DNA from: Bacteroidota bacterium
GTDB taxonomy: Bacteria > Bacteroidota > Rhodothermia > Rhodothermales > UBA10348
DNA length: 64,000 nt
Direction of reading: 5' to 3'
NCBI GenBank assembly: GCA_029262835.1
Contig: JAJCYQ010000060.1
Coordinates: 1 to 64,000, forward strand
Both the position numbers and the translations under genes were made by a program. Positions 1-64,000 of the stretch are shown piece after piece. Within the stretch, counting starts at the first letter, position 1, and the number at the start of each line of letters is the position of its first letter. The notes beneath the pieces were generated by a model, which saw nothing but the letters and a program-made list of their open reading frames with translations, was not told the origin of the DNA and made no database searches.

Positions 1-135
1 TACGGGACCTGTCCTTCTATATTACGTATTTACAAAATTTTAACACGATTCCATGCGGTGGGGGCGCCGTGGTTAAACACAACGGCGCCCCCTCCGTCTA
101 CGTTTGGACCAACTCATCAATGGCCCTCAACGATC

Positions 136-450
136 ATGACCCACAAAAGCCGAAGTGACGCATTTGACGCCGCTTTCGAAGCGTTCCAGAAACTGTCAAC
201 GGAAGAGAAAACCACGTTTCTTGTCGAAACCGTGGTAGGAACCGTCGTGACGGGACTCGAAGAAGTGTCCGAGGCGGTCGCAGATGCCGTTCGTCGTGCT
301 GCCGAGAGCTGTAATTCGGCAGGCGATGCTCCCGGGTCCGATGACGCTTCGGATGCGGATGACGCCCCCCAGTCCGAGGACGCTTCCGTTGCTGATGACA
401 CGTCGGGCCCAAATGCTGCACCTGACGAACGCGATGGCCATGCCCCCTGA
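136..450 (+). CDS. Small hypothetical protein with acidic tail
   Basis: I do not recognise this 104-residue protein. Residues 1-57 look helical and amphipathic; the remainder is a low-complexity Asp/Ser/Ala/Pro tail with repeated DDAS-like units, so the protein is strongly acidic and the tail is probably disordered. There is no signal peptide or membrane segment. I chose the ATG at 136 because the earlier in-frame GTG at 58 adds a Pro/Thr-rich stretch that does not look like coding sequence. The next gene starts inside its last codons (17-base overlap), which suggests translational coupling. The helical N-terminus plus charged tail loosely recalls phasin-like or granule-associated proteins, but this is only a resemblance. 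Confidence 0.5.
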   Translation: MTHKSRSDAFDAAFEAFQKLSTEEKTTFLVETVVGTVVTGLEEVSEAVADAVRRAAESCNSAGDAPGSDDASDADDAPQSEDASVADDTSGPNAAPDERDGHAP

Positions 451-709
451 TGACCACGATGCCCACCGTCGCGATGCATCTCGACAGGAGCCGCAACGCG
501 TCGTCCTGCCCGGTGAACTGAATGTTCTCGGTCGGGCTGTTTACGCAGCAGGTACGGTCCTTGGGCTCGCTGCGCGAACGGCCGGCGCTTTGCTTGGAAC
601 TGTCCAGTCCGTTTGGGACGCCTCGGAGCGGGCGTTCCATGCTGAACTCGATGGGGGCATTGAGGACGCCCGTATCATTGAGGAACAGGATGAGGGCGAT
701 CAGTTCTGA
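434..709 (+). CDS. Small hypothetical protein, Ala/Gly-rich hydrophobic centre
   Basis: Unrecognised protein of 91 residues. The first 25 are charged. Residues about 28-55 are rich in Ala, Gly, Leu and Val and could form an amphipathic or membrane-associated helix. The last 25 are acidic. It overlaps the previous small gene by 17 bases, so the two are probably expressed together. Its stop codon lies inside the 3-prime end of lon on the other strand (10-base convergent overlap). A second in-frame ATG at 440 could be the true start. No function is proposed. Confidence 0.5.
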   Translation: MAMPPDDHDAHRRDASRQEPQRVVLPGELNVLGRAVYAAGTVLGLAARTAGALLGTVQSVWDASERAFHAELDGGIEDARIIEEQDEGDQF

Positions 710-3162
710 TTCTTCTCCTTGTTCGGGACGTGGAAATACGTCTGGGGATTGTTGGACGGGCGCTTCAGCAGCGTGTGCTCGAGAACGTCCTCCATCCGGT
801 GCACATACGATATGCTCAGTCCCCGTAGCGATGACGCCTTGATCTCCTCGACATCTTTCCTGTTCTTTTCAGGCAAGATGACCTTCTTGATGCCCGCCCG
901 CTTGGCCGCCAGCACCTTTTCCTTGATTCCTCCAACAGGCAGGACAAGTCCACGAAGCGTGATTTCGCCCGTCATGGCCACATTGTGTCGCACGCGCCGC
1001 TGTGTGTATATGGAAATGATAGCGGTCATCATGGCAACGCCGGCCGACGGCCCATCCTTCGGGATGGCGCCCGCCGGAACGTGAATGTGCAGGTCCCAGT
1101 GCTTGAACGCATCGGACGGGATGGACCACTCCTGGGCCGTACTCTTGACATAGGAAAGCGCGGCCTGGGCCGACTCCTTCATAACGTCGCCAAGCTGTCC
1201 AGTGAGAATCATACGGCCCGATCCGCGCGAGACCGATGCCTCGATGAACAGGATGTCACCTCCCACAGGTGTCCACGCCAGCCCTGTAGCTACGCCGGGC
1301 ACCTCCGTACGCTCGGCCGTATCTGAAAAGTACTTGCGGGCGCGCAGGTAGGTCTCGACATCGGCGTCGTTCACGGTTTCTCCGGTAGACTCCTCCGTGG
1401 CGACCTGTTTGGCCACGCCGCGGGCCACCGATCCAATCGTGCGCTCCAGTTGCCGGACGCCCGACTCCCGCGTGTAGCCGTCAATGACGAGCTTGAGCGC
1501 CTTGTCGGTAATCTTGAATTGTCCATTCACGAGGCCGTTGCGTTCCCGTTGACGCGGAACGAGATACTGCTTTGCAATGGCCAGTTTCTCCTCCTGCGTA
1601 TATCCCGTGATCTCAATCATTTCCATGCGATCCCTGAGCGGGGCAGGAATCATTTCCAGATAATTCGCCGTGGCAATGAAAAGCACTTTGGAGAGGTCGT
1701 AGTCGAGTTCCAGATAGTGATCATTGAAACTGTTGTTCTGCTCCGGATCGAGCACCTCAAGAAGGGCCGACGAAGGGTCTCCGCGGAAATCGTTGCCGAG
1801 CTTATCGACCTCATCGAGCATGAATACCGGATTGGCTGTCCCCGCCTTTTTCATACCCTGGATGATACGACCGGGGAGAGCCCCGACATACGTACGACGG
1901 TGGCCCCGGATCTCGGCTTCATCACGTACACCACCAAGGCTCATGCGGACAAATTCCCGGCCCAGGGCCCGGGCAATGCTCTTGCCGAGACTGGTCTTTC
2001 CGACCCCGGGTGGTCCGTGGAAGCACAGAATGGGCGCCTTCATGTCGCCTTTGAGCTTGAGCACGGCCAGGTGCTCAAGAATACGGCGCTTCACCTGTTC
2101 CAGGCCATAGTGATCCTCGTCAAGGACGGTAGAAGCCCGCTTGATGTCGAGCTTGTCCTTGGAATAGTGTTGCCACGGAATATCCAGGATCCAGTCAATG
2201 TAGTTGCGCGTCACCGCGTAGTCGGGTGAAGCCGGGTTTGAACGGGCCAGACGCTCCAGTTCTTTCTCAGCCGCAGAGAACACATGCTCTGGCACCTCTT
2301 TTTCTTCAAGGCGCCGGCGCAGTTCAGATACCTCACCCGCCGTGCCTTCTCCTTCACCAAGTTCATCCTGGATCGCTTTCATCTGCTGACGCAGCAGGTA
2401 TTCTCGCTGCTGCTGGTCCACATCCGTCTTGACGCGGGTGCGGATTTCCTCGGACAGCTGGAGAACCTGAAGTTCCTGGTTGAGGTGATCCATGACGAGC
2501 TCGGCCCGCTCTATGAGCGGTACCGTTTCGAGCAGTTCCTGCTTGTCCTCGACCTCGATCTGCAGGTTCGATGCAATAAAATGAATCAGAAATGTGGGCG
2601 AATCGATATTCTGGATGGCATAGGCCGCTTCACTCGGCAGGTTCGGCGACAAATTGACGATCTGGATGGCCAGCTCCTTGATGGAACGGATGCGCGCCTC
2701 GAGTTCCACATTCCCGTCGGGGGCATCTTCCGCGACAGCAGAGACGCGTGCCGTGAAATAGGGCTCTTCCTGTACATACTCCTTGACGCGGAACCGGCGC
2801 TTCCCCTGGATTACGATGGACTTGCTTCCATCGGGCATCTTGATGAGCTTGAGGATGCTGGCTACCGTCCCAAAGGAATAGAGGTCGGCCGGGGAAGGGT
2901 TCTCCGTTTCCGTACTGCGTTGGGCCACAACGCCGATGAGGCGGTCTTCACCGAACGCATCTTTTACCAGCTTCAGCGACGTGTCGCGTCCGACGGTAAT
3001 GGGCAGGACCACGCCAGGGAAAAGAACGGTATTGCGAAGCGTGAGTATGGGCAGCACATCCGGAATTTCGGATGTGCTCATTTCTTTCTCTTCGTCTGCC
3101 GTTGGCAGGGGAATACTCTGTTCGGGATCGTCGCCGACGACCAGTATGAGGTCCTGGGGCAT
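700..3162 (-). CDS. lon: ATP-dependent Lon protease
   Basis: Cytoplasmic AAA+ serine protease that unfolds and degrades misfolded and regulatory proteins. At 820 residues it has the full LonA layout: N-terminal substrate-binding domain (about 35-230), coiled-coil linker, AAA+ module with Walker A GPPGVGKT at 383-390 and Walker B MLDE near 448-451, then the protease domain. The catalytic Ser706 lies in KDGPSAG and Lys749 in the GGIKEK motif, matching Ser679/Lys722 of the E. coli enzyme. About 28 residues precede the alternative start Met28, so the N-terminus is uncertain. The gene follows the histidine kinase on the same strand after about 95 bases and runs convergent into the small gene to its left. 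Confidence 0.97.
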   Translation of the reverse strand: MPQDLILVVGDDPEQSIPLPTADEEKEMSTSEIPDVLPILTLRNTVLFPGVVLPITVGRDTSLKLVKDAFGEDRLIGVVAQRSTETENPSPADLYSFGTVASILKLIKMPDGSKSIVIQGKRRFRVKEYVQEEPYFTARVSAVAEDAPDGNVELEARIRSIKELAIQIVNLSPNLPSEAAYAIQNIDSPTFLIHFIASNLQIEVEDKQELLETVPLIERAELVMDHLNQELQVLQLSEEIRTRVKTDVDQQQREYLLRQQMKAIQDELGEGEGTAGEVSELRRRLEEKEVPEHVFSAAEKELERLARSNPASPDYAVTRNYIDWILDIPWQHYSKDKLDIKRASTVLDEDHYGLEQVKRRILEHLAVLKLKGDMKAPILCFHGPPGVGKTSLGKSIARALGREFVRMSLGGVRDEAEIRGHRRTYVGALPGRIIQGMKKAGTANPVFMLDEVDKLGNDFRGDPSSALLEVLDPEQNNSFNDHYLELDYDLSKVLFIATANYLEMIPAPLRDRMEMIEITGYTQEEKLAIAKQYLVPRQRERNGLVNGQFKITDKALKLVIDGYTRESGVRQLERTIGSVARGVAKQVATEESTGETVNDADVETYLRARKYFSDTAERTEVPGVATGLAWTPVGGDILFIEASVSRGSGRMILTGQLGDVMKESAQAALSYVKSTAQEWSIPSDAFKHWDLHIHVPAGAIPKDGPSAGVAMMTAIISIYTQRRVRHNVAMTGEITLRGLVLPVGGIKEKVLAAKRAGIKKVILPEKNRKDVEEIKASSLRGLSISYVHRMEDVLEHTLLKRPSNNPQTYFHVPNKEKNQN

Positions 3163-3257
3163 GTAAACTCGCTATTCGCTGGAGGAAGATGGTTGTTTCC
3201 ATGGGAAAGGCAAAAACCACGCCAAACCCACGGTACTGACACAATGGCGGAGGTGCT

Positions 3258-4706
3258 TCAGACCAGATCCGCGATCGCCTTGATGAGGGCGTCAATTTTG
3301 AATGGTTTTGTGAGTACGCGCCTGATGACGTGCTGGTCCACCGAAAGGTCGGTATCGCCCGTGAGCAGCACGATGGGAATGTCGGGCCATTTGGTGTGTA
3401 CGTGTAGGGCGAAATCCCGGCCCGACATTTCCGGCATGCCCTGGTCAGTGAACACCAGGTCCACCCGATGCGAATTGAGTGCGCGCAGTCCCTCATGACC
3501 GGAGGAAGCCGTATGGACGACAAACCCGCGCAGTTCCAACAGCTTCGATACCACGTTTCGGACCATGGCTTCGTCATCGACGACGAGAACGGTAGCCGTG
3601 CCGCGTGGCTGCGGCGCGGTGTCAGCAGGCGCGCGCACAGTACCCTGTGCCTGGGATGGAGGTGTTTCATTCCCCGGGTCCGGATCGGAGGGGGCTACGG
3701 GGAACGACAGCTTGAAAACCGAGCCCTTGTCGGGCGCGGATTCCACGGAAATGGTCCCATCGTGCTCCCTCACAATACCGGCTGCAATGGAAAGCCCCAT
3801 ACCGGTTCCGCGATCACCCTTGGTCGAATAAAGGGGCTCGAAAATGCGAGACTGCACCTCTTCGGTCATACCCGTACCGGAATCGCCGACCTCCAGCGTG
3901 ACGTGTCCAGCGGAGATTTCTCCCTGAATGGACAGCTCACCGCCGCGGGGCATGGCGTGCACGGCGTTCAGTATCAGGTTCACGAACACATCGCGCAGTT
4001 CGGACGCGGATCCATGGATGGGTGGCAGTTCGGGTACCTGCATGTTGAACGAAATGGAGATGCCCTGGCGGCGGGGTTCATTGTACCAGTAGGGGCGCGT
4101 AAATGTCATGCAGTCCACGAGGAGCGCTCGCATGTCCACGCGATCGAACGCGCTCCGGGACTCCTGTCGAATATATTTCTGTACCTTGCTTATCAGATCT
4201 GCCCCATCGGATGCCGCCTGCTCAATGGTAGACAAGTGTCTGACGGCCCGTGCGGCTCCTTCCGGATCTTCCTGACGCCAAAGTTCGAGATGTCCCAGTA
4301 TGCCACTCAGCAGGTTGTTGAAGTCATGCGCCATGCCCATGGTCATCCGGCCCAGCGTTTCCATGCGATGGCGCTCAGAATGACTTTCTGTCCACGTCAC
4401 AGGCTCGATCAAGAGCTCCCCGGTAACAGACACGGCATGCCCATCATCCGTCAGAACAGGCACAAAATGAAGAAGGACGGGAAGCGGCTCATCGCGGCCG
4501 GGCCGATCCACGAGGAACAGGGCGTGCGTGACCAACGTGCCACCGAGGGCTTCCTGAATGTTTCGTGCTGCCGTTTCCCGGTCGCCTTCCTGCAGGTGTA
4601 TCCATGGGTCGTCCGATGCACCCAGCACCCCCTTCCATGCCCGGTTCCGAAAGTTGATCTGCCCGTGCGTGTTGGCCGTTGCTACAAGAAGTTCCGGTTC
4701 TATCAT
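3258..4706 (-). CDS. Soluble hybrid histidine kinase (PAS-HisKA-HATPase-REC)
   Basis: Signal-transduction kinase of 482 residues without membrane segments. Residues 1-105 resemble a PAS sensor domain. A HisKA dimerisation helix carries the phospho-acceptor His127 in the motif MAHDFNNLLSG. A HATPase domain follows with the DSGTGM and GTGMGLS nucleotide-binding boxes. A C-terminal receiver domain (about 363-482) has phospho-acceptor Asp421 in VFTDQGMP and the conserved Thr and Lys (LLTGD, KPF). The HDFNN box is typical of NtrB-like and hybrid kinases. No dedicated response regulator is adjacent, so the output partner is unknown. Divergent from the CBS-like gene; the two start regions are about 70 bases apart. 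Confidence 0.92.
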   Translation of the reverse strand: MIEPELLVATANTHGQINFRNRAWKGVLGASDDPWIHLQEGDRETAARNIQEALGGTLVTHALFLVDRPGRDEPLPVLLHFVPVLTDDGHAVSVTGELLIEPVTWTESHSERHRMETLGRMTMGMAHDFNNLLSGILGHLELWRQEDPEGAARAVRHLSTIEQAASDGADLISKVQKYIRQESRSAFDRVDMRALLVDCMTFTRPYWYNEPRRQGISISFNMQVPELPPIHGSASELRDVFVNLILNAVHAMPRGGELSIQGEISAGHVTLEVGDSGTGMTEEVQSRIFEPLYSTKGDRGTGMGLSIAAGIVREHDGTISVESAPDKGSVFKLSFPVAPSDPDPGNETPPSQAQGTVRAPADTAPQPRGTATVLVVDDEAMVRNVVSKLLELRGFVVHTASSGHEGLRALNSHRVDLVFTDQGMPEMSGRDFALHVHTKWPDIPIVLLTGDTDLSVDQHVIRRVLTKPFKIDALIKAIADLV

Positions 4707-4774
4707 GCCTCAGGCATCCAATCTGGGTTCAAAAGTCTGTACCTTCCGGGTACTTGAATCAGTACGAAAATACA

Positions 4775-6157
4775 ATGTGGCACAACAGTATCCTTGGGAC
4801 GATTGGAAACACACCGTTGGTTCGTCTGAACCGCGTGACAGCAGGAAGTCCGTGCACGGTCCTGGCGAAGGTGGAATACTTCAACCCCGGCTTGTCGGTG
4901 AAGGACCGGATTGGTCTCTCCATGATTGAGGCGGCTGAACGTGCGGGTGACCTGAAGCCGGGCGGTACGATCGTAGAAGGTACGAGTGGCAATACGGGCA
5001 CGGGTCTGGCACTGGTTGCCATTGCGAAGGGTTACCGGTGCATTTTTACGACCACGGACAAGCAGAGCCAGGAAAAAATGGATGTTCTGCGTGCATTGGG
5101 CGCCGAAGTACTGGTCTGTCCGACGAATGTAGCCCCCGAGGATCCACGCTCCTACTACAGCGTGGCGCGGCGCATGGCAGGCGAAATTCCCGGTGCTGTA
5201 TATCTCAACCAGTACGACAATCCCGCCAACAGTGAGGCCCATTACGCATCGACCGGCCCCGAATTGTGGGAGCAGACAGAAGGAAAAATCACGCACTTCG
5301 TGGCCACGGCGGGTACGGGAGGCACAATTTCCGGGACAGCCCGGTATCTGAAGGAGAAGAATCCGGATATCAAGGTCATTGGCGTCGATACGTTCGGATC
5401 CGTCTACCACAAATACTTTTTCACACGTGAGTTCGACGAATCCGAAATCTACCCTTATGTAACAGAGGGCGCGGGCGAAGATATTCTGGCCGGCAACATG
5501 GACTTCGGCGCCGTCGACGACTATACGCGTGCCACGGACAAGGAGAACATGCTCATGACGCGACGGCTGGCGCGGGAAGAGGGTCTGTTTGTTGGTCAGA
5601 CATGTGGCCTGGCCGTCGCCGGTGCACTCAAGTGGATCGAGGCCAACCGCGGGTCGATCTCGGAAGATGATGTCATGGTCGTGCTGCTTCCGGATTCCGG
5701 ATTCCGGTATCTGTCCAAGACGTACAATGACGCCTGGATGCGGAATAACGGGTTTCTGGAGGAGCGACCGGAACTGCGAGCCGCCGAGATGGGGGTGCAC
5801 CTGGAACTGAGATCTGTCCGACCGGACGAGACGCTCGGGCATGCCGTGGACCTGATGGTGGAGGGAGGCGTTTCGCAGCTGCCCGTTCTGGACGGCGATG
5901 AGGTCGTGGGCAGTCTCACCGAGAACGATATCCTGAGCCGGCTGGTGCGCGACCCGGGAGCTCGTGAACAGCGGGTTCGGGAGAACATGGGCCCCCCTCT
6001 GCCCGTTGTGGGGCCGGAAACACCATTGGAAGGTGTGACGCGGCACCTCAGTACGCCCCCTGGTGCCGTTCTGGTTCGGCACGGTTCTACGTGGCAGATC
6101 ATTACCAAAAGTGACGTAATCGAGGCGCTTTCACAACAAACAACCTCAGACGAATGA
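4775..6157 (+). CDS. Cystathionine beta-synthase-like PLP enzyme with CBS pair
   Basis: Cytoplasmic PLP-dependent enzyme, 460 residues, most likely making cystathionine from serine and homocysteine (transsulfuration) or acting as a cysteine synthase. Residues 1-320 are the fold-type II domain: TIGNTPLVRLN at the N-terminus, PLP Lys43 in SVKDRIG, and the GTSGNTG substrate/phosphate loop. Residues about 340-455 form a CBS-domain pair, as in cystathionine beta-synthase and unlike plain CysK/CysM. The ATG at 4775 gives the normal family N-terminus; the open frame runs further upstream but into the kinase gene. The stop overlaps the start of the DUF3467 gene (ATGA). Confidence 0.93.
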   Translation: MWHNSILGTIGNTPLVRLNRVTAGSPCTVLAKVEYFNPGLSVKDRIGLSMIEAAERAGDLKPGGTIVEGTSGNTGTGLALVAIAKGYRCIFTTTDKQSQEKMDVLRALGAEVLVCPTNVAPEDPRSYYSVARRMAGEIPGAVYLNQYDNPANSEAHYASTGPELWEQTEGKITHFVATAGTGGTISGTARYLKEKNPDIKVIGVDTFGSVYHKYFFTREFDESEIYPYVTEGAGEDILAGNMDFGAVDDYTRATDKENMLMTRRLAREEGLFVGQTCGLAVAGALKWIEANRGSISEDDVMVVLLPDSGFRYLSKTYNDAWMRNNGFLEERPELRAAEMGVHLELRSVRPDETLGHAVDLMVEGGVSQLPVLDGDEVVGSLTENDILSRLVRDPGAREQRVRENMGPPLPVVGPETPLEGVTRHLSTPPGAVLVRHGSTWQIITKSDVIEALSQQTTSDE

Positions 6158-6483
6158 GTAAAGACAAACGGGAGGATCAGGTGTCACCCGGAAAACAGAT
6201 CAATATCGAGCTTTCGGAAGAGACGGCCGAGGGTATCTATTCAAATCTTGTGATGCTTGCGCACTCCTCGGAAGAGTTCATCCTGGATTTTATTCGAGTC
6301 ATGCCAGGCGTTCCCAAAGCACGGGTAAAGAGTCGTATCATTGTGACGCCCCAGCACGCAAAGCGCCTGCTGCATGCATTGGCGGAAAATATTGATCGAT
6401 TTGAGCAGGCGCACGGTGAGATTGACGAGTCGCGCGCCCAGAGTCCGGCCGTGCACTTCGGTGTACCCGGCGGCGAAGCCTGA
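6154..6483 (+). CDS. DUF3467 family protein
   Basis: Small cytoplasmic protein of 109 residues matching the DUF3467 family, which is widespread in Bacteroidota and other phyla and has no established function. Recognisable family segments are QINIELSEETAEGIYSNL, HSSEEFILDFIRVMPG and a C-terminal stretch with TPQHAKRLLHAL. The start overlaps the stop of the CBS-like gene by four bases, so the two are translationally coupled. The gene ends 21 bases from the converging LptF/LptG-like gene. Confidence 0.9.
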   Translation: MSKDKREDQVSPGKQINIELSEETAEGIYSNLVMLAHSSEEFILDFIRVMPGVPKARVKSRIIVTPQHAKRLLHALAENIDRFEQAHGEIDESRAQSPAVHFGVPGGEA

Positions 6484-6504
6484 CCTCCGGCAACCCAGAA
6501 GGCC

Positions 6505-7587
6505 TTATTTGCGCGTACGGACCAGTACAATGCATCCGGCCAGCAGGAAAATGGCATGCGGAACGACGGCCGTCATGTGAGGCGAGAGCGTGCCCGCAAA
6601 CCCGAACGGTTCGGTCAATTTCATGGCGGACAGGTAGGAAAAAGCCACAAAAAGGGCAATTCCGACGCGAACCGCCTGTCCTCCGCGCCGGCGTACCGAT
6701 GCTATGGGGACGGCCAGCAGGAGCAGGATCAGGTGTGCAAACGGGTACAGTATGCGCGCATAGTAGGCTACGAGTGGACGTTCCAGATCATTCGCTCCCG
6801 TTCGGCGCAGTGTTTCGATGTAGCGCGCGGCATCGGTCAGGGTCATAGCGTCGACATCGCCGGTGGCTCGCGCCAGGTCCCGCGGCGCAAGGGACAGCAC
6901 CGTGTCAATCCGGGCGAGGCGGGTGCGGCTGGCGAGCCCGGACGCATCGAACGAAAGAATGACCGGGTCCATCAGGCGCCAGACGGACAGGGAGTCGATC
7001 CAGGACATACGAGGAGCGTCAATACGCTGCGTAAGGTGTGACCATGATGAGTAGTCTTCGAGCGTCACGTTCGTGGCCGTGCGCGACCGGCGGTCGTAGA
7101 AGGAAACACTCATCATGCTGCCTGGACCGGTCTGACGGTGGATGAAGGAGCTTTCAACGCGTTGGGAGGCATCGCGTGTGTATTCCAGTTCAAAGGCCAG
7201 GCGTGTCCGATTGGAGTCGGGTACGACCCATCCGCCAAGGTAGAAGAGCGCTCCGGTGAGGACGGCGCCCACAACGAGATAGGGAATCATGATCCGGTAC
7301 ATGGATACACCGGATGTCTGCAGGGAGGAGAGCTCCAGATGTTGCGCAAGCCTCCCGGTCAGGAAAATGGCGGACAGGAAGAGGGCGAGCGGAGACGTCA
7401 GGCGGATGATTTCCGGAATGTAGCTCGGGTAATAGACGAGAAACACATCGCGCATGCTCGCTCCGCGATCCATGAAGTCATCAACGTACTCAACATAGTG
7501 GAGCACGATGAAAAACACGATCAGACCACCCACGAGGGCCAGGTACCCCTCCAGAAGGCGCCTGATGATATGCAGGTCGTAGGTCAT
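6505..7587 (-). CDS. LptF/LptG (YjgP/YjgQ) family permease
   Basis: Inner membrane protein of 360 residues, probably one of the two permease subunits of the LPS export ABC transporter (LptB2FG). The N-terminal helices (about 12-35 and 55-80, with the LQTSGVSMYRIMIPYL coupling segment) and three to four C-terminal helices flank a periplasmic domain of about 150 residues, as in the family. Only one permease gene is present here; its partner and lptB are not in the window. It stands alone on the minus strand, divergent from sucC. A link to the putative LptD gene further along is functional, not operonic. Confidence 0.88.
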   Translation of the reverse strand: MTYDLHIIRRLLEGYLALVGGLIVFFIVLHYVEYVDDFMDRGASMRDVFLVYYPSYIPEIIRLTSPLALFLSAIFLTGRLAQHLELSSLQTSGVSMYRIMIPYLVVGAVLTGALFYLGGWVVPDSNRTRLAFELEYTRDASQRVESSFIHRQTGPGSMMSVSFYDRRSRTATNVTLEDYSSWSHLTQRIDAPRMSWIDSLSVWRLMDPVILSFDASGLASRTRLARIDTVLSLAPRDLARATGDVDAMTLTDAARYIETLRRTGANDLERPLVAYYARILYPFAHLILLLLAVPIASVRRRGGQAVRVGIALFVAFSYLSAMKLTEPFGFAGTLSPHMTAVVPHAIFLLAGCIVLVRTRK

Positions 7588-7704
7588 GGTGCGTAGGAAT
7601 GAAAGAAACGGCGAATATGGGCGCTGTGCATGTGCACCATGATGTCACACGATGTAGTTTCCGGTCTACCAAGTGTTTGCATCAAAGTACGAAATCCGGA
7701 ATCC

Positions 7705-8877
7705 ATGAAAGTTCACGAGTATCAGGCGAAGGAGATCCTTGCGAGGTACGGCGTTGCCGTGCAGGCTGGCCAAACGGCCACAACGGTCAGTGAGGCGGTC
7801 GCGGTGGCCGAGACCATGAACAAGGAGCGGGGCAGCACGCTTTTTGTCGTCAAAGCACAGATTCACGCGGGTGGACGTGGCAAGGGCGGCGGTGTGAAGC
7901 TGGCCCGGAGCATTGAGGAGGTTCGTGAGAAGACGGAAGCCATCCTGGGCATGCAGCTTGTGACACATCAGACGGGGCCGGAAGGGCAGAAGGTACGTAC
8001 CGTTCTGATTGCAGACGCAGTGGATATCAAGAAGGAATTCTATCTCGGCGTAACGTTGGATCGCCAGCGCTCCATGCCCGTCATCATGGCTTCGACGGAG
8101 GGGGGTGTTGAAATAGAGACAGTGGCCGAGGAAACCCCAGAAAAGATTCTAAAGGAGTGGGTCGATCCCGTGATTGGACTTCAGGCTTTCCAGGCGCGCA
8201 AGATTGCGTTCGGCCTGGGATTTGAAGGACCGGCGCTCAAACAGGCGGTCAAGTTTGTGACGCAGCTTTATACCGCCTATCAGGATGCCGACTGTACGCT
8301 CGCCGAGATCAATCCGCTGACGCTCACCGAGCAGGGAGATGTCATCGCGGTCGATGCCAAGGTCGATATTGACGACAACGCTCTTTTCCGCCACCAGGAT
8401 CTGGCGGCCATGCGGGATGAGGACGAGGAAGATCCACTGGAGGTGGAAGCGGGTACTCATAATCTGAACTATATCAAACTTGACGGTAATGTCGGCTGTA
8501 TGGTCAACGGTGCTGGTCTGGCCATGGGCACGATGGACATCATCAAACTGGCTGGTGGGGAGCCCGCGAACTTTCTGGATGTGGGCGGAAATGCCAATCC
8601 CGAAACCGTTGAAGCCGGTTTCCGGATCATTCTTCGCGACCCGAACGTGAAGGCGATTCTGGTCAACATTTTTGGTGGTATTGTGCGGTGCGACCGTGTG
8701 GCGAAGGGGATTGTCCAGGCGGCTCGCAATGTGGATATCCACGTGCCGCTGATTGTGAGACTGCAGGGAACGAATGCCACAGAGGCTCGCGAAATCCTGG
8801 ATGGTAGTGGGCTCGAAGTAGAGACGGCCACGCTGTTCCAGGAGGCCTCTGACAAGGTCACACAGGCGCTTTCCTGA
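7705..8877 (+). CDS. sucC: Succinyl-CoA synthetase, beta subunit
   Basis: TCA-cycle enzyme subunit (390 residues, normal length) that with SucD converts succinyl-CoA, ADP/GDP and phosphate to succinate, CoA and ATP/GTP. The ATG-grasp domain starts with MKVHEYQAKEIL and contains the KAQIHAGGRGKGGGVK nucleotide-binding segment. The C-terminal ligase domain has LDGNVGCMVNGAGLAMGTMD, GGNANPE and NIFGGIVRCD. The ATG at 7705 gives the family N-terminus. SucD is not in the window. A GTG-started ABC ATPase gene begins four bases after the stop. Confidence 0.97.
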   Translation: MKVHEYQAKEILARYGVAVQAGQTATTVSEAVAVAETMNKERGSTLFVVKAQIHAGGRGKGGGVKLARSIEEVREKTEAILGMQLVTHQTGPEGQKVRTVLIADAVDIKKEFYLGVTLDRQRSMPVIMASTEGGVEIETVAEETPEKILKEWVDPVIGLQAFQARKIAFGLGFEGPALKQAVKFVTQLYTAYQDADCTLAEINPLTLTEQGDVIAVDAKVDIDDNALFRHQDLAAMRDEDEEDPLEVEAGTHNLNYIKLDGNVGCMVNGAGLAMGTMDIIKLAGGEPANFLDVGGNANPETVEAGFRIILRDPNVKAILVNIFGGIVRCDRVAKGIVQAARNVDIHVPLIVRLQGTNATEAREILDGSGLEVETATLFQEASDKVTQALS

Positions 8878-8881
8878 CCCG

Positions 8882-9877
8882 GTGTCGTTGCACGGCGAAA
8901 CGGTAGCACTGAGCGGTGTCCGAAAATCATTCGGCGACCTGGTGGCCGTCGACGGGGTATCGTTTGAGGTCCCGGCCGGGTCGTTCTTCTCTCTGCTTGG
9001 CCCGAGCGGATGCGGCAAGTCGACCACGCTGCGCATGATAGCCGGTTTCGAAGCCCCCGACGAGGGTGATATTATCATTGGCGATCAGAATGTGGTGCCG
9101 CTCGCCGCCTCCCGGCGGCCCACCGCCATGGTGTTCCAGAACTACGCGCTGTTCCCTCATATGACGGTGGGTCAGAATGTGGCCTACGGACTGAATGTGC
9201 GGAGAATGAAGAAGGCGGACGTGCGTGAGCGCGTCCGCCACGTGCTGGAGCGCGTGGATATGGCCGCGTTCGAGGATACACCCGTGCCCTCATTGTCGGG
9301 CGGCCAGCAGCAGCGTGTGGCTCTGGCCCGTGCCGTGGCCGTTGAGCCCCAGGTCATCCTCTTCGACGAACCCCTGTCGAATCTGGACGTCGCGCTTCGT
9401 CAGCAGACGCGAAAAGAGCTCAAAGCTCTCCAGAAGGATATTGGTCTGACGAGCCTCTACGTCACGCATGACCAGGAGGAGGCCATGGCCATGTCGGACC
9501 AGGTGGCGGTTATGCGGGCGGGCCGGGTCGTTCAGATCGGGCGACCAGAAACCCTCTACATGGAGCCCGAAACAGCCTTTGTGGCGTCATTTTTGGGTGG
9601 CGCGAATATTCTGGTCGATCCGGCGGACGGCGTGAGGCTGACGGGCTTCGAGCCGGACACAGGCCACGTCGTGTCCGTTCGCGCCGAAGATGTGGTTCTC
9701 CGGGACGATGGCCACAGGGCACGCGTTGTCGGCCGGCAATTCCTGGGTCACGTCACGGAACTCGATATCGAAGTGGATGGAATTGCACTGCGCATGCGTG
9801 TTCCGGGCATGGCCCCTGACGAGGCTGAGCTTCGTGTTGCCGTTAAGGCGTATCGGAGCCTGCCCAACGACCTGTAA
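8882..9877 (+). CDS. ABC transporter ATP-binding protein (PotA/FbpC-like)
   Basis: Cytoplasmic ATPase subunit of an ABC importer, 331 residues. Walker A GPSGCGKST spans 40-48, the Q-loop is VFQNYALFPH (about 84-93), the signature LSGGQQQ is 138-144, Walker B ILFDEP is 159-164 and the switch His lies in VTHDQEEA. The C-terminal 90 residues resemble the TOBE regulatory domain of spermidine/putrescine, sulfate and iron importers. It starts at GTG, four bases after sucC, so it is probably co-transcribed. No permease or solute-binding gene is adjacent, so the substrate cannot be predicted. Confidence 0.9.
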   Translation: MSLHGETVALSGVRKSFGDLVAVDGVSFEVPAGSFFSLLGPSGCGKSTTLRMIAGFEAPDEGDIIIGDQNVVPLAASRRPTAMVFQNYALFPHMTVGQNVAYGLNVRRMKKADVRERVRHVLERVDMAAFEDTPVPSLSGGQQQRVALARAVAVEPQVILFDEPLSNLDVALRQQTRKELKALQKDIGLTSLYVTHDQEEAMAMSDQVAVMRAGRVVQIGRPETLYMEPETAFVASFLGGANILVDPADGVRLTGFEPDTGHVVSVRAEDVVLRDDGHRARVVGRQFLGHVTELDIEVDGIALRMRVPGMAPDEAELRVAVKAYRSLPNDL

Positions 9878-9888
9878 ATTCCTGGCGA

Positions 9889-9920
9889 CGGGCCAGAAGA
9901 GCGGCCTTTGGGCCCTTTTT
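9889..9920 (+). terminator. Probable Rho-independent terminator after sucC-ABC
   Basis: GGGCC (9890-9894) can pair with GGCCC (9911-9915), and an alternative shorter GGCC-TTTG-GGCC hairpin sits inside. Either is followed directly by five T (9916-9920). It lies just after the ABC ATPase stop and before the converging lptD stop. The T tract is on the plus-strand side only, so it acts on the sucC transcript. The stem is short, hence moderate confidence. Confidence 0.5.
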
Positions 9921-9922
9921 GT

Positions 9923-12472
9923 CTATAACAGCGAGCCGAACCGGTCGTTGATGTCGGACTTGGGCTGGCGGATGCGCAGCAAATCGCGCAGGTGGCCACT
10001 CTTGACGTGTAGATCGAATCCCCACGACTGGAAAGAACCGAAAGGTATCCAGTTGAATGACATCTGCCAGCAGTCGAAGTCGTGTGCCAGGGCAATGTTG
10101 GTCGTAACCAACTCGCGCTGTTCTATATCGTAGCCTGTGCGTCCAGCGACCTTCCAGTTGGGTGTCAGGCTGAAGTCGAATGACGTATTCAGAATAGCCC
10201 TGCGAATGGTTGCCAGTCCGGGCTTCGTAATCCCGTATGTGAAATCGATGGACGTAGACCACGGGATGGAAAAATCGGTGTTGGGAGAACGCAGTGAACT
10301 CTGGAGTATCTGCGCCGAGCCAGTCGGGTCGGCGAGGCCGCCCGGAACGAACCCACCGCGGGGAGCCGTCATGGGGCGATTGCCGGCACCCGTGCGACTG
10401 CGCAGCGATGTGCGAACGGTGATGTTGGCCGAGGTCAGCCGACCAAGCGGCGTCGTTGCAGTAAACGCGCTGCTTCTTGTCAGAGCGCCGCCGGGGGACA
10501 GGTCGTACGGCGAAAACGTACCGCGCGCATCGACGTCCACCTTCCCGGCGATCCGGGTACGCGCGGTGAGACGCAGGTCAGCCAATTTGAGTGAATCGGC
10601 GGCGAAGTTGTAGCTCGACGCGGCAGACAGGTCGAACAGTTTCACGATGTCGTCGGTCCTTTTCTTGGCCTCAAACGTATTGTTGACGGAAAACGTCATG
10701 GCGCGCTGTTCGCCCCTCGACACACCGGGTACCACCGCGAATTGGGTTTCTTCACCCGATGGATTGGTCACCGAGCGGGTGTATCCCCATCTTTCATCAA
10801 AGAAATCAGGGCGGTAGGCGAAGCCTACATTGGGCCGGACCGTGTGCCTGATGCGACTCAGGCCAGCAAATCGGGCAGGAAATTGACCGTAGAACACAGT
10901 GCTCGAGTTTACCGATGAGCTGAACTGGCGAAGGGCAAAAAACTCGTCACGGGAGCTTGTGAGCACGGCCGACGAGTCAACCGCGAGCGTGCGCTCTTCT
11001 GTGCGGAGAAACCAGTCTTCCGTATAGGTGACCGAGGGCGACATATTGAGCCGCACGTTTCCCAGGACGGGCAACGATTCAATGGAAAAAGGAGCGGAGA
11101 CGGGAATGCGATGAGATGCCCGGAATGAAAAGGGATCCTCGTCGCCCGTTGCACGCCGGAAGTCTGAGGGTGAGCGAAGGGCATCCCACCAGGAAATGTC
11201 GGCAGCCGAGGGGTCACCGGCTGCTTCCAGTTGGGCGTCGGAGAGGGGGGCAAAATCGAACCGGTTGTCGACGTTGAGCGTGTAGCTCGTCGTCACGGTA
11301 CTCAGGAGTTTGACGTTGTTCTGCGAGAAGCGAAGCGAGGGCAATACCATATTGACCTGGCCGTTGGCAAGAGACTGACGCTGGCTTGCCTGGACAGACA
11401 CGCTGCGTGAATTCCATCGCTGGCTGTAGCGCAGGGACGATTGCAGGTCCTGCCTCACGCGATCGTCGTATTGTTGGGAGACGGCGCGAAGAAACGATGT
11501 CGACGACAGGTTCACATTCGAATTGAACGAGGCGGTCTGCCCGATGGTCTGATTATGGGTCCATCGGAACGCACTCGTCTGCCGGATGGCGAAAAGGGGA
11601 TCTCCACGCACACCATTACGGAAGCGGGCATAGTCCATCTGTAGTTGGCCATCGAAGGCATACCGCTTTCGATACCGATACAGACCGCGCGTTTCCCAGC
11701 TACCCTGCGTCCAGAATCCCGTCTGCAGTTGTAGATCCATGAACTCATTCATGGCGAAGTACCACCCGAAATCCCGCAGGTAAAAACCGAATTCATCTTC
11801 ACCGTATGTTGGGGGAAGCGGGCCCGATCGGCGCGTATCGCGGGCCGGCAGGAATCCGAATGGCAGCCAGAGAGGTGTCGGTATGTTGAAGAGAAAGAGT
11901 TGGATGGGTCCCGTATAGATCCAGTCATCGCCGACCATTTTCATCTTTTTGGAACGTAGCGAGTAGGACGGGTTCTCGGTACAGTTGCACGTAGTGTAGA
12001 CACCATCGCGAATAAAGAGCGTACTGTCCTCGATGGCCTTCACAACACCGGCACGAATGAAACCATCCTCGATCTGCGTCTCCGCTCCAACAATACGCCC
12101 TCTACGTGTATTCAGGTTGAATGCCAGCGATGTCCCGCTGAATTCTTCTCCAGCCTGGATAATAGTAGGGCGGCCTGCCAGACCGGAATCGGCGCGGAGT
12201 CCCCGCGCTTGCAGCTCGTCGACGTCAAAGAGGATATCGATGGTCCAGGCCGAGAGGCGCACGTCTTCGTAAACGACCGAGGCATCGCCGACCAGGGAGG
12301 CCGTGCGCGTCGAAGCCGCCAGCCGGATAATGAGGGAATCGGAGGCGACGAATTCGACAGGGCGCGTCAGCGTACCCGCTTCCTGGGACAGCGCGGGTCG
12401 GACGAACAGAAGGACGATGGCGGTTATCAGCAGAAAACGGGAGCACACGGGATCAGCGACGTTCGTCCACAT
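9923..12472 (-). CDS. lptD: Putative LPS-assembly protein LptD
   Basis: Outer membrane protein of 849 residues expected to insert lipopolysaccharide into the outer leaflet. A signal sequence (about residues 9-30, ending ALSQ) is followed by an OstA-like periplasmic domain (about 35-190), which leads into the segment with CNCTENPSYSLR and the PLWLPFGFLPA motif. Alternating beta-strands to the C-terminus form the barrel. The family in Bacteroidota is about this length. The chosen ATG (12472) gives a clean signal peptide and overlaps the ROK gene by 20 bases; a GTG at 12448 is the alternative. The gene ends opposite the sucC-ABC pair. Confidence 0.82.
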   Translation of the reverse strand: MWTNVADPVCSRFLLITAIVLLFVRPALSQEAGTLTRPVEFVASDSLIIRLAASTRTASLVGDASVVYEDVRLSAWTIDILFDVDELQARGLRADSGLAGRPTIIQAGEEFSGTSLAFNLNTRRGRIVGAETQIEDGFIRAGVVKAIEDSTLFIRDGVYTTCNCTENPSYSLRSKKMKMVGDDWIYTGPIQLFLFNIPTPLWLPFGFLPARDTRRSGPLPPTYGEDEFGFYLRDFGWYFAMNEFMDLQLQTGFWTQGSWETRGLYRYRKRYAFDGQLQMDYARFRNGVRGDPLFAIRQTSAFRWTHNQTIGQTASFNSNVNLSSTSFLRAVSQQYDDRVRQDLQSSLRYSQRWNSRSVSVQASQRQSLANGQVNMVLPSLRFSQNNVKLLSTVTTSYTLNVDNRFDFAPLSDAQLEAAGDPSAADISWWDALRSPSDFRRATGDEDPFSFRASHRIPVSAPFSIESLPVLGNVRLNMSPSVTYTEDWFLRTEERTLAVDSSAVLTSSRDEFFALRQFSSSVNSSTVFYGQFPARFAGLSRIRHTVRPNVGFAYRPDFFDERWGYTRSVTNPSGEETQFAVVPGVSRGEQRAMTFSVNNTFEAKKRTDDIVKLFDLSAASSYNFAADSLKLADLRLTARTRIAGKVDVDARGTFSPYDLSPGGALTRSSAFTATTPLGRLTSANITVRTSLRSRTGAGNRPMTAPRGGFVPGGLADPTGSAQILQSSLRSPNTDFSIPWSTSIDFTYGITKPGLATIRRAILNTSFDFSLTPNWKVAGRTGYDIEQRELVTTNIALAHDFDCWQMSFNWIPFGSFQSWGFDLHVKSGHLRDLLRIRQPKSDINDRFGSLL

Positions 12473-13439
12473 ACTGGAATACCATGTGGGCTGCACCAAG
12501 CATGCCGACATCGTTACCACCCGTTTCCTGTACAATTTCGAGACCATCCGAGAGGGCAGGAAGCACAGCCCGTTGGAGAGAACGGCGCGCCGGATCGAGA
12601 ATGTAATCTCCCGCACCGGAGAGTCCACCTCCGACGACGAACTTCCGGATGTCCAGTAGATTCACAATGGACCCCAGGACGCAGCCTAACTTGTGCCCCG
12701 CCCAATCCAGGACCTCGCGCGCCCCAGTGTCACCGGAGACAGCCGCATCGTACAGCATGCGTGGGGTGATACCCATCAGGTCAGGCTGGGCCATCTGATG
12801 TATCAGACTGTCTCGCCGATTGAGTAGCATGTACCGCGCCTGCCGCGAGAGGAATCGCTGGCCCAGGTACGCCTCGATGGCACCCGCTACGCCACTGCGG
12901 GCAATGGGACCCTCGTAATCAATAGACATGTGACCAATCTCACCAGCCGCTCCCGTGCTGCCGCGGAAAATGTGATTCTCATGGATGATGGCTCCACCGA
13001 CTCCGGTTCCGAGGGTGACCATCACGAAGGATGCGAAACCGTGACCAGCGCCGTAGTGCGCCGAGCCCAGTCCGGCGGCATTGGCATCGTTCTCGACGAG
13101 GGTGAGCAGGGGAGCGTCGAGACGTTTCGCCAGTTCATCGCCCACGTTTACCACTTCCCAGCCGGGGAGGTTCGGAGGTCGTGTTACCGTGGTTCGCTCC
13201 CAGTTGATGGCACCAGGAGAGCCAATACCGACTCCAAGCACGTCCCCGGTTTCTCCGGTAAACGACTGTACGAGACTGGCAATCGTATCGAGCACATGGA
13301 CGGGTCCTTTGTCAGCCTCCGTCTGGGCTGTAGTCTGTTCAATGAGACCCTGCTGCCTGGAGACCAGGGCGGCCTTGATGGACGTGCCACCAAGATCAAT
13401 TCCTACAGCAAGGTCCGTAGAGCGATGGCCGTCTGTCAT
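12453..13439 (-). CDS. ROK family sugar kinase (glucokinase-like) lacking zinc cysteines
   Basis: Cytoplasmic ROK protein of 328 residues, probably phosphorylating glucose or a related sugar with ATP. It has the N-terminal phosphate motif GIDLGGTSIKAAL, the catalytic Asp118 in VENDANAAGLG, the LGTGVGGAI motif, and GEIGHM with the usual metal-coordinating His170. The ROK zinc motif CxCGxxGCxE is present as AxSGxxGAxE at 180-189: all three cysteines are replaced while the Gly and Glu scaffold stays. There is no helix-turn-helix N-terminus, so it is a kinase-type, not repressor-type, ROK protein. Its start overlaps the FtsB-like stop by four bases, and lptD overlaps its 3-prime end. Confidence 0.88.
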   Translation of the reverse strand: MTDGHRSTDLAVGIDLGGTSIKAALVSRQQGLIEQTTAQTEADKGPVHVLDTIASLVQSFTGETGDVLGVGIGSPGAINWERTTVTRPPNLPGWEVVNVGDELAKRLDAPLLTLVENDANAAGLGSAHYGAGHGFASFVMVTLGTGVGGAIIHENHIFRGSTGAAGEIGHMSIDYEGPIARSGVAGAIEAYLGQRFLSRQARYMLLNRRDSLIHQMAQPDLMGITPRMLYDAAVSGDTGAREVLDWAGHKLGCVLGSIVNLLDIRKFVVGGGLSGAGDYILDPARRSLQRAVLPALSDGLEIVQETGGNDVGMLGAAHMVFQYVDERR

Positions 13440-13735
13440 GGTTCGACCAGCGGGAAGACCAACTCACCGGGGCGCTGCATACTGTATGCCTCGCGGGCAA
13501 TGCGCTCTACGTCGGCGTCTGATAATGGACGATTCAGCAGTTGGTTCACATGATCGATTTCGCCGGAAATCTCGGCGATTTCAGTCTGGAGCGCCCGCTG
13601 CTCGGTATGGAGCACGATTCGTGTCCAGAGGCTATGCGTGTCGAGGAGCAGGACCCAAATGAGCAGTAGAAGCCCCGCCGAGGCCAGAAGCCTCATGCTG
13701 TGACGCACCAGGAAACTCTGTTTGCGTTTGGGCAT
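13436..13735 (-). CDS. FtsB/DivIC-like septum formation initiator
   Basis: Small bitopic membrane protein of 99 residues: basic N-terminus, one transmembrane helix (about 13-31), then a coiled coil and a C-terminal segment ARE-AYSMQRPGE resembling the family motif in which YGM.RPGE is conserved. Such proteins link the FtsQ/FtsL divisome subcomplex in the periplasm. Position next to enolase is the classical context (eno-ftsB), with eno upstream by 56 bases on the same strand. The stop overlaps the ROK gene start by four bases. Confidence 0.88.
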   Translation of the reverse strand: MPKRKQSFLVRHSMRLLASAGLLLLIWVLLLDTHSLWTRIVLHTEQRALQTEIAEISGEIDHVNQLLNRPLSDADVERIAREAYSMQRPGELVFPLVEP

Positions 13736-13791
13736 GGTTCGACGTACCTGGACAGGCTTCTGAGCGTGTTCTGACTACTCTCGCGCCCAAT

Positions 13792-15111
<1,320 letters not shown>

Positions 15112-15136
15112 TCAGGCTCGGTTGCCGTATGAAATG

Positions 15137-16471
15137 CTATCGCACCGTGGTGGACTCGTTGATCCATGTGTAACAGCCGTAATCAATCGTAATCCGGTCT
15201 CCTGGATTCCAGCTCTTGAAAAATTTATCCTCTGCCGACGGGTAGAACTGTGTCAGATTACGTGCTCTCGCACGAGCCTGTTGGGCAATACGGTCGTCAT
15301 CCGCCCGCGATGCAGCGCGGTCAAAGTAGTCCGCAGCCAGCCAGTAGACGGCGCGGTCCTCACGCTCGAACGATCCGCATCCCTGGACGGCCGATACGTA
15401 CAGGTCGCCAACGGCCATAAGAGCCTGGGCATAGGACGGATCGACCTGGAGGGAACGTCGAAACGACGTGCGTGCCCGGGCCAGACGTCCTTCCTGCTGA
15501 TGCGCAATTCCAATGTTGTAGTACACTTCCTTGGCAGAATCCATGCCCCCCTCGAGCGACAGGGATTCTTCGTAAAGCCGAATGGCCTCTTCCGAATTAC
15601 CGTCTTCCAGGCGCATTTTTGCCACTGTCCGGTATAGCTTGGCCGTGGGTGCACTCTGCATGACCTGATCTGCCAGCTCATAGGCCTCGGTACGCATGCT
15701 CTCCTGCAGATACAGATCGAGCAGCTCCTCCTTCAGCTCCATGTCGTCGGGGTTGTCAGTCAACTGGTCTTCCAGGAAGCCAATCCTGTCTGCTGGAGAT
15801 GTGAAAAGTTGCGTTCGCCATTGATTGACCAATTGCAGCACTTCTTCACTGTCAGGAAAATCACTTTCCGCCCTGTCAAGGAACTCTATGGCGTCGGCTT
15901 TCTGGTCCTGGCGCACCATGTCATCTATGATATAGTTCACATAGTATGCCTGAAGCCGCGTGTGATCGAGTTCATAGGCCTGGCGGTAGGCTTCTGCAAT
16001 CTGAGCCTGGCTGTTTTCGAACAGGTTACCATGAGTCTGCAGGAAACGACCCTTGTTGAATACCCACTCAAACTCAGACGCCTCGATACCGGCCTCTTCC
16101 ATGCGCGGCAGGGCCGTATTATATATGTAGAGGGCGGAATCCAGGTATACCCGCTGGGTTTCCTCATCTTCAGCTGCAAGCGCAATGCCCTCATAGACCT
16201 TTACGGCGCGCTCGAAATTACGATCTGAATTGGCGGGGAAACCCGGCGCACAGCGTAAAATCCAACGCAGGTAGGGTAGGGCTGTATCGAAGCTCTTGTT
16301 CTTGTAATCCTCGGCGTAAAGACTGTAATTCACGCGAATGGTCCTGTCGTCCGCTTCGCACTCCTCGGTGGTCTGCGCGGCAGAAGTTCCGGCGTATCCA
16401 GCCGAACTGACCAGCATCGTGAGAAGCAGCAGCAGAATGGATTTCGCAGGGAAGGTGGGGATCCTGTTCAT
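15137..16471 (-). CDS. Secreted TPR-repeat protein
   Basis: Protein of 444 residues with a signal peptide (about 1-32, ending SAAQ) followed by a Cys- and acid-rich start and a series of tetratricopeptide-like helical pairs, clearest at 255-370 (for example AKLYRTVAKMRLEDGNSEEA and VYYNIGIAHQQEGRLARARTSF). The C-terminal 60 residues contain Cys and aromatic residues (KFFKSWNPG, DYGCYTW). Likely a periplasmic or outer-membrane-associated scaffold, as is common in Bacteroidota. It lies 36 bases downstream of the outer membrane protein gene on the same strand, and upstream of enolase. The exact role is unknown. Confidence 0.8.
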   Translation of the reverse strand: MNRIPTFPAKSILLLLLTMLVSSAGYAGTSAAQTTEECEADDRTIRVNYSLYAEDYKNKSFDTALPYLRWILRCAPGFPANSDRNFERAVKVYEGIALAAEDEETQRVYLDSALYIYNTALPRMEEAGIEASEFEWVFNKGRFLQTHGNLFENSQAQIAEAYRQAYELDHTRLQAYYVNYIIDDMVRQDQKADAIEFLDRAESDFPDSEEVLQLVNQWRTQLFTSPADRIGFLEDQLTDNPDDMELKEELLDLYLQESMRTEAYELADQVMQSAPTAKLYRTVAKMRLEDGNSEEAIRLYEESLSLEGGMDSAKEVYYNIGIAHQQEGRLARARTSFRRSLQVDPSYAQALMAVGDLYVSAVQGCGSFEREDRAVYWLAADYFDRAASRADDDRIAQQARARARNLTQFYPSAEDKFFKSWNPGDRITIDYGCYTWINESTTVR

Positions 16472-16507
16472 GGTACTCTGGGGGATGTCTTATAGTGTCG
16501 TTGCAGG

Positions 16508-17806
16508 TTACCCGAGAGGAATACGCTCGAACCAGCGTTCACCGAAGTTGATATTCAGGCCAAACCTGAAGTACCGGTCTTCGACGAGTCCGTTCGATGT
16601 CGTACCTCTACGGCCAACGTCTATGTTCAAGTCAATAGTCGTGCCAGGGATGGCTGTGGGAAGACTGAGTCCGCCGGTTATACCCACAGACCGGATGCGC
16701 TCCGATGGATCGGGTGATATATACGACTGATCCGTGTAAATGCCCGCCCTGTACGCCATTCGGACAAAATACGATCCAAAAGGTTGCCGGGAACCTGGCC
16801 AGTATTCCACACCTGCCGAAAGGCGGGTACGATCGTCGAGTGTGTTCTGTCCGGCTGTCAGTCCTGCCAGGGGAAAGTCCGAAGAAAAGGACGTCCACTC
16901 TTCATATTGTACGTCAGCGACTACAGTCAGGCTGGGTGCAGGTCGGTACATCAGGCCGGCTACAACCTGTACGGGCAGGTCAACACCACCAGACGCAGCG
17001 GCGCGGAGCGTATCGGCCGTCTGACTTCGATCCAGGCGAAGCGTGCGGGCTCCCGTGAGCGAAGTGGGAATGGTGACTGCAACTCCAGCGCCAAATGGAC
17101 GCTCACCGAAAAAACTGCTCTGGTCAAAGAACCGGACACCGAGTGTCGGCGAGAATCCACCAAGCCGCGTGGATGACACGACGTTGGAGTCGTCGAAATT
17201 GAGATCGTTGAACGTGGTACGCTGCGTATCTTCAAGAATGCCAAAAATATAGGCGGCCGTGGCGCCTACGCTGAGCTTTTCGTTCAGTTGATACCCAGCG
17301 GAAGCAGACAGCTTGTGCAGACCGCCGTTTCCTTTGTAGGATGTAACAATGGGCGTCTGTGTGCCCGTTTCCGGGTCCGTAATCAGCGTGGACGACTGAT
17401 CGACGCGGTAGTTCATACGTGTGAACGGTGCAAAGCCGAGCGCCATACCCAACTTCCGGGTGAGGATGGGAAAACTGCCGTGCACGGCATTGAATTGCCC
17501 GGAGGTCAACTTCGAGTCGTCGACGCCGGTCTCGGAGGCGATGAGTCTGTCGATGACCATACCGCCGTTCACCCGCGTGAAGAACTGGTCGGAGAGCCCG
17601 GCAGGATTGGCCAGGTTGGCATAGCGGAACGAGCCGAGAGCGAAGCCGCCACCTCCCATGGCCTGGGACTGAGACGAAACAAACGATTCCCGCTGTCCTA
17701 TGCCGAAGCGGGAATAAATGGACCCATCTGACAGGCTTTGCGCCGCCACCTCGAGTGCGGCCACAGAGACCATGAACATCAGAATTGGAAGCGATCGTCT
17801 GAGCAT
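16508..17806 (-). CDS. Outer membrane beta-barrel protein (FadL/OmpP1-like)
   Basis: Secreted protein of 432 residues with a signal peptide (about 1-22, ending VAAQ), then the SIYSRFGIGQ and QAMGGGGFALGSFRYANLANPAGL segment typical of FadL/OmpP1-like barrels in Bacteroidota. The remainder alternates hydrophobic and polar strands and ends in FGLNINFGERWFERIPLG. I infer an outer membrane transporter or porin-like barrel; the ligand is unknown. It starts three bases after the DUF4270-like lipoprotein gene and is very probably co-transcribed with it. Confidence 0.72.
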   Translation of the reverse strand: MLRRSLPILMFMVSVAALEVAAQSLSDGSIYSRFGIGQRESFVSSQSQAMGGGGFALGSFRYANLANPAGLSDQFFTRVNGGMVIDRLIASETGVDDSKLTSGQFNAVHGSFPILTRKLGMALGFAPFTRMNYRVDQSSTLITDPETGTQTPIVTSYKGNGGLHKLSASAGYQLNEKLSVGATAAYIFGILEDTQRTTFNDLNFDDSNVVSSTRLGGFSPTLGVRFFDQSSFFGERPFGAGVAVTIPTSLTGARTLRLDRSQTADTLRAAASGGVDLPVQVVAGLMYRPAPSLTVVADVQYEEWTSFSSDFPLAGLTAGQNTLDDRTRLSAGVEYWPGSRQPFGSYFVRMAYRAGIYTDQSYISPDPSERIRSVGITGGLSLPTAIPGTTIDLNIDVGRRGTTSNGLVEDRYFRFGLNINFGERWFERIPLG

Positions 17807-17809
17807 GGG

Positions 17810-18955
17810 TCAGTTCATTGGTGAATAGGTCAAAAGGAGGCGCGGTGTGCCGTCCGCATCCTGTCTCAGTCGATGGTGTCCAACGGAAGTGCTCGAAACA
17901 GGGATATACAACTCGAAGCGGTCAAAATTGGACGCTGCGAGCGATGCCTGCTGAATGATATCTGTAATGATTCCGTTCCGGAATTCGGCACGCCCGTTGG
18001 CGTCCACGGCAACGGTTTCAATGTCCAGTGATGACGTGCCGTCTTCCGTAACAGCACGAAGTGCAAGCGTCGTGAACGCGGGGCGGGCGAACCCCGGCCC
18101 GTCCGACTCAGGTGGCGGCGCGATGTCCACGCGCAGTTCCGCACGATGTACGGAAACGGTATCGGGAATCGGAAACGTAAGTGAGAGGGAGGATAGCCCT
18201 GTATCTACGAGCACATGTGGTGGCAAGGGGTCCGTAGCGCCAGGAACGGACCGGTCAACGGCTGTCAGAAAGCGAGAAAGCGGGAAATCCACGCGTTCGC
18301 CAGAGCCAAGCATGACCTGTAACCGGGATCCGAAAAGGCTGCTCCCGATTATGGCGTTACCGGCGTCAACGTGAAGACGGAAGCCGTTGAAAAGGGTCTG
18401 CATATCAGTGGACAGGAGACGCTGAGCATTGGCGGCAACCCAGCCTTCCGGCATAGGAATGCGAAGTGTGTCGCTTGTGACATCGACGTCCACCTCGGTG
18501 ATGAGGGCACCCGTGGTGAGCGTCGTGTCGGCCTGTCGCCCTTCGGCTACCCATTCGTCTGTCATGGCGTGGATCTGCAGCGACAGTGTAGACAGGGTAT
18601 CTCCCAGCACGTAACTGACCGGAAACCGGAGTTCGACGGACTCGACTACCTGTCCGACGTGCTGTCCAGGTGTCGTGCCGGGAGCAAAGTCGACGAAGGC
18701 ATCGCGGGCTATGACACCGACCGCAGGATCGACTACGCGTCCTGCCAGGAATCCGCTGGCGCCTCCAGCGAGAGAGCCACCTGTTTCGTCGGCAGGACCG
18801 TCAGAGGCCAGGTTCAATACGGGCAGGACTTCAGTAGTCGTGCGTGCTGACTGCGCATCGACCAGACCAATACCCACTTCTGAGGGCTCGTCGCCGCAGG
18901 CTGCGATGAATAGAAACAGGATGATGGGGAGGAACCCCAACCTGATAGAAGACAT
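17810..18955 (-). CDS. DUF4270-like lipoprotein
   Basis: Predicted lipoprotein of 381 residues. The ATG at 18955 gives an ideal lipoprotein signal (hydrophobic core, then FIAAC with Cys20). The mature protein begins GDEPSEVGIGLVD and is beta-rich with repeated strand patterns, resembling the DUF4270 family of Bacteroidota cell-surface lipoproteins; similarity is by pattern only. An upstream extension of the open frame is Arg/Pro-rich and not a credible N-terminus. Its position right after a short glycogen synthase gene matches the usual DUF4270 context in this phylum and supports the call. Confidence 0.68.
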   Translation of the reverse strand: MSSIRLGFLPIILFLFIAACGDEPSEVGIGLVDAQSARTTTEVLPVLNLASDGPADETGGSLAGGASGFLAGRVVDPAVGVIARDAFVDFAPGTTPGQHVGQVVESVELRFPVSYVLGDTLSTLSLQIHAMTDEWVAEGRQADTTLTTGALITEVDVDVTSDTLRIPMPEGWVAANAQRLLSTDMQTLFNGFRLHVDAGNAIIGSSLFGSRLQVMLGSGERVDFPLSRFLTAVDRSVPGATDPLPPHVLVDTGLSSLSLTFPIPDTVSVHRAELRVDIAPPPESDGPGFARPAFTTLALRAVTEDGTSSLDIETVAVDANGRAEFRNGIITDIIQQASLAASNFDRFELYIPVSSTSVGHHRLRQDADGTPRLLLTYSPMN

Positions 18956-19135
18956 GCGGATCGGTATGAATCGGAAGATGAGCTCCCGGGCGGATTGACG
19001 TAGCAATGAAACGGAAAACCCCAAAGACCGAGGCCGATGGGGTTCCCTGTTCGGAAGCGTACTATGCCTGCGAGGCCGTGTATGTTTCACGCCCGAAAGT
19101 GCAAAATGACGTCCCCATGACAGTCTCCAGAAATA

Positions 19136-19912
19136 TCAAGCCGGGACACCTGGCGAGATGGCGTCGTAAAGCGCTATGGCCTGATCGCGCTGGGTCTCGA
19201 TGTCGTCAGAGAAGACCGGGTGCTCTTCAGCGTGATCACCGATTTCTGCCGGAAAAATAACGCCATCAGCAAAGTGCATACCGACCCGGTTCGGGCTCAT
19301 GCCCTTTAGATCCTGTTTTGATGCAAGCCTGAGCGAGACGATATCTTCGGCAGACATGGCGTCTTCAAATTCAACGATCTGCGGCGTGTAGGCAATCTTG
19401 GCATCGCTGAAAAGCGGATCATCTGCGAACTCGGTGCGAAGGACATACGGGACGTATCCGCTCATCCAACCGAAGGCGTGTACCAGGTCGGGTTGCCAAC
19501 CCAGGTTCCGGATGGTACGGATTACGCTGCGGGAAAAGAAGGCGGCCCGCTCAAGGTTGTCGGAAAAAATTTTGCCTGATCGGTCCGCAAAGACACCCTT
19601 ACGCTTGAAATAGTGCACGTTGTCCATGAAATAGACCTGGAGACGGATGCCAGGAATGGAAGCCACCTTCACTCGGAGGGTTTCGGTGCGGTCACCGAGT
19701 GTGATTTCGCTACCCGAAAGGCGTATCACCTCATGAAGCCGATTTCTGCGTTCACTGACCGTGGCATAGCGGGGCATCATAATCCGCGTTTCGTATTCTC
19801 CCGTTTCGTGCAGGGCTTCCGGAAGGTTCCTTGCCAGTCGGGCGATGTACGACGTATCGGAAAATGGCGCCACTTCTCCGGAAATGATCAGAATCCTCTT
19901 CGGGTTTGCCAT
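19136..19912 (-). CDS. Short glycogen/starch synthase (GT5 N-terminal domain only)
   Basis: Protein of 258 residues covering only the N-terminal Rossmann-like domain of glycogen synthase: ILIISGEVAPF at the start, then MMPRYATV, VYFMDNVHYFKRKGVF and PDLVHAFGWMSGYVPYVL. Full GT5 synthases are about 480 residues; the C-terminal ADP-glucose-binding domain is missing, and the KxGGL donor motif after the first strand is replaced by SDTSYIARL. Short versions of this kind are normal in Bacteroidota. It may bind glucan or be an accessory factor rather than an active synthase. glgC lies 4 kb away. Confidence 0.8.
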   Translation of the reverse strand: MANPKRILIISGEVAPFSDTSYIARLARNLPEALHETGEYETRIMMPRYATVSERRNRLHEVIRLSGSEITLGDRTETLRVKVASIPGIRLQVYFMDNVHYFKRKGVFADRSGKIFSDNLERAAFFSRSVIRTIRNLGWQPDLVHAFGWMSGYVPYVLRTEFADDPLFSDAKIAYTPQIVEFEDAMSAEDIVSLRLASKQDLKGMSPNRVGMHFADGVIFPAEIGDHAEEHPVFSDDIETQRDQAIALYDAISPGVPA

Positions 19913-19942
19913 ACCTGCTTCATTTGGTGTTAAAGAGCCTTG

Positions 19943-19971
19943 AAAATACGGAATAGCGAATGTTTTTACAA
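19943..19971 (-). promoter_or_regulatory. Candidate sigma-70-type promoter for the glycogen synthase run
   Basis: On the minus strand TTGTAA (19966-19971) is separated by 17 bases from TATTTT (19943-19948), about 30 bases upstream of the ATG at 19912. Matches are four of six in each box, so support is moderate. Confidence 0.35.
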
Positions 19972-20031
19972 GATTAACGAAGCGCTTCCGGCGCCGGGAT
20001 AGAAACGGAATAGTGCGAGTACAAGGGCACC

Positions 20032-20487
20032 ATGGATAAACACCCGGTCATACTCTTCGATGGTGTGTGCAACCTTTGCAATGCCAGTGTCAACTTCGTG
20101 ATTGACAGAGATCAGGAGGCTGTCTTCCGCTTCGGTGCTCTCCAGTCAGAGGCTGGAGCCAGGCTATTGTCTACACACGGGTTGGACGCGGACCACCTGG
20201 ACAGCATTGTGCTGATTGAGGATGGGTCTGTCTACGATGCGTCCGACGCGGCGCTTCGTATAGCCCGACGGCTTGGGGGGGGCATCGGACTTCTGTGGAT
20301 ATTCCGGATTATTCCGAAACGACTTCGTGATTCTGTCTACAACTGGATAGCGCGCAATCGGTACCAGTGGTTCGGAAAGCAGGACAGTTGCCGCATGCCC
20401 ACGCCGGACCTTGCCTCCCGGTTCATCAGCGGGCGCCCGGATCCTACTGTCCCGACTCCTGGAGCAGTTCAAAGTAGCGGCGAATGA
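20032..20487 (+). CDS. DCC family thiol-disulfide-type protein (DUF393)
   Basis: Protein of 151 residues of the DCC/DUF393 family, named for the DxxCxxC motif seen here as FDGVCNLCN near residue 10. Other family marks are FVIDRD, FRFGALQSEAG and the segment around RIIPKRLRDSVYNWIARNRY with the downstream Cys (DSC). It is predicted to adopt a thioredoxin-like fold and perhaps act in redox chemistry; no substrate is known. It converges on the DUF4175 gene with a 44-base overlap of the two coding ends. Confidence 0.88.
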   Translation: MDKHPVILFDGVCNLCNASVNFVIDRDQEAVFRFGALQSEAGARLLSTHGLDADHLDSIVLIEDGSVYDASDAALRIARRLGGGIGLLWIFRIIPKRLRDSVYNWIARNRYQWFGKQDSCRMPTPDLASRFISGRPDPTVPTPGAVQSSGE

Positions 20488-23400
20488 GCTGCTGGTAATC
20501 GTCGGCGTAGCCGGATTCAAGCGCCCGGATGAGGTCGCGGCGCAGGCGCTCGGCCTGTTCCGTCGGTGTTAGTTCCGCCGGACTGTCACGGAGGATGTCG
20601 TCCGCCGATCGTCCCTCGCGCTTGTTTTCACGCCCGCGCTCCTGAAGAGATTGTGACGCCTGGAGCAGTCGGGTCAGGATTTCATTCTGGCGTTCAATGG
20701 TCCTACGGTTGGCCCGGTTCTCCGACATTTCCTGTATGGATTCCTGCATCTGCTCTGCAATGCGATTGAGATCCCCGAGGGCCTTGTTGCGGAGTTCCCG
20801 GTTCCGGCTGAGTTGTCGGAGCTGCTGACGCATCTGTTCCTGCTGGGCACCCAGTTGCCGCAGGCGCTCCGTCATGTCCTGTGTGAGGCGGTTCCCCTGC
20901 ATGTCGTTGAGCAACTGCTGAACCTGTTCGTTGAGCTGCTGCTGCTGCTGCCCCATATTCTGGAGCTGTTCCATCATCTGCTCCATGGACATGTTGCCCT
21001 GGCCTGCACCCGACGCGTTGTTCATCTGGTTGAGCAGATCACTGAGCAGAAGCGCAAGCTCATTGAGGTGTGACATGGCGCCCTGCTGGCCCGTCGTCGC
21101 CCGTCGGGCCGTCCGTTCGCTCAGCGCGTCGGTGGACTCACCCATGAGGCGAAGTGCATTGCCGGTTTCCTCCTGTATAACGCGGGACATCTGGGGAATT
21201 TCACGTGAGAGCCGTTGCAACGTATCGGCTACGACGCTGAGGCCGTCACTGAGTTGCGCCTGGTCCCTCGCAGCCTCTCTCAGCCGGGGAGAGTCGATGG
21301 CAAAGCCGTCCACGTCCTGTCTGAGAGCCTCCTGGTCACGCGACAGCGTGAGCACGTCTTCCAGTACCGAACGCACTCCGGCCAGGTTGATCTGCTGCTG
21401 CTGACCTGCTGTGTTCATCTGCAGTTGTGACAGGTCCCCGGACAGTTCCTGCAGCTGCTGCGACATGTCCTGCTGTTGCTGCTGAGCCTTCTGTTGATCT
21501 CCGGATCGCATTTCATCAGCATTCTCCCGCATCTTCTCGGGCATTTTCCGGTCCTGCGTGTCCTCAACCAGATCCTGCATTTCCTGCTTCGGCTGGCTAC
21601 GCAATTCCTCCATGCGCTCCTGGATCTCTTCCAGCTTCTTCTGCAGGTTTTCCATTTCCTCAGCGGCCTCTTCCTGCTGCTCAGCAATCTGTTCCGCCTT
21701 GTCCGCCCGCTCCTCGGCGGCCTCCTCAGAGGGCAACCGCTCCGTCTCCTCAGCAAGCTGCTCCTCGGTTTGAGCCAGATCATCGGCCCGTTTCTGGACC
21801 TCTTCCATATCCTGCTGCACACGGAAGTTCTTGAAGAGCTCGATTGTCCGCTCCAGACGCTGCTGGTACTGGTTTTCGGAGAACTCGAAATTTTCCAGAG
21901 CCTCCTGCATCTGGTTCGGGTTCATTTGTTTCAGGGACTCCTCGAGGTCGCGGAGCGACTCCATGAGTTCAGGCGAACGCACTTCTTCGACAACTTCCTG
22001 CAGCTCTTCGAATGACTTCAGGGTTTCATCCGATACGAGATCTTCGCTGGCCATGTCATCGGCCATTTCCTGCATTTTCTCAGCGACGTCATCAATGGCC
22101 TCCTCCATCTCGCGCTGTTGCTCCTGCAATTTCTCGACAGCCCGCTCATCCTGGAAATCCGTGTCGGGGTCGCGGAGCAGCTCTTCGCGCAGCGCATCGA
22201 AATCCTCACGGGCCTTCCTGGCTCTTTCCATGAGTTCATCGAGACTGTCTTCTGCGTCGTCTTCCCTTGAGTCCAGGGATTCGTATTTCTCAGCCAGCGA
22301 CGGCACGCGCAGCCGGTGAACGCGGGACTGCGCTGCCTTGAAGCCGGATATGGCATCATTGTCTCTTATTTCGAGGTAGTATTCCAGCACGTCTCCAGGA
22401 ACGAGATCCAATCCCGTAATCGCCGCAACGTCCCAGTCGTACGGAATTTCCTGATCCAATTGCAACGTGCTCTCGAGAGGTAGCATCGTCACCGAAAAGG
22501 AGTCGGAAACCTGTCCAAATCTGCTTTCTGCCAGGCGCGTGTGCAGTGCGAGGTCACGAAAACCGTAGTCGTCGGTAATTCCTACGAGCAGGAACGTCCG
22601 CAGGTCTCCAGGAAGATCAGACAGTGGTTCAGGCTCCAGAATGGTAATATCCGGCGCGAGATCCCGACTGGCAGAAATCCTGTACTCGATCGGGGCCGCG
22701 TTCGAGATACTGTCAGGGGAAATCAGTTCAGCGCGCCACGAATCGTTTCCCGTAATCGGAAAGGTGGCTGTAATCTCGGATCCGTCCACCTCTGCATTGA
22801 CCGAACGCCCGGAGTCGAACACAAGGCGAGCGCGATCGACCTCAGCACCTGCTGCCCGGATACGAACACTCACAAGCGTTCCCATGAGCGCTGACACATC
22901 GCCAACATTGTTGTCGAGCGAACGTCGAGGAAGCCGCGTATAGCGCGGGTAATCAAGTTCAATATTGAGTTGCGAGACCAGTGGCCGATTCAGGAGCGAA
23001 ACGGTATACCATGGACTCGACACACCCGATGCTACGACACGGTACCGGAAGTCACGTTTCACATCCATGATGGATGCGTGCCAGGAGCTGGGAGCCGGGG
23101 ATTCAGACATGTCGGACAGTTGGGCCTGGTTTTCGCCCGTTTGCATGGTCTCAAGCGCCGGGCGCGTGCCATCCGGCGCTCCGGCCAGGCGGGCATCTAT
23201 GTCAAGCGACGTGCCAGCCACAAGCTCGGTCGAGCCGGGCTCGACCTCAATGCGGAACGGCGCAGGCCGAGTGAACGTGGTGCCCGGCTGAACGAGGCGA
23301 CCTCCGGCATCGACAATCCAGCCCGGAGCGGCGAGAGCCACGACCAGAAGTACAACAATGGGCACCGAAAGCAGGCGTGCCGGCTTTGCGACGGCATTCC

Positions 23401-23860
23401 ACGGTGCCAGACGTGCCAGTGCCGTGTCGGGGACGGGGTTCGCGAGCCCAACGACAGCGCGCTCAATAACGTCAGGTGGGGCATCTGAATGACGTCCCGA
23501 CAGGAGCTGCAAGAGATTGATGAGACGATCCGAAATGCTCTCATTCGCCCGACCAAGGAGCCGGGCCACGTCCTGGTCACTGAGGCCCGGTAACCATCCG
23601 AATGCCTGGAGCAGCGGGCGGACCACCCACCAGAGGATGGCTCCAACCAGGGCAGCGAGGAAGAGTAATGCCAGTGCGATTCGTACAGCTGGTGCCGTCC
23701 ATAGCCATGCCTCAATGGCGACGAGTAGCACCGCGAGAGACAGCACCAGCGCTAATGTCAGTAGGCCCCCTCTGGTCACGTTGACGGTAACCATTCTCCG
23801 TCGCGCCTGTGCCAGGCTCTTTCGGATGTTTTCTACGAGGTAACGTGACGGATTGCTCAT
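20444..23860 (-). CDS. DUF4175 family membrane protein with long coiled coil
   Basis: Large protein of 1138 residues. The ATG at 23860 removes an implausible Cys-rich extension. The N-terminus has two transmembrane helices (about 30-50 and 57-78), then a third near 170. Residues about 190-560 are a beta-rich extracytoplasmic region typical of DUF4175. From about 560 to the end the chain is almost entirely Glu/Gln/Arg/Leu-rich coiled coil with Gln runs. The family is characteristic of Bacteroidota and has no known function. The gene is divergent from glgC; a perfect palindrome lies just upstream of its start. Confidence 0.85.
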   Translation of the reverse strand: MSNPSRYLVENIRKSLAQARRRMVTVNVTRGGLLTLALVLSLAVLLVAIEAWLWTAPAVRIALALLFLAALVGAILWWVVRPLLQAFGWLPGLSDQDVARLLGRANESISDRLINLLQLLSGRHSDAPPDVIERAVVGLANPVPDTALARLAPWNAVAKPARLLSVPIVVLLVVALAAPGWIVDAGGRLVQPGTTFTRPAPFRIEVEPGSTELVAGTSLDIDARLAGAPDGTRPALETMQTGENQAQLSDMSESPAPSSWHASIMDVKRDFRYRVVASGVSSPWYTVSLLNRPLVSQLNIELDYPRYTRLPRRSLDNNVGDVSALMGTLVSVRIRAAGAEVDRARLVFDSGRSVNAEVDGSEITATFPITGNDSWRAELISPDSISNAAPIEYRISASRDLAPDITILEPEPLSDLPGDLRTFLLVGITDDYGFRDLALHTRLAESRFGQVSDSFSVTMLPLESTLQLDQEIPYDWDVAAITGLDLVPGDVLEYYLEIRDNDAISGFKAAQSRVHRLRVPSLAEKYESLDSREDDAEDSLDELMERARKAREDFDALREELLRDPDTDFQDERAVEKLQEQQREMEEAIDDVAEKMQEMADDMASEDLVSDETLKSFEELQEVVEEVRSPELMESLRDLEESLKQMNPNQMQEALENFEFSENQYQQRLERTIELFKNFRVQQDMEEVQKRADDLAQTEEQLAEETERLPSEEAAEERADKAEQIAEQQEEAAEEMENLQKKLEEIQERMEELRSQPKQEMQDLVEDTQDRKMPEKMRENADEMRSGDQQKAQQQQQDMSQQLQELSGDLSQLQMNTAGQQQQINLAGVRSVLEDVLTLSRDQEALRQDVDGFAIDSPRLREAARDQAQLSDGLSVVADTLQRLSREIPQMSRVIQEETGNALRLMGESTDALSERTARRATTGQQGAMSHLNELALLLSDLLNQMNNASGAGQGNMSMEQMMEQLQNMGQQQQQLNEQVQQLLNDMQGNRLTQDMTERLRQLGAQQEQMRQQLRQLSRNRELRNKALGDLNRIAEQMQESIQEMSENRANRRTIERQNEILTRLLQASQSLQERGRENKREGRSADDILRDSPAELTPTEQAERLRRDLIRALESGYADDYQQLIRRYFELLQESGQ

Positions 23861-23865
23861 GGAAA

Positions 23866-23877
23866 CGGTGTACACCG
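23866..23877. promoter_or_regulatory. Candidate operator palindrome between DUF4175 and glgC
   Basis: The perfect 12-base palindrome CGGTGTACACCG lies in the divergent intergenic region, five bases upstream of the DUF4175 ATG and about 80 bases upstream of glgC. The same core with flank, AACGGTGTACACC, occurs once more in the divergent pyrF/acyl-CoA dehydrogenase intergenic region. A regulator binding site is inferred only from this recurrence. Confidence 0.35.
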
Positions 23878-23958
23878 CGTCCAATCGTCGTGTTTCATGG
23901 TCCGATAATTTGCGCTGTCCGACCGGGAGCAGTAGGTTCAGGCAAAACCTGGAGGAAC

Positions 23959-25239
23959 ATGTCCTACAATCCAAAAAAAACGATAGCCATGGTGCTCGGT
24001 GGGGGAGCCGGCACCCGGCTTTTTCCACTAACACACCGGCGATCCAAACCGGCCGTACCACTTGCTGGAAAATATCGTCTCATTGACATTCCTGTATCGA
24101 ATTGCATCAACTCGGATATCAACAAGATTTTCGTACTGACGCAATACAACTCAGCCAGTCTGAACAGGCACCTCACCCAGACATACCGTTTCGACGCCTT
24201 TCGGGACGGGTTTGTGAACATCCTGGCGGCCGAGCAGACCCCTGAATCCAAAGAATGGTTCCAGGGTACGGCCGATGCCGTCCGGCAGAGCATGAAGCAC
24301 CTGGAATCGTATACCTACGACCATATACTGATCCTGTCGGGAGATCAACTGTATTCGATGGACTACAGGCATATGCTCAATGCTCATGTGGACAAGAAAG
24401 CGGACATCAGTATCGCGACCATCCCGGTGCACGCCGACCATGCCCCGGGATTCGGTATCCTGAAGGCCGATGACGATGAGCGGATTACCCACTTTCACGA
24501 AAAGCCAGCGGCCGATGAACTGGCCGGGAAGGAGAGCCGCGTCAGTCCGGAAATGGAGGCGGCGGGACGCACATTCCTGGCATCCATGGGAATCTACGTG
24601 TTCTCACGCGGGGTGCTGCTTGATCTTCTGGATGCATCGCCCAGCGCCCATGATTTCGGTAAGGAAATCATTCCTGATGCCATTTCGGTCAGACAGGTCG
24701 TGTCCTATCCTTTCGAAGGGTACTGGAGCGACATTGGAACCATCCGCTCGTTCTTCGAGGCCAACCTGATGCTGGCACGCAGCAAACCGGAATTCGACAT
24801 GTACAATCCAGACATGCCTCTCTACACGAATGCGCGCATGCTGCCTCCGGCAAAAATCCAGAACTCCTTCGTCGAGAACTCACTCATTGCTGAGGCGTCG
24901 GTCGTACTGAACGCGAAAATTTCCAATTGTATGATCGGGCTGAGGTCCTTCGTCGGCAACAATGTGTCCCTTACAAACACGGTTATGCTGGGCTCAGACT
25001 ACTATCACTGGCAGGATGCGTCGCATCGATCATCAAAAAAGGGACCAGATAAACCGGGGATTGGAGACGATACAGTAATAGAAGGGGCCATCATTGACAG
25101 GAACGCCTGCATTGGAAAGCGATGTGTTATCCGCAACAGCGAGGGACGTGAGACGGTCGATGCCGAGAATTATTTCATCCGGGAAGGCATAATCGTGATT
25201 CCCAAAAACGCGCACATTCCGGACGGCACGATAATCTGA
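23959..25239 (+). CDS. glgC: Glucose-1-phosphate adenylyltransferase
   Basis: Makes ADP-glucose from glucose 1-phosphate and ATP, the committed step of bacterial glycogen synthesis; cytoplasmic, 426 residues (normal length). The N-terminal nucleotidyltransferase domain has MVLGGGAGTRLFPLT, KPAVPLAGKYRLIDI and the FQGTADAVRQ loop; the FEGYWSDIGT motif follows; the C-terminal part is a left-handed beta-helix. The ATG at 23959 is preceded by GGAGGA. The stop overlaps the TonB-dependent receptor start by one base. Together with the short synthase and the GH13 enzyme it indicates glycogen-type storage metabolism. Confidence 0.97.
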   Translation: MSYNPKKTIAMVLGGGAGTRLFPLTHRRSKPAVPLAGKYRLIDIPVSNCINSDINKIFVLTQYNSASLNRHLTQTYRFDAFRDGFVNILAAEQTPESKEWFQGTADAVRQSMKHLESYTYDHILILSGDQLYSMDYRHMLNAHVDKKADISIATIPVHADHAPGFGILKADDDERITHFHEKPAADELAGKESRVSPEMEAAGRTFLASMGIYVFSRGVLLDLLDASPSAHDFGKEIIPDAISVRQVVSYPFEGYWSDIGTIRSFFEANLMLARSKPEFDMYNPDMPLYTNARMLPPAKIQNSFVENSLIAEASVVLNAKISNCMIGLRSFVGNNVSLTNTVMLGSDYYHWQDASHRSSKKGPDKPGIGDDTVIEGAIIDRNACIGKRCVIRNSEGRETVDAENYFIREGIIVIPKNAHIPDGTII

Positions 25240-27242
25240 TGATGACAGCCGTCCGTCCCTGCGTACGATGGCTTCTGGTGATCCTCCTGTGCAGTACTGC
25301 TGAGTCCGCGGCACAGGAACACACAGCGGGCGAAGACTCACTGCGTACATGGTCCCTGGAAGAGATAATCATCGGATCTACGGCACTGGAGTCCGAGCGG
25401 AGAGGGGCGGGCCTTCGCGTGCAACGGATACAACTGGCAGATGTCGCGGCAATGAATGCCGCCGTTGTACCCGATGTGCTGCGTACCGTATCGGGACTTC
25501 ACGTGCAGACGAACTCGCGTGGGGAAACCCTGGCTTACATGCGGGGTGCCGGTGAGCGCCAGACTGAATATCTCCTCAATGGCGTTCCGTTGAACATCCC
25601 GTGGGATAACAGATTCGATCTCGGGGCGCTTCCTGCGGCCCTCATCGGATCAGTGGCAGCTGTTCGTAGTGCGGCTGGGCCTCGGCTTGGCGTGGGCGGG
25701 GCAGGGGGAGTGCTCCTTCTCACTACCAGGGCACCAACCCAGTCGGGGTCCCTGCTGGAGTTGTCCGGCAAAGGAGGCAGCGGTGGGCTGTGGCAGCAAG
25801 ATGTTCTCTGGAGCCGTAATACTGGGAACCGATCGATTCTATTTACTGGCAGCTATGTAACCAGAAAAGGCATACCAACGCCGGCAGCTGCAGATGTGCC
25901 TCTTGACGGCGACCGTGACCTTCGGCTCAATTCCGACAGAACATCCGGGTCCGGATTCCTGAGCTGGCAGGAAGGCCGGACGACCCTCATGGCACTCCAC
26001 GCTGAATCTGAAGCTGGCGTCGCTCCCGAGGGACATCTCACGACGGTGAGCGATCCGCCGCGGCGCTGGAAGTATCCCGTGTGGAGAAACTCCATTGTGT
26101 CAATTGGGCGGCAGTGGGCTCCCTGGGTAAAGAATGTATTCTGGCTGTCCAGATTCGAACAGCACATTGATGAGTATCCAGACCTTTCGTTCCGTCGGCC
26201 GGAGACGAGGCAGGAAGACCTGGATGTGACCATGGGCGCACGTCTTCTGACAGAAGGCCGGTGGGGAGGATTCGATGTAGCCGCGACGGCGCAGCTCATG
26301 ACGAGCCGGCACGAAAAAACGGAGTCGACCCTGCAGCCCGAGCCTCGGACCACGGCGCCGGAGCAGTTCAGGGAGCACAACGGCGTACTGGGTGTGGATG
26401 CTGCTGGTCCACTCTCAGGCTCCATTCATTTGTTATCGGGGGCCTCTCTGGAATGGAAGTCCATGCCAGAGACGGGCTTGAAGCCCGGTGTGGATGGGTT
26501 TCAGGCAGGAACTGGATATGTGTCACTGCAGCACCCGCTTGGGAGCACATGGACAGTAGGGGTAACTTCGGCTCGAGAGGTTCGAATGCCCACCATGCGC
26601 GAGCTTTTTGATGGAGCCCTGGACCGATTTTTATTGAATGCAGAACTTGAACCGGAAGTAACGCATGTCATGGAGGCTGCGACACGTGGACAGGTGCGCC
26701 ATGTAGACGTTGGCCTGACGGTGTTCCGAAATCGAACCTTCAATACGATAGACCAGGAAAACGTGGTCGTTGACGGCGTGCGAAAGCGCCGTCGGATAAA
26801 CCTGCAGGGCTCACGGTTGTGGGGTGTTGAGCTCACCACAGCGGCGCAGTGGCCCTCATTGGGGCTGCAGTTGCGTGGTCATGGCACGTGGATGCGTCCT
26901 GTTGAACTGTCGCCCGACGGCGAGGACCATCTTGCGGAACGACCAGAGATCCTTTCACAGGTTGCGATCCGGAAAGCACTGGGCCCCGGATTCCACCTCG
27001 GGCTTCGTGTCGACTATACAGGGCGGGCCTGGGCGCGAACCGGTTCAAGTGAGTTCGTGGCGCTGCCCACCGCGTGGCGCGTGCATCCAGATATTACATA
27101 CCGGCGCTTTCTGCCGGACCGTTCCTGGTTCCTGGAGGTGGCTGCGGGGGCGAATAACGTGTTCGACGCGGTACTACTGCCTCAGCTCGGCCTGCCCGCA
27201 GCCGGGCAGTCATTCTTCCTGCGGGCATCCTTTACGCGGTAA
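25239..27242 (+). CDS. TonB-dependent receptor
   Basis: Outer membrane receptor of 667 residues for TonB-energised uptake of an unknown ligand (siderophore, cobalamin or similar). A signal peptide (about 1-25, ending SAAQ) is followed by a plug domain (about 45-165: VPDVLRTVSGLHVQ, AYMRGAGERQTEYLLNGVPL, GGAGGVLLLTTR) and a 22-strand-type barrel ending in FFLRASFTR. No SusD partner is adjacent, so it is not a SusCD glycan system. Tandem ATGs at 25239 and 25242 are both possible starts. Its 3-prime end overlaps the opposing ABM-fold gene by 11 bases. Confidence 0.93.
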   Translation: MMTAVRPCVRWLLVILLCSTAESAAQEHTAGEDSLRTWSLEEIIIGSTALESERRGAGLRVQRIQLADVAAMNAAVVPDVLRTVSGLHVQTNSRGETLAYMRGAGERQTEYLLNGVPLNIPWDNRFDLGALPAALIGSVAAVRSAAGPRLGVGGAGGVLLLTTRAPTQSGSLLELSGKGGSGGLWQQDVLWSRNTGNRSILFTGSYVTRKGIPTPAAADVPLDGDRDLRLNSDRTSGSGFLSWQEGRTTLMALHAESEAGVAPEGHLTTVSDPPRRWKYPVWRNSIVSIGRQWAPWVKNVFWLSRFEQHIDEYPDLSFRRPETRQEDLDVTMGARLLTEGRWGGFDVAATAQLMTSRHEKTESTLQPEPRTTAPEQFREHNGVLGVDAAGPLSGSIHLLSGASLEWKSMPETGLKPGVDGFQAGTGYVSLQHPLGSTWTVGVTSAREVRMPTMRELFDGALDRFLLNAELEPEVTHVMEAATRGQVRHVDVGLTVFRNRTFNTIDQENVVVDGVRKRRRINLQGSRLWGVELTTAAQWPSLGLQLRGHGTWMRPVELSPDGEDHLAERPEILSQVAIRKALGPGFHLGLRVDYTGRAWARTGSSEFVALPTAWRVHPDITYRRFLPDRSWFLEVAAGANNVFDAVLLPQLGLPAAGQSFFLRASFTR

Positions 27243-27549
27243 CCTCAACGTGATAGCTGTGGGCGACCGGCTTTTCGAGGAAGAGGGCCCGCGTGCGTGA
27301 CCACGTGGAGCGGAAGAAATCGGATGAGCGGTACGCCTGGAGGGCGGCATCGGAGTCCCAGACAGAGAAGGTCGTGAATACGTTGGGTCGGTCGGCGTCG
27401 CGGAGCAGCGCGACTGAACGGCATCCGCTTACGGCTTCGATACGAGGCCGTGCGTTTTCGAAAAGCTGCAGGAAGGCATCAACGTGCTCGGGTTGGAAGG
27501 TCATCCGGACAATCCTGTACAGGACTGGTATGGAATCGGGTGCTGTCAT
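27232..27549 (-). CDS. ABM-fold (antibiotic biosynthesis monooxygenase-like) protein
   Basis: Cytoplasmic protein of 105 residues with the dimeric ferredoxin-like fold of the ABM/quinol monooxygenase superfamily. Visible features are the first strand VLYRIVRMTFQ, the helix with FLQLFENARPRIEAVSGC, and the segment FTTFSVWDSDAALQAYRSSDFF. It resembles short putative quinol- or haem-interacting monooxygenases, but no specific substrate can be deduced. The start overlaps pyrF by four bases (ATGA), so it is translated from the pyrF message. Confidence 0.82.
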   Translation of the reverse strand: MTAPDSIPVLYRIVRMTFQPEHVDAFLQLFENARPRIEAVSGCRSVALLRDADRPNVFTTFSVWDSDAALQAYRSSDFFRSTWSRTRALFLEKPVAHSYHVEVTA

Positions 27550-28364
27550 TCGATTGCGTATGGATTGAGTTCGGCAGCGAGCTCGCGGGCCGCGCGGCCC
27601 GCTGCCTCGGCGAAACCCTTGTTGGTCGACGCATAGAGGATGGACCGGCTGCTGTTTACGAGCAGGGGACCACCTGCGGCCGCGGCCATGACCTGCCGGG
27701 CATTTCCCCCTTGCGCACCGACTCCAGGGATGAGAAAAGGAACGTCCGGATGGAGTGCGCGCAGCCTCGCCATCGCCTCAAGGTCTGAGGCGCCGACAAC
27801 GAAGCCGGGTTCGCCCGGTTGCGTCTCAGCCCACGATGACGAGAGTCTTGCCACGCGTTCGTACAGGGGGGTGCCGCCGACGTCCAGGAGTTGCAGATCG
27901 TTTCCACCAGGGTTACTCGTACGAACGAGCACAAAGGCACAGGTCCCGCTGCGGGAAAGAAACGGCTCCACGGCATCGCGACCCATGTACGGTGCCACGG
28001 TGACAGCATCGAAGCCGAGATGGTCAAAAACGGAGCGTGCATAGAAGGAGGCCGAGTTGCCAATGTCGCCGCGTTTGGCATCGGCAATGGTGAGAGCGTA
28101 TTGGCGCGCTATCGGGACAAGTTCGCGAAGGAGGTGCATGCCATCGCTCCCGAGCGCCTCGAAGAAGGCAAAATTGAACTTGTATGCGGCCGCGACATCG
28201 GATGTGGCTTCAATGATGTCCGCGGTGAATCGGCGAACGGCGTCAATGGCAGAACTCCCGAGGTGGGGTGGAAGCCGGTCCACATCCGGGTCCAGGCCCA
28301 CGCACAGGCATGACTTCTTCTCGCGCTGTACGGTGGCCAGCCGTTTGGTAAAAGGGGTGTTCAC
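27546..28364 (-). CDS. pyrF: Orotidine 5'-phosphate decarboxylase (type 2)
   Basis: Last step of UMP synthesis: decarboxylation of OMP. The 272-residue length and the segments CLCVGLDPDVDRLP, KFNFAFFEALG and TVAPYMGRDAVEPF identify the longer type 2 subfamily found in Bacteroidota. Catalytic residues lie in IADAKRGDIGN with Asp95, Lys97 and Asp100. The phosphate-binding end VGAQGGN is present. It is transcribed leftward, with the ABM-like gene downstream, and is divergent from the acyl-CoA dehydrogenase gene. Confidence 0.96.
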   Translation of the reverse strand: MNTPFTKRLATVQREKKSCLCVGLDPDVDRLPPHLGSSAIDAVRRFTADIIEATSDVAAAYKFNFAFFEALGSDGMHLLRELVPIARQYALTIADAKRGDIGNSASFYARSVFDHLGFDAVTVAPYMGRDAVEPFLSRSGTCAFVLVRTSNPGGNDLQLLDVGGTPLYERVARLSSSWAETQPGEPGFVVGASDLEAMARLRALHPDVPFLIPGVGAQGGNARQVMAAAAGGPLLVNSSRSILYASTNKGFAEAAGRAARELAAELNPYAIE

Positions 28365-28446
28365 AAAGAATTAACGTCTGGGTTGCGGGCGCTCAAAATG
28401 GCTGGAATGGCTTGTCACAACGGAAAATAGGGGACACCAACTTAAC

Positions 28447-28456
28447 GGTGTACACC
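28447..28456. promoter_or_regulatory. Candidate operator palindrome between pyrF and acyl-CoA dehydrogenase
   Basis: The perfect palindrome GGTGTACACC sits almost exactly midway between the divergent pyrF and acyl-CoA dehydrogenase starts. With three flanking bases it is identical to the site upstream of the DUF4175 and glgC genes. I saw no third copy in the window. Confidence 0.35.
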
Positions 28457-28539
28457 AGCCTCATTTGCGCACAGGAACCGATTTTGCAGGTGAGGTATTG
28501 GACCTTCTGTACTGCCACACATACCAGCGGAGAATGACC

Positions 28540-30543
28540 ATGGGCCTCGACACGATGAAACTCAAGAACGTCTCGGAAAAAGACCAGAAAATGATCCAGG
28601 ACATTGACCGCATGCTCGGTCCTGAGCCTGATGAGCTGGGCTTTGCCAAGAATCTGTTCTGGGGTCGGTTCCGGAACGACTCCGTGCTTCCGTACCCTTC
28701 GGAGTCGGCCGATGAGCGCCAGCGATGCGATGCGCTCCTCGATGAGTTGGAGGATTATCTGAAGAATGAGCACCCTGCAGTTGAAATCGATCAGAAGCAG
28801 TACATCCCGGACTGGGTCATCCGGCGCCTCTTTGATATGGGCATCATGGGCCTGACGGTTCCTGAGAAATTCGGTGGACTCGGAATGGGCATCACCAGCT
28901 ACAATCGCGTGCTGGAAAAAATCGGCGCCTACTGCGGGTCCACCGGCGTCATGGTCTCGGCTCACCAGTCCATTGGGTGTAAGGCCATCATGTTGTTCGG
29001 TACGGATGAGCAGAAAGAGACCTATCTGCCGAAGGTGGCGCGCGAGTACCTGTCAGCATTCTGCCTGTCGGAGCCGAATGTTGGTTCCGATGCCGCGGGA
29101 CAGGAAACGCGATGTGAACTCACGGAAGATGGCAAGTACTTTATTCTCAACGGAGAGAAGAAGTGGAGCACGTCGGGAGCCTTATCGGGTGTGTTCACCG
29201 TGATGGCCAAGCAGCGCATGATGATCAAAGGGAAGGAACGTGACGCTGTCACGGCGCTGATCCTGAATCCGGCTATGGACGGTGTGGATATTTTTGAGAA
29301 AAACCGCTCAAAAACGGGAATTCGCGGCACATGGCAGGCCCGGATTCGCTTCACAGATGTGCGCGTGCCCCGCGAAAACGTGTTGCATGAGGAGGGCCGA
29401 GGCTTACAGGTCGCGCTTACGTGCCTGAATTTTGGTCGATGCACGCTGTCTGCCGGGATAACCGGAGCCGCCCGTCGAGGCGCTGAGCAGGCTACGAAGT
29501 GGGTACAGACCCGCCATCAGTTCGATCGTCCCCTGATAGAGTTTGAATTGGTTCGGCAACGCGTTGCGCGCATGCATTCTTACGTATACGCGGCCGATGC
29601 CGTACTGTACATGATGACCGGTATGCTCGATCGAGGTGACAAGGACATCATGGTGGAAACGGCCATGACGAAGGTATTCTGCTCCCAGATAGGGTGGGAA
29701 GTCCTGGACGATGCCATGGAAATCATGGGTGGCGAAGGGTATATGACGGAAAATGAACTCGAACGGGCCTGGCGTGACAACCGGATTCACCGCATTGTGG
29801 AAGGGTCGAATGAGGTCATGCAGCCGTTTATTTTTGCATATGGTGGAAAACAGCTGGCCGAGCAGATGCTCGGAATCCAGGAGGCGCTCGGTTGGGACGC
29901 CGACGAGGGTATGTTCTCGAACGTATCGCGGTTCGTGCGTAATGCAGTGAATCCAAAAGTCGTCTCTCGCGCCGTGCCGCTGGCCGCAGAACTGTTCCTG
30001 GGCTGGAGGCGGTCGGCACCGGACGTGTCGGGCGTCGATACGAGTCTACGGTCATATGCTGAGCGAATTGGTCAACTCGTTGCCGATCACGCCCGAATGT
30101 TCAAACTGGCCAGCAAGTGGCATGAGAATGATATCGTGACGCACCAGGCGACACAGGCCCGTCTCGCGGATTCGGGTATTTACCTGTTTGTGATGTCCGC
30201 CACGCTGGCGAAGAGGGATATGCAGCTTCGCACGCTCTCGGGAGCGGAACTCGAGCAGCAGGGTATGCTGTTTGAACACGCCATGGATCTACTGGAACTG
30301 CGCGGCAAGGAAGCGCTGCAGTCCGTCAGGGTCAATGCAGACCCCTCTATGCGGAGGGCGGCTACCGCGGCGGCAGCAGTGGTCGACGCTCTGCCCAACA
30401 GTGATTACTATATCCACCGCGCATCACCGACCGCTGCCGGTCAGGGACGTGAACTCCGACTCGAGCACATTGAGCAGTTCCCAGGCGACGGGGCTACGGA
30501 AAAGGTCATTGAGCAGGAAATGGAGGAGATTACGGGCCAATAG
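28540..30543 (+). CDS. Acyl-CoA dehydrogenase, VLCAD/ACAD9-like
   Basis: FAD flavoenzyme of 667 residues catalysing the first oxidation step of fatty acid beta-oxidation. The N-terminal helical domain has GIMGLTVPEKFGGLGMG, the middle domain has FCLSEPNVGSDAAG and LNGEKKWST, and the C-terminal domain has DRPLIEFELVRQRVARM and IMGGEGYMTENELERAWRD, with the catalytic Glu likely in VEGSNEVMQ. About 180 extra C-terminal residues match the long VLCAD-type class rather than short-chain enzymes. The ATG at 28540 is favoured because GGAGA lies six bases upstream; 28534 is possible. The 3-prime end overlaps serS by 14 bases. Confidence 0.94.
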   Translation: MGLDTMKLKNVSEKDQKMIQDIDRMLGPEPDELGFAKNLFWGRFRNDSVLPYPSESADERQRCDALLDELEDYLKNEHPAVEIDQKQYIPDWVIRRLFDMGIMGLTVPEKFGGLGMGITSYNRVLEKIGAYCGSTGVMVSAHQSIGCKAIMLFGTDEQKETYLPKVAREYLSAFCLSEPNVGSDAAGQETRCELTEDGKYFILNGEKKWSTSGALSGVFTVMAKQRMMIKGKERDAVTALILNPAMDGVDIFEKNRSKTGIRGTWQARIRFTDVRVPRENVLHEEGRGLQVALTCLNFGRCTLSAGITGAARRGAEQATKWVQTRHQFDRPLIEFELVRQRVARMHSYVYAADAVLYMMTGMLDRGDKDIMVETAMTKVFCSQIGWEVLDDAMEIMGGEGYMTENELERAWRDNRIHRIVEGSNEVMQPFIFAYGGKQLAEQMLGIQEALGWDADEGMFSNVSRFVRNAVNPKVVSRAVPLAAELFLGWRRSAPDVSGVDTSLRSYAERIGQLVADHARMFKLASKWHENDIVTHQATQARLADSGIYLFVMSATLAKRDMQLRTLSGAELEQQGMLFEHAMDLLELRGKEALQSVRVNADPSMRRAATAAAAVVDALPNSDYYIHRASPTAAGQGRELRLEHIEQFPGDGATEKVIEQEMEEITGQ

Positions 30544-31810
30544 TCTGAAATCCGGTCCAGGGCTGCAGGGCCTGTGGAATGGAGATCGACCCGTCTGCCT
30601 GCTGGTAATGTTCGAGGAGGGCGGCCACGATGCGTGGCAGCGCCAGCCCACTGCCGTTGAGCGTATGCAGCACGACGGGCTTGCCTCCGGCGGCAGGTCG
30701 GTAGCGAATGTTCATACGTCGCGCCTGGAAGGACTCGAAATTGGATATGCTGGAGACCTCAAGCCACTGCTGCTGCCCTGGGCTCCATACTTCGAGATCG
30801 TATTTCTTGGCCTGCGTGAAACCCATATCACCGGTCGACATGAGAAGGCGGCGATAGGGAAGTCCAAGAGCGACAAGAAGAGCCTCGGCATCTTCGCGCA
30901 GGGATTCAAGCGCTTCATAACTCGCATCGGGATGGACAAATTGCACGAGTTCCACCTTGTCGAACTGATGCAGCCTGTTGAGACCCCGCACCGTTTTTCC
31001 GTGTGAGCCGGCTTCGCGCCGGAAACAGGGCGTGTAGGCACAATACCGGATGGGCAGCTCTTCTTCGGCAATGATCTCATCCCGATGCAGATTGGTGACG
31101 GGCACCTCGGCCGTCGGAATCAGATACAGCCCGTCTCTTTTTGCCTCGTACATCAAATCTTCCTTGTCGGGAAGTTGACCGGTGCCGCGCGCCGAATCTT
31201 CGTTTATGACGAGAGGCGGTTGGATCTCTGTGTAATCCCGTCTCGCGGCAGAGTCCAGGAAAAACTGGATCAGGCTTCGTTGAAGTCGTGCCCCAAGACC
31301 CCGGTAAAATGGAAAACCGGCCCCGGACACCTTGGCACCCCGGTCGAAATCTACGAGTCCGTGCTCTTCGATCAGCTCCCAGTGGGGAAGTGGAGTGAAA
31401 TTGAATACGGGTTTTTCTCCCCATTCGTAGACTACTTCGTTGTCCTCTTCTGTCCGACCGAGGGGGACCGAAGCATGTGGAACATTGGGCACCTCAAGGA
31501 GCAGGTTCTCAAGTTCGACCTGCAGCGTTCGCGATTCGTCCTCGAGCGTAGCGAGACGCGTTTTCATGTCAGCATTCTGCTGAATGAGTGCCTGGGCAGT
31601 TTCCTGTTGTCCTGACTTCATGAGGAAACCGATCTGCTTCGCTGCGGCGTTGGAGTCTGTCTTGAGCTCCTGATGCGCAGTTACTGCCTTTCGCCAGGAC
31701 GTATCCAGTTCAAGGATTGTATCGACAAGGTCAGAAGATCCGGTCTGTTTTTTCTGGATGGCGTCTTTGACGAGGGAGGGATTGTCGCGAATGAATTGGA
31801 TGTCAAGCAT
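30530..31810 (-). CDS. serS: Seryl-tRNA synthetase
   Basis: Charges tRNA-Ser with serine; cytoplasmic class II synthetase of 426 residues (normal length). The N-terminal long coiled-coil arm (about 1-110: MLDIQFIRDNPSLVKDAIQ, then Lys/Glu-rich helices) binds the tRNA. The class II core follows, with KVSGAGFPFYRGLGARL (motif 1 region), YCAYTPCFRREAGSHG (motif 2) and LNGSGLALPRIVAALLEHYQ (motif 3). It is the last gene of the minus-strand run starting with the TPR protein, 17 bases downstream of rfbD. Confidence 0.97.
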   Translation of the reverse strand: MLDIQFIRDNPSLVKDAIQKKQTGSSDLVDTILELDTSWRKAVTAHQELKTDSNAAAKQIGFLMKSGQQETAQALIQQNADMKTRLATLEDESRTLQVELENLLLEVPNVPHASVPLGRTEEDNEVVYEWGEKPVFNFTPLPHWELIEEHGLVDFDRGAKVSGAGFPFYRGLGARLQRSLIQFFLDSAARRDYTEIQPPLVINEDSARGTGQLPDKEDLMYEAKRDGLYLIPTAEVPVTNLHRDEIIAEEELPIRYCAYTPCFRREAGSHGKTVRGLNRLHQFDKVELVQFVHPDASYEALESLREDAEALLVALGLPYRRLLMSTGDMGFTQAKKYDLEVWSPGQQQWLEVSSISNFESFQARRMNIRYRPAAGGKPVVLHTLNGSGLALPRIVAALLEHYQQADGSISIPQALQPWTGFQTIGP

Positions 31811-31827
31811 GTTGGCAGGATGTGGTG

Positions 31828-32751
31828 TCAGGCAAAAGTAGATAGACCAAGCGTAGCTCCAAGGTGAGCAAGGCCTTGAGAGAGCGTCCGTGGCTGCCAG
31901 CCGAGTTCGGATTGTGCTTTCAATATGATGAATCCGGATCGGGGAGGACGCGCGGCGGCTTGTTTGAATGCACTGCTGTCTGTGGGCTGTACGAGGTCCG
32001 TGCTGTAGCCGTAGACGCGGGCGACCTGGAGCGCCATGTCGTAGACGGACATGAGTTCGCCGCCAGAAATATTGTACAGACCGCTTTTCCGGAATCGTAC
32101 CATGCGCACAACGGCGTCGGCCAGGTCGACGACGTATGTGGGCGTCCGGATATGATCGGTCACCATATGCACCTTTTCATCGCGCGAGAACTTGTCAAGC
32201 AGCCATAGAACGATGTTGGTCCGACTCAGGTTTTCAGCCACACCATAGACGAGAACGGTTCGCGCAATGGCCCAGTTGGTCAGGCCAGACTTCCTGATGT
32301 GGTTCTCCGCAGCAAGCTTGGATTTGCCATAATATGAGATGGGGTGCGGCCTGTCGTTCTCCGTGTAGGGTCCCGCAGCGCCATCAAATACAAAGTCCGT
32401 GGACAGTTGGACGAGGTGCGAACCGTACGTTCTGCAGAGGCGTGCAAGCGACTCGACAGCATCGACATTGATTTTCCAGCACGCCCCCCGGTCGGACTCA
32501 CAGGCATCCACGGCTGTCATGGCGGCTGTATTGATCACGACGTCCGGCGTGAAGTCCTCAAAAACGGCATGCAGCTCTTCCGGCTTCGTGATGTCAAGAG
32601 GAGTATATCCACAGGACCCGCCCGTGTATCTTGGAGCATGCTGTAGTCCCGTCGCGAGCACATCGTTTCCGGGGACCTTTCCCAGTCTGTGAACCAGGTG
32701 CTGTCCCAGTAAGCCGTTCGCCCCTGTAATGAGTATTCGCTGAAAGAGCAC
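31828..32751 (-). CDS. rfbD: dTDP-4-dehydrorhamnose reductase-like (RfbD family)
   Basis: Rossmann-fold reductase of 307 residues, expected to reduce dTDP-4-keto-rhamnose to dTDP-rhamnose for surface polysaccharide. The NAD(P) motif ILITGANGLLGQHLV is at the N-terminus, followed by INTAAMTAVDACE, STDFVFDG (117-124) and the catalytic pair Tyr141/Lys145 in SYYGKSKLAAE. The rfbA, rfbB and rfbC genes are not adjacent, so a related SDR sugar-nucleotide substrate is possible. It sits 14 bases after the small barrel protein and 17 bases before serS. Confidence 0.85.
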   Translation of the reverse strand: MLFQRILITGANGLLGQHLVHRLGKVPGNDVLATGLQHAPRYTGGSCGYTPLDITKPEELHAVFEDFTPDVVINTAAMTAVDACESDRGACWKINVDAVESLARLCRTYGSHLVQLSTDFVFDGAAGPYTENDRPHPISYYGKSKLAAENHIRKSGLTNWAIARTVLVYGVAENLSRTNIVLWLLDKFSRDEKVHMVTDHIRTPTYVVDLADAVVRMVRFRKSGLYNISGGELMSVYDMALQVARVYGYSTDLVQPTDSSAFKQAAARPPRSGFIILKAQSELGWQPRTLSQGLAHLGATLGLSTFA

Positions 32752-32765
32752 GTTTGACTGGTTTT

Positions 32766-33230
32766 CTAGATGGTGATGCGCAATCCGACACCCGCCAGAA
32801 GGCGGCCTTCGAGGCGCGGGATGACCTCGATTTCAGGCATGAGCTGGAGTACGACGCGATAACGTTCGATCCCGAAAAATACACCCGTTTCAGCCGCCGG
32901 GCCGAGAAAAACTTCCGAATCAGATATGCCGGCTGTTACTCCTGGACCTATGAAAAAGGTGAGCGGTGAGGTTTCCACGACCGATTCTTTCAACCCGTGT
33001 ACCCGAATCCCCCAGAATCCCTCTGCGTTGAAACTCGTATGGAAATCCCACGAAAGCCGCGCACGGGGATGGTATTTCAAACTGATACCAGAGAATGTGC
33101 CCACGATGGCGCCTGCTTCGAATGCGGCGGGGACTGGCTGGGTACCGTCTGGGCTGTCCTGGGCCAGGGAAGTACTCGAGAACAAGTGTAGCACAGCAAG
33201 GAGGACGATGGCCATGAGGACACGGATCAC
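32766..33230 (-). CDS. Small secreted beta-barrel-like protein
   Basis: Unrecognised protein of 154 residues with a signal peptide (about 1-23, ending SLAQ). The mature chain alternates hydrophobic and polar residues in eight or so short strands (GAIVGTFSGISLKYHP, LTFFIGPGVTAGI, AAETGVFFGIERY, RLLAGVGLRITI), the pattern of a small outer membrane barrel of the OmpA/OmpX size class. The C-terminal strand ends in an aliphatic residue rather than an aromatic one. The gene is spaced 14 bases from its neighbour on each side, so it belongs to the same transcript. Confidence 0.65.
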   Translation of the reverse strand: MIRVLMAIVLLAVLHLFSSTSLAQDSPDGTQPVPAAFEAGAIVGTFSGISLKYHPRARLSWDFHTSFNAEGFWGIRVHGLKESVVETSPLTFFIGPGVTAGISDSEVFLGPAAETGVFFGIERYRVVLQLMPEIEVIPRLEGRLLAGVGLRITI

Positions 33231-33244
33231 GACGGTGTGCGACC

Positions 33245-33781
33245 TCAGGCCGAGAAGGAGGCCAAGTAGTCCTGGACGTGTATTGCGTCGCTAGGCTTCA
33301 TGCGCCCGGAAAGCAGAAGGCGGAATTCCCTCCGACGCGCCGCGGCCTCGTATCGTTCGCGTTCATTGCCGGTTTCGGGGACAAGTTCTGGGACTGGCAC
33401 GGGTTTTCCGTCTTCACCGACGGCGACAAAGGTATAGAAAGCACGGTTGCAATGCCGCTTGATCGAGTCTCTCGGGTTTTCTGCGTATACGTTGATTTCA
33501 ACTTCCATCGACGTACGGAACGCACGGTTGACGTGACTTTCAAGAACGATGATCTCGGACTGGTGGATGGGCTCGTGGAACTCCACCGAGTCGACACTGG
33601 CTGTCACACATACGACACCGGAATGGCGCTGGGAAGAAATGGCCGCGCAGACGTCCATCCAATGCAGGAGTCGTCCTCCCATGAGATTGCCCAGGCCGTT
33701 CGTATCGTTGGGCAGCACGAGTTCACTCATGGTACAGAGCGACCGCGACACCGGTCGGCGCAAGTCATTGGAGGGCGTCAT
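33245..33781 (-). CDS. Acyl-CoA thioesterase (hotdog fold)
   Basis: Cytoplasmic thioesterase of 178 residues hydrolysing acyl-CoA. The family signature LPNDTNGLGNLMGGRLLHWMDVCAA, in which the Asn/Asp and GG positions shape the hotdog active site, is followed by VTASVDSVEFHEPI and a strand with MEVEINVYAENP. The YciA/ACOT-type single hotdog domain is followed by a basic helical tail of about 40 residues. The start overlaps the stop of the gene downstream in coordinates by four bases, so translation is coupled to the secreted amidotransferase-like gene. Confidence 0.88.
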   Translation of the reverse strand: MTPSNDLRRPVSRSLCTMSELVLPNDTNGLGNLMGGRLLHWMDVCAAISSQRHSGVVCVTASVDSVEFHEPIHQSEIIVLESHVNRAFRTSMEVEINVYAENPRDSIKRHCNRAFYTFVAVGEDGKPVPVPELVPETGNERERYEAAARRREFRLLLSGRMKPSDAIHVQDYLASFSA

Positions 33782-35046
33782 GTTTTCTGTTTCTTTTTCT
33801 TGGCCGCCGGGAAGAGAATATTGTTCAGTATGAGTCGGTATCCTGGAGAATGCTTGTGGAGGCTCAGATCGGTGGGTTCTTCTCCCACGAAGTGTTGGTA
33901 GTCTTCCGGATCGTGTCCTCCATAAAACGTGAACGTCCCCTGGCCAAATGTTCCGTTCAGATACCGGACCTCGTCGCGTCCGGGCGCTTCGGCCAGGATT
34001 ACAACGTTCGGCTTGATCACGGATTTCCTGAAGTTGGTCGTCTGTCCAATGAACCCTTTGACGGTGGCCACGTGGTTCTGGGTCAGCATGGTTGGGACCG
34101 GATCATATTTCGCACTGAACTCGAACAGCGTGAAATAGTCGACGGCCGGATTGCGGAGCTGGGGAGGGGGGGGGCCTGAGTCGATGTCCGAATGCTCATA
34201 TTCCCTCGCGTTGAAGATGGGGCGAAAATTCTCGAAGGCCAGCGTCCTGGAAAAGTCCAGTTGACCGAGGGCATCGGGATCAATCGGGTCATTGTCATAC
34301 TCGGACGGGACGATATCCGTACCGGAGGCAGCCAAGGCAATATCGAACGTATCGGTACCGGAGCACATGGCGAACAGAAAGCCGCCTTCGCCGACGTAAG
34401 CTTTGATTTCCTGGGCAACGGCCGCCTTCATGTCGGGTACCTTTCTGAATCCTGCACGCCTGGCCGCCAGTTCCGCCTCGCGCTGCTGCTCGATGTACCA
34501 CGCGGTCGAGCGGTAGTTGAAGAATTTGCCGAACTGGCCTGTGAAGTCTTCGTGATGGAGATGGAGCCAGTCATACCGGCCCAGGTCGCCGGCCAGAACC
34601 TCCTCGTCGTAGATCATCTCATAGGGGACCTCCGCATAGGTCAACGCGAGAAGCACGGCGTCGTCCCAGGGCAGGGTCTGGTCGGGCGCATAGACGGCAA
34701 TTTCCGGCGGTTTTTCAAGGCGTACGACGGACGTGTTCGCGTCCTCAGACTGTACTTCGGCCATGACCTGTGCGGCTGCAGAAGCGGAGAGCGCTTCATA
34801 CGAGATTCCCCGTACACGGAGTTCTGACTCGACCTCTCCGGTTCGGGGCATCAGGAAGGACCCACCCCGGTAGTTGAGCAGCCAGTCAACTTCGACACTG
34901 CGCTCCAGCGACCAGTAGACCAGTCCGTAGGCCTTCAGGTGGTCGGTCTGCGAATTGTCCATGGGCACGAGCAGGTCCTGTGCTGTCAGGGCTTTGGGTG
35001 CCGCCATGACAAGGACGGCGACCATTATTGTTGTCAGTGCTCTCAT
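33778..35046 (-). CDS. Secreted amidotransferase-fold protein (often named asparagine synthetase B)
   Basis: Secreted protein of 422 residues with a signal peptide (about 1-22, ending LTAQ). After LLVPMDNSQTDHLKAYGL the chain has alternating strands and helices and a segment GGFLFAMCSGTDTFDIAL in which Cys sits on a nucleophile-elbow-like turn, suggesting a class I glutamine amidotransferase-like or ThuA-like fold. Similar Bacteroidota proteins are named asparagine synthetase B in databases, but neither the Ntn glutaminase nor the AMP-forming synthase domain is visible, so that name is probably wrong. The C-terminus is a short Lys tail. Both ends overlap neighbouring genes by four bases. Confidence 0.7.
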   Translation of the reverse strand: MRALTTIMVAVLVMAAPKALTAQDLLVPMDNSQTDHLKAYGLVYWSLERSVEVDWLLNYRGGSFLMPRTGEVESELRVRGISYEALSASAAAQVMAEVQSEDANTSVVRLEKPPEIAVYAPDQTLPWDDAVLLALTYAEVPYEMIYDEEVLAGDLGRYDWLHLHHEDFTGQFGKFFNYRSTAWYIEQQREAELAARRAGFRKVPDMKAAVAQEIKAYVGEGGFLFAMCSGTDTFDIALAASGTDIVPSEYDNDPIDPDALGQLDFSRTLAFENFRPIFNAREYEHSDIDSGPPPPQLRNPAVDYFTLFEFSAKYDPVPTMLTQNHVATVKGFIGQTTNFRKSVIKPNVVILAEAPGRDEVRYLNGTFGQGTFTFYGGHDPEDYQHFVGEEPTDLSLHKHSPGYRLILNNILFPAAKKKKQKT

Positions 35047-36881
35047 ACCTGTTCGCCTCTGAGTAATCTGATGGCTGTTCTTGCGTCTTGGACGAGCAGA
35101 GAACGCGGGTACTCTGAGAGAAGGCGTTCAAACAATTCTATGGCCCGCTCTTGATCGCCCTCCTGATCCCGGGCCAGCGTAGCCGCGTGGAAAATGCTTC
35201 GGTCTCCAAAGAAGGACATTGGGTGCATGAGTGGTATTTCGAGATAGGCCTGCGTTGCGTCCGCTACGCGTCCAAGGTCGGCGAGGACACTGGCCCGCAG
35301 GAATCGGGCATCGTCCACAATCGGGTGATCACCGAATTCGTCGATAAGAAAGTTCAATGTCAGGACGGCCTGTTCCTTGTTCTGTTGCCGAATTTCAAGT
35401 TGCGAGCGGGCGTAGCGGCGAAGTGCGGTGTGCAGAGAGTCCGGTCCCTTGCTCTCATTGATGAGGACTTTGAGTCCAATGGCATCGTTTGAGACGTCCG
35501 AAAAGGAGTTCTCCTGCATGGCCTCTGCGAGTTGCAAGGCCGCATCGAACTGCCCCTGATAGAAATGCAGCCGCGCCAGTTCAAGTCTGGATGCATCGGC
35601 AAGGTCGCCCGTTCGAAGGCGGGTCACTATGCGGGTAAATCGAATACGTGCGTCGGTGAGGCGGTCGGTCATAATGGCCAGTTGTCCAAGAGCAAAGGCT
35701 GCCTCATCGGCGGGTCTCGTACCAGGGTAACGGGCCGTGACTTCGGACAGGATTCTTTCGGCCGATTCCAGGTCTCCCAGCACATCCTGCTGAAGGCGTC
35801 CCATGCGTGTAAGAACGTCCGGTACATGCGCGTGTTGGGGGAAATCGATCATGAAGCGCTCGTATGTCGCCAGCGCCGCCGAATAATGAGCCTGGCTGCT
35901 GTCGGGCTCCATACCTGCGGCGAATTGCTGTGCCCATTTTTCCTGCATCATCCCGAGTCCTCGGAGTGCATCGGGCGACGCGGGGGACGCGGGGTAGCGT
36001 TTGAGGACCTCTTCGAATGCATTCACGGCAACGTTCCACGCACCCCCATCTGCGGCCGTTTGGGCGAAAGCGAACAGCATGGATCCTTCTTCCTTTTCCA
36101 ACCTGTCCACGGCCTGCACGACCTGGTAGGCATCCTCGTAGCGCTCCAGTTCTACGTACAACATGGTCAGCAGCTCTCTGTAGGACCGGTTCAATGGGTC
36201 GCGGGCGACGGCCGATTCAACTGGCGGAACAGCGGAGGCAATAGCTGAAGAGTCGGTCATGTAGGGTCCAAGGCGGCTTTTCACGAAGCTTAGTTGGCCC
36301 GGATTGCTGGCCAGAAGTCCAAGGTATTCGCTGACGGCCTTATCCAGTTGGGACGTCAATGCATACAACTGGGCCAAATCGGTCCGGAACAGGTCGGGGT
36401 TACCAATCCGCTCGCGTCCGCTTTCCAATATTTCAATGGCAACGTCGAAGAGCCGGACTTGAAGTAAGGAGCGGTACACCATCAGGTAAACAGACGGAGA
36501 GGAGGGCTGGCGGGCCACGACACTCTCCCAGGTCGAGCGCGCCTCTGATTCCAGGCCAGCGAGGAACTGTAGTCGGCCTTTTTCCACGAGGAAGACTTCC
36601 GGGGATGTGGCGCGGGCCATCTGTCTTTCGACGAGGGCAATGGCTTCATCGTACCGTTTAACCTCTTCATACGCCTGTCGGAGCCGCTCATAGAAGACGT
36701 GCGTGCCGGGGCTCGATGCCAACAGGTCTTCGAGCATTGGGATGGCACGATCGAACTGACCAGCCTGCAGGAGCGATTCGGCCAGTTGGAAGCGTTCCAC
36801 CTCGGAATTATCCACATCCTGCGCCAGCGCAGGGGGCGCCACACAGACAGCGAAGAATAGCAGCGTCAGCACAAGGCGCAT
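35043..36881 (-). CDS. Secreted TPR-repeat protein
   Basis: Protein of 612 residues with a signal peptide (about 1-21, ending ALAQ) and at least ten tetratricopeptide-like helical hairpins, for example ESLLQAGQFDRAIPMLEDLL and QAYEEVKRYDEAIALVERQM, resembling periplasmic BamD/YbgF-type scaffolds. The ATG at 36881 gives the signal peptide; the frame extends further but only with a basic non-secretory stretch. First gene of the run TPR - amidotransferase-like - thioesterase - barrel - rfbD - serS, and divergent from dxr. The role is probably protein-protein interaction in the envelope. Confidence 0.85.
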   Translation of the reverse strand: MRLVLTLLFFAVCVAPPALAQDVDNSEVERFQLAESLLQAGQFDRAIPMLEDLLASSPGTHVFYERLRQAYEEVKRYDEAIALVERQMARATSPEVFLVEKGRLQFLAGLESEARSTWESVVARQPSSPSVYLMVYRSLLQVRLFDVAIEILESGRERIGNPDLFRTDLAQLYALTSQLDKAVSEYLGLLASNPGQLSFVKSRLGPYMTDSSAIASAVPPVESAVARDPLNRSYRELLTMLYVELERYEDAYQVVQAVDRLEKEEGSMLFAFAQTAADGGAWNVAVNAFEEVLKRYPASPASPDALRGLGMMQEKWAQQFAAGMEPDSSQAHYSAALATYERFMIDFPQHAHVPDVLTRMGRLQQDVLGDLESAERILSEVTARYPGTRPADEAAFALGQLAIMTDRLTDARIRFTRIVTRLRTGDLADASRLELARLHFYQGQFDAALQLAEAMQENSFSDVSNDAIGLKVLINESKGPDSLHTALRRYARSQLEIRQQNKEQAVLTLNFLIDEFGDHPIVDDARFLRASVLADLGRVADATQAYLEIPLMHPMSFFGDRSIFHAATLARDQEGDQERAIELFERLLSEYPRSLLVQDARTAIRLLRGEQV

Positions 36882-36975
36882 GGAACAGATCCTGTCGTGA
36901 TTGGAAGAGCGCTTTAATATCGTTGGGCAGGGCTGTATGTTTCCCCGCCGCCCCTTGCGTTTGCGATTCATTTCC

Positions 36976-38136
36976 ATGCCGACACTTGCAATTTTTGGTT
37001 CGACCGGATCCATCGGTTGTCAGGCGCTCGAGTTCGTGCGCGTCTCGGATGTGGACTATGATGTCAGGGTACTGACGGCCTGGACGAATGTGGAAGCGCT
37101 GGCCAGCCAGGCGGAAGAATTCCAGCCGGAGGTCGTGGTCCTGGGCACGATGGATGCCGCCCGGCGGTATCGAATGCGCCGCCAGGGCGGGACGGAACGC
37201 GTGCTCGTGGGAGATGAGGGGCTTGAGGAGGCGGCGGCGTGGCCAGGTTTGGACACGGTATTGTCCGCTGTCGTAGGTGCTGCCGGCTTGCGTCTGACGC
37301 TATGCGCTGCCCGGTTGGGAAGGCGCGTCGCGCTGGCAAACAAGGAAAGTCTGGTGGTGGCAGGTGATATCGTGACAGCGGCTGCCGCCGCGTCTGGCGC
37401 AGAGATCATTCCGGTCGATTCCGAGCACTCCGCCATTTTCCAGTGCCTGGCGGGTGCATCGACCCGGGAAGTGGACAGACTTGTATTGACGGCATCTGGG
37501 GGACCATTTCTTGGGCGCACACGGGAGGAATTGGCCTACGTCGGGGTGGATGATGCGATGGATCACCCGAACTGGACCATGGGTGCCAAGATCACTGTGG
37601 ATTCCGCCACACTCATGAACAAGGGGCTCGAAGTAATCGAGGCACATTGGCTGTTTGGCATCGCACCGGAAAGGATTCAGGTCGTCGTGCATCCTCAGTC
37701 CATCGTGCACTCCATGGTGGAATTCGTCGATGGATCGACGCTGGCGCAGCTCGGCCCCCCGGATATGCGTCTGCCCATTCAGTACGCGCTCGATTATCCG
37801 GTCCGGAACGGTTCGTCGTGGCCTCGGATGGACTGGACCCAGCGCCATTCGCTCTCGTTTCAGTCTCCCGATGTGAGAACTTTTCCGTGTCTTCGGTTGG
37901 CGTACGCTGCGCTCGAGACAGGTCCATCGGCGACGGCTGTCCTGAATGCGGCCAATGAGGTCGCCGTTGAAGCATTTCTTGACGGACGGATGGCCTTCAA
38001 CGCGATTCCGGATGTGAATGAAAGGATCCTCGATCGAATGGGCGGAGACGAGGCCCATTCACTCGAAGACCGGCTGCAACTTGATGAAGAAGCCCGCCTG
38101 CGGACAAAGGAACTCATTGGCAAGGCGGGGAATTAG
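36976..38136 (+). CDS. dxr: 1-deoxy-D-xylulose 5-phosphate reductoisomerase
   Basis: Converts DXP to MEP with NADPH, the second step of the non-mevalonate isoprenoid pathway; 386 residues (normal length). NADPH motif IFGSTGSIG lies at the N-terminus, NKESLV near 122, metal ligands Asp148 and Glu150 in PVDSEHSAIFQ and Glu219 in MNKGLEVIEAHWLF, and the C-terminal helical domain with LNAANEVAVEAFL. The ATG at 36976 gives the family start; an upstream TTG extension is rejected. First gene of the dxr-rseP-uppS-bamA envelope run, so isoprenoid supply is linked to undecaprenyl phosphate synthesis. Confidence 0.97.
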   Translation: MPTLAIFGSTGSIGCQALEFVRVSDVDYDVRVLTAWTNVEALASQAEEFQPEVVVLGTMDAARRYRMRRQGGTERVLVGDEGLEEAAAWPGLDTVLSAVVGAAGLRLTLCAARLGRRVALANKESLVVAGDIVTAAAAASGAEIIPVDSEHSAIFQCLAGASTREVDRLVLTASGGPFLGRTREELAYVGVDDAMDHPNWTMGAKITVDSATLMNKGLEVIEAHWLFGIAPERIQVVVHPQSIVHSMVEFVDGSTLAQLGPPDMRLPIQYALDYPVRNGSSWPRMDWTQRHSLSFQSPDVRTFPCLRLAYAALETGPSATAVLNAANEVAVEAFLDGRMAFNAIPDVNERILDRMGGDEAHSLEDRLQLDEEARLRTKELIGKAGN

Positions 38137-38175
38137 ACCCGGCTGCCAGTCCACATCAACCGATTGCAACCCAGT

Positions 38176-39519
38176 ATGTCGTTCATTGCCAACATGTTTT
38201 CCTACGTCGGCTGGGTCCTGCTCGCCATCATGATCCTCGTGTTCGTGCACGAGCTTGGCCACTTTCTTTTTGCCAAGTTGTTCAAGATGCGTGTGGACAA
38301 GTTTTCGGTTGGCTTTCCGCCGAAAGTACTCGGATTCACGCGGGGTGACACCGAGTATGTGCTCGGACTCACGCCGCTCGGTGGCTATGTCAAGATCGCA
38401 GGCATGGTAGATGAGAGTATGGATACCGAGGAATTGGCGTCGGAGCCGCAGGAGCATGAATTCCGGGCCAAGCCAGTCTGGCAACGTATTCTCGTCATTA
38501 CAGGCGGGGTGCTGTTCAACATCATTTTGGCCGCCATCATCTTTGCTGGCCTGAAAGCCACCTATGGTGAGATGTACGTGCCGTCAATGGGTCCCGTCCG
38601 TGTTGACTCGGCCTCGATTGCCTACGATATGGGCATACGTACAGGAGACCGGGTGGTCGCGGTGAATGGCACGGACGTATCAGAGTCGAGGGCCTTTTTC
38701 GGCATCCAGGAAATGCTGCTCGCCGATCCGCTGCGGCTTGTCCTTGATCGGAACGGTCAGTCTGTAGACGTGGAAGGCCCGGATGACATGATGACCAGGC
38801 TGAACAGGACAGAGGGACGGTTCGGGATTTCGTTCGATCCGGCCGTTGTCGGGTCAGTGGTCGAGGATAGTCCGGCCGCTGAGGCTGGCCTCCAGGAGGG
38901 AGATCGCATTGTGGCCGTTGACAGTATGGACATTCATTTCTGGAGTGACATCAGCGCAGCTGTGGTTGCCTCCGACGGTAATCCCGTACGTGTGGCTGTT
39001 GTTCGTTCGAGCAATCCATACGGTCCCGATGCGGTGAGCCGTACCATAGAATTCATAATCACTCCCGAAGAGACCAACGGCTCCTGGTTACTCGGCATCA
39101 GTCAGGTGCTCGACTTCCGTGAATTCGGTCCCGTTGAGGCTGTTGGAGCCGGAATTACCGATACGTGGGTGAACACGCGTCTGATTGCCACCAGCCTGAA
39201 GAGGGTGTTCTCCGGGCAGGATGACTTCCGCGAGAATGTCGGTGGGCCCGTCATGATTGCCCGGGCGACCAAGGAAGCAGCCGATCGAGGAGCACCATTT
39301 TTCTGGAATATAGTGGCCGTTCTGTCCATCACGTTGGCGATCATCAATATCATGCCCATTCCTGCCCTCGATGGGGGGCACCTGATGTTCCTCATCTACG
39401 AGGGCATTGTCCGTAAGGAGCCGTCATTGAAAGTTCGCATGGTCATGCAGCAGATTGGTATGGTAATCCTGTTGCTGTTCATGGTATTTGTCATATTCAA
39501 TGACTTCCTGAAATTGTGA
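38176..39519 (+). CDS. rseP: Site-2 protease RseP
   Basis: Inner membrane zinc metalloprotease of 447 residues that cleaves membrane-embedded substrates such as anti-sigma factors or signal peptides. The zinc motif HELGH is at 25-29 in the first transmembrane helix. Two PDZ-like domains are visible (about 125-190 and 210-280, with GIRTGDRVVAVNG and GLQEGDRIVAVD). The second metal-site motif NIMPIPALDGGHL is near the C-terminus, followed by a final helix. The ATG at 38176 is preferred over an earlier TTG. The stop overlaps the GTG start of uppS. Confidence 0.96.
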   Translation: MSFIANMFSYVGWVLLAIMILVFVHELGHFLFAKLFKMRVDKFSVGFPPKVLGFTRGDTEYVLGLTPLGGYVKIAGMVDESMDTEELASEPQEHEFRAKPVWQRILVITGGVLFNIILAAIIFAGLKATYGEMYVPSMGPVRVDSASIAYDMGIRTGDRVVAVNGTDVSESRAFFGIQEMLLADPLRLVLDRNGQSVDVEGPDDMMTRLNRTEGRFGISFDPAVVGSVVEDSPAAEAGLQEGDRIVAVDSMDIHFWSDISAAVVASDGNPVRVAVVRSSNPYGPDAVSRTIEFIITPEETNGSWLLGISQVLDFREFGPVEAVGAGITDTWVNTRLIATSLKRVFSGQDDFRENVGGPVMIARATKEAADRGAPFFWNIVAVLSITLAIINIMPIPALDGGHLMFLIYEGIVRKEPSLKVRMVMQQIGMVILLLFMVFVIFNDFLKL

Positions 39520-40277
39520 GTGCGTCCGTGTCCGACCAGGAAAAACAGCAGGAGCTCCGCGGGAGAGGAGAGCTTCCACGGCACGTGGCGGTGATCATGG
39601 ATGGCAACGGTCGGTGGGCCAGGGAGAAGGGCAAACCCCGCGTTCTTGGACATCGAGCCGGTGTCGATTCCGTACGGGATGTAACGGAAGCGTGTGCCGA
39701 ACTCGGTATTTCGTACCTGACGCTGTATACGTTCAGTACGGAAAACTGGAATCGGCCCTCCCAGGAAGTGAACGCACTTATGGGACTCCTGATCAAATCA
39801 CTGGAGAAGGAGGCGGCTACGTTGCACGACAACGATATACGGTTGGTCTCCATTGGTGACCGGGATGCGCTGCCGACAGCCGCCAGGGAGCGTCTCGAAG
39901 CCGTATGTGAGGCCACAAAAGGAAATGCGGCCATGACCCTCGTGCTCGCTCTGTCGTACTCGGGTCGATGGGAGATTCTGCAGGCTGCGCGGCGTTTTGC
40001 CCGTGATACGGCGAGTGGCAACGTGACCGTGGATTCTCTCGACGCAGCCCGATTCAAGACATATCTGTCAAACCCGGACCTGCCGGATCCGGATCTTCTC
40101 ATTCGCACGGGTGGTGAGAGGCGCATATCCAATTTCCTGCTCTGGCAGATGGCGTATACAGAATTGCACTTTTCTTCTGCCTATTGGCCGGATTTCCGGC
40201 GACTGCACCTCTATGAGGCCATCAGAGATTACCAGGATCGGGATCGTCGTTTCGGACGCGTGGAAAGTGCCGGGTAG
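39516..40277 (+). CDS. uppS: Undecaprenyl diphosphate synthase
   Basis: Cis-prenyltransferase of 253 residues that builds the C55 lipid carrier for peptidoglycan and O-antigen. Catalytic Asp29 lies in VIMDGNGRWA, followed by GHRAGVDSVRDV, LYTFSTENWNRP and the C-terminal LLIRTGGERRISNFLLWQ and ELHFSSAYWPDF motifs. The start is a GTG that overlaps the rseP stop (GTGA), showing translational coupling. About 15 extra N-terminal residues precede the conserved core. The usual neighbour cdsA is absent between uppS and rseP. Confidence 0.97.
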   Translation: MSASVSDQEKQQELRGRGELPRHVAVIMDGNGRWAREKGKPRVLGHRAGVDSVRDVTEACAELGISYLTLYTFSTENWNRPSQEVNALMGLLIKSLEKEAATLHDNDIRLVSIGDRDALPTAARERLEAVCEATKGNAAMTLVLALSYSGRWEILQAARRFARDTASGNVTVDSLDAARFKTYLSNPDLPDPDLLIRTGGERRISNFLLWQMAYTELHFSSAYWPDFRRLHLYEAIRDYQDRDRRFGRVESAG

Positions 40278-40386
40278 GTACGTCGATTGGCACTGTTTTC
40301 ATGGAAACCCACCCGGTCGACAGGCCGTTAGGCCCATTTACCGCACACCATCACCGCTTCGCCTTATCATTCAGCCCATTCGCTTC

Positions 40387-42852
40387 ATGCATAGCCTTCG
40401 TCTGTTGACCTTTCTGGGAATGGTCCTGCTGGCCAGTGTGAATACACAGGCAATGGCCCAGGTGCAGCCTGAGGCTTACACAAGACCAGAAGTGCTCGAT
40501 GTTCTTGGTCTCAGTGTGGAAGGAGATGTGGATGAATTCAGCCGCAGTTTTGTTCAGCAGACCAGCCAACTGGCCATCGGTCAAAAACTGTCCATCCCAG
40601 GCGATCCCGCGCTGAGCGAGGCCATCCGCTCCATTTACCGGCTCGGCACGTATGAGAATGTACAGATCGTGGAAGAGAGGAGGGTTGGGGCCGGAGTATT
40701 CCTGGCCATCCGGGTGCGCAGGGCGCCTACCCTCGGTGAGTATTCCTTTTCCAATGTCAAGAAAGGGCACGCGAAAGATATCCGTAAAGAAGTGCCGCTC
40801 GTTGCCCGGGGCCCGGTCCAGGAGAGTGCCGTGGCCCGGTCCGTCCAGATCATCAAGGACTTTTATGCCGATAAGGGTCACCCACTGGCAGAGGTCGAAG
40901 TCGTTCGGGATCGCGTGGATGAGCGGACGGTCAATCTGGACTTCAGGATCGACAGGGGACCGAAGGTGAAAGTGGAGGAGATCCGCTTCGCAGGCAACGA
41001 GCAGGTATCGGACCGGAAGTTGCTCAAGGCCATGGAAACGAAAGAAAATTCGTTCTGGAAATTCTGGAAAAATGGAAAGCTGAATCGGGAGGAGTACGCC
41101 AAGGACATGGACCGTATTGTTCGCGAGTACAATGAGCGCGGACACTATGACGCTCGAGTCGTTGAGGATACGGTCTACATTGCCGGGGTCGACGGTGGTG
41201 ACCCCGAGATTCACGTTGAGATCAAGGTTGAGGAGGGGCCGCAGTACCACATCAGGAACGTGACCTGGGAGGGAAATACCCTGTTCACCGATGGGCAGTT
41301 GACGGATCGGCTATCCCTTTTTCCGGGTGATGTGTACAACGTGAAGCTGCTTGAGGAGAACCTGTTCGGCGTCGGCAAGAACAACGATGTTTCCAGCCTC
41401 TATATGAATGCCGGATACATGCGCTTCGGGGTCGAGCCTGAGGTGCGCGTAGAGGGCGATTCTCTTGATCTCGTCATGAACGTGTTCGAAGGTGACGTCT
41501 TTGAGTACGGAAATGTGCGGATAGCCGGAAATACCACAACCAAGGAACATGTTGTTCGGCGCGAACTGTCTACGATTCCAGGGTCAACGTTCCGGCGAGA
41601 TCAGATACAGGAATCGGTGCGTCGCCTCATGCAGCTCAACTACTTTACGCAGGAGTCTGTTGGAGCTGGTCCAGAAATTGATATCAATGACGGTAGCAAG
41701 ACGGTCGACCTGCAGTACAATCTCGAGGAAACCGGGACATCCCAGTTGGAACTGTCGGGTACCTGGGGGCAGTTCGGGCTGGTTTTGCAGTTGCGTTTCA
41801 ACTTCAACAATTTCTCTGCGCAGAACCTGTTCAAGGGAGATGCGTGGTCTCCGCTTCCGTCCGGTGACGGCCAGCAGTTCAGTATTGGCGTGCAGACCAA
41901 TGGGTCGCGCTTCCAGCAGTATCAACTCTCCTTCACGGAACCATGGTTTCGCGGCAAACCCAAGCCGCTCGGCTTCTCGACGTCTTTTTCCCGTATCCGC
42001 GGACTGACCATTCTTGATACAGGAACGGCAGGAAATGGTCGGCTGCTCACCTTTTCGCAGAGCGTGTTCTATCAGCAGCGCCTCAGCTGGCCGGACAACT
42101 GGTTCAGGACATCAACGCGCGTGGGGTATCAGTATTTCCAGAACCAGGATTGGATTTCCACGCTGCCACAGGGTGTTTCACAGCAGCTCACCATCACACA
42201 GGACTTCACACGAGACAATACGAATCATCCGCTATTCCCGAGCCAGGGCTCGAGTTTCCTGCTTTCGGCGCAGATTGCACCTCCCGTTGGAGATCTCATC
42301 CAATTCCACAAGTGGCGTCTGAATACGTCCTGGTACACACCAATTACACGGAAAATCTCGTTGTCATTCAATTCGGATTTCGGTTTCATTGGAACGCTCA
42401 CTGGAGACGAGGTGGAATTCGAACGATTCGTTGTCGGTGGATCTCCGTTTGAAACACAGGGTTTTCTGAGCTTTTTTGGGAAGGACGTGATTTACATGAG
42501 GGGCTTCCCACTGGCAGCTCTCGGTCCAAGGAATGAAGACAACGAGCCGGTCGGCGGCCGTATCCTCAACAAGTATGGGGCGCAGCTTACCTGGATGGCC
42601 GTCCAGTCACAATCTTTACAGGCTGCTCCTTACCTGTTTATGGATGCAGCCAATACATGGGACCAGTTTCGTGCCTACAACCCCACCGATGTATTCCGAA
42701 GCGCGGGTTTTGGGGCGAAGGTTTTTCTCCCTATCCTCGGTATGGTCGAGATGGCCTACGGCTACAACTTTGATGAATTCACACAGCTCACGAGTGATCA
42801 CGACGGATCCAAGAAGTGGACCTTTCAATTCAGCCTCGGGCAGGGCTTCTGA
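40387..42852 (+). CDS. bamA: Outer membrane protein assembly factor BamA
   Basis: Omp85-family protein of 821 residues that folds and inserts outer membrane proteins. The signal peptide is about 1-23 (ending AMAQ). Residues about 30-430 hold a chain of POTRA domains, for example the segments around PTLGEYSFSNVKKGH, VKVEEIRFAGNEQVSDRKLLKAM, YHIRNVTWEGNTLFTDGQL and FEYGNVRIAGNTTTKEHVVRREL. The C-terminal 390 residues form the 16-strand barrel, ending WTFQFSLGQGF with the expected terminal Phe. The ATG at 40387 gives the signal peptide; the frame is open into uppS. Two OmpH chaperone genes follow, as in many genomes. Confidence 0.96.
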   Translation: MHSLRLLTFLGMVLLASVNTQAMAQVQPEAYTRPEVLDVLGLSVEGDVDEFSRSFVQQTSQLAIGQKLSIPGDPALSEAIRSIYRLGTYENVQIVEERRVGAGVFLAIRVRRAPTLGEYSFSNVKKGHAKDIRKEVPLVARGPVQESAVARSVQIIKDFYADKGHPLAEVEVVRDRVDERTVNLDFRIDRGPKVKVEEIRFAGNEQVSDRKLLKAMETKENSFWKFWKNGKLNREEYAKDMDRIVREYNERGHYDARVVEDTVYIAGVDGGDPEIHVEIKVEEGPQYHIRNVTWEGNTLFTDGQLTDRLSLFPGDVYNVKLLEENLFGVGKNNDVSSLYMNAGYMRFGVEPEVRVEGDSLDLVMNVFEGDVFEYGNVRIAGNTTTKEHVVRRELSTIPGSTFRRDQIQESVRRLMQLNYFTQESVGAGPEIDINDGSKTVDLQYNLEETGTSQLELSGTWGQFGLVLQLRFNFNNFSAQNLFKGDAWSPLPSGDGQQFSIGVQTNGSRFQQYQLSFTEPWFRGKPKPLGFSTSFSRIRGLTILDTGTAGNGRLLTFSQSVFYQQRLSWPDNWFRTSTRVGYQYFQNQDWISTLPQGVSQQLTITQDFTRDNTNHPLFPSQGSSFLLSAQIAPPVGDLIQFHKWRLNTSWYTPITRKISLSFNSDFGFIGTLTGDEVEFERFVVGGSPFETQGFLSFFGKDVIYMRGFPLAALGPRNEDNEPVGGRILNKYGAQLTWMAVQSQSLQAAPYLFMDAANTWDQFRAYNPTDVFRSAGFGAKVFLPILGMVEMAYGYNFDEFTQLTSDHDGSKKWTFQFSLGQGF

Positions 42853-42900
42853 TGCCCATTCGGGCGTCTACCAATGTCCTCCAATCCAGACAGTAACCCC

Positions 42901-43434
42901 ATGAGAGTGTCAACGATTGCAACGGTCCTGTTGCTCGCCTTTACCGTCCAGACGGCTGCCTCACAGCAGAATATTGCCTACATGGATTCCGAGTATATAC
43001 TTGGCCGTATGCCCGAGTACGCGACTGTCCAACAGCAGCTGGACCGCCTCTCGGGTGATTGGCAGAAGGAACTCGATGCCATGAAGCGTGATCTGGACAG
43101 CCAATTCCGTGAATACCAGTCCCGGGAACTGCTTTATACGCCGGACGAGCGTCAAAGGAAACGCCAGGAAATAGTCCGTGCAGAAAATGAGCTGGAGCAG
43201 CTCAGGACGCGCTATTTCGGACCAGAAGGGGAGATATTTACGCGTCAGGAGCAACTCATGAGGCCGCTTCAGGAGCGCATTCTGGAAGCTGTCGAGCAGG
43301 TTGCGACGTCGGAAGGGTATGACTACGTATTCGATATTGCCGGGGACTTCCTTTTCATGTTCCGACGGCAACAGTACAACGTTTCGGACCTCGTGCTGAG
43401 CGAACTCGGCATAGACCTTGATGCTAATCAATAA
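42901..43434 (+). CDS. OmpH/Skp family periplasmic chaperone (copy 1)
   Basis: Periplasmic chaperone of 177 residues that would carry unfolded outer membrane proteins to BamA. A signal peptide (about 1-21) precedes the Skp-type start IAYMDSEYILGRMPEY, then a long amphipathic coiled-coil hairpin (about 40-130, Gln/Glu/Arg-rich) and a returning beta-segment YDYVFDIAGDFLFMF. The ATG at 42901 gives a normal signal length; an in-frame ATG at 42874 adds nine residues. Located directly after bamA and before a second OmpH gene. Confidence 0.9.
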   Translation: MRVSTIATVLLLAFTVQTAASQQNIAYMDSEYILGRMPEYATVQQQLDRLSGDWQKELDAMKRDLDSQFREYQSRELLYTPDERQRKRQEIVRAENELEQLRTRYFGPEGEIFTRQEQLMRPLQERILEAVEQVATSEGYDYVFDIAGDFLFMFRRQQYNVSDLVLSELGIDLDANQ

Positions 43435-43467
43435 CCACTATACGTGATCACACAAGAAATCAAATCC

Positions 43468-44025
43468 ATGTACAAGCATTCACTCACGCTGCTCGCCCTT
43501 CTTCTATTGGGAACCAGCGCCATGGCACAGACCTCGGATAATAGCGTCCGCATTGGTTACGCCGACCCGGAACTGATCATCCAGTATATGCCGGATTACA
43601 GAACCATCCAGGAGGAGATCCAACGCGAGGTGGCCACGGGCCAGCAGGCACTCCAGGCACTGGCCGAGGATTTCCAGGAGCGGGTGGCACGCTACGAGAA
43701 ACAGCGTCCACTCCTGTCACCGGAACGTCAACAGGAACGGGAGTCGGAGTTGGCACAGTTACAGGCTGAAATTCAGCAGTCTGCCCAGGCCAAAGATGAC
43801 GAAATTGCCCAGAAGGAGCAGGATTTGATGGCACCGCTCCTGGATCGGGTGCAGACCGTGATTGACGACATTGCCACGGCCAACAACCTGGACGTCGTTC
43901 TGCGATCACCGGCACTGCTTTTCGTGAACGAAAGCCGAGTCAAGAATCTGAATCTGGATATTGCGCGGGAACTCGGTATCGAGATTGACCCGGACTCGGA
44001 AGCTGCCGCTTCAGTGGGCAACTGA
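43468..44025 (+). CDS. OmpH/Skp family periplasmic chaperone (copy 2)
   Basis: Second chaperone of the Skp type, 185 residues: signal peptide about 1-20 (ending AMAQ), IGYADPELIIQYMPDYRTIQ at the start of the mature form, a long Gln/Glu-rich coiled-coil arm, and NLDVVLRSPALLFVN returning to the body. The ATG at 43468 is chosen over a GTG at 43444. The two copies share layout but differ clearly in sequence, so the duplication is old. The C-terminus ends in a short acidic Ala/Ser tail. Confidence 0.9.
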   Translation: MYKHSLTLLALLLLGTSAMAQTSDNSVRIGYADPELIIQYMPDYRTIQEEIQREVATGQQALQALAEDFQERVARYEKQRPLLSPERQQERESELAQLQAEIQQSAQAKDDEIAQKEQDLMAPLLDRVQTVIDDIATANNLDVVLRSPALLFVNESRVKNLNLDIARELGIEIDPDSEAAASVGN

Positions 44026-44103
44026 CGTCGGAACGCCTTACATCTGTCATTCCGGCGCTCGTATCTCGGCGCGCGCTGATTCTTGAACTCGGTTCCAGGC
44101 CCA

Positions 44104-44937
44104 TTGAGCACAGCACAATCAGACTTTGATCCAAACTCGGTACGCCGCGTAACGACGCAGACGCTCCAGGAAATGAAGGAGGCCGGTACGCCCGTCGCCA
44201 TGCTGACGGCGTATGACTACACGTCGGCGCGGATCATTGATGGTGCGGGTATTGATGTGATCCTGGTCGGCGATTCGGCCTCGAACGTGATGGCCGGTCA
44301 TGAGACTACGCTGCCCATTACGCTCGATCAGATGATTTACCACGCCCAGTGCGTGGTGCGGGGTGTGGAACGTGCTCTGGTCGTCGTGGATTTGCCCTTC
44401 GGCTCCTACCAGGGGAACAGCCGGGAGGCGCTTGTTTCGGCCATCCGCGTCATGAAGGAGTCCGGAGCCCATGCCGTCAAACTGGAAGGCGGTCGTGCCA
44501 TCCGGCCGACGGTCGAACGACTCATAGATGCAGGCATCCCGGTCATGGGGCATCTCGGCTTGACTCCGCAGTCCATATACCGATTTGGCACGTACAAGGT
44601 GCGCGCCAGGCAAGAAGAGGAAGCTCGTATTCTGCAGGAAGATGCCGTACTATTGCAGGAGGCTGGTGTTTTCGCCCTCGTCCTCGAAAAAATACCGTCT
44701 GTGCTTGGTCGTGCGGTGAGCGAGGCACTCGAAATCCCCACTATAGGGATCGGCGCTGGCCCCTCGTGCAACGGCCAAGTGCTCGTGACGCACGACGCAT
44801 TGGGCCTGACCACGGACTTCAATCCACGCTTCGTTCGACGTTACGCCGAGTTGGATTCACTCATCAAAGGCGCCGTGGCATCGTTCGTTGAGGATGTACG
44901 CACGCACAGGTTTCCCTCGGATGACGAAAGTTACTGA
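44104..44937 (+). CDS. panB: 3-methyl-2-oxobutanoate hydroxymethyltransferase
   Basis: First enzyme of pantothenate synthesis, adding a hydroxymethyl group from methylene-THF to ketoisovalerate; about 277 residues. Conserved segments are [34 protein letters not shown] with a Mg-binding Asp, [22 protein letters not shown] and the catalytic Glu region [25 protein letters not shown] closes the barrel. There is no ATG upstream of the core: a TTG at 44104 (used here) or 44083 is the likely start. surE begins inside its last 17 bases. FolD further along supplies the same folate pool. Confidence 0.94.
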
Positions 44938-45721
44938 TCGCCCTTTGATTCTCGTCGCCAATGATGACGGCATCGATGCACCCGGCATCCTTTCCCTGGC
45001 TTCTGGACTGGATGGCCTGGGAGATATTATGGTATGTGCTCCAATAGAGGAGCAGAGTGCTGTCGGACACGCCATTACAATGCGTGATCCCGTTCGTGCC
45101 CGGGCGTGGCCATTTCGTGGACCGTCAGGACCTGTGGATGCCTGGGCGGTGAAGGGAACACCGGCTGACTGCGTCAAGCTGGCGCTCAACAAGCTCGTCC
45201 CGCGGCGACCGGACCTGGTTGTTTCGGGAATCAATCACGGACCCAATACAGCGGTCAACGTATTGTATTCTGGCACGGTGAGTGCCGCGACAGAAGCATC
45301 CATACTGGGAATTCCATCTATCGCTTTTTCCCATTGCAAGTGGGGAATCGGGGATTACGAGGCGTCCGCTCGGATTGCCAGAAAGATCGCGATTCATGTC
45401 CTTGAGAGTGGCATGCCTGCCGGCGTCCTTCTCAATGTGAATATTCCCGACCTGCCGTATGAGGAGATCCGCGGTATCATGACCACCCGCCAGGCGCGCT
45501 CCATGTGGGAGGAGTCCTTCAGTGAGCGTAAGGATCCGTTCGATAAGTCTTATTATTGGCTGTCGGGTACGTTCGTGAATCTTGACAGCGGAAAAAACAC
45601 GGACTTGCAGGCGGTTGAGGATGGATATGTCTCTGTGACGCCCATTCTGCACGATCTGACGGCATACGCAGCACTTCGCGACCTGGAATCATGGGATATA
45701 ATGGGTGCTTTTCATGGCTGA
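44921..45721 (+). CDS. surE: 5'/3'-nucleotidase SurE
   Basis: Metal-dependent phosphatase of 266 residues acting on nucleoside monophosphates and short polyphosphates, linked to stationary-phase survival. Metal ligands are recognisable: Asp15 and Asp16 in [12 protein letters not shown], Ser46 in EEQSAVGH and Asn105 in VSGINHGPN; the [11 protein letters not shown] segment follows. The ATG at 44921 gives the family N-terminus and lies in the end of panB (17-base overlap). The OsmC gene starts inside its last codons. Confidence 0.96.
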
Positions 45722-46184
45722 ATTAACGGCAACGCTGGAAAAGCAGGCGTCATCATTCCATTTCTCGGCACAGACCGGTCGGGGTAGTACTGTCCAGATC
45801 GACGACCCAACCTCACACGCTGACGGCCAGGGTCAGGGAGCCTCACCCATGGAACTGCTGCTGGTGGCTGTTGGTGGATGCAGTGCCATCGACATTGTGT
45901 CTATCCTCGAGAAAGGTCGGCACGAGGTGGAAACGCTCCGCATCGAGGTGCGTGGTGAGAAACCTGATAATGCTGTTCCTTCTCTCTTTCGGAATATCCA
46001 CATCCTCTATCACTTCAGTGGTGGCGTGCCTGTGGATCGGGCCCGTCGGGCCATTGAATTGAGTATTGGTACGTACTGCTCGGTTGCACATACGCTCATG
46101 CCGACGGCGAGCATATCGTGGAGCTTTTCCGTCAACGGAGATTGTTATAAGGGGCAGACAGTCGCCTCAAACGGCGCCGAATAG
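45714..46184 (+). CDS. OsmC/Ohr family protein
   Basis: Protein of 156 residues with the OsmC/Ohr fold, usually a thiol peroxidase detoxifying organic hydroperoxides. The two reactive Cys positions are present: [12 protein letters not shown] near residue 60 and [10 protein letters not shown] near 125. It resembles the YhfA-like OsmC subfamily. The start overlaps surE by eight bases; a GTG at 45705 is an alternative. Last gene of the plus-strand run, four bases from the converging GH13 gene. Confidence 0.9.
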
Positions 46185-46188
46185 CCCA

Positions 46189-48525
46189 TCAACGACGAAC
46201 CCAGATAAGCGCCGTTTGGGCTGGAACAGGAACAGCGGAGGCCTTTGCCGGATCGACGGTTGGGTCTTCGCGTCCGTCTGGGTAAACGCGCTGCCCGTCG
46301 GAAATCTGTACCCAATCGGCGACCGGGAGCGCCAGGTCAGTGAAAAGACCCTCCTGCCGGCCTGCATTTATGAGCACGAGCACGCGGCTGTCAATGAGAT
46401 ATCCCAGCATGTCTGTACGCTCAGGTTCAAAAAAGCGGTAATATCCCGGCTCTGGAACGTCGCCTCCTACGCGAAAAACAGATCCATCTGCTGACATCCT
46501 GAATGTAAGCAGGCCCCGCCAGAAAGCGAGCATGGCATCGTAGTCCATGGGGCTTGTCGCGCCGACTGTATCCCACAGATAGTGATTGGCACGTCGAAGG
46601 TTGTACGTGTCACGCTTGCCATGGATATAAATAGGACCCGATTCCGTCTCTTTTACGAGTTCGACGAGTGGGGCCACGCCTTTGGAGCGCATGATCTCGG
46701 TGCCTCCGTGCAGGACAATAGGTCCCAGGGACGTTGTGAGAAGAGCTGCTGCGATCCGGAATGCGGGCTCGTCAACATGAACAAGCCCATTCCAGTCTGT
46801 ATCTGAAAAGCGATCCGCAAGCGTCCAGTTGTCGTGGATGTCGAGATAGTTGATACCTCGATTGGGGTCCAATTCCTCCGGAAAGCCGTTCGTCAGGCCG
46901 AGTTTCGCCCGGTCACGGACCGTGCCGTCGCCCCCAGCGAAGCCGCGATCCGTGCGTGGGTCCTGGGGGTTGGAGACGGGGCCCTTGAATGCATTTCTTG
47001 CGTCGTCCTGGAAGTAGGTGATGGGAGCGTCGGCCTTATACCACCCGAAATCAGGGTCTGACGCTACAACGGGATCGGTAGGCGGAATCCAGGCCTCGCC
47101 GTATATGATGACGTCTTCAGGCAATTGATCCTTCACCCAGCGGAGCGTCTGTTCGTCGATCTGTCCTGCCAGATCAATCCTGAATCCATCCACACCCAAT
47201 TCATCGATCCAGTGACGGAGTTGGTCCAGGATCCAGCGCTGGACCATTGGCCGCTCCTCGGACTTGATCTCGTTACCAAACGGACCAATGTGCCGAAGGG
47301 AGTCATCGGTTCGGTAATAAAACGGCAGGTCAATGGCATTGAAATTAAAGAGCAGGTGCCGCCCATCCATATTTTCTCCCGTGTGGTTCGGGACTACATC
47401 GATGATCACAGACAGCCCTTTCTCGTGGAAGGCTTCGACCAGCGCCTTGAACTGCGCCCGCTCTTCGCCTGGCTCCGCGAGCGGGTCGCGGAAACGGGAT
47501 TCGACGGCAAAGGCGTGCGTTGTCCGGTACCCCCACTGGTAATTCTCTTCCGCTATCCCTTGCTCCATCATGTACGGATCGTCGCGGAAGGCGGCTTGCC
47601 ACTCCTCGTCTGGATAATGAAGGTATTCCTGTACAGGCATGAGGTGGACCACGTTGACGCCGAGATCCACCAGGTGATCAAAGCCAACGGCCTGTCCGCG
47701 TGCATTCCTGAGGCCTGGCGTGGCCATGGCGCGAAGCGCGCCGCTTCCTGCGACGTCGATGGGCAACATGTCTGTGAAATCCTGGACGTGGACCTCATAG
47801 GCTATGACATCTTCCATCGGGGGCCTCCCGCCGACAACGGGAGGTGGGGGGGGTGTATCCTGCCATACGCGTGCCTTTCCGTAGGAATCATCGCTGACCA
47901 GTGCGTATGGATCTGTAACATGAATGGGGTAGGTTTCAAAGAAATAATTGCCGCGATCACTGGGGCCATGAATTGTGTACGTATAGTAGACACCGTGGTG
48001 ATTGCCGGGCTCTGTGGCCTCCCAAACGCCGTCGTCGTCGACACTCATGAGTACCGTCCGGTCGGGACGGGAGGTGGGTGTCTCCCGGTCTGCAAAAAGA
48101 TGGAGCTCGACACCAAAAGCCCTGGGGGCGAACAGTCTGAAGGTCGTACTGCTGCCGTCTGAGGCTATCGTGGCACCTAATTTCTTGTCCGAATAAAGCG
48201 TCGAGAACCATGCATCCCGCCGGATGAAGCGCTCCTCGCCAGTGGGTCGGAAGTAGAGCGTATGGAGTCGCCGGGGGTCCAACTCTTCGGCCGGTACGAG
48301 CAGGTAGGACATGGACCGCTTCGGGAGGACCGCATCGATGCCTATCTCGCGGCCATCAGCAGAGCGTACAAAAAAGTCGCTGGCATCCGGCTGGATGCTG
48401 GTGTTCGCAACGTGTACGATGAGTGTACTTGCATCCTGTATCTGGACGCTGGACAGATCCTGGCGTGCAATGCCCGGTGTGACCAGGAGCAGCAGGAAAC
48501 AGAAGGAAATGATGGCGCGGTGCAT
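46189..48525 (-). CDS. Secreted GH13 alpha-glucan hydrolase (pullulanase type I-like)
   Basis: Exported enzyme of 778 residues acting on alpha-glucans such as pullulan, starch or glycogen. Signal peptide about 1-21; N-terminal beta domains including a CBM48-like module (about 125-195); GH13 catalytic barrel from about 240 to 680. All GH13 landmarks are visible: DVVPNH (376-381), nucleophile Asp451 in GFRIDLAG, acid/base Glu477 in IIYGEAW and Asp565 in DIHDN. A C-terminal beta domain ends the protein. The CBM48-plus-GH13 layout and the YEVHVQDFT opening of the barrel point to pullulanase/debranching types. The ATG at 48525 gives the signal peptide. Confidence 0.88.
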   Translation of the reverse strand: MHRAIISFCFLLLLVTPGIARQDLSSVQIQDASTLIVHVANTSIQPDASDFFVRSADGREIGIDAVLPKRSMSYLLVPAEELDPRRLHTLYFRPTGEERFIRRDAWFSTLYSDKKLGATIASDGSSTTFRLFAPRAFGVELHLFADRETPTSRPDRTVLMSVDDDGVWEATEPGNHHGVYYTYTIHGPSDRGNYFFETYPIHVTDPYALVSDDSYGKARVWQDTPPPPPVVGGRPPMEDVIAYEVHVQDFTDMLPIDVAGSGALRAMATPGLRNARGQAVGFDHLVDLGVNVVHLMPVQEYLHYPDEEWQAAFRDDPYMMEQGIAEENYQWGYRTTHAFAVESRFRDPLAEPGEERAQFKALVEAFHEKGLSVIIDVVPNHTGENMDGRHLLFNFNAIDLPFYYRTDDSLRHIGPFGNEIKSEERPMVQRWILDQLRHWIDELGVDGFRIDLAGQIDEQTLRWVKDQLPEDVIIYGEAWIPPTDPVVASDPDFGWYKADAPITYFQDDARNAFKGPVSNPQDPRTDRGFAGGDGTVRDRAKLGLTNGFPEELDPNRGINYLDIHDNWTLADRFSDTDWNGLVHVDEPAFRIAAALLTTSLGPIVLHGGTEIMRSKGVAPLVELVKETESGPIYIHGKRDTYNLRRANHYLWDTVGATSPMDYDAMLAFWRGLLTFRMSADGSVFRVGGDVPEPGYYRFFEPERTDMLGYLIDSRVLVLINAGRQEGLFTDLALPVADWVQISDGQRVYPDGREDPTVDPAKASAVPVPAQTALIWVRR

Positions 48526-48605
48526 GACACTGTGGGTGTGTATGAACAGAATCAAAGCGCTCTGCGCCTCCGCTGTTCCCCGAACAAACCCAGACGCGCC
48601 CTACG

Positions 48606-51600
48606 TCAGGCGGCTCGGCGAGGGAGTCGTAGGATGCGGGCTGTATGGCGCGCACTGTAGGGCGCCAGGTGCGTGATGAGTCGTTCTTCCAGGACGGTCT
48701 GCGACCAGCCATGGTCCGTTACGGCGGAGACTCGCACGTTCGTCGTCGTCTCATCGGTATCCTCCCACGATATATGGAGGCTGTCCGCGGCATGCTTATG
48801 CAGAAAGGGCTGCATGATCTGCACGACATCCTCGCGAACGGCAACGAGGTTGGCCGTACACTGTACAGGTACGGTCAGATCGGTTTCCTGCGCGCCCCAC
48901 AAAAAGGTGATGGCGGGACCCATGGCTGCTCCCGGACTCATGACGATCGACTGCCCGGTCTTCAGCTTCATACGGACAGACATGTGGCTGTACATCATAT
49001 CGTCAACTATAACTCCATGATAGAGAGCGACATATCTATTTTTAGCAAGTAATCGTATTCTAATCTGAATGACCGTCGCTACAAATTGTACAGCCGTCCA
49101 CGATTCTATGATGACCGAAACAGCTGACAGGCCCAGTGTCGCTGAAATCCCGGCCAGAGGGCCCATTGTAGCCACGACACCTACAAGCACGAGGCCGTAT
49201 AACACACCCTGGCGGACATGCCACAGAGTTTTGGATTCGTGGAGCGTTGTGATATTCCCCAGCTCCACATGGCGCATGCGCATGACGTGTCGAAGCGCCA
49301 GGTCGGCGGCAAGCAGGTAGCTGAGTGCGGAAAGAACCAGAAGAAGGAGCGCGAATGGGGACTTGGCCCTTCTTTGAACGCTTGTCGGGGGAGGAACGTG
49401 GACGGGTGTCTCGACAGGCGCCGCGTGTAATGACCCGACTTGATCTTCGTTGGTAACTTCTTTCCTTGTTTCGGCAGGACGTCCCGTTGTTGAATCCGTT
49501 GGCGTACTTGCGGGCTCGTCGGGTACTGATTCCATCGGAGTAGCGATGGGTGCCGAGACCGGTGCAGCGGGCGAAACAGGAACATCTGATTCGCTGCGGG
49601 TGCCGAGCTGCAGCGATCCATCCTGTCCTGTGTTCTGGAACCGAATGGTACGTTTGACGGGCTCGGCAACGAATTTCCGAGTCGTGACGGAGTCTCCCTT
49701 TACGACGATTTTAAAAACGTCCTGTCGAAACGTATGATATGCAGGCAGTCGGTCCGCTGAGATCAAATGCAGTTCGTACATGCCTCCGGGTATACCCCGG
49801 AAAGCGAACGAGCCACGCTGATTCGTACGGGTCCGCCAGGATCGTGTCCCCGAGCGAAGTTCAATGAGCGCACCCAGAATACGATCTTTCTCAATGAGGC
49901 TGTCACGTTGCCCGGCGTACAGAAGATCGGGGTTTCCTTGAGGCCCGAGACGCACCACATGTCCTTCTACTGTGCCCGACGCAACGATGGGCAGGTCAAT
50001 GTGCGATACATCAGGTCCAACGAGATACGGCATTTCCAGCAGTGGAACCGTTCCGGGTGGTAGGGACACCTGGTTGACCTCCAGATACCAGGAACCCGCT
50101 TCTGTTCGCGGCAGACGAAATGCGCCGTGCGCATCGCTGATGGCCATGTTTTCGCCATACCGGATCAGAACATTTTCTATGGGAAGACCTGTAACGGCAT
50201 GGTAGACAACGCCTTCAATCAATGCGTCAGAGGTGTTGCTAGAACGCGGATTGGGAATGCCCAGGGGCATACTGACACCCAATCGGAATTCCACGCGCCT
50301 GGCTGCTGATCGCCCGTCCGAGATGCTGGACTGGGACTGGACGAAGGCACGGCTGCCTGATTCAAATTGCTTGGAAGCCTGGAACGTGAGGCTCCTATAC
50401 GTCTGCTCGCTGCGTCCAGACACATGATTCTGCACACCGCCGAGCGACAGGTTGATTCTTGAGGGGAGCTGTACTCCGGCGCGGACGCCGTACTGCGCGT
50501 ACTGTTGGCGAATGCGCGACGAAATCAAAAAATCAGAGAATCGGTCTGCGCTCAGCGACATACTCAGCCAAGGCGTGGGATGTAGCCTGGCCTGGATGCG
50601 CGTCCGATTGACGGGAGAGGATGCCTGGTTGCTGTCGAGACGTCGTCCGATTTCGCGTGTGGCCGAAAGGCCTATTTTTGATCCCTGGAGGCCGGTCGTG
50701 AGGCGCAGCATGCGCGACTCCGTGGACAATTCCTGAGATGGACTGCGCAGCGCCAGCACGTCGCGCGTACCCTGGATTGTTGTTGAAAGCGTGGTTCCGG
50801 AAATCCGTTTGGCATAGGTCATGCCCAGTTTGGCCACATGGGAGCTCCTGTCCGATCCTGTGCCACTGCGTCTCTGTTGGACCTGGAAGGACTCTTCCAC
50901 GTGGAGACCTGGAAGCAGGCGGACCCTCATGGTTTCTGAAATCATTTGCGTTCCCGACCGGGATCCGGGTAGGGAACTGGCGGCACTGAGGGCTTCAATG
51001 CGCGTCCGGAAGGGACCCCGAGCCAGTGCCGTTTCCATTCGGCAGGAAGGATCGGACAGATTCGACACGCCACATTCCGCAGCAAGTGCGTGGCGAGCGC
51101 CTGTTGGCTCCCAGTCGTACGCCAGCGTCGCCACAGAGCCCGTATACAGCCCTTCTCGATACAGTGCATTCGTCGACAGGGACGATGCGTCCGAGAGATG
51201 TCGCTTGAGAGATAGGCCTGCTACCAGGTCATCGGGGGCATAGGCGCGATTGCGGCTAGCCAGCACCGTGACGTCCCATTCGTCGTAGCGTACGCGTGAC
51301 CGTGCGCCCATCCGATAGATGCCCCAGGTCGTCAGTGGCGACAGGTTCTGGGGCTGGTCACCTACGACGACGTCCAGTTTGTCCGAGGTGTAGGCGACCC
51401 GGATCTCATTCCTCGCGCCATACAGTCCCTGCGAAGAGTTATTGGCAAGTGTACCAACGACTTCTACATTGCCATCTAATGCATCGAATGTGCTTGCGAA
51501 CCGCGCAACGGGCTGAGCAGACTGGTCGTCTCCAATGGCTTCAATAGTAAGGGAGAGGGGCACGGGAGTGCCGCGTGCCGCCAATTTTTCGTACAGGGGG

Positions 51601-52325
51601 ATGATGTCCGTCCGCACGGATATCTGGGCAGTTGCATCGGTATGATCAATGACCTGCGCCGTAATCGTATAGGATGCCGTTGTGACGTCAGTGACATCTC
51701 CGTCTGTCGTCCAGGCAACAGGAATATCCATGGACGCGCCCGATGCGATCTCGATCTCACGCCTGGACCAGTCAATGGTGCCGGCGCCTGAGCCATCCCA
51801 GGACAACAAGACGTCTGCCGGGGCGTTTCCGTTATTGTAGACGGTCAGCGTGCTCTGGAGTGTTTTTCCCGCCGCGACAAATGCCGGGGGTGCGTCGATA
51901 TCGAGCGCCAACTCGTGCAGCGTACTGACGGAAACGGATGCCGTCACCTGGGAAGTTATTTCCGGTCTGTCTGGATCAAGGATGGAAAATGTAACCGGAT
52001 ATGTGCCGGCGAGATAGCGAAGCGGGACATGGATGCTGATGAGCCGGACAGTGGGAGCGTCCGGATCCACGGTCACCGCGCCCTGTGGTCGGAGGGACCG
52101 CCACCCGTCAGGGAGGTGAATCTGCGGCGAGAGCCGGATGGCCGTCGAACCGGACTGTTCGACGCGAAAAGCCAGCGTGAGGACGTCACCCGGTTGGACG
52201 CCGATCGTTTCGTCGCCTACGACAGAAACAGAAACGGAGTCCTGGCCGGAAATGCTTTTCGCCGCACCCTGGAGAGGCACGGCGAAAAGTATCAATAACA
52301 AGAGTATGTGACGAAAATGTTGCAC
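48606..52325 (-). CDS. Giant NEW3/Ig - beta-barrel-like - MscS-like fusion protein
   Basis: Single frame of 1239 residues that I cannot assign to a known family. Signal peptide 1-21. Residues 30-240: two Ig-like NEW3-type domains (PGDVLTLAFRVEQSG, IHVPLRYLAGTYPVTFSI). Residues 255-690: alternating polar/hydrophobic strands like an outer membrane barrel. Residues 702-890: two carboxypeptidase-regulatory-like domains (SDAHGAFRLP, NQRGSFAFRGIPGGMYELHL). 895-985: Pro/Ser/Thr-rich linker. 989-1090: three hydrophobic helices. 1095-1239: a region matching the MscS beta and alpha/beta domains in pattern (HGVIVDDMMYSHMSVRM, GQSIVMSPGAAM). It starts at a GTG sharing one base with the chaperone-like stop. 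By position it takes the usher slot of a chaperone/usher operon. Confidence 0.75.
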   Translation of the reverse strand: MQHFRHILLLLILFAVPLQGAAKSISGQDSVSVSVVGDETIGVQPGDVLTLAFRVEQSGSTAIRLSPQIHLPDGWRSLRPQGAVTVDPDAPTVRLISIHVPLRYLAGTYPVTFSILDPDRPEITSQVTASVSVSTLHELALDIDAPPAFVAAGKTLQSTLTVYNNGNAPADVLLSWDGSGAGTIDWSRREIEIASGASMDIPVAWTTDGDVTDVTTASYTITAQVIDHTDATAQISVRTDIIPLYEKLAARGTPVPLSLTIEAIGDDQSAQPVARFASTFDALDGNVEVVGTLANNSSQGLYGARNEIRVAYTSDKLDVVVGDQPQNLSPLTTWGIYRMGARSRVRYDEWDVTVLASRNRAYAPDDLVAGLSLKRHLSDASSLSTNALYREGLYTGSVATLAYDWEPTGARHALAAECGVSNLSDPSCRMETALARGPFRTRIEALSAASSLPGSRSGTQMISETMRVRLLPGLHVEESFQVQQRRSGTGSDRSSHVAKLGMTYAKRISGTTLSTTIQGTRDVLALRSPSQELSTESRMLRLTTGLQGSKIGLSATREIGRRLDSNQASSPVNRTRIQARLHPTPWLSMSLSADRFSDFLISSRIRQQYAQYGVRAGVQLPSRINLSLGGVQNHVSGRSEQTYRSLTFQASKQFESGSRAFVQSQSSISDGRSAARRVEFRLGVSMPLGIPNPRSSNTSDALIEGVVYHAVTGLPIENVLIRYGENMAISDAHGAFRLPRTEAGSWYLEVNQVSLPPGTVPLLEMPYLVGPDVSHIDLPIVASGTVEGHVVRLGPQGNPDLLYAGQRDSLIEKDRILGALIELRSGTRSWRTRTNQRGSFAFRGIPGGMYELHLISADRLPAYHTFRQDVFKIVVKGDSVTTRKFVAEPVKRTIRFQNTGQDGSLQLGTRSESDVPVSPAAPVSAPIATPMESVPDEPASTPTDSTTGRPAETRKEVTNEDQVGSLHAAPVETPVHVPPPTSVQRRAKSPFALLLLVLSALSYLLAADLALRHVMRMRHVELGNITTLHESKTLWHVRQGVLYGLVLVGVVATMGPLAGISATLGLSAVSVIIESWTAVQFVATVIQIRIRLLAKNRYVALYHGVIVDDMMYSHMSVRMKLKTGQSIVMSPGAAMGPAITFLWGAQETDLTVPVQCTANLVAVREDVVQIMQPFLHKHAADSLHISWEDTDETTTNVRVSAVTDHGWSQTVLEERLITHLAPYSARHTARILRLPRRAA

Positions 52326-53137
52326 TAATTGATGGCGAGGGTGTATTCAGCTCCAAAGACTTCATTCATCCCGGCATCCATGATGACCAGGGCCTTGTAG
52401 TCGCCCTTCGGGAGGCTACCCAGAACTATTTTCTGCGTGACGGATGTGCCGGGGTAGATCCGGTTCTTGAACCCATCCCGCTTGCCGACCGGATTCCCGG
52501 ACGCGTCATAGAGTTCGATCCATACATCGGGCTGCGCCAGTTTATCGCCATCGTTCGAGATCGCGACGTCAAGCTGTGCTTCTCCCTGTGCGTTTTCCAC
52601 GAGCATACTTTCCATGATGTTAAGTTGACTGGACCCGGTTCCTTCGATATGGGTAGCAATTTGGATGCCATACCGCGTCAATTGCCGGATGCCGAATTCG
52701 GCTTTCGTGGAATCCGCGCTGTTCCTGGACTCTGGAGCATCGGCAGGAATGCCTTCGACCATGATCATGCTCCACCAGGACCCGGAAAGCGTATCCGCGT
52801 CTGGCACGCGTACCGAATATGGAATCGAAATAGTCTGTGACGGTGGAACGCTTGCGTATGACAGGCCGAGATCTACCCATCGGGCATTTGACCGGGGATG
52901 CTCACCCGGCGAATCGAAGTAGTTCGAACCATCGAAGTTGAACGAGTAATCGGTCTGGTAAATCCGCACTTCCTCCATCACATTCGAGTCATTCCGGACG
53001 GAAATACTCCCGTGATAGGTGGTACCAGCCTCAGCGACCTCGTCGTGGCTCAATTGGCTACGGACGGAGATCTGTGCCTGGCTGTCCATGGTTATGCCGA
53101 ATGCCAGTACCAGTGCAGTGAAGAGTAGTCGAGTCAT
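52325..53137 (-). CDS. Periplasmic Ig-fold protein, pilus-chaperone-like
   Basis: Secreted protein of 270 residues with signal peptide about 1-22 (ending SQAQ). Two Ig-like halves are apparent. The first (about 25-130) has the pattern of PapD-type chaperones: GSISVRNDSNVMEEVRIY, a Pro-rich HPRSNARWVDL turn, PSQTISIPYSVRVPDAD and LSGSWWSMIMVEG. The second (about 150-270) has QLDVAISNDGDKLAQPDVWIELYD and ends EYTLAIN. DUF916 and other Ig-fold accessory proteins share this pattern, so chaperone is an inference. It overlaps its upstream neighbour by four bases (ATGA) and shares one base with the giant gene downstream. Confidence 0.7.
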   Translation of the reverse strand: MTRLLFTALVLAFGITMDSQAQISVRSQLSHDEVAEAGTTYHGSISVRNDSNVMEEVRIYQTDYSFNFDGSNYFDSPGEHPRSNARWVDLGLSYASVPPSQTISIPYSVRVPDADTLSGSWWSMIMVEGIPADAPESRNSADSTKAEFGIRQLTRYGIQIATHIEGTGSSQLNIMESMLVENAQGEAQLDVAISNDGDKLAQPDVWIELYDASGNPVGKRDGFKNRIYPGTSVTQKIVLGSLPKGDYKALVIMDAGMNEVFGAEYTLAIN

Positions 53138-53619
53138 TGTGCCAGAAGGGTATAGGTTATGGTGTGCGTATCGTCTCCGTGGATCGTGCTGTTGCCGTCT
53201 CCCACGCGGGCAGACGCCCGGTATTGGAGCGTCCCCGTGCCCTGTTGGGAACGAGGACCTGGCTGGATATTGGTCAGAAGGTCAGCGTCAAACATGCCGT
53301 CGACGAGTTCGACCTCAGGGTTCATATCGGCCACACTTCCGGATCCATAACTGGTTACGCGAAGTGCCACGAACAAACGGAAGTGTTGGGAGGGACTGAT
53401 GGTCGAGACGACCAGTTTGGCAGCCGTTCCGAGATCGGCGTCCCAGAAGATGGCTGTCCCTTCGTCCGTTGCATCGACAGGCTCGTCGCCGGCCGGTGCA
53501 TCGCTGATTTCGAGCGTAATGGGTCCTCCGCCCGACACGAACTCGAGGCGCTGCGCCTCGGCTGCCTGCACGGCCGTAATTGATATAAGAAGCAGTAATA
53601 TGAAGCGGTACAACGACAT
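53134..53619 (-). CDS. Small secreted beta-rich protein, pilin-subunit-like
   Basis: Unrecognised protein of 161 residues: signal peptide about 1-22 (ending AEAQ), then a beta-strand-rich chain ending in the hydrophobic strand HTITYTLLAQ. The terminal strand pattern resembles that of the two upstream genes (YTVTYTITN, RVVFTLTSN), which fits a subunit whose edge strand could be completed by donor-strand exchange. It starts eight bases after the previous gene and overlaps the chaperone-like gene by four. It lacks the NGEDKKI/NEDAKKI segment of the other two, so it is more divergent and might be a minor or tip subunit. Confidence 0.6.
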   Translation of the reverse strand: MSLYRFILLLLISITAVQAAEAQRLEFVSGGGPITLEISDAPAGDEPVDATDEGTAIFWDADLGTAAKLVVSTISPSQHFRLFVALRVTSYGSGSVADMNPEVELVDGMFDADLLTNIQPGPRSQQGTGTLQYRASARVGDGNSTIHGDDTHTITYTLLAQ

Positions 53620-53627
53620 GAAACTAT

Positions 53628-54200
53628 TCAGTTCGATGTCAACGTGAATACCACCCGGCGCGATACGCCTGCAGGACCCGTGGGTGCGGCGGTGATATCG
53701 GCGCGCCCTGTGTAAGCGATACCGAGGTTTGTGGCCGAGATCAGGTTTACATTTGTTACAAGATTCGCGGGGGACGTGCTGAGCGTCTGAAGGGTGGCCG
53801 AGGCGCCGGGCGGCGGTGCGAGCTCAACCGAGAGCTCCATTCCCTCGGGAAATTCCGCGTCCAGGGAGCCCACGATCTTCTTGTCCTCACCATTGACTGT
53901 GAGAGAATACGTGGAGCCGGTGTGCATAACGGGTGCAGGTGGTGTTCCGGCCTGGGCCACCGTAAAGGGTATGCGAACGTCGCCGCTGAGCGCGATCCGG
54001 TTGATTTCGAGTACGCGAACGGTCACGGTCTGCGAAAGAGACACCTGGTTTCCTGCAAGAGGAATCGCATTGGGGAGAGGAGGTGGTGTCTGCGCAACCA
54101 GAGGCGCGGCAGGCAGGAAGAAAGCCAGAAACGCGGCCAGAACAAAAGAAAGGGCCCATGCCGCAAATCCATCAGGTATATGATTCTGTGGATGCAGCAT
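53628..54200 (-). CDS. Secreted pilin-subunit-like protein (DUF4402-type pattern)
   Basis: Protein of 190 residues with a long signal region (about 1-36, ending LVAQ) and a Pro-rich linker before a beta-sandwich-like domain. Segments TVTVRVLEINRIALSGDV, YSLTVNGEDKKIVGSLDAEFPEGMELSVELA and the terminal RVVFTLTSN align by eye with the next upstream gene, so the two are paralogues. The pattern is like DUF4402/spore-coat-U-type secreted subunits, but I cannot confirm the family. AGGAGGG stands four bases before the ATG, an unusually good ribosome binding site for this window. Confidence 0.62.
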   Translation of the reverse strand: MLHPQNHIPDGFAAWALSFVLAAFLAFFLPAAPLVAQTPPPLPNAIPLAGNQVSLSQTVTVRVLEINRIALSGDVRIPFTVAQAGTPPAPVMHTGSTYSLTVNGEDKKIVGSLDAEFPEGMELSVELAPPPGASATLQTLSTSPANLVTNVNLISATNLGIAYTGRADITAAPTGPAGVSRRVVFTLTSN

Positions 54201-54204
54201 GGAC

Positions 54205-54210
54205 CCTCCT
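54205..54210 (-). promoter_or_regulatory. Strong Shine-Dalgarno for the second pilin-like gene
   Basis: AGGAGG on the minus strand, four bases upstream of the ATG at 54200. Most genes here lack a recognisable Shine-Dalgarno sequence, so this site supports the start and suggests high expression. Confidence 0.6.
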
Positions 54211-54240
54211 TCTGTCTTCAGCGATTGGTGACGCGCTCGA

Positions 54241-54723
54241 TCAGTTGGTGATCGTGTACGTTACCGTGTAGCCTGTCGATGCCAATTTACCGGCAGCGGC
54301 TGTGGCCGAGAACGTGTAGTTCAGGGCGAGGCCGGAGGCGGCAATGGTCGACATACCGGTTACGACATCAGCGGCTGTTTCTGTAAGCGGCACGTCCGTA
54401 CTGCCAGTAGCGCCAGTTGGAGCGGCCGCATCGACTACGAGCGACATGTTGGCCGGCAGATTGGCATTGATCTCAGCCGTGATCTTTTTGGCGTCCTCAT
54501 TGGTCGTTACTGCGTATGATGCCGAGCCGTCTACCGGGTCCGGATCGGAACCTGGCGTCGCCTGGTCAATCGTCAGCGTGAGGTTGCCTGTGATGGCAAG
54601 CACGTTGATGGGTGCAACTTCCATGGTGACCGTATGGCCCTCGGAGTCTGTCTGGGCAAAACTGGTGCCCGCGGATCCAAAGACGACGAGTGTAGCAAGC
54701 GCAAGTGCGCGAAGTGTTTTCAT
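54241..54723 (-). CDS. Secreted pilin-subunit-like protein (DUF4402-type pattern), probable major subunit
   Basis: Protein of 160 residues with a classical signal peptide (about 1-24, ending SFAQ) and a mature part of about 136 residues rich in Ala, Thr, Val and Gly. Segments HTVTMEVAPINVLAITGNLTL, YAVTTNEDAKKITAEINANLPANMSLVVDA and the final strand YTVTYTITN mirror the paralogue downstream. Low charge and beta-rich composition fit a polymerising surface subunit. The ATG at 54723 has a perfect AGGAGG nine bases upstream; the frame extends further only through non-secretory sequence. It heads the five-gene run toward the chaperone-like and giant genes. Confidence 0.66.
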   Translation of the reverse strand: MKTLRALALATLVVFGSAGTSFAQTDSEGHTVTMEVAPINVLAITGNLTLTIDQATPGSDPDPVDGSASYAVTTNEDAKKITAEINANLPANMSLVVDAAAPTGATGSTDVPLTETAADVVTGMSTIAASGLALNYTFSATAAAGKLASTGYTVTYTITN

Positions 54724-54732
54724 AGTGATGTA

Positions 54733-54738
54733 CCTCCT
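54733..54738 (-). promoter_or_regulatory. Strong Shine-Dalgarno for the first pilin-like gene
   Basis: AGGAGG on the minus strand nine bases before the ATG at 54723. It decides the start of this gene and is among the best ribosome binding sites in the window. Confidence 0.65.
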
Positions 54739-54779
54739 TGTACATTGTGTTGGATTGAGCCGAAAGCCTGTCCTCCGGC

Positions 54780-54804
54780 CCAAAGGCGGTATCGCCCGGT
54801 TTGG
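54780..54804 (-). other. Leader hairpin upstream of the pilin-like operon
   Basis: Stem of CCAAA/TTTGG with an inner GGCG-tetraloop-CGCC stem (one three-base bulge), located 57 bases before the ATG of the first pilin-like gene. There is no T tract, so it is not a standard terminator. A weak candidate promoter (TTGTCA at 54835-54840, TCTTAA at 54812-54817, 17-base spacing) would start transcription near 54805, putting the hairpin at the very 5-prime end of the message, where it could stabilise it. Confidence 0.35.
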
Positions 54805-54829
54805 AGGTCCCTTAAGAAGGAAATAGCGA

Positions 54830-57808
54830 TTAATTGACAATTGTCATGGTCCTTGTAGCACTCTGTGCACCAACGCGTAAGCGGTACGTGTAAAGGCCGG
54901 ACGAGAGGTTGGATGGGAGCCATACCGTCTCGTGCCAGCCTGCCTCGACCGGGGCGTCGAGGATGCGCGCAACGCGGCGTCCCAGCATGTCGTAGACATC
55001 AATTTCGGCATGCCCCGCCTGGCTCGTTGAGAAGCGCAACGTGGTCGACGTGTGGAATGGGTTGGGGTAATTCTGCGCCAGCACCAGGGGACTGTTCGGC
55101 ACCGTGGCCGACGCTACAGCGGCGTCCAGGCCGGTATAACCCGGGCTCGAGATGATGACACGAAAGCGAGGTGTGGAGCTTTCGGGCAGGGGCGTACCCG
55201 GATCCACTACATCGGCACTGGCCACGGAAAACTGTAACACGGAGTCGGCCAATAGATTGCGCCGTTCGCCGGACTGTAGATCGAGTAGCGTGACGGCCCA
55301 CCCGTCCGGAATGTTGACGACATCGGGCCAGGTCAGTGTGTAGCCTCCAGCCCGCGTGGCCGCGTGGTGAATATCGAACTGGACGTGGTCGTTCTTCGGC
55401 AGGCGCGCATCGAAAGCGAGCCTGGAGCCGGCGTCTTCCGTCCAGAGCGTAGTCCAGTCGGACGAAAGGGGGCTGAGTCGCGATACCTGACCTACGTCTG
55501 AAAGAATGAGGTACGTCTCTGGATCGGCCATCTCCTGACCTTCGATGTGAAGCCGGACGTGAGGGGGAAGGCTGCGGCCCGCTCCCTTGCCGAACTGCTG
55601 GGCCCCCGCTGAAGCGGCAGCCTCGGTGGTCGTCCAGGCCAGCGCTGCGCCGGGAGCGGTTGCCTCCGTCATGATTCCGGAAAAGGGGACGACGTAGCGT
55701 CCGGCGAGGCCGAGACCCGTCGATGCATCGTAATACCGATAGCCGGTTGTACCGCCGCCACTTGTGACCGATGGGTCCCATGTAGCATAAGATGATGCTA
55801 CATCTGAGCTCGCTGAAACCGTTGCGTCCCAATCTATATTGGCGGTCCCGGGATTTGCCGTGTAGACATAGGACCGATTCAGTGAGGCGTCGTACGGTAG
55901 GCTCTCCGTGCCGATTGACGGCACAGATCCCGTCACCGTCCACGTCGCCGGCAGGATATTCTTGCCGAGGGCATCCTTGGAAAACGCATACAGAATGACA
56001 GGATGCCCGGGATCGAGCCCCGCATCGGTGTCGGGCGCATCGGCCCAGTCCTGTGAGGCGAACTGAAACGTCTTCACGTTTGAAATACCCCCACTGACAT
56101 CTGTCCATCCACGACCTTGCGTGTGAAAGGGAGTGTTGAGTGACGAGTACGTCACGCCAGCAAGCGGGGCCGCCAGCATGCGCCATCCATCGCGAGCCAG
56201 CGTGAACGATCTATTCATCTGAATGGGACCTGCGACGGTGCCCGCATTCATGAGGGTCGCCGCGTGGGGGAGCGTAAGCAGGTTTACGGCCGATGTGGCA
56301 AGCGTCCCGCTCCGGACAATGACATGGCTCGTCGCAGTAACGGGCGAGGCGAGCGTCACAGATCCGCCTGCCCGATCTATTACGATGGATGCGAGCGTGA
56401 GCGCTGGTGCGGTCGTTGAAATCGTCGACGCGGCTGCGCCGGAAAAGGTGATTGTGGCCGCCTGGAGAGGAGATTGGCTCAGCTCGAGATCTCCCTGAAG
56501 GTCAATCTCAAACCCGGCCATGTCGAGTCCACCAGCGCGTTCAAGAAGGGCTCCGGACACGGACAGGTCCGTTGCCAACCGTAGCGATCCACTGTCAACT
56601 ACGGTCAGGTCGTAGGAGTCTCTCCACGTCCCCGCCATGCCGACGACATGCTCTGACGTTCCTTCGAGAACGACCGATACGCGTTCCTGCGAGCCCGTCC
56701 GGACCAGTCCGTCCACACTCAGGTTGCCACCTATGCGCACATCGGGTGCGCCGGTGGACCACGATAAATCCAGCGTGGAGCCTGCGGCAACGGTCACGTC
56801 ACCAACGACAGAGAGCGTACCGGATCCGGTAACCTGGTAGGCGAATACACCGGCTTCAACGGCAAGGTCGCGACCAACCGAGAGCGGGGCGCCGAACAGG
56901 TCCCAGGCCATGGCGGCGCTGCCTGTGGATCGAACAATGAAGTCTTCTGCGACACTTGCTGGAGCGGCTCCGAGCGGCAGGTTGGCTGTCTGTGACGTGT
57001 TGTTCCAAATGAACGTTTGCACGTCATGAGCCATATTTGCAGGCAATGTCTGTGTGACGCCCGTGATTTCGAGCATCGAGCCCGGATTCCAGGTGGTTCG
57101 CGCGGGATCCGGGAGCGCCCCTCCGTTGCGGCCGTGCTCAAAAACACCGCCTGCTTCCACCGTAAGGGAAGAGGTCTGTGTCAGGGTGACAACGCCCTCG
57201 TTCGTCAGGCGTCCACCAGCCACACTTGCGACGGCCGTACGATCAAGATTCACGTCGCCTGAGTTGATGAGCAGTCCATCTGACTCAAGATCCATACGGG
57301 CGTCGTCATCGAGGTCAATTTCTCCTGAGTTCAGGACCGTGGAGCCTCCTTCGATGGTCAATGAAGCCGTTCGGTCCAATTCCAACCGGTCGCCAGCATT
57401 GATAAACACCGTCGAGCCGTTTTCGAACTGCAATGAGGCCGCATTCCGCGTACTGATGGTGCCGTAATTCCACAAAAGACCTTCAACCTGCAGGTCTATT
57501 CCTGCACCGTCATCAATGGTCAAATCAGTCAGGTTGTAGAGCAGCGCGCCGGGATCAACCAGGATCTGATCATAACGGCCAGACCGGTCGGCAATCAGGA
57601 AATGGTCCGTGCTGACCGTGATGGCACCGGCGTTCTGATTGCGTGGGGGCCTTCTGGCGGCCTGCCACGAGCCACTGCTGTATGTTTCCCAGGTTGATGA
57701 GGACGACCACCAGCCGGACTGGCGGGTACGGTAGTCGCCGTTTGACTGGGCGTGGGACGGATAGTAAACGGCTGCCAGTAGCAGCAGAAGCAGTAAAAAG
57801 CGTTTCAT
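54830..57808 (-). CDS. T9SS type A sorting-domain surface protein with repetitive beta structure
   Basis: Exported protein of 992 residues. Signal peptide about 1-21 (ending SHAQ). Residues about 50-560 are low-charge, strand-repeating sequence (many short turns such as NSGEIDLDDDARMDLESDG and LTIEGGSTVLNSG), the pattern of a right-handed beta-helix or similar adhesin/passenger. A central region follows, and the last 85 residues form a type A sorting domain: NYPNPFHTSTTLRFS, VYDMLGRRVARIL and GLYTYRLRVG. It should cross the outer membrane by the type IX system and be anchored at the surface. The pilin-like operon starts 107 bases downstream on the same strand. Confidence 0.88.
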   Translation of the reverse strand: MKRFLLLLLLLAAVYYPSHAQSNGDYRTRQSGWWSSSSTWETYSSGSWQAARRPPRNQNAGAITVSTDHFLIADRSGRYDQILVDPGALLYNLTDLTIDDGAGIDLQVEGLLWNYGTISTRNAASLQFENGSTVFINAGDRLELDRTASLTIEGGSTVLNSGEIDLDDDARMDLESDGLLINSGDVNLDRTAVASVAGGRLTNEGVVTLTQTSSLTVEAGGVFEHGRNGGALPDPARTTWNPGSMLEITGVTQTLPANMAHDVQTFIWNNTSQTANLPLGAAPASVAEDFIVRSTGSAAMAWDLFGAPLSVGRDLAVEAGVFAYQVTGSGTLSVVGDVTVAAGSTLDLSWSTGAPDVRIGGNLSVDGLVRTGSQERVSVVLEGTSEHVVGMAGTWRDSYDLTVVDSGSLRLATDLSVSGALLERAGGLDMAGFEIDLQGDLELSQSPLQAATITFSGAAASTISTTAPALTLASIVIDRAGGSVTLASPVTATSHVIVRSGTLATSAVNLLTLPHAATLMNAGTVAGPIQMNRSFTLARDGWRMLAAPLAGVTYSSLNTPFHTQGRGWTDVSGGISNVKTFQFASQDWADAPDTDAGLDPGHPVILYAFSKDALGKNILPATWTVTGSVPSIGTESLPYDASLNRSYVYTANPGTANIDWDATVSASSDVASSYATWDPSVTSGGGTTGYRYYDASTGLGLAGRYVVPFSGIMTEATAPGAALAWTTTEAAASAGAQQFGKGAGRSLPPHVRLHIEGQEMADPETYLILSDVGQVSRLSPLSSDWTTLWTEDAGSRLAFDARLPKNDHVQFDIHHAATRAGGYTLTWPDVVNIPDGWAVTLLDLQSGERRNLLADSVLQFSVASADVVDPGTPLPESSTPRFRVIISSPGYTGLDAAVASATVPNSPLVLAQNYPNPFHTSTTLRFSTSQAGHAEIDVYDMLGRRVARILDAPVEAGWHETVWLPSNLSSGLYTYRLRVGAQSATRTMTIVN

Positions 57809-57894
57809 GGCGGAACGTGTCAGGCGAGGTTGTCCGGAAGTAAATCCCTGTAAAAGGGGGCTCCCGCACTCAGGATCGTCGCGGTTGGAGGATC

Positions 57895-57922
57895 CTTAAA
57901 CGCACTGACCTGCGTCCGTCAA
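57895..57922 (-). promoter_or_regulatory. Candidate promoter for the T9SS surface protein gene
   Basis: TTGACG (57917-57922) and TTTAAG (57895-57900) on the minus strand, separated by 16 bases, leave a leader of about 80 bases before the ATG at 57808. The -35 box is a good match; the -10 box is four of six. Confidence 0.33.
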
Positions 57923-57929
57923 CAGTCCG

Positions 57930-58796
57930 TTACATGGTCGCCGCTTTGAGTGTGTTCTGAAGCAGGACCGCAATGGTCATGGGACCTACGCCGCCAGGCA
58001 CTGGCGTGATATGGCCGGCAATGGGCTCTACCGCATCAAAATCGACGTCGCCGACAAGGCGGTAGCCGCGGTCGCGCGTGCTGTCATCCACGCGGTTGAT
58101 GCCGACATCAATGACTGTCGCACCTGGTTTTACCATCTCGGCCGTTACAAAGTGCGCGCGACCGATGGCCGCGACAAGAATGTCGGCCTGTCGCGCTATT
58201 CCGGCAAGATCTCTCGTGCGGCTGTGGCAGACGGTTACCGTCGCATCTATTCCTTTGCGCAGCATCAGGTTTGCCAACGGCTTTCCAACGATGTTGCTGC
58301 GCCCAATGATGACGCAGTGCGCCCCGCTCGTCTCGATGTCTGAACGTTCGAGCAGTTGGACGATACCGGCAGGCGTTGCCGGCGCAAATCCGTCGAGACC
58401 GATGGACAACCGGCCCACAGACGCTGGATGAAAACAATCCACGTCCTTGTCCGGAGAAATGGCATTGATGACGCGCGTATCGTCAATGTGCGCCGGAAGC
58501 GGGAGTTGCACAAGAATACCATCAACGTTGTCGTCGTCGTTCAGTCGCGCAACGATTTCGAGTAGTTCGGCTTCGGAAATCGTATCAGGAAAGGTCATCG
58601 TATCGCTTTCAATGCCAACCTCCGCGGACGCCTTCGCCTTTCCTCTCACGTAGGACGATGACGCCGGATCGTCGCCGACGAGTACCACGGCGAGGTAGGG
58701 AGCGCGCTTTCCACTGGACGTGTGGGCGAGCACGGCTTGTTTTACTTCCTCTCTGATATCACTGGCGATTTGCCGGCCGTCGATGAGCGTTGCCAT
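57930..58796 (-). CDS. folD: Methylenetetrahydrofolate dehydrogenase/cyclohydrolase
   Basis: Bifunctional one-carbon enzyme of 288 residues interconverting 5,10-methylene-, methenyl- and 10-formyl-THF, cytoplasmic. The active-site Tyr49 and Lys53 lie in SSYVRGKAKASAEVG; other signatures are DGILVQLPLP, PDKDVDCFHPASVG, the nucleotide-binding IIGRSNIVGKPLANLM, and PVPGGVGPMTIAVLLQNT at the C-terminus. It is followed on the same strand by the T9SS surface protein after about 120 bases, and is divergent from the tRNA-Gly gene. Confidence 0.97.
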   Translation of the reverse strand: MATLIDGRQIASDIREEVKQAVLAHTSSGKRAPYLAVVLVGDDPASSSYVRGKAKASAEVGIESDTMTFPDTISEAELLEIVARLNDDDNVDGILVQLPLPAHIDDTRVINAISPDKDVDCFHPASVGRLSIGLDGFAPATPAGIVQLLERSDIETSGAHCVIIGRSNIVGKPLANLMLRKGIDATVTVCHSRTRDLAGIARQADILVAAIGRAHFVTAEMVKPGATVIDVGINRVDDSTRDRGYRLVGDVDFDAVEPIAGHITPVPGGVGPMTIAVLLQNTLKAATM

Positions 58797-58921
58797 GGGA
58801 TGCTGTCTGACTTTGGTTGGGGAGCGCGCTTTGGTTTTTTACAGCGCGCCTTCAATGTACGAAGCGCTGAGAGAGCGGCGGATGCCGAAGTTTGAGGTTA
58901 TGGTAAAAGCGGGAGAGGGGC

Positions 58922-58950
58922 TTGACGCGTGTTCATAATCTACCTATTAT
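58922..58950 (+). promoter_or_regulatory. Sigma-70-type promoter of tRNA-Gly
   Basis: TTGACG (58922-58927) and TATTAT (58945-58950) with the optimal 17-base spacing, ending 12 bases before the tRNA 5-prime end. Both boxes match the general bacterial consensus at five of six positions. Confidence 0.75.
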
Positions 58951-58962
58951 TGCAGGCTCAAA

Positions 58963-59034
58963 GCGGGTGTAGCTCAGTGGTAGAGCATCACGTTGCCAAC
59001 GTGAGGGTCGTGAGTTCGAATCTCATCACCCGCT
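58963..59034 (+). tRNA. tRNA-Gly (anticodon GCC)
   Basis: A complete cloverleaf of 72 bases. The acceptor stem pairs GCGGGTG with CACCCGC. The D arm contains TAGCTCAGTGGTAGAGCA. The anticodon stem TCACG/CGTGA encloses loop TTGCCAA with anticodon GCC. The T arm contains GTTCGAATC. The discriminator base is T, and the CCA end is not encoded. A promoter precedes it and a strong terminator follows within five bases, so it is a single-gene transcript. Confidence 0.97.
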
Positions 59035-59038
59035 CACT

Positions 59039-59074
59039 AAAAGGGGATATTTCTACGGGAATGTCCCCTTTTTT
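59039..59074 (+). terminator. Strong Rho-independent terminator after tRNA-Gly
   Basis: A hairpin of about 15 pairs (AAAAGGGGATATTTC against GGGAATGTCCCCTTTT, two G-T pairs, TACG loop) followed by a total run of six T. It ends the tRNA transcript before the serine hydrolase gene; because the stem begins with AAAA it may also work on the opposite strand. Confidence 0.88.
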
Positions 59075-59158
59075 CGTCTACCCTACCGGTGGGGAGGGGT
59101 ATCTTGCGTCGAGTCATGATTACAAAACCTGTCTGCGATCAGCCGCCAATCGAATCTC

Positions 59159-60502
59159 ATGCGTTCCGTCTTCCTTTTCCTTCTGATTGCCAGTGTATAT
59201 CTATGTCCCACAATAGTGGAGGCACAAGAAGTACAGAAAATACGCGAGGTGGCTGAGCGGTTCTTCCAGGATCTGGACGTGGATACGCCTGGCGCATCGG
59301 TCGGCGTGTACCGGGGTGCAACCGCGGTCTATGAGGGGACGTTCGGAATGGCCGATCTGGCATGGAGCGTACCTGTCACTACCGATACCGTCTTTCTACT
59401 GGCATCCGTCTCGAAGCAGTTCACCGGATGGGCCGTTGCATCTCTTGCGGCTGAAGGTAAGTTGGATCTGGATGCAGATATCCGTGAGTACATTCCGGAA
59501 ATGCACGTTTTCCCGCAGGTGATTACCGTTCGCCACCTCGTGCATCACACGAGCGGCCTGCGGGATGAGTTCGATCTGCTCGGAATGGCCGGGTACAGGA
59601 TGGACGATGTGATCACGCACGATACCGTCCTGAATTTGGCCTTCGGGCAACAAACGCTGAATTTCGAGCCGGGCAGTCAGTACCTCTACAGTAATACGGG
59701 CTACTCGTTGCTTGCCGAAATCGTACGGCGCGTTTCTGGACAGACGCTCGCCTCGTGGCTCACGGAGAACGTTTTTGAACGCCTTGACATGCACGATACG
59801 CACGTGCACGATGACTACCGGGCGTGGAAACCGCGTATGGCTGCTGGATATGAGCCCGGCGACGGCAGCGGTGTCCGCAGGCAGATCTATTCGTATGAGA
59901 ACGTGGGATCGACCGGTGTTTTTTCCACGGTAAGAGATCTGGGTAAGTGGGCTGACGCGCTGAACCGAAAGACTATTGGGCCGTCGGGCGCATGGTCCCT
60001 TGCTCACTCGCGGGGTATGCTGACCTCCGGTGATACGCTCGATTACGCTTTTGGGCAGAGTCTGAACATGTTTCGAGGGCACGAACGCGTGACCCACAGC
60101 GGATGGCACAGAGGTTTTCGAACCGTCCTCATGCGTTTTCCCGAAGATGACATGAGTGTCATTGTGCTGGCCAATACCAATGCGATCAATCCATCGGAGG
60201 TTGCTGAGGAGATCATGACAACCGTCTTCTATCCACCGGACGATTCGATGGCTGTTTATGCTGGAACGTACGTATCGGACGAACTGGAGACCGTTTACAG
60301 GATCACGTCTGGCGACAGCGTGCTGCGCGCGGAGCACGCGAGAAATACGCCGTTCAATCTCGCATGGATGGGCCCGGATGCGTTTGAGGCGGACGTCTGG
60401 TATTTCGACGACATCCTGTTCACGCGCGACGAGGCCGGACGTGTGGTGGGATTTGAAGCATCGACCAACAGGGCGCGCCGTGTCTGGTTTCAGCGCCGAT
60501 GA
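59159..60502 (+). CDS. Secreted serine hydrolase, beta-lactamase/PBP class C family
   Basis: Exported protein of 447 residues with signal peptide about 1-23 (ending VEAQ). The penicillin-binding-type active site is complete: Ser83-x-x-Lys86 in LLASVSKQF, Tyr177-x-Asn179 in YLYSNTGYSLL and HSG in VTHSGWHRGF. The class C fold continues to about 350; the remaining 95 residues form a C-terminal beta domain (YAGTYVSDELETVYRIT) as in many AmpC-like esterases and D-aminopeptidases. The substrate is unknown; beta-lactamase activity should not be assumed. Its 3-prime end overlaps the opposing flippase gene by 13 bases. Confidence 0.9.
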   Translation: MRSVFLFLLIASVYLCPTIVEAQEVQKIREVAERFFQDLDVDTPGASVGVYRGATAVYEGTFGMADLAWSVPVTTDTVFLLASVSKQFTGWAVASLAAEGKLDLDADIREYIPEMHVFPQVITVRHLVHHTSGLRDEFDLLGMAGYRMDDVITHDTVLNLAFGQQTLNFEPGSQYLYSNTGYSLLAEIVRRVSGQTLASWLTENVFERLDMHDTHVHDDYRAWKPRMAAGYEPGDGSGVRRQIYSYENVGSTGVFSTVRDLGKWADALNRKTIGPSGAWSLAHSRGMLTSGDTLDYAFGQSLNMFRGHERVTHSGWHRGFRTVLMRFPEDDMSVIVLANTNAINPSEVAEEIMTTVFYPPDDSMAVYAGTYVSDELETVYRITSGDSVLRAEHARNTPFNLAWMGPDAFEADVWYFDDILFTRDEAGRVVGFEASTNRARRVWFQRR

Positions 60503-61968
60503 AGCAGGCGTTCGCGGTACACCATGTGAAGGGCGAAGAGAGCGGCGGAGCCAGCGGCCACGAGCACGGTAATGACGCCATCTGTCCGTGTTGACACGAA
60601 GTAGAGGACGCCCAGCCAAGGAGCACTCCAAACCGCGTAGACGAGATAGGGTTGGATCACGCGCTTGGCCTTGACGCCCGCCAGTCGCATCAGAAGAACA
60701 AGTTGTACGACTCGCACCAGGGTACCACCGAGTCCCAGGTACAGAATGGCCCGCTCGGGAATACCGGTCTGTCCGCCGATGATCATGGCACCGGTCAGGA
60801 CGATGAACATGCACGCCGCGATCACCAGTTCGTACCGTTGCCGCTCCAGGACATCGAAAAGGCGCGTTAGCGGGCCAGTCACAGCCGTGAGAAGGATCCA
60901 GGGCCCGAGGTAGAGCAGATACTCGCCGCTCGCCCGCCACGGCGCGCCGAACAGGAAGGCGAATATGTCTCCACCCGCGACCATGACGATACTTGTGGGA
61001 ATCCAGGCCATGAGGACTGTACGCCTGTGTACATTGGAGGAGAGGGCATGGAGCGTGCCTTCCTTCCGCGCCGCCACGGCCCGAACGAAAAACACCTGGG
61101 CAATGACCATCGAGACCTGTGACAGCGGGATGAGGAGCACCGCGAAGGACTGGGAATAGATGCCCAAGACGTCCTTGTCGAAATAATAGAGCAGGAGAAG
61201 CGCCGGAATTTGGGAGACGGCAGCGCCTATCATAGCCGCGGGCGTCGTGAAGATCGGAAACTTCCGGTATCTTCTGGCCATGGCCCGAACCATGGAGGGT
61301 CGAATATGGCCCGTGGGGCTTCCGTGGGTCCATCCTACAGCGGAGCGGAAAGACGAGAAGACCGGACGCACATAGAGCAGTCCCTGAACCAGATGACCGG
61401 CAGCGAATCCATAAATGAGGCCGCCGGGGTTTGGTCGCACGAAGCCAAGGCCGATTCTTAGCGCTGTCATAACGCTGCTCTGCACGACATGGCCCATGCT
61501 GATCAGGTTGAACGACTCGGCTTTTGTAAGCCATACTTCCAGCGTCTTGACCATTCGCTGTACGAAGAGCACCACAGGTACCAGCCAGATCCAGTCGGAC
61601 AGCGATGGCTCGCCAAACAGTTTTTCAATGGCGTAACGGGCCGGGATCAGGCCGAAGAACAGGGTGGAAAACAGGACCAGGACGCAAAGGGCGAGGACGA
61701 GAGCGTGGGCGGAGCGCTTCGGCGTCGGAGCGAGCATGATGGCGTCTTCATAACGCAACGTAACGAGCGGCGTCAGGATACCGACCATGGCGAATATTGC
61801 GGCATATATACCGAAATCACCGGGTGCATAGATGCGCAGCAACACGGTTTTGGCCACATACGCGAGGACAAACGAGAATCCTGTCCCAGTCAGCAGTTTG
61901 AGTACGGGCCCCCGGAAACCGGAGTCATCACCGAGGTGCGCCACGAGTCGCCCAATTCGATCTTTCAT
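60490..61968 (-). CDS. Polysaccharide flippase-like membrane protein (MATE/Wzx type)
   Basis: Integral membrane protein of 492 residues with about 12-14 hydrophobic helices and the Wzx/RfbX-like N-terminus LKLLTGTGFSFVLAYVAKTVLLRIYAPGDFGIYA, where the helix-1/helix-2 turn with YxPxDFGxY is characteristic. It would move undecaprenyl-linked oligosaccharide or a similar lipid-linked product across the inner membrane. The ATG at 61968 overlaps the stop of the DUF6798-like gene (ATGA). With rfbD and the acetyltransferase it suggests surface glycan synthesis. Confidence 0.85.
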   Translation of the reverse strand: MKDRIGRLVAHLGDDSGFRGPVLKLLTGTGFSFVLAYVAKTVLLRIYAPGDFGIYAAIFAMVGILTPLVTLRYEDAIMLAPTPKRSAHALVLALCVLVLFSTLFFGLIPARYAIEKLFGEPSLSDWIWLVPVVLFVQRMVKTLEVWLTKAESFNLISMGHVVQSSVMTALRIGLGFVRPNPGGLIYGFAAGHLVQGLLYVRPVFSSFRSAVGWTHGSPTGHIRPSMVRAMARRYRKFPIFTTPAAMIGAAVSQIPALLLLYYFDKDVLGIYSQSFAVLLIPLSQVSMVIAQVFFVRAVAARKEGTLHALSSNVHRRTVLMAWIPTSIVMVAGGDIFAFLFGAPWRASGEYLLYLGPWILLTAVTGPLTRLFDVLERQRYELVIAACMFIVLTGAMIIGGQTGIPERAILYLGLGGTLVRVVQLVLLMRLAGVKAKRVIQPYLVYAVWSAPWLGVLYFVSTRTDGVITVLVAAGSAALFALHMVYRERLLHRR

Positions 61969-63533
61969 GGCGCCAGAATACGGGATAGCTCCACGAGGCA
62001 CCATCCCTGCTCACAGAAAACACGCGGCTGGGGGGCGTGGGCTTGGGGAAGCAGCGCATGGGTCGCATCGACCCGATCCAATACGCGCCGCCACGCGTCA
62101 GTTGCACGTGTCCGGTAGGACGTGGCGAGTGCGGAGCGCCACTCCATGCCTCGATAGTCGCCGACCGTCGTTCCAATTCGTTCCAGTTGCTCTTTCCAGC
62201 GCATCACGGCGTCCTCCTCGAAAGGAAATGCTTTGAATGAGACCCACTGGGCTCGTTTCGAAGCGAACTGGAAACCCGTCCAGTCCGGGGGGACCACAAC
62301 GATCGCTTGGGGCGTCGTCTCGGAGCGCACGCGATGTGCCAGGGTGTACATTTGTACACGTTCAGCAGATCTGAACGGAAGTGCCCGGTCATGCCAGTAG
62401 CTGGACAAGGCGATCAGGATGCCTGAAGAAACGACGACAATGAGGGCAGCGGGCGCGACGAGGCGGCGGAGGCCGTGTGCCAGACGAACCGGGAGGCGGC
62501 GCGACAGTTCGCTGCCAGCAAGGCAGGAAATGGTGATGACCGAGAGAACGCGTACCGGTACGGCCAGTTTGAACGGCTGCGCAGCCGTCCATGGACCAGT
62601 GGGCCACAGAGCGACAAGCACCAGGCCGCCGGTCAACAACATCGTCGTAATTGAAACAAGCTGCACCAGCTGCGGCCGGGCTTTTCCTGTGCGGAAGTAT
62701 TCGGGGTACCTGTACAGCGAGAACGCGGCGGCGGTAAGGAGCGCCGCGAAGTACAGCCAGTCCTTGACCGGGACATGCCCCGGCAGGTAATGATGCGGAG
62801 CACGGACGTGCGTCAGGATATACGTGGACTCCGCGCCAAGTCCCACGCCTGCCAGCACCAGGTACACTGGAGGCCCAGAGAGGAGCAGCCAGGTGACTCC
62901 AAAACCCACGACATGTGCGCGGCGGGATCGATCCATCATGAGCCACAACAGGAAGACGACCCCAAGTTGAAGTCCTACAAGAACATGCATCCACGTGGCC
63001 AGGCCGCAGAGCAGGCCCGATACCACGGCCCGGGAGGATGCCGATGTAAGCTTGACCGCAGCCCACAGGGCGAGCGACCAAGCCACCATTTCAGGGACCA
63101 ACATGGAATAGACGATGTCGTTACCGCCTGGTGCCCAGTGCACGGTGACCAACAGAACGGCCGGGACGCTGAGGAGGGGCGCCAAGGTACCCGTTGAATA
63201 GGATGTCGTAAGTCGCGCAATGGCCAGCGCACTGGTGACCCAGGAGAGGACATAGACGACCAGCACCACAGCACCCAGTGGGACGACACCAAACCTCAGT
63301 CCATGCAGAAGCCACACGAAGGCCGAGCGCACAGACCAGGTATCCTGCTGCATGGAAACGAACGCGTCGGATGCCAGGAGCCCAGGCTGAGCCATGTGCA
63401 GCAGGAGCGGTAGGAATTCGTCCTGGTCGGACGTGCCCCAGTCGTAGCCGAAGCGTAGCACGAACAGGGCGAGCGTCGCAAGGACAACGGCTGGCACAGT
63501 CCACCGGCGTGCAGGATGTGGGAGGCGTGTCAC
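61965..63533 (-). CDS. Multi-spanning membrane protein, DUF6798-like
   Basis: Membrane protein of 522 residues with about ten hydrophobic helices across residues 12-400 and a C-terminal soluble part (about 400-522). An early loop with DWGTSDQDEFLPLLLHM and a periplasmic segment with ALPFRSAERVQMYTLAH and FASKRAQWVSFKAFPF recall DUF6798/GT-C-type glycosyltransferase-like proteins. The function is unknown; a glycosyltransferase or polymerase-like role in glycan assembly is plausible from the neighbouring flippase. Both ends overlap neighbouring genes by four bases. Confidence 0.7.
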   Translation of the reverse strand: MTRLPHPARRWTVPAVVLATLALFVLRFGYDWGTSDQDEFLPLLLHMAQPGLLASDAFVSMQQDTWSVRSAFVWLLHGLRFGVVPLGAVVLVVYVLSWVTSALAIARLTTSYSTGTLAPLLSVPAVLLVTVHWAPGGNDIVYSMLVPEMVAWSLALWAAVKLTSASSRAVVSGLLCGLATWMHVLVGLQLGVVFLLWLMMDRSRRAHVVGFGVTWLLLSGPPVYLVLAGVGLGAESTYILTHVRAPHHYLPGHVPVKDWLYFAALLTAAAFSLYRYPEYFRTGKARPQLVQLVSITTMLLTGGLVLVALWPTGPWTAAQPFKLAVPVRVLSVITISCLAGSELSRRLPVRLAHGLRRLVAPAALIVVVSSGILIALSSYWHDRALPFRSAERVQMYTLAHRVRSETTPQAIVVVPPDWTGFQFASKRAQWVSFKAFPFEEDAVMRWKEQLERIGTTVGDYRGMEWRSALATSYRTRATDAWRRVLDRVDATHALLPQAHAPQPRVFCEQGWCLVELSRILAP

Positions 63534-64000
63534 GGTGCGCTGTGCCAGGCGCGCAGTCGCCCTAAGAAGGGACGCAGGGAAGCCAGCACCATGGCTGGTC
63601 CACGTCCTGGCGCTGACTGGTGATGATAGGAGGCGAGCTGACCGCCAAAACGCCGTTTGAATTCGGAAATGGACGGCGTATTGGCTCCCATCAAGTCGAA
63701 CAGTCCCAACTGCTTGTCATTGAGCAGAACGGCCATTCGGGCAACGAGAACAGACATGGCCACACCAGGCACGCTCCCAGCGAGCCAATACCATGCCGTG
63801 TTGTCTCCGTCGTGGAGAGCCACAATCCCTGCTTCAATTCGTCCCTCGGCGCGCGTCTCGAGCGCCAGGAAATACGCGCGGCCCTCATCAACCTGCTTCA
63901 TGGCGAGTCGGGACAGCCCGTCCAGGGGAGCAGGAAAACGTCTCTCGTTTCGGCTGTACGCGGCCGCAATGAGCGGAACGACCTCCTGAATTCGAGCAGG
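63530..64000 (-). CDS. GNAT/FemAB-like acetyltransferase, partial (5' end outside window)
   Basis: The frame stays open to the window edge, so the N-terminus is missing; 156 residues are visible. They show the C-terminal half of a BioF2-like/GNAT_6 domain: LSRLAMKQVDEGRAYFLALETRAEGRIEAGIVALHDGDNTAWYWLAGSVPG, then KQLGLFDLMGANTPSISEFKRRFGG, in which the FD-MGAN-P motif followed by FK-FGG is typical of this superfamily. It probably transfers an acyl or amino-acyl group to a surface glycan precursor. The ATG at 63901 is internal and not the start. It overlaps the DUF6798-like gene by four bases. Confidence 0.75.
   Translation of the reverse strand, partial: PARIQEVVPLIAAAYSRNERRFPAPLDGLSRLAMKQVDEGRAYFLALETRAEGRIEAGIVALHDGDNTAWYWLAGSVPGVAMSVLVARMAVLLNDKQLGLFDLMGANTPSISEFKRRFGGQLASYHHQSAPGRGPAMVLASLRPFLGRLRAWHSAP

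Follow-up and report, generated by a model that had tools for sequence, protein, structure and literature searches.

We identify, in the 64,000-nucleotide stretch of Bacteroidota DNA analysed here (the window), a five-gene set that probably (at roughly two chances in three) encodes a fibre pathway operating along chaperone/usher-like lines and built from other protein families, namely a chaperone of the WxLIP type and a usher-like pore that is anchored and has no plug. The genes, their order, their families, the predicted folds, the extension pattern of the small subunits and the tail types of the giant protein are all computed. An earlier note, made from the sequence alone, had proposed a diverged fibre-assembly system at this locus, and this proposal is backed by the fold of the chaperone, the gene order and the presence of the giant protein in the usher position. 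Against it stand a barrel that is plugless and has two strands more than known ushers, and the absence of usher or pilin sequence homology beyond controls. No description of the system was found in the open-access journal literature searched. If the reading is correct, strand-donation fibre assembly would extend to about a dozen phyla in which it is invisible to the Pfam chaperone/usher models used.

Layout and conservation of the gene set

The set and the region directly upstream of it contain the following features, listed in the direction of transcription:

54830-57808, minus strand: T9SS-sorted surface protein, 992 aa, directly upstream of the set (TIGR04183, 2e-8)
54788-54815, minus strand: sigma-28-like promoter, TTAAG-N16-CGATACC, 5' of subunit 1 (conserved in L032-L036)
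54241-54723, minus strand: small subunit 1, N-terminal extension present, 160 aa (35 residues to the anchor; family alignment)
54610-54648, minus strand: predicted donor-strand extension of subunit 1, residues 26-38 (column statistics)
53628-54200, minus strand: small subunit 2, N-terminal extension present, 190 aa (49 residues to the anchor; paralogue of subunit 1)
53134-53619, minus strand: chaperone-adjacent small subunit without N-terminal extension, putative tip or initiator, 161 aa (22 residues from mature start to anchor glycine; adjacent in relatives too)
52325-53137, minus strand: two-domain Ig chaperone of the WxLIP family, 270 aa (profile and fold comparison)
48606-52325, minus strand: giant usher-like outer membrane protein, 1239 aa, GTG start (domains listed in the next section)

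The coordinates of the five same-strand genes and their tight spacing, with gaps of 40 and 8 bases followed by overlaps of 4 (ATGA) and 1 (TAGTG), were reproduced as first described, and each of the five proteins begins with what looks like a signal peptide. The paralogy noted earlier for small subunits 1 and 2 is confirmed by phmmer (5.8e-16); on profile iteration the third small protein also matches the two, and all three therefore belong to one superfamily.

Conservation of gene order, which had been suggested as a check on the locus, holds well beyond this lineage. In loci picked by the chaperone alone, the giant gene follows the chaperone in 77 of the 77 testable cases and a small beta-protein gene precedes it in 71 of 73. 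The order-conserving loci fetched in this way span about 13 phyla, and the same order recurs in about 20 related genomes. As the order is kept both in these relatives and in distant phyla, the set is not a chance arrangement. The number of small-subunit genes per locus ranges from 1 to 8, and in two genomes that lack the chaperone (G015 and G020) the operon is reduced to collapsed remains, a finding that also favors the fibre pathway. Among the carriers are cultured organisms, Thiohalocapsa marina, Thiococcus pfennigii and Orenia metallireducens, which make the system experimentally accessible.

The operon logic is the one known from chaperone/usher systems, whether classical (FimC/FimD), alternative (CfaA/CfaC and EcpB/EcpC) or archaic (CsuC/CsuD), and the two-domain Ig fold of the chaperone, the large outer membrane barrel with periplasmic domains on either side (here predicted) and the small one-domain beta-proteins, of which all but one carry an N-terminal strand-like extension, are likewise shared. 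The present system differs in having no PapD_N, Usher or pilin match, in carrying two Ig-like domains in place of the usher NTD, in its wall or inner-membrane C-terminal anchors and in its WxLIP-relative chaperone; by sequence, every component falls outside the classical families of chaperones, ushers and pilins. Comparisons with the E. coli chaperones, ushers and pilins gave promising raw hhalign values, which became unconvincing without signal peptides and with shuffled or reversed controls, and we rejected sequence homology with them.

Chaperone and giant protein

The Ig protein had been described as PapD-like, which is borne out for its fold and not for its sequence kinship. In VIA comparisons with the model of a homologous chaperone, the pilus chaperones align over both domains with Z-scores of about 12 (CfaA 12.7, FimC 12.3, CsuC 11.5), giving the PapD/FimC/CfaA-type two-domain architecture; a structural comparison with FimC/PapD had been asked for in the earlier note. 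The closest fold relative is WxLIP (Z 16.5), and WxLIP is also the sole relative at the sequence level: the chaperone profile matches the WxLIP structure 9i25 over both domains (E 2e-10, profile positions 35-258). The window chaperone used as a single-sequence query found nothing, a profile search of the PDB with the chaperone recovered no pilus chaperone up to E 10, and PF00345 (PapD_N) has no match in the genome. The chaperone profile lost its significance against the E. coli chaperones once signal peptides were removed.

In the Gram-positive WxL cluster, where WxLIP (DUF916-DUF3324) occurs alongside WxL proteins both small and large (PDB: 9i1y and 9i25), a homologous two-domain protein of the same fold likewise adjoins several small secreted beta-proteins. 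The present system differs from it in possessing an outer membrane barrel, in small proteins that do not match WxL and in occurring mainly in two-membrane bacteria. A WxLIP hairpin is predicted to insert into WxL, and the role described for WxLIP is structural, that of a wall-bound WxL partner and not of a transport chaperone (PMC10599100). This kinship raises an alternative that we consider unlikely, in which the locus would encode a static scaffold of the envelope, equivalent at the outer membrane to the WxL complex of Gram-positive bacteria: the WxLIP-like protein and the small proteins would make up a stable complex, at the surface or in the periplasm, and the tailed barrel would do no more than tie the outer membrane to the inner membrane or the wall. 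The sequence relationship of the chaperone to WxLIP, itself thought to be structural (PMC10599100), favors such a scaffold. The chaperone, however, lacks the C-terminal membrane helix of WxLIP and stops right after its last beta-strand. A read-through model of the chaperone joined to a subunit folds well.

The giant protein consists of a signal peptide, two Ig-like domains, a 26-strand barrel, two CarboxypepD_reg-like sandwich domains, a linker and a three-helix MscS-like tail, distributed as follows:

51591-52238, minus strand: N-terminal pair of Ig-like (NEW3/DUF11-like) domains, residues 30-245 (Pfam NPCBM_assoc, 1.6e-8; model strands)
50256-51563, minus strand: barrel of 26 strands with no inserted plug domain, residues 255-690 (DSSP strands; pLDDT mostly >90)
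49656-50222, minus strand: two C-terminal sandwich domains, usher CTD-like, residues 702-890 (Pfam CarboxypepD_reg, 1.9e-9; alignment with PapC 7lhh to residue 890)
48606-49349, minus strand: three predicted membrane helices and an MscS-like beta-domain, residues 993-1239 (hydropathy; tail alignment; homologous tail of L092)

An AF2 model of residues 1-975 (pLDDT 86.5) predicts a plugless barrel with two Ig-like domains before it and two sandwich domains after it; nowhere in the model does an insertion between strands exceed about 12 residues. Known usher barrels have 24 strands and an inserted plug domain. The top Foldseek match of the giant is FimD (3rfz_B, E 1.1e-10, 910 columns), and VIA aligns it with PapC from residue 249 to 890 (Z 17.0). 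The claim that the giant occupies the usher slot is accordingly upheld by its conserved position and by the match of its barrel and C-terminal sandwich domains to FimD and PapC at the level of fold. The usher family PF00577 has no match anywhere in the genome, with the E. coli control positive; hhalign of the giants with E. coli ushers gave 45.6, as compared with 27.2 for the best shuffled and 37.9 for the reversed control. L056 and L057, present in the giant alignment, proved to be TonB receptors with only the CarboxypepD domain in common, and later steps of the analysis leave them out.

In VIA comparisons the barrel resembles MtrB most closely (Z 21.2, spanning 251-688); this 26-strand porin (PDB: 6r2q) has the same size and strand count. 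This likeness might point to a channel exporting or importing other cargo, such as polysaccharide or in the manner of an MtrB-like conduit, with the small proteins as substrate-binding or lid subunits, which we regard as very improbable. MtrB and the ushers are both large barrels, and a common fold says nothing on function; beside the set there is no conserved cytochrome or polysaccharide gene, and the pairing of chaperone and subunit would be left unexplained. The giant further differs from MtrB in its extra Ig and sandwich domains and in its other neighbors, and the electron-conduit reading was rejected given the absence of a cytochrome partner. The size of the barrel, much bigger than an anchor requires, also argues against the static scaffold. 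Under the fibre pathway, the plugless anchored barrel poses the question of how the pore would be gated.

The earlier note had placed a giant MscS-fused protein in the usher slot. An MscS likeness of the tail is only weakly visible in the window protein itself; the usher-like part is the barrel, and the tail is swapped in other lineages. The family MS_channel_2nd matches the homologous tail of L092 above the cut-off (1.1e-4) and those of L091 and L094 weakly, with no Pfam match in that of the window protein. Three candidate membrane helices and a beta-domain-like stretch are shared with the MscS channel family, but the match is weak, confined to one clade and located behind an outer membrane barrel, and is best taken as a candidate likeness only. 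Relatives end in LysM, SPOR, a membrane helix or nothing; the MscS-like tail is hence a lineage-specific C-terminal anchor and a local add-on. As the tails of relatives are LysM, SPOR or a membrane helix, the C-terminus of the giant is assigned to the periplasm, as in ushers. Peptidoglycan-binding tails are frequent on the giant, which would also suit a scaffold.

Small subunits and the proposed assembly route

The distance from the mature start to the anchor has a median of 21 residues in 35 chaperone-adjacent subunits and of 35 residues in 132 others. Thirteen extension columns are filled in 85-98% of the non-adjacent subunits as against 3-6% of the chaperone-adjacent ones, and these columns alternate in hydrophobicity (1.00/0.03/1.00/0.14/1.00). 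The C-termini lie at the last conserved strand or within a few residues of it. It is the extension pattern, seen at the sequence level, that speaks for donor-strand exchange, with the extension missing from the chaperone-adjacent subunit as it is from a pilus tip subunit. Against the static scaffold stand the 13-residue donor-like extension on all subunits except the chaperone-adjacent one and the subunit gene number, which varies from locus to locus.

The three window subunits match no Pfam family up to E 1, and a DUF4402 identity is not supported; DUF4402 (PF14352) is also not among the 25 families listed, of 32, for 64 relatives. A WxL identity of the small proteins was likewise rejected, WxL being absent among the families listed for those relatives and for four proteins from the other chaperone-adjacent family. 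We detected no adhesin domain in the tip candidate (53134-53619).

For the fibre pathway, we infer from these data that strands are donated, that subunits cross the barrel and polymerise, and that one of them takes the tip position. All three small proteins would enter the periplasm via Sec, where the WxLIP-type chaperone would hold each of them, probably lending a strand from its F1-G1 hairpin. Chaperone-subunit complexes might then dock at the giant, the predicted 26-strand outer membrane pore, on its Ig and sandwich domains in the periplasm. At the pore, the N-terminal extension of one subunit would displace the chaperone strand in the next, such that a linear fibre grows outwards. Having no extension, the chaperone-adjacent subunit could only accept a strand, and would therefore enter first and form the tip. 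Tethering of the pore, to the inner membrane or the wall, would fall to the C-terminal end of the giant, through the MscS-like inner membrane module here and through LysM or SPOR in relatives.

More tentatively, at slightly less than even odds, the system might represent a separate, widespread class of the chaperone/usher type. It would join the WxL complexes of Gram-positive bacteria and the chaperone/usher pili of Gram-negative ones, both descending from a single ancient system of strand donation, and in this clade a single polypeptide would run from the outer membrane barrel to the inner membrane MscS-like module. The WxLIP kinship offers a testable link between the surface systems of one-membrane and two-membrane bacteria.

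Upstream gene and promoter

The T9SS-sorted gene keeps its upstream position in L032-L037 and L039, and is co-conserved with the set in the same family and at paralogous loci. This could indicate a T9SS accessory that aids display of the upstream protein, an explanation we consider highly improbable; in many phyla, the three core genes are found with no related T9SS gene nearby.

Rfam searches of 48000-58000 gave no match at the gathering threshold and only chance-level matches in the leader; a conserved leader in the form of a known RNA was set aside, a promoter-like motif being found there instead. The five related loci in which this sigma-28-like promoter is conserved are MscS-tailed. Its motif has 8 matches in the genome itself as against 1 for the reversed control, and, in favor of the fibre pathway, the same promoter type precedes type-IV-pilin-like genes in that genome.

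Gene order and distribution of the locus

An earlier note had described five minus-strand genes of the window as a diverged chaperone/usher-like fibre locus, and in the window sequence their coordinates, gaps and overlaps are all as it claimed:

54830-57808, T9SS-sorted surface protein (TIGR04183), just upstream of the five-gene set
54788-54815, minus strand, motif TTAAG-N16-CGATACC, about 65 bases before subunit 1, kept in five related MscS-tailed loci
54241-54723, minus strand, subunit 1
53628-54200, minus strand, subunit 2
53134-53619, minus strand, third, chaperone-adjacent subunit
52325-53137, minus strand, two-domain Ig chaperone
48606-52325, minus strand, giant usher-like protein

A search with the giant matched 24 of 60 relatives, three of these matches being TonB receptors or lookalikes that have only a CarboxypepD domain in common with it. 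With the chaperone profile, members turned up in 42 of 394 genomes from the phylum, and a chaperone scan with one genome per species gave 111 loci, 80 of them retained. By record titles the chaperone loci come from Ignavibacteria and other Bacteroidota, Deltaproteobacteria, Gammaproteobacteria, KSB1, Zixibacteria, Acidobacteria with Aminicenantes, Planctomycetes, Gemmatimonadetes, Spirochaetes, Armatimonadetes, Verrucomicrobia, Krumholzibacteria and the Firmicute Orenia. The conserved gene order on which the proposal depended is borne out: among loci picked by the chaperone alone, every one of the 77 testable cases has the giant downstream of it, and 71 of 73 have a small subunit upstream, with one to eight subunit genes in nearly all longer loci. 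Two related genomes (G015 and G020) lack the chaperone, and in both the operon is reduced to collapsed remains; together with the above counts, this is the distribution typical of parts that function jointly. In G020 (L054 3207-6026) the N-terminal part of a T9SS-type protein is fused in frame to the giant's MscS-like tail as an open frame of 939 aa, as if all between had been deleted, and in G015 (L041 4842-9795) the T9SS-type gene is shortened and the giant split over two overlapping frames.

A second such locus lies on another contig of the window genome (G000:C61), ordered small protein, chaperone, giant, the latter ending in LysM in place of the MscS-like tail. This paralogous locus (L031 545-5835) also shows two long tandem genes weakly similar to the window's T9SS-sorted protein, as well as one divergent subunit gene, encoded on the strand opposite to the chaperone and giant.

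The chaperone and its subunits

A profile of 99 chaperone members had a sole confident match in the PDB, the Enterococcus faecium WxL-interacting protein (WxLIP; E = 2e-10, both domains), and Pfam WxLIP_PGBD (DUF916) made low-significance contact with 7 of 23 close members; the window chaperone as a single query found nothing, so that the link rests on the family. We further modelled the chaperone of a related locus (L095) with its preceding small protein as a continuous chain, reading across the natural stop between them, a modelling device implying nothing about the organism (mean pLDDT 87.4). Structure comparison of its chaperone part ranked WxLIP first (Z 16.5), followed by a long row of pilus chaperones, including CfaA (12.7), FimC (12.3), CsuC (11.5) and PapD (10.8), in agreement with the proposed likeness of the Ig protein to pilus chaperones. 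WxLIP has two perpendicular Ig domains and a hairpin predicted to insert into WxL (PMC10599100), close to the action of pilus chaperones. The closest kin of the chaperone is thus WxLIP: by descent, as judged from the profiles, it is a WxLIP relative, the one relation with sequence support, and by its modelled fold it stands between WxLIP and the pilus chaperones.

The three small proteins of the window constitute one superfamily, for which we found no Pfam identity. By their N-termini the subunits form two groups: the predicted mature end and a conserved glycine are separated by a median of 21 residues in 35 chaperone-adjacent subunits against 35 residues in 132 others, these being related rather than independent sequences, for which the rank-test P is descriptive only. 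The 13 extra alignment columns are occupied in 85-98% of the other subunits versus 3-6% of the chaperone-adjacent ones, and display a near-perfect alternation of hydrophobic fractions (1.00, 0.03, 1.00, 0.14, 1.00). The extension is present in window subunits 1 and 2 and absent from the third. Donor strands at the N-termini of pilus subunits show an alternating hydrophobic pattern, and the tip pilin domain is without a donor strand. This donor-strand pattern has been described (PMC4654587); the subunit extension resembles it, and the chaperone-adjacent subunit, lacking the extension, resembles the tip pilin domain. Outside Bacteroidota the chaperone-adjacent slot is often held by a different small family, also beginning directly at the core.

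The giant protein and the nature of the system

An AF2 model of giant residues 1-975 (mean pLDDT 86.5; barrel mostly >90) shows, in this order, two Ig-like domains, a barrel at residues 255 to 690 with 26 counted strands, and two sandwich domains; the modelled barrel has no inter-strand gap that could accommodate a plug domain. Foldseek against the PDB gave FimD as best match (E = 1.1e-10) with low TM-scores (0.20-0.24), for which a different domain arrangement may be the reason. With VIA, the top match was the 26-strand porin MtrB (Z 21.2 over 409 residues) and the next PapC (Z 17.0 over 442 residues, extending into the C-terminal domains); since many unrelated porins reach Z 14 to 16, the barrel match by itself is not specific. 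On the model, it is by domain order on either side of the barrel that the giant appears usher-like. Sequence homology to eight E. coli K-12 ushers was unconvincing against controls.

About half of 63 giants stop after the sandwich domains, and the remainder bear a tail of LysM, SPOR, a single membrane helix or an MscS-like module, the last seen only in the window genome's family. LysM and SPOR bind peptidoglycan, which places the giant's C-terminus in the periplasm, like that of ushers. The window giant continues through a proline-rich segment, roughly 100 residues long, into three predicted membrane helices; if the barrel lies in the outer membrane, this single chain would reach the inner one. 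The tail of another giant (L043 6323-7303, minus strand) looks partly protein kinase-like by eye, which Pfam does not confirm, followed by a membrane helix.

Most likely, then, the system assembles fibres by strand donation, as chaperone/usher systems do. The main uncertainty concerns two steps, the donation of strands and passage through the barrel, both of which we infer from fold, gene order and sequence pattern. The idea of a diverged fibre-assembly system was largely right in spirit, but sequence families, plug and strand number differ from those of the chaperone/usher family, to which these tests do not assign it.

Leader and possible regulation

The leader before subunit 1 (54724-54829, minus strand) has a predicted fold whose stability exceeds that of shuffles (z -3.1) and in which part of the ribosome binding site is paired; the promoter-like motif lies within the folded region, so that the biological RNA may be shorter. 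This motif, which we take to resemble a sigma-28 promoter, occurs eight times in the window genome against once for a reversed control, other occurrences (L186, L181 and L184) preceding a type-IV-pilin-like gene, itself present twice, a pilus-assembly-like gene and a lipoprotein-like protein. Next to the giant of the paralogous locus, both in this genome and in relatives, is a gene for a FliA/WhiG-family sigma factor (L002 325-1092, minus strand; L130 11990-12757). The motif and this gene would fit surface appendages under common control, a possible regulon.
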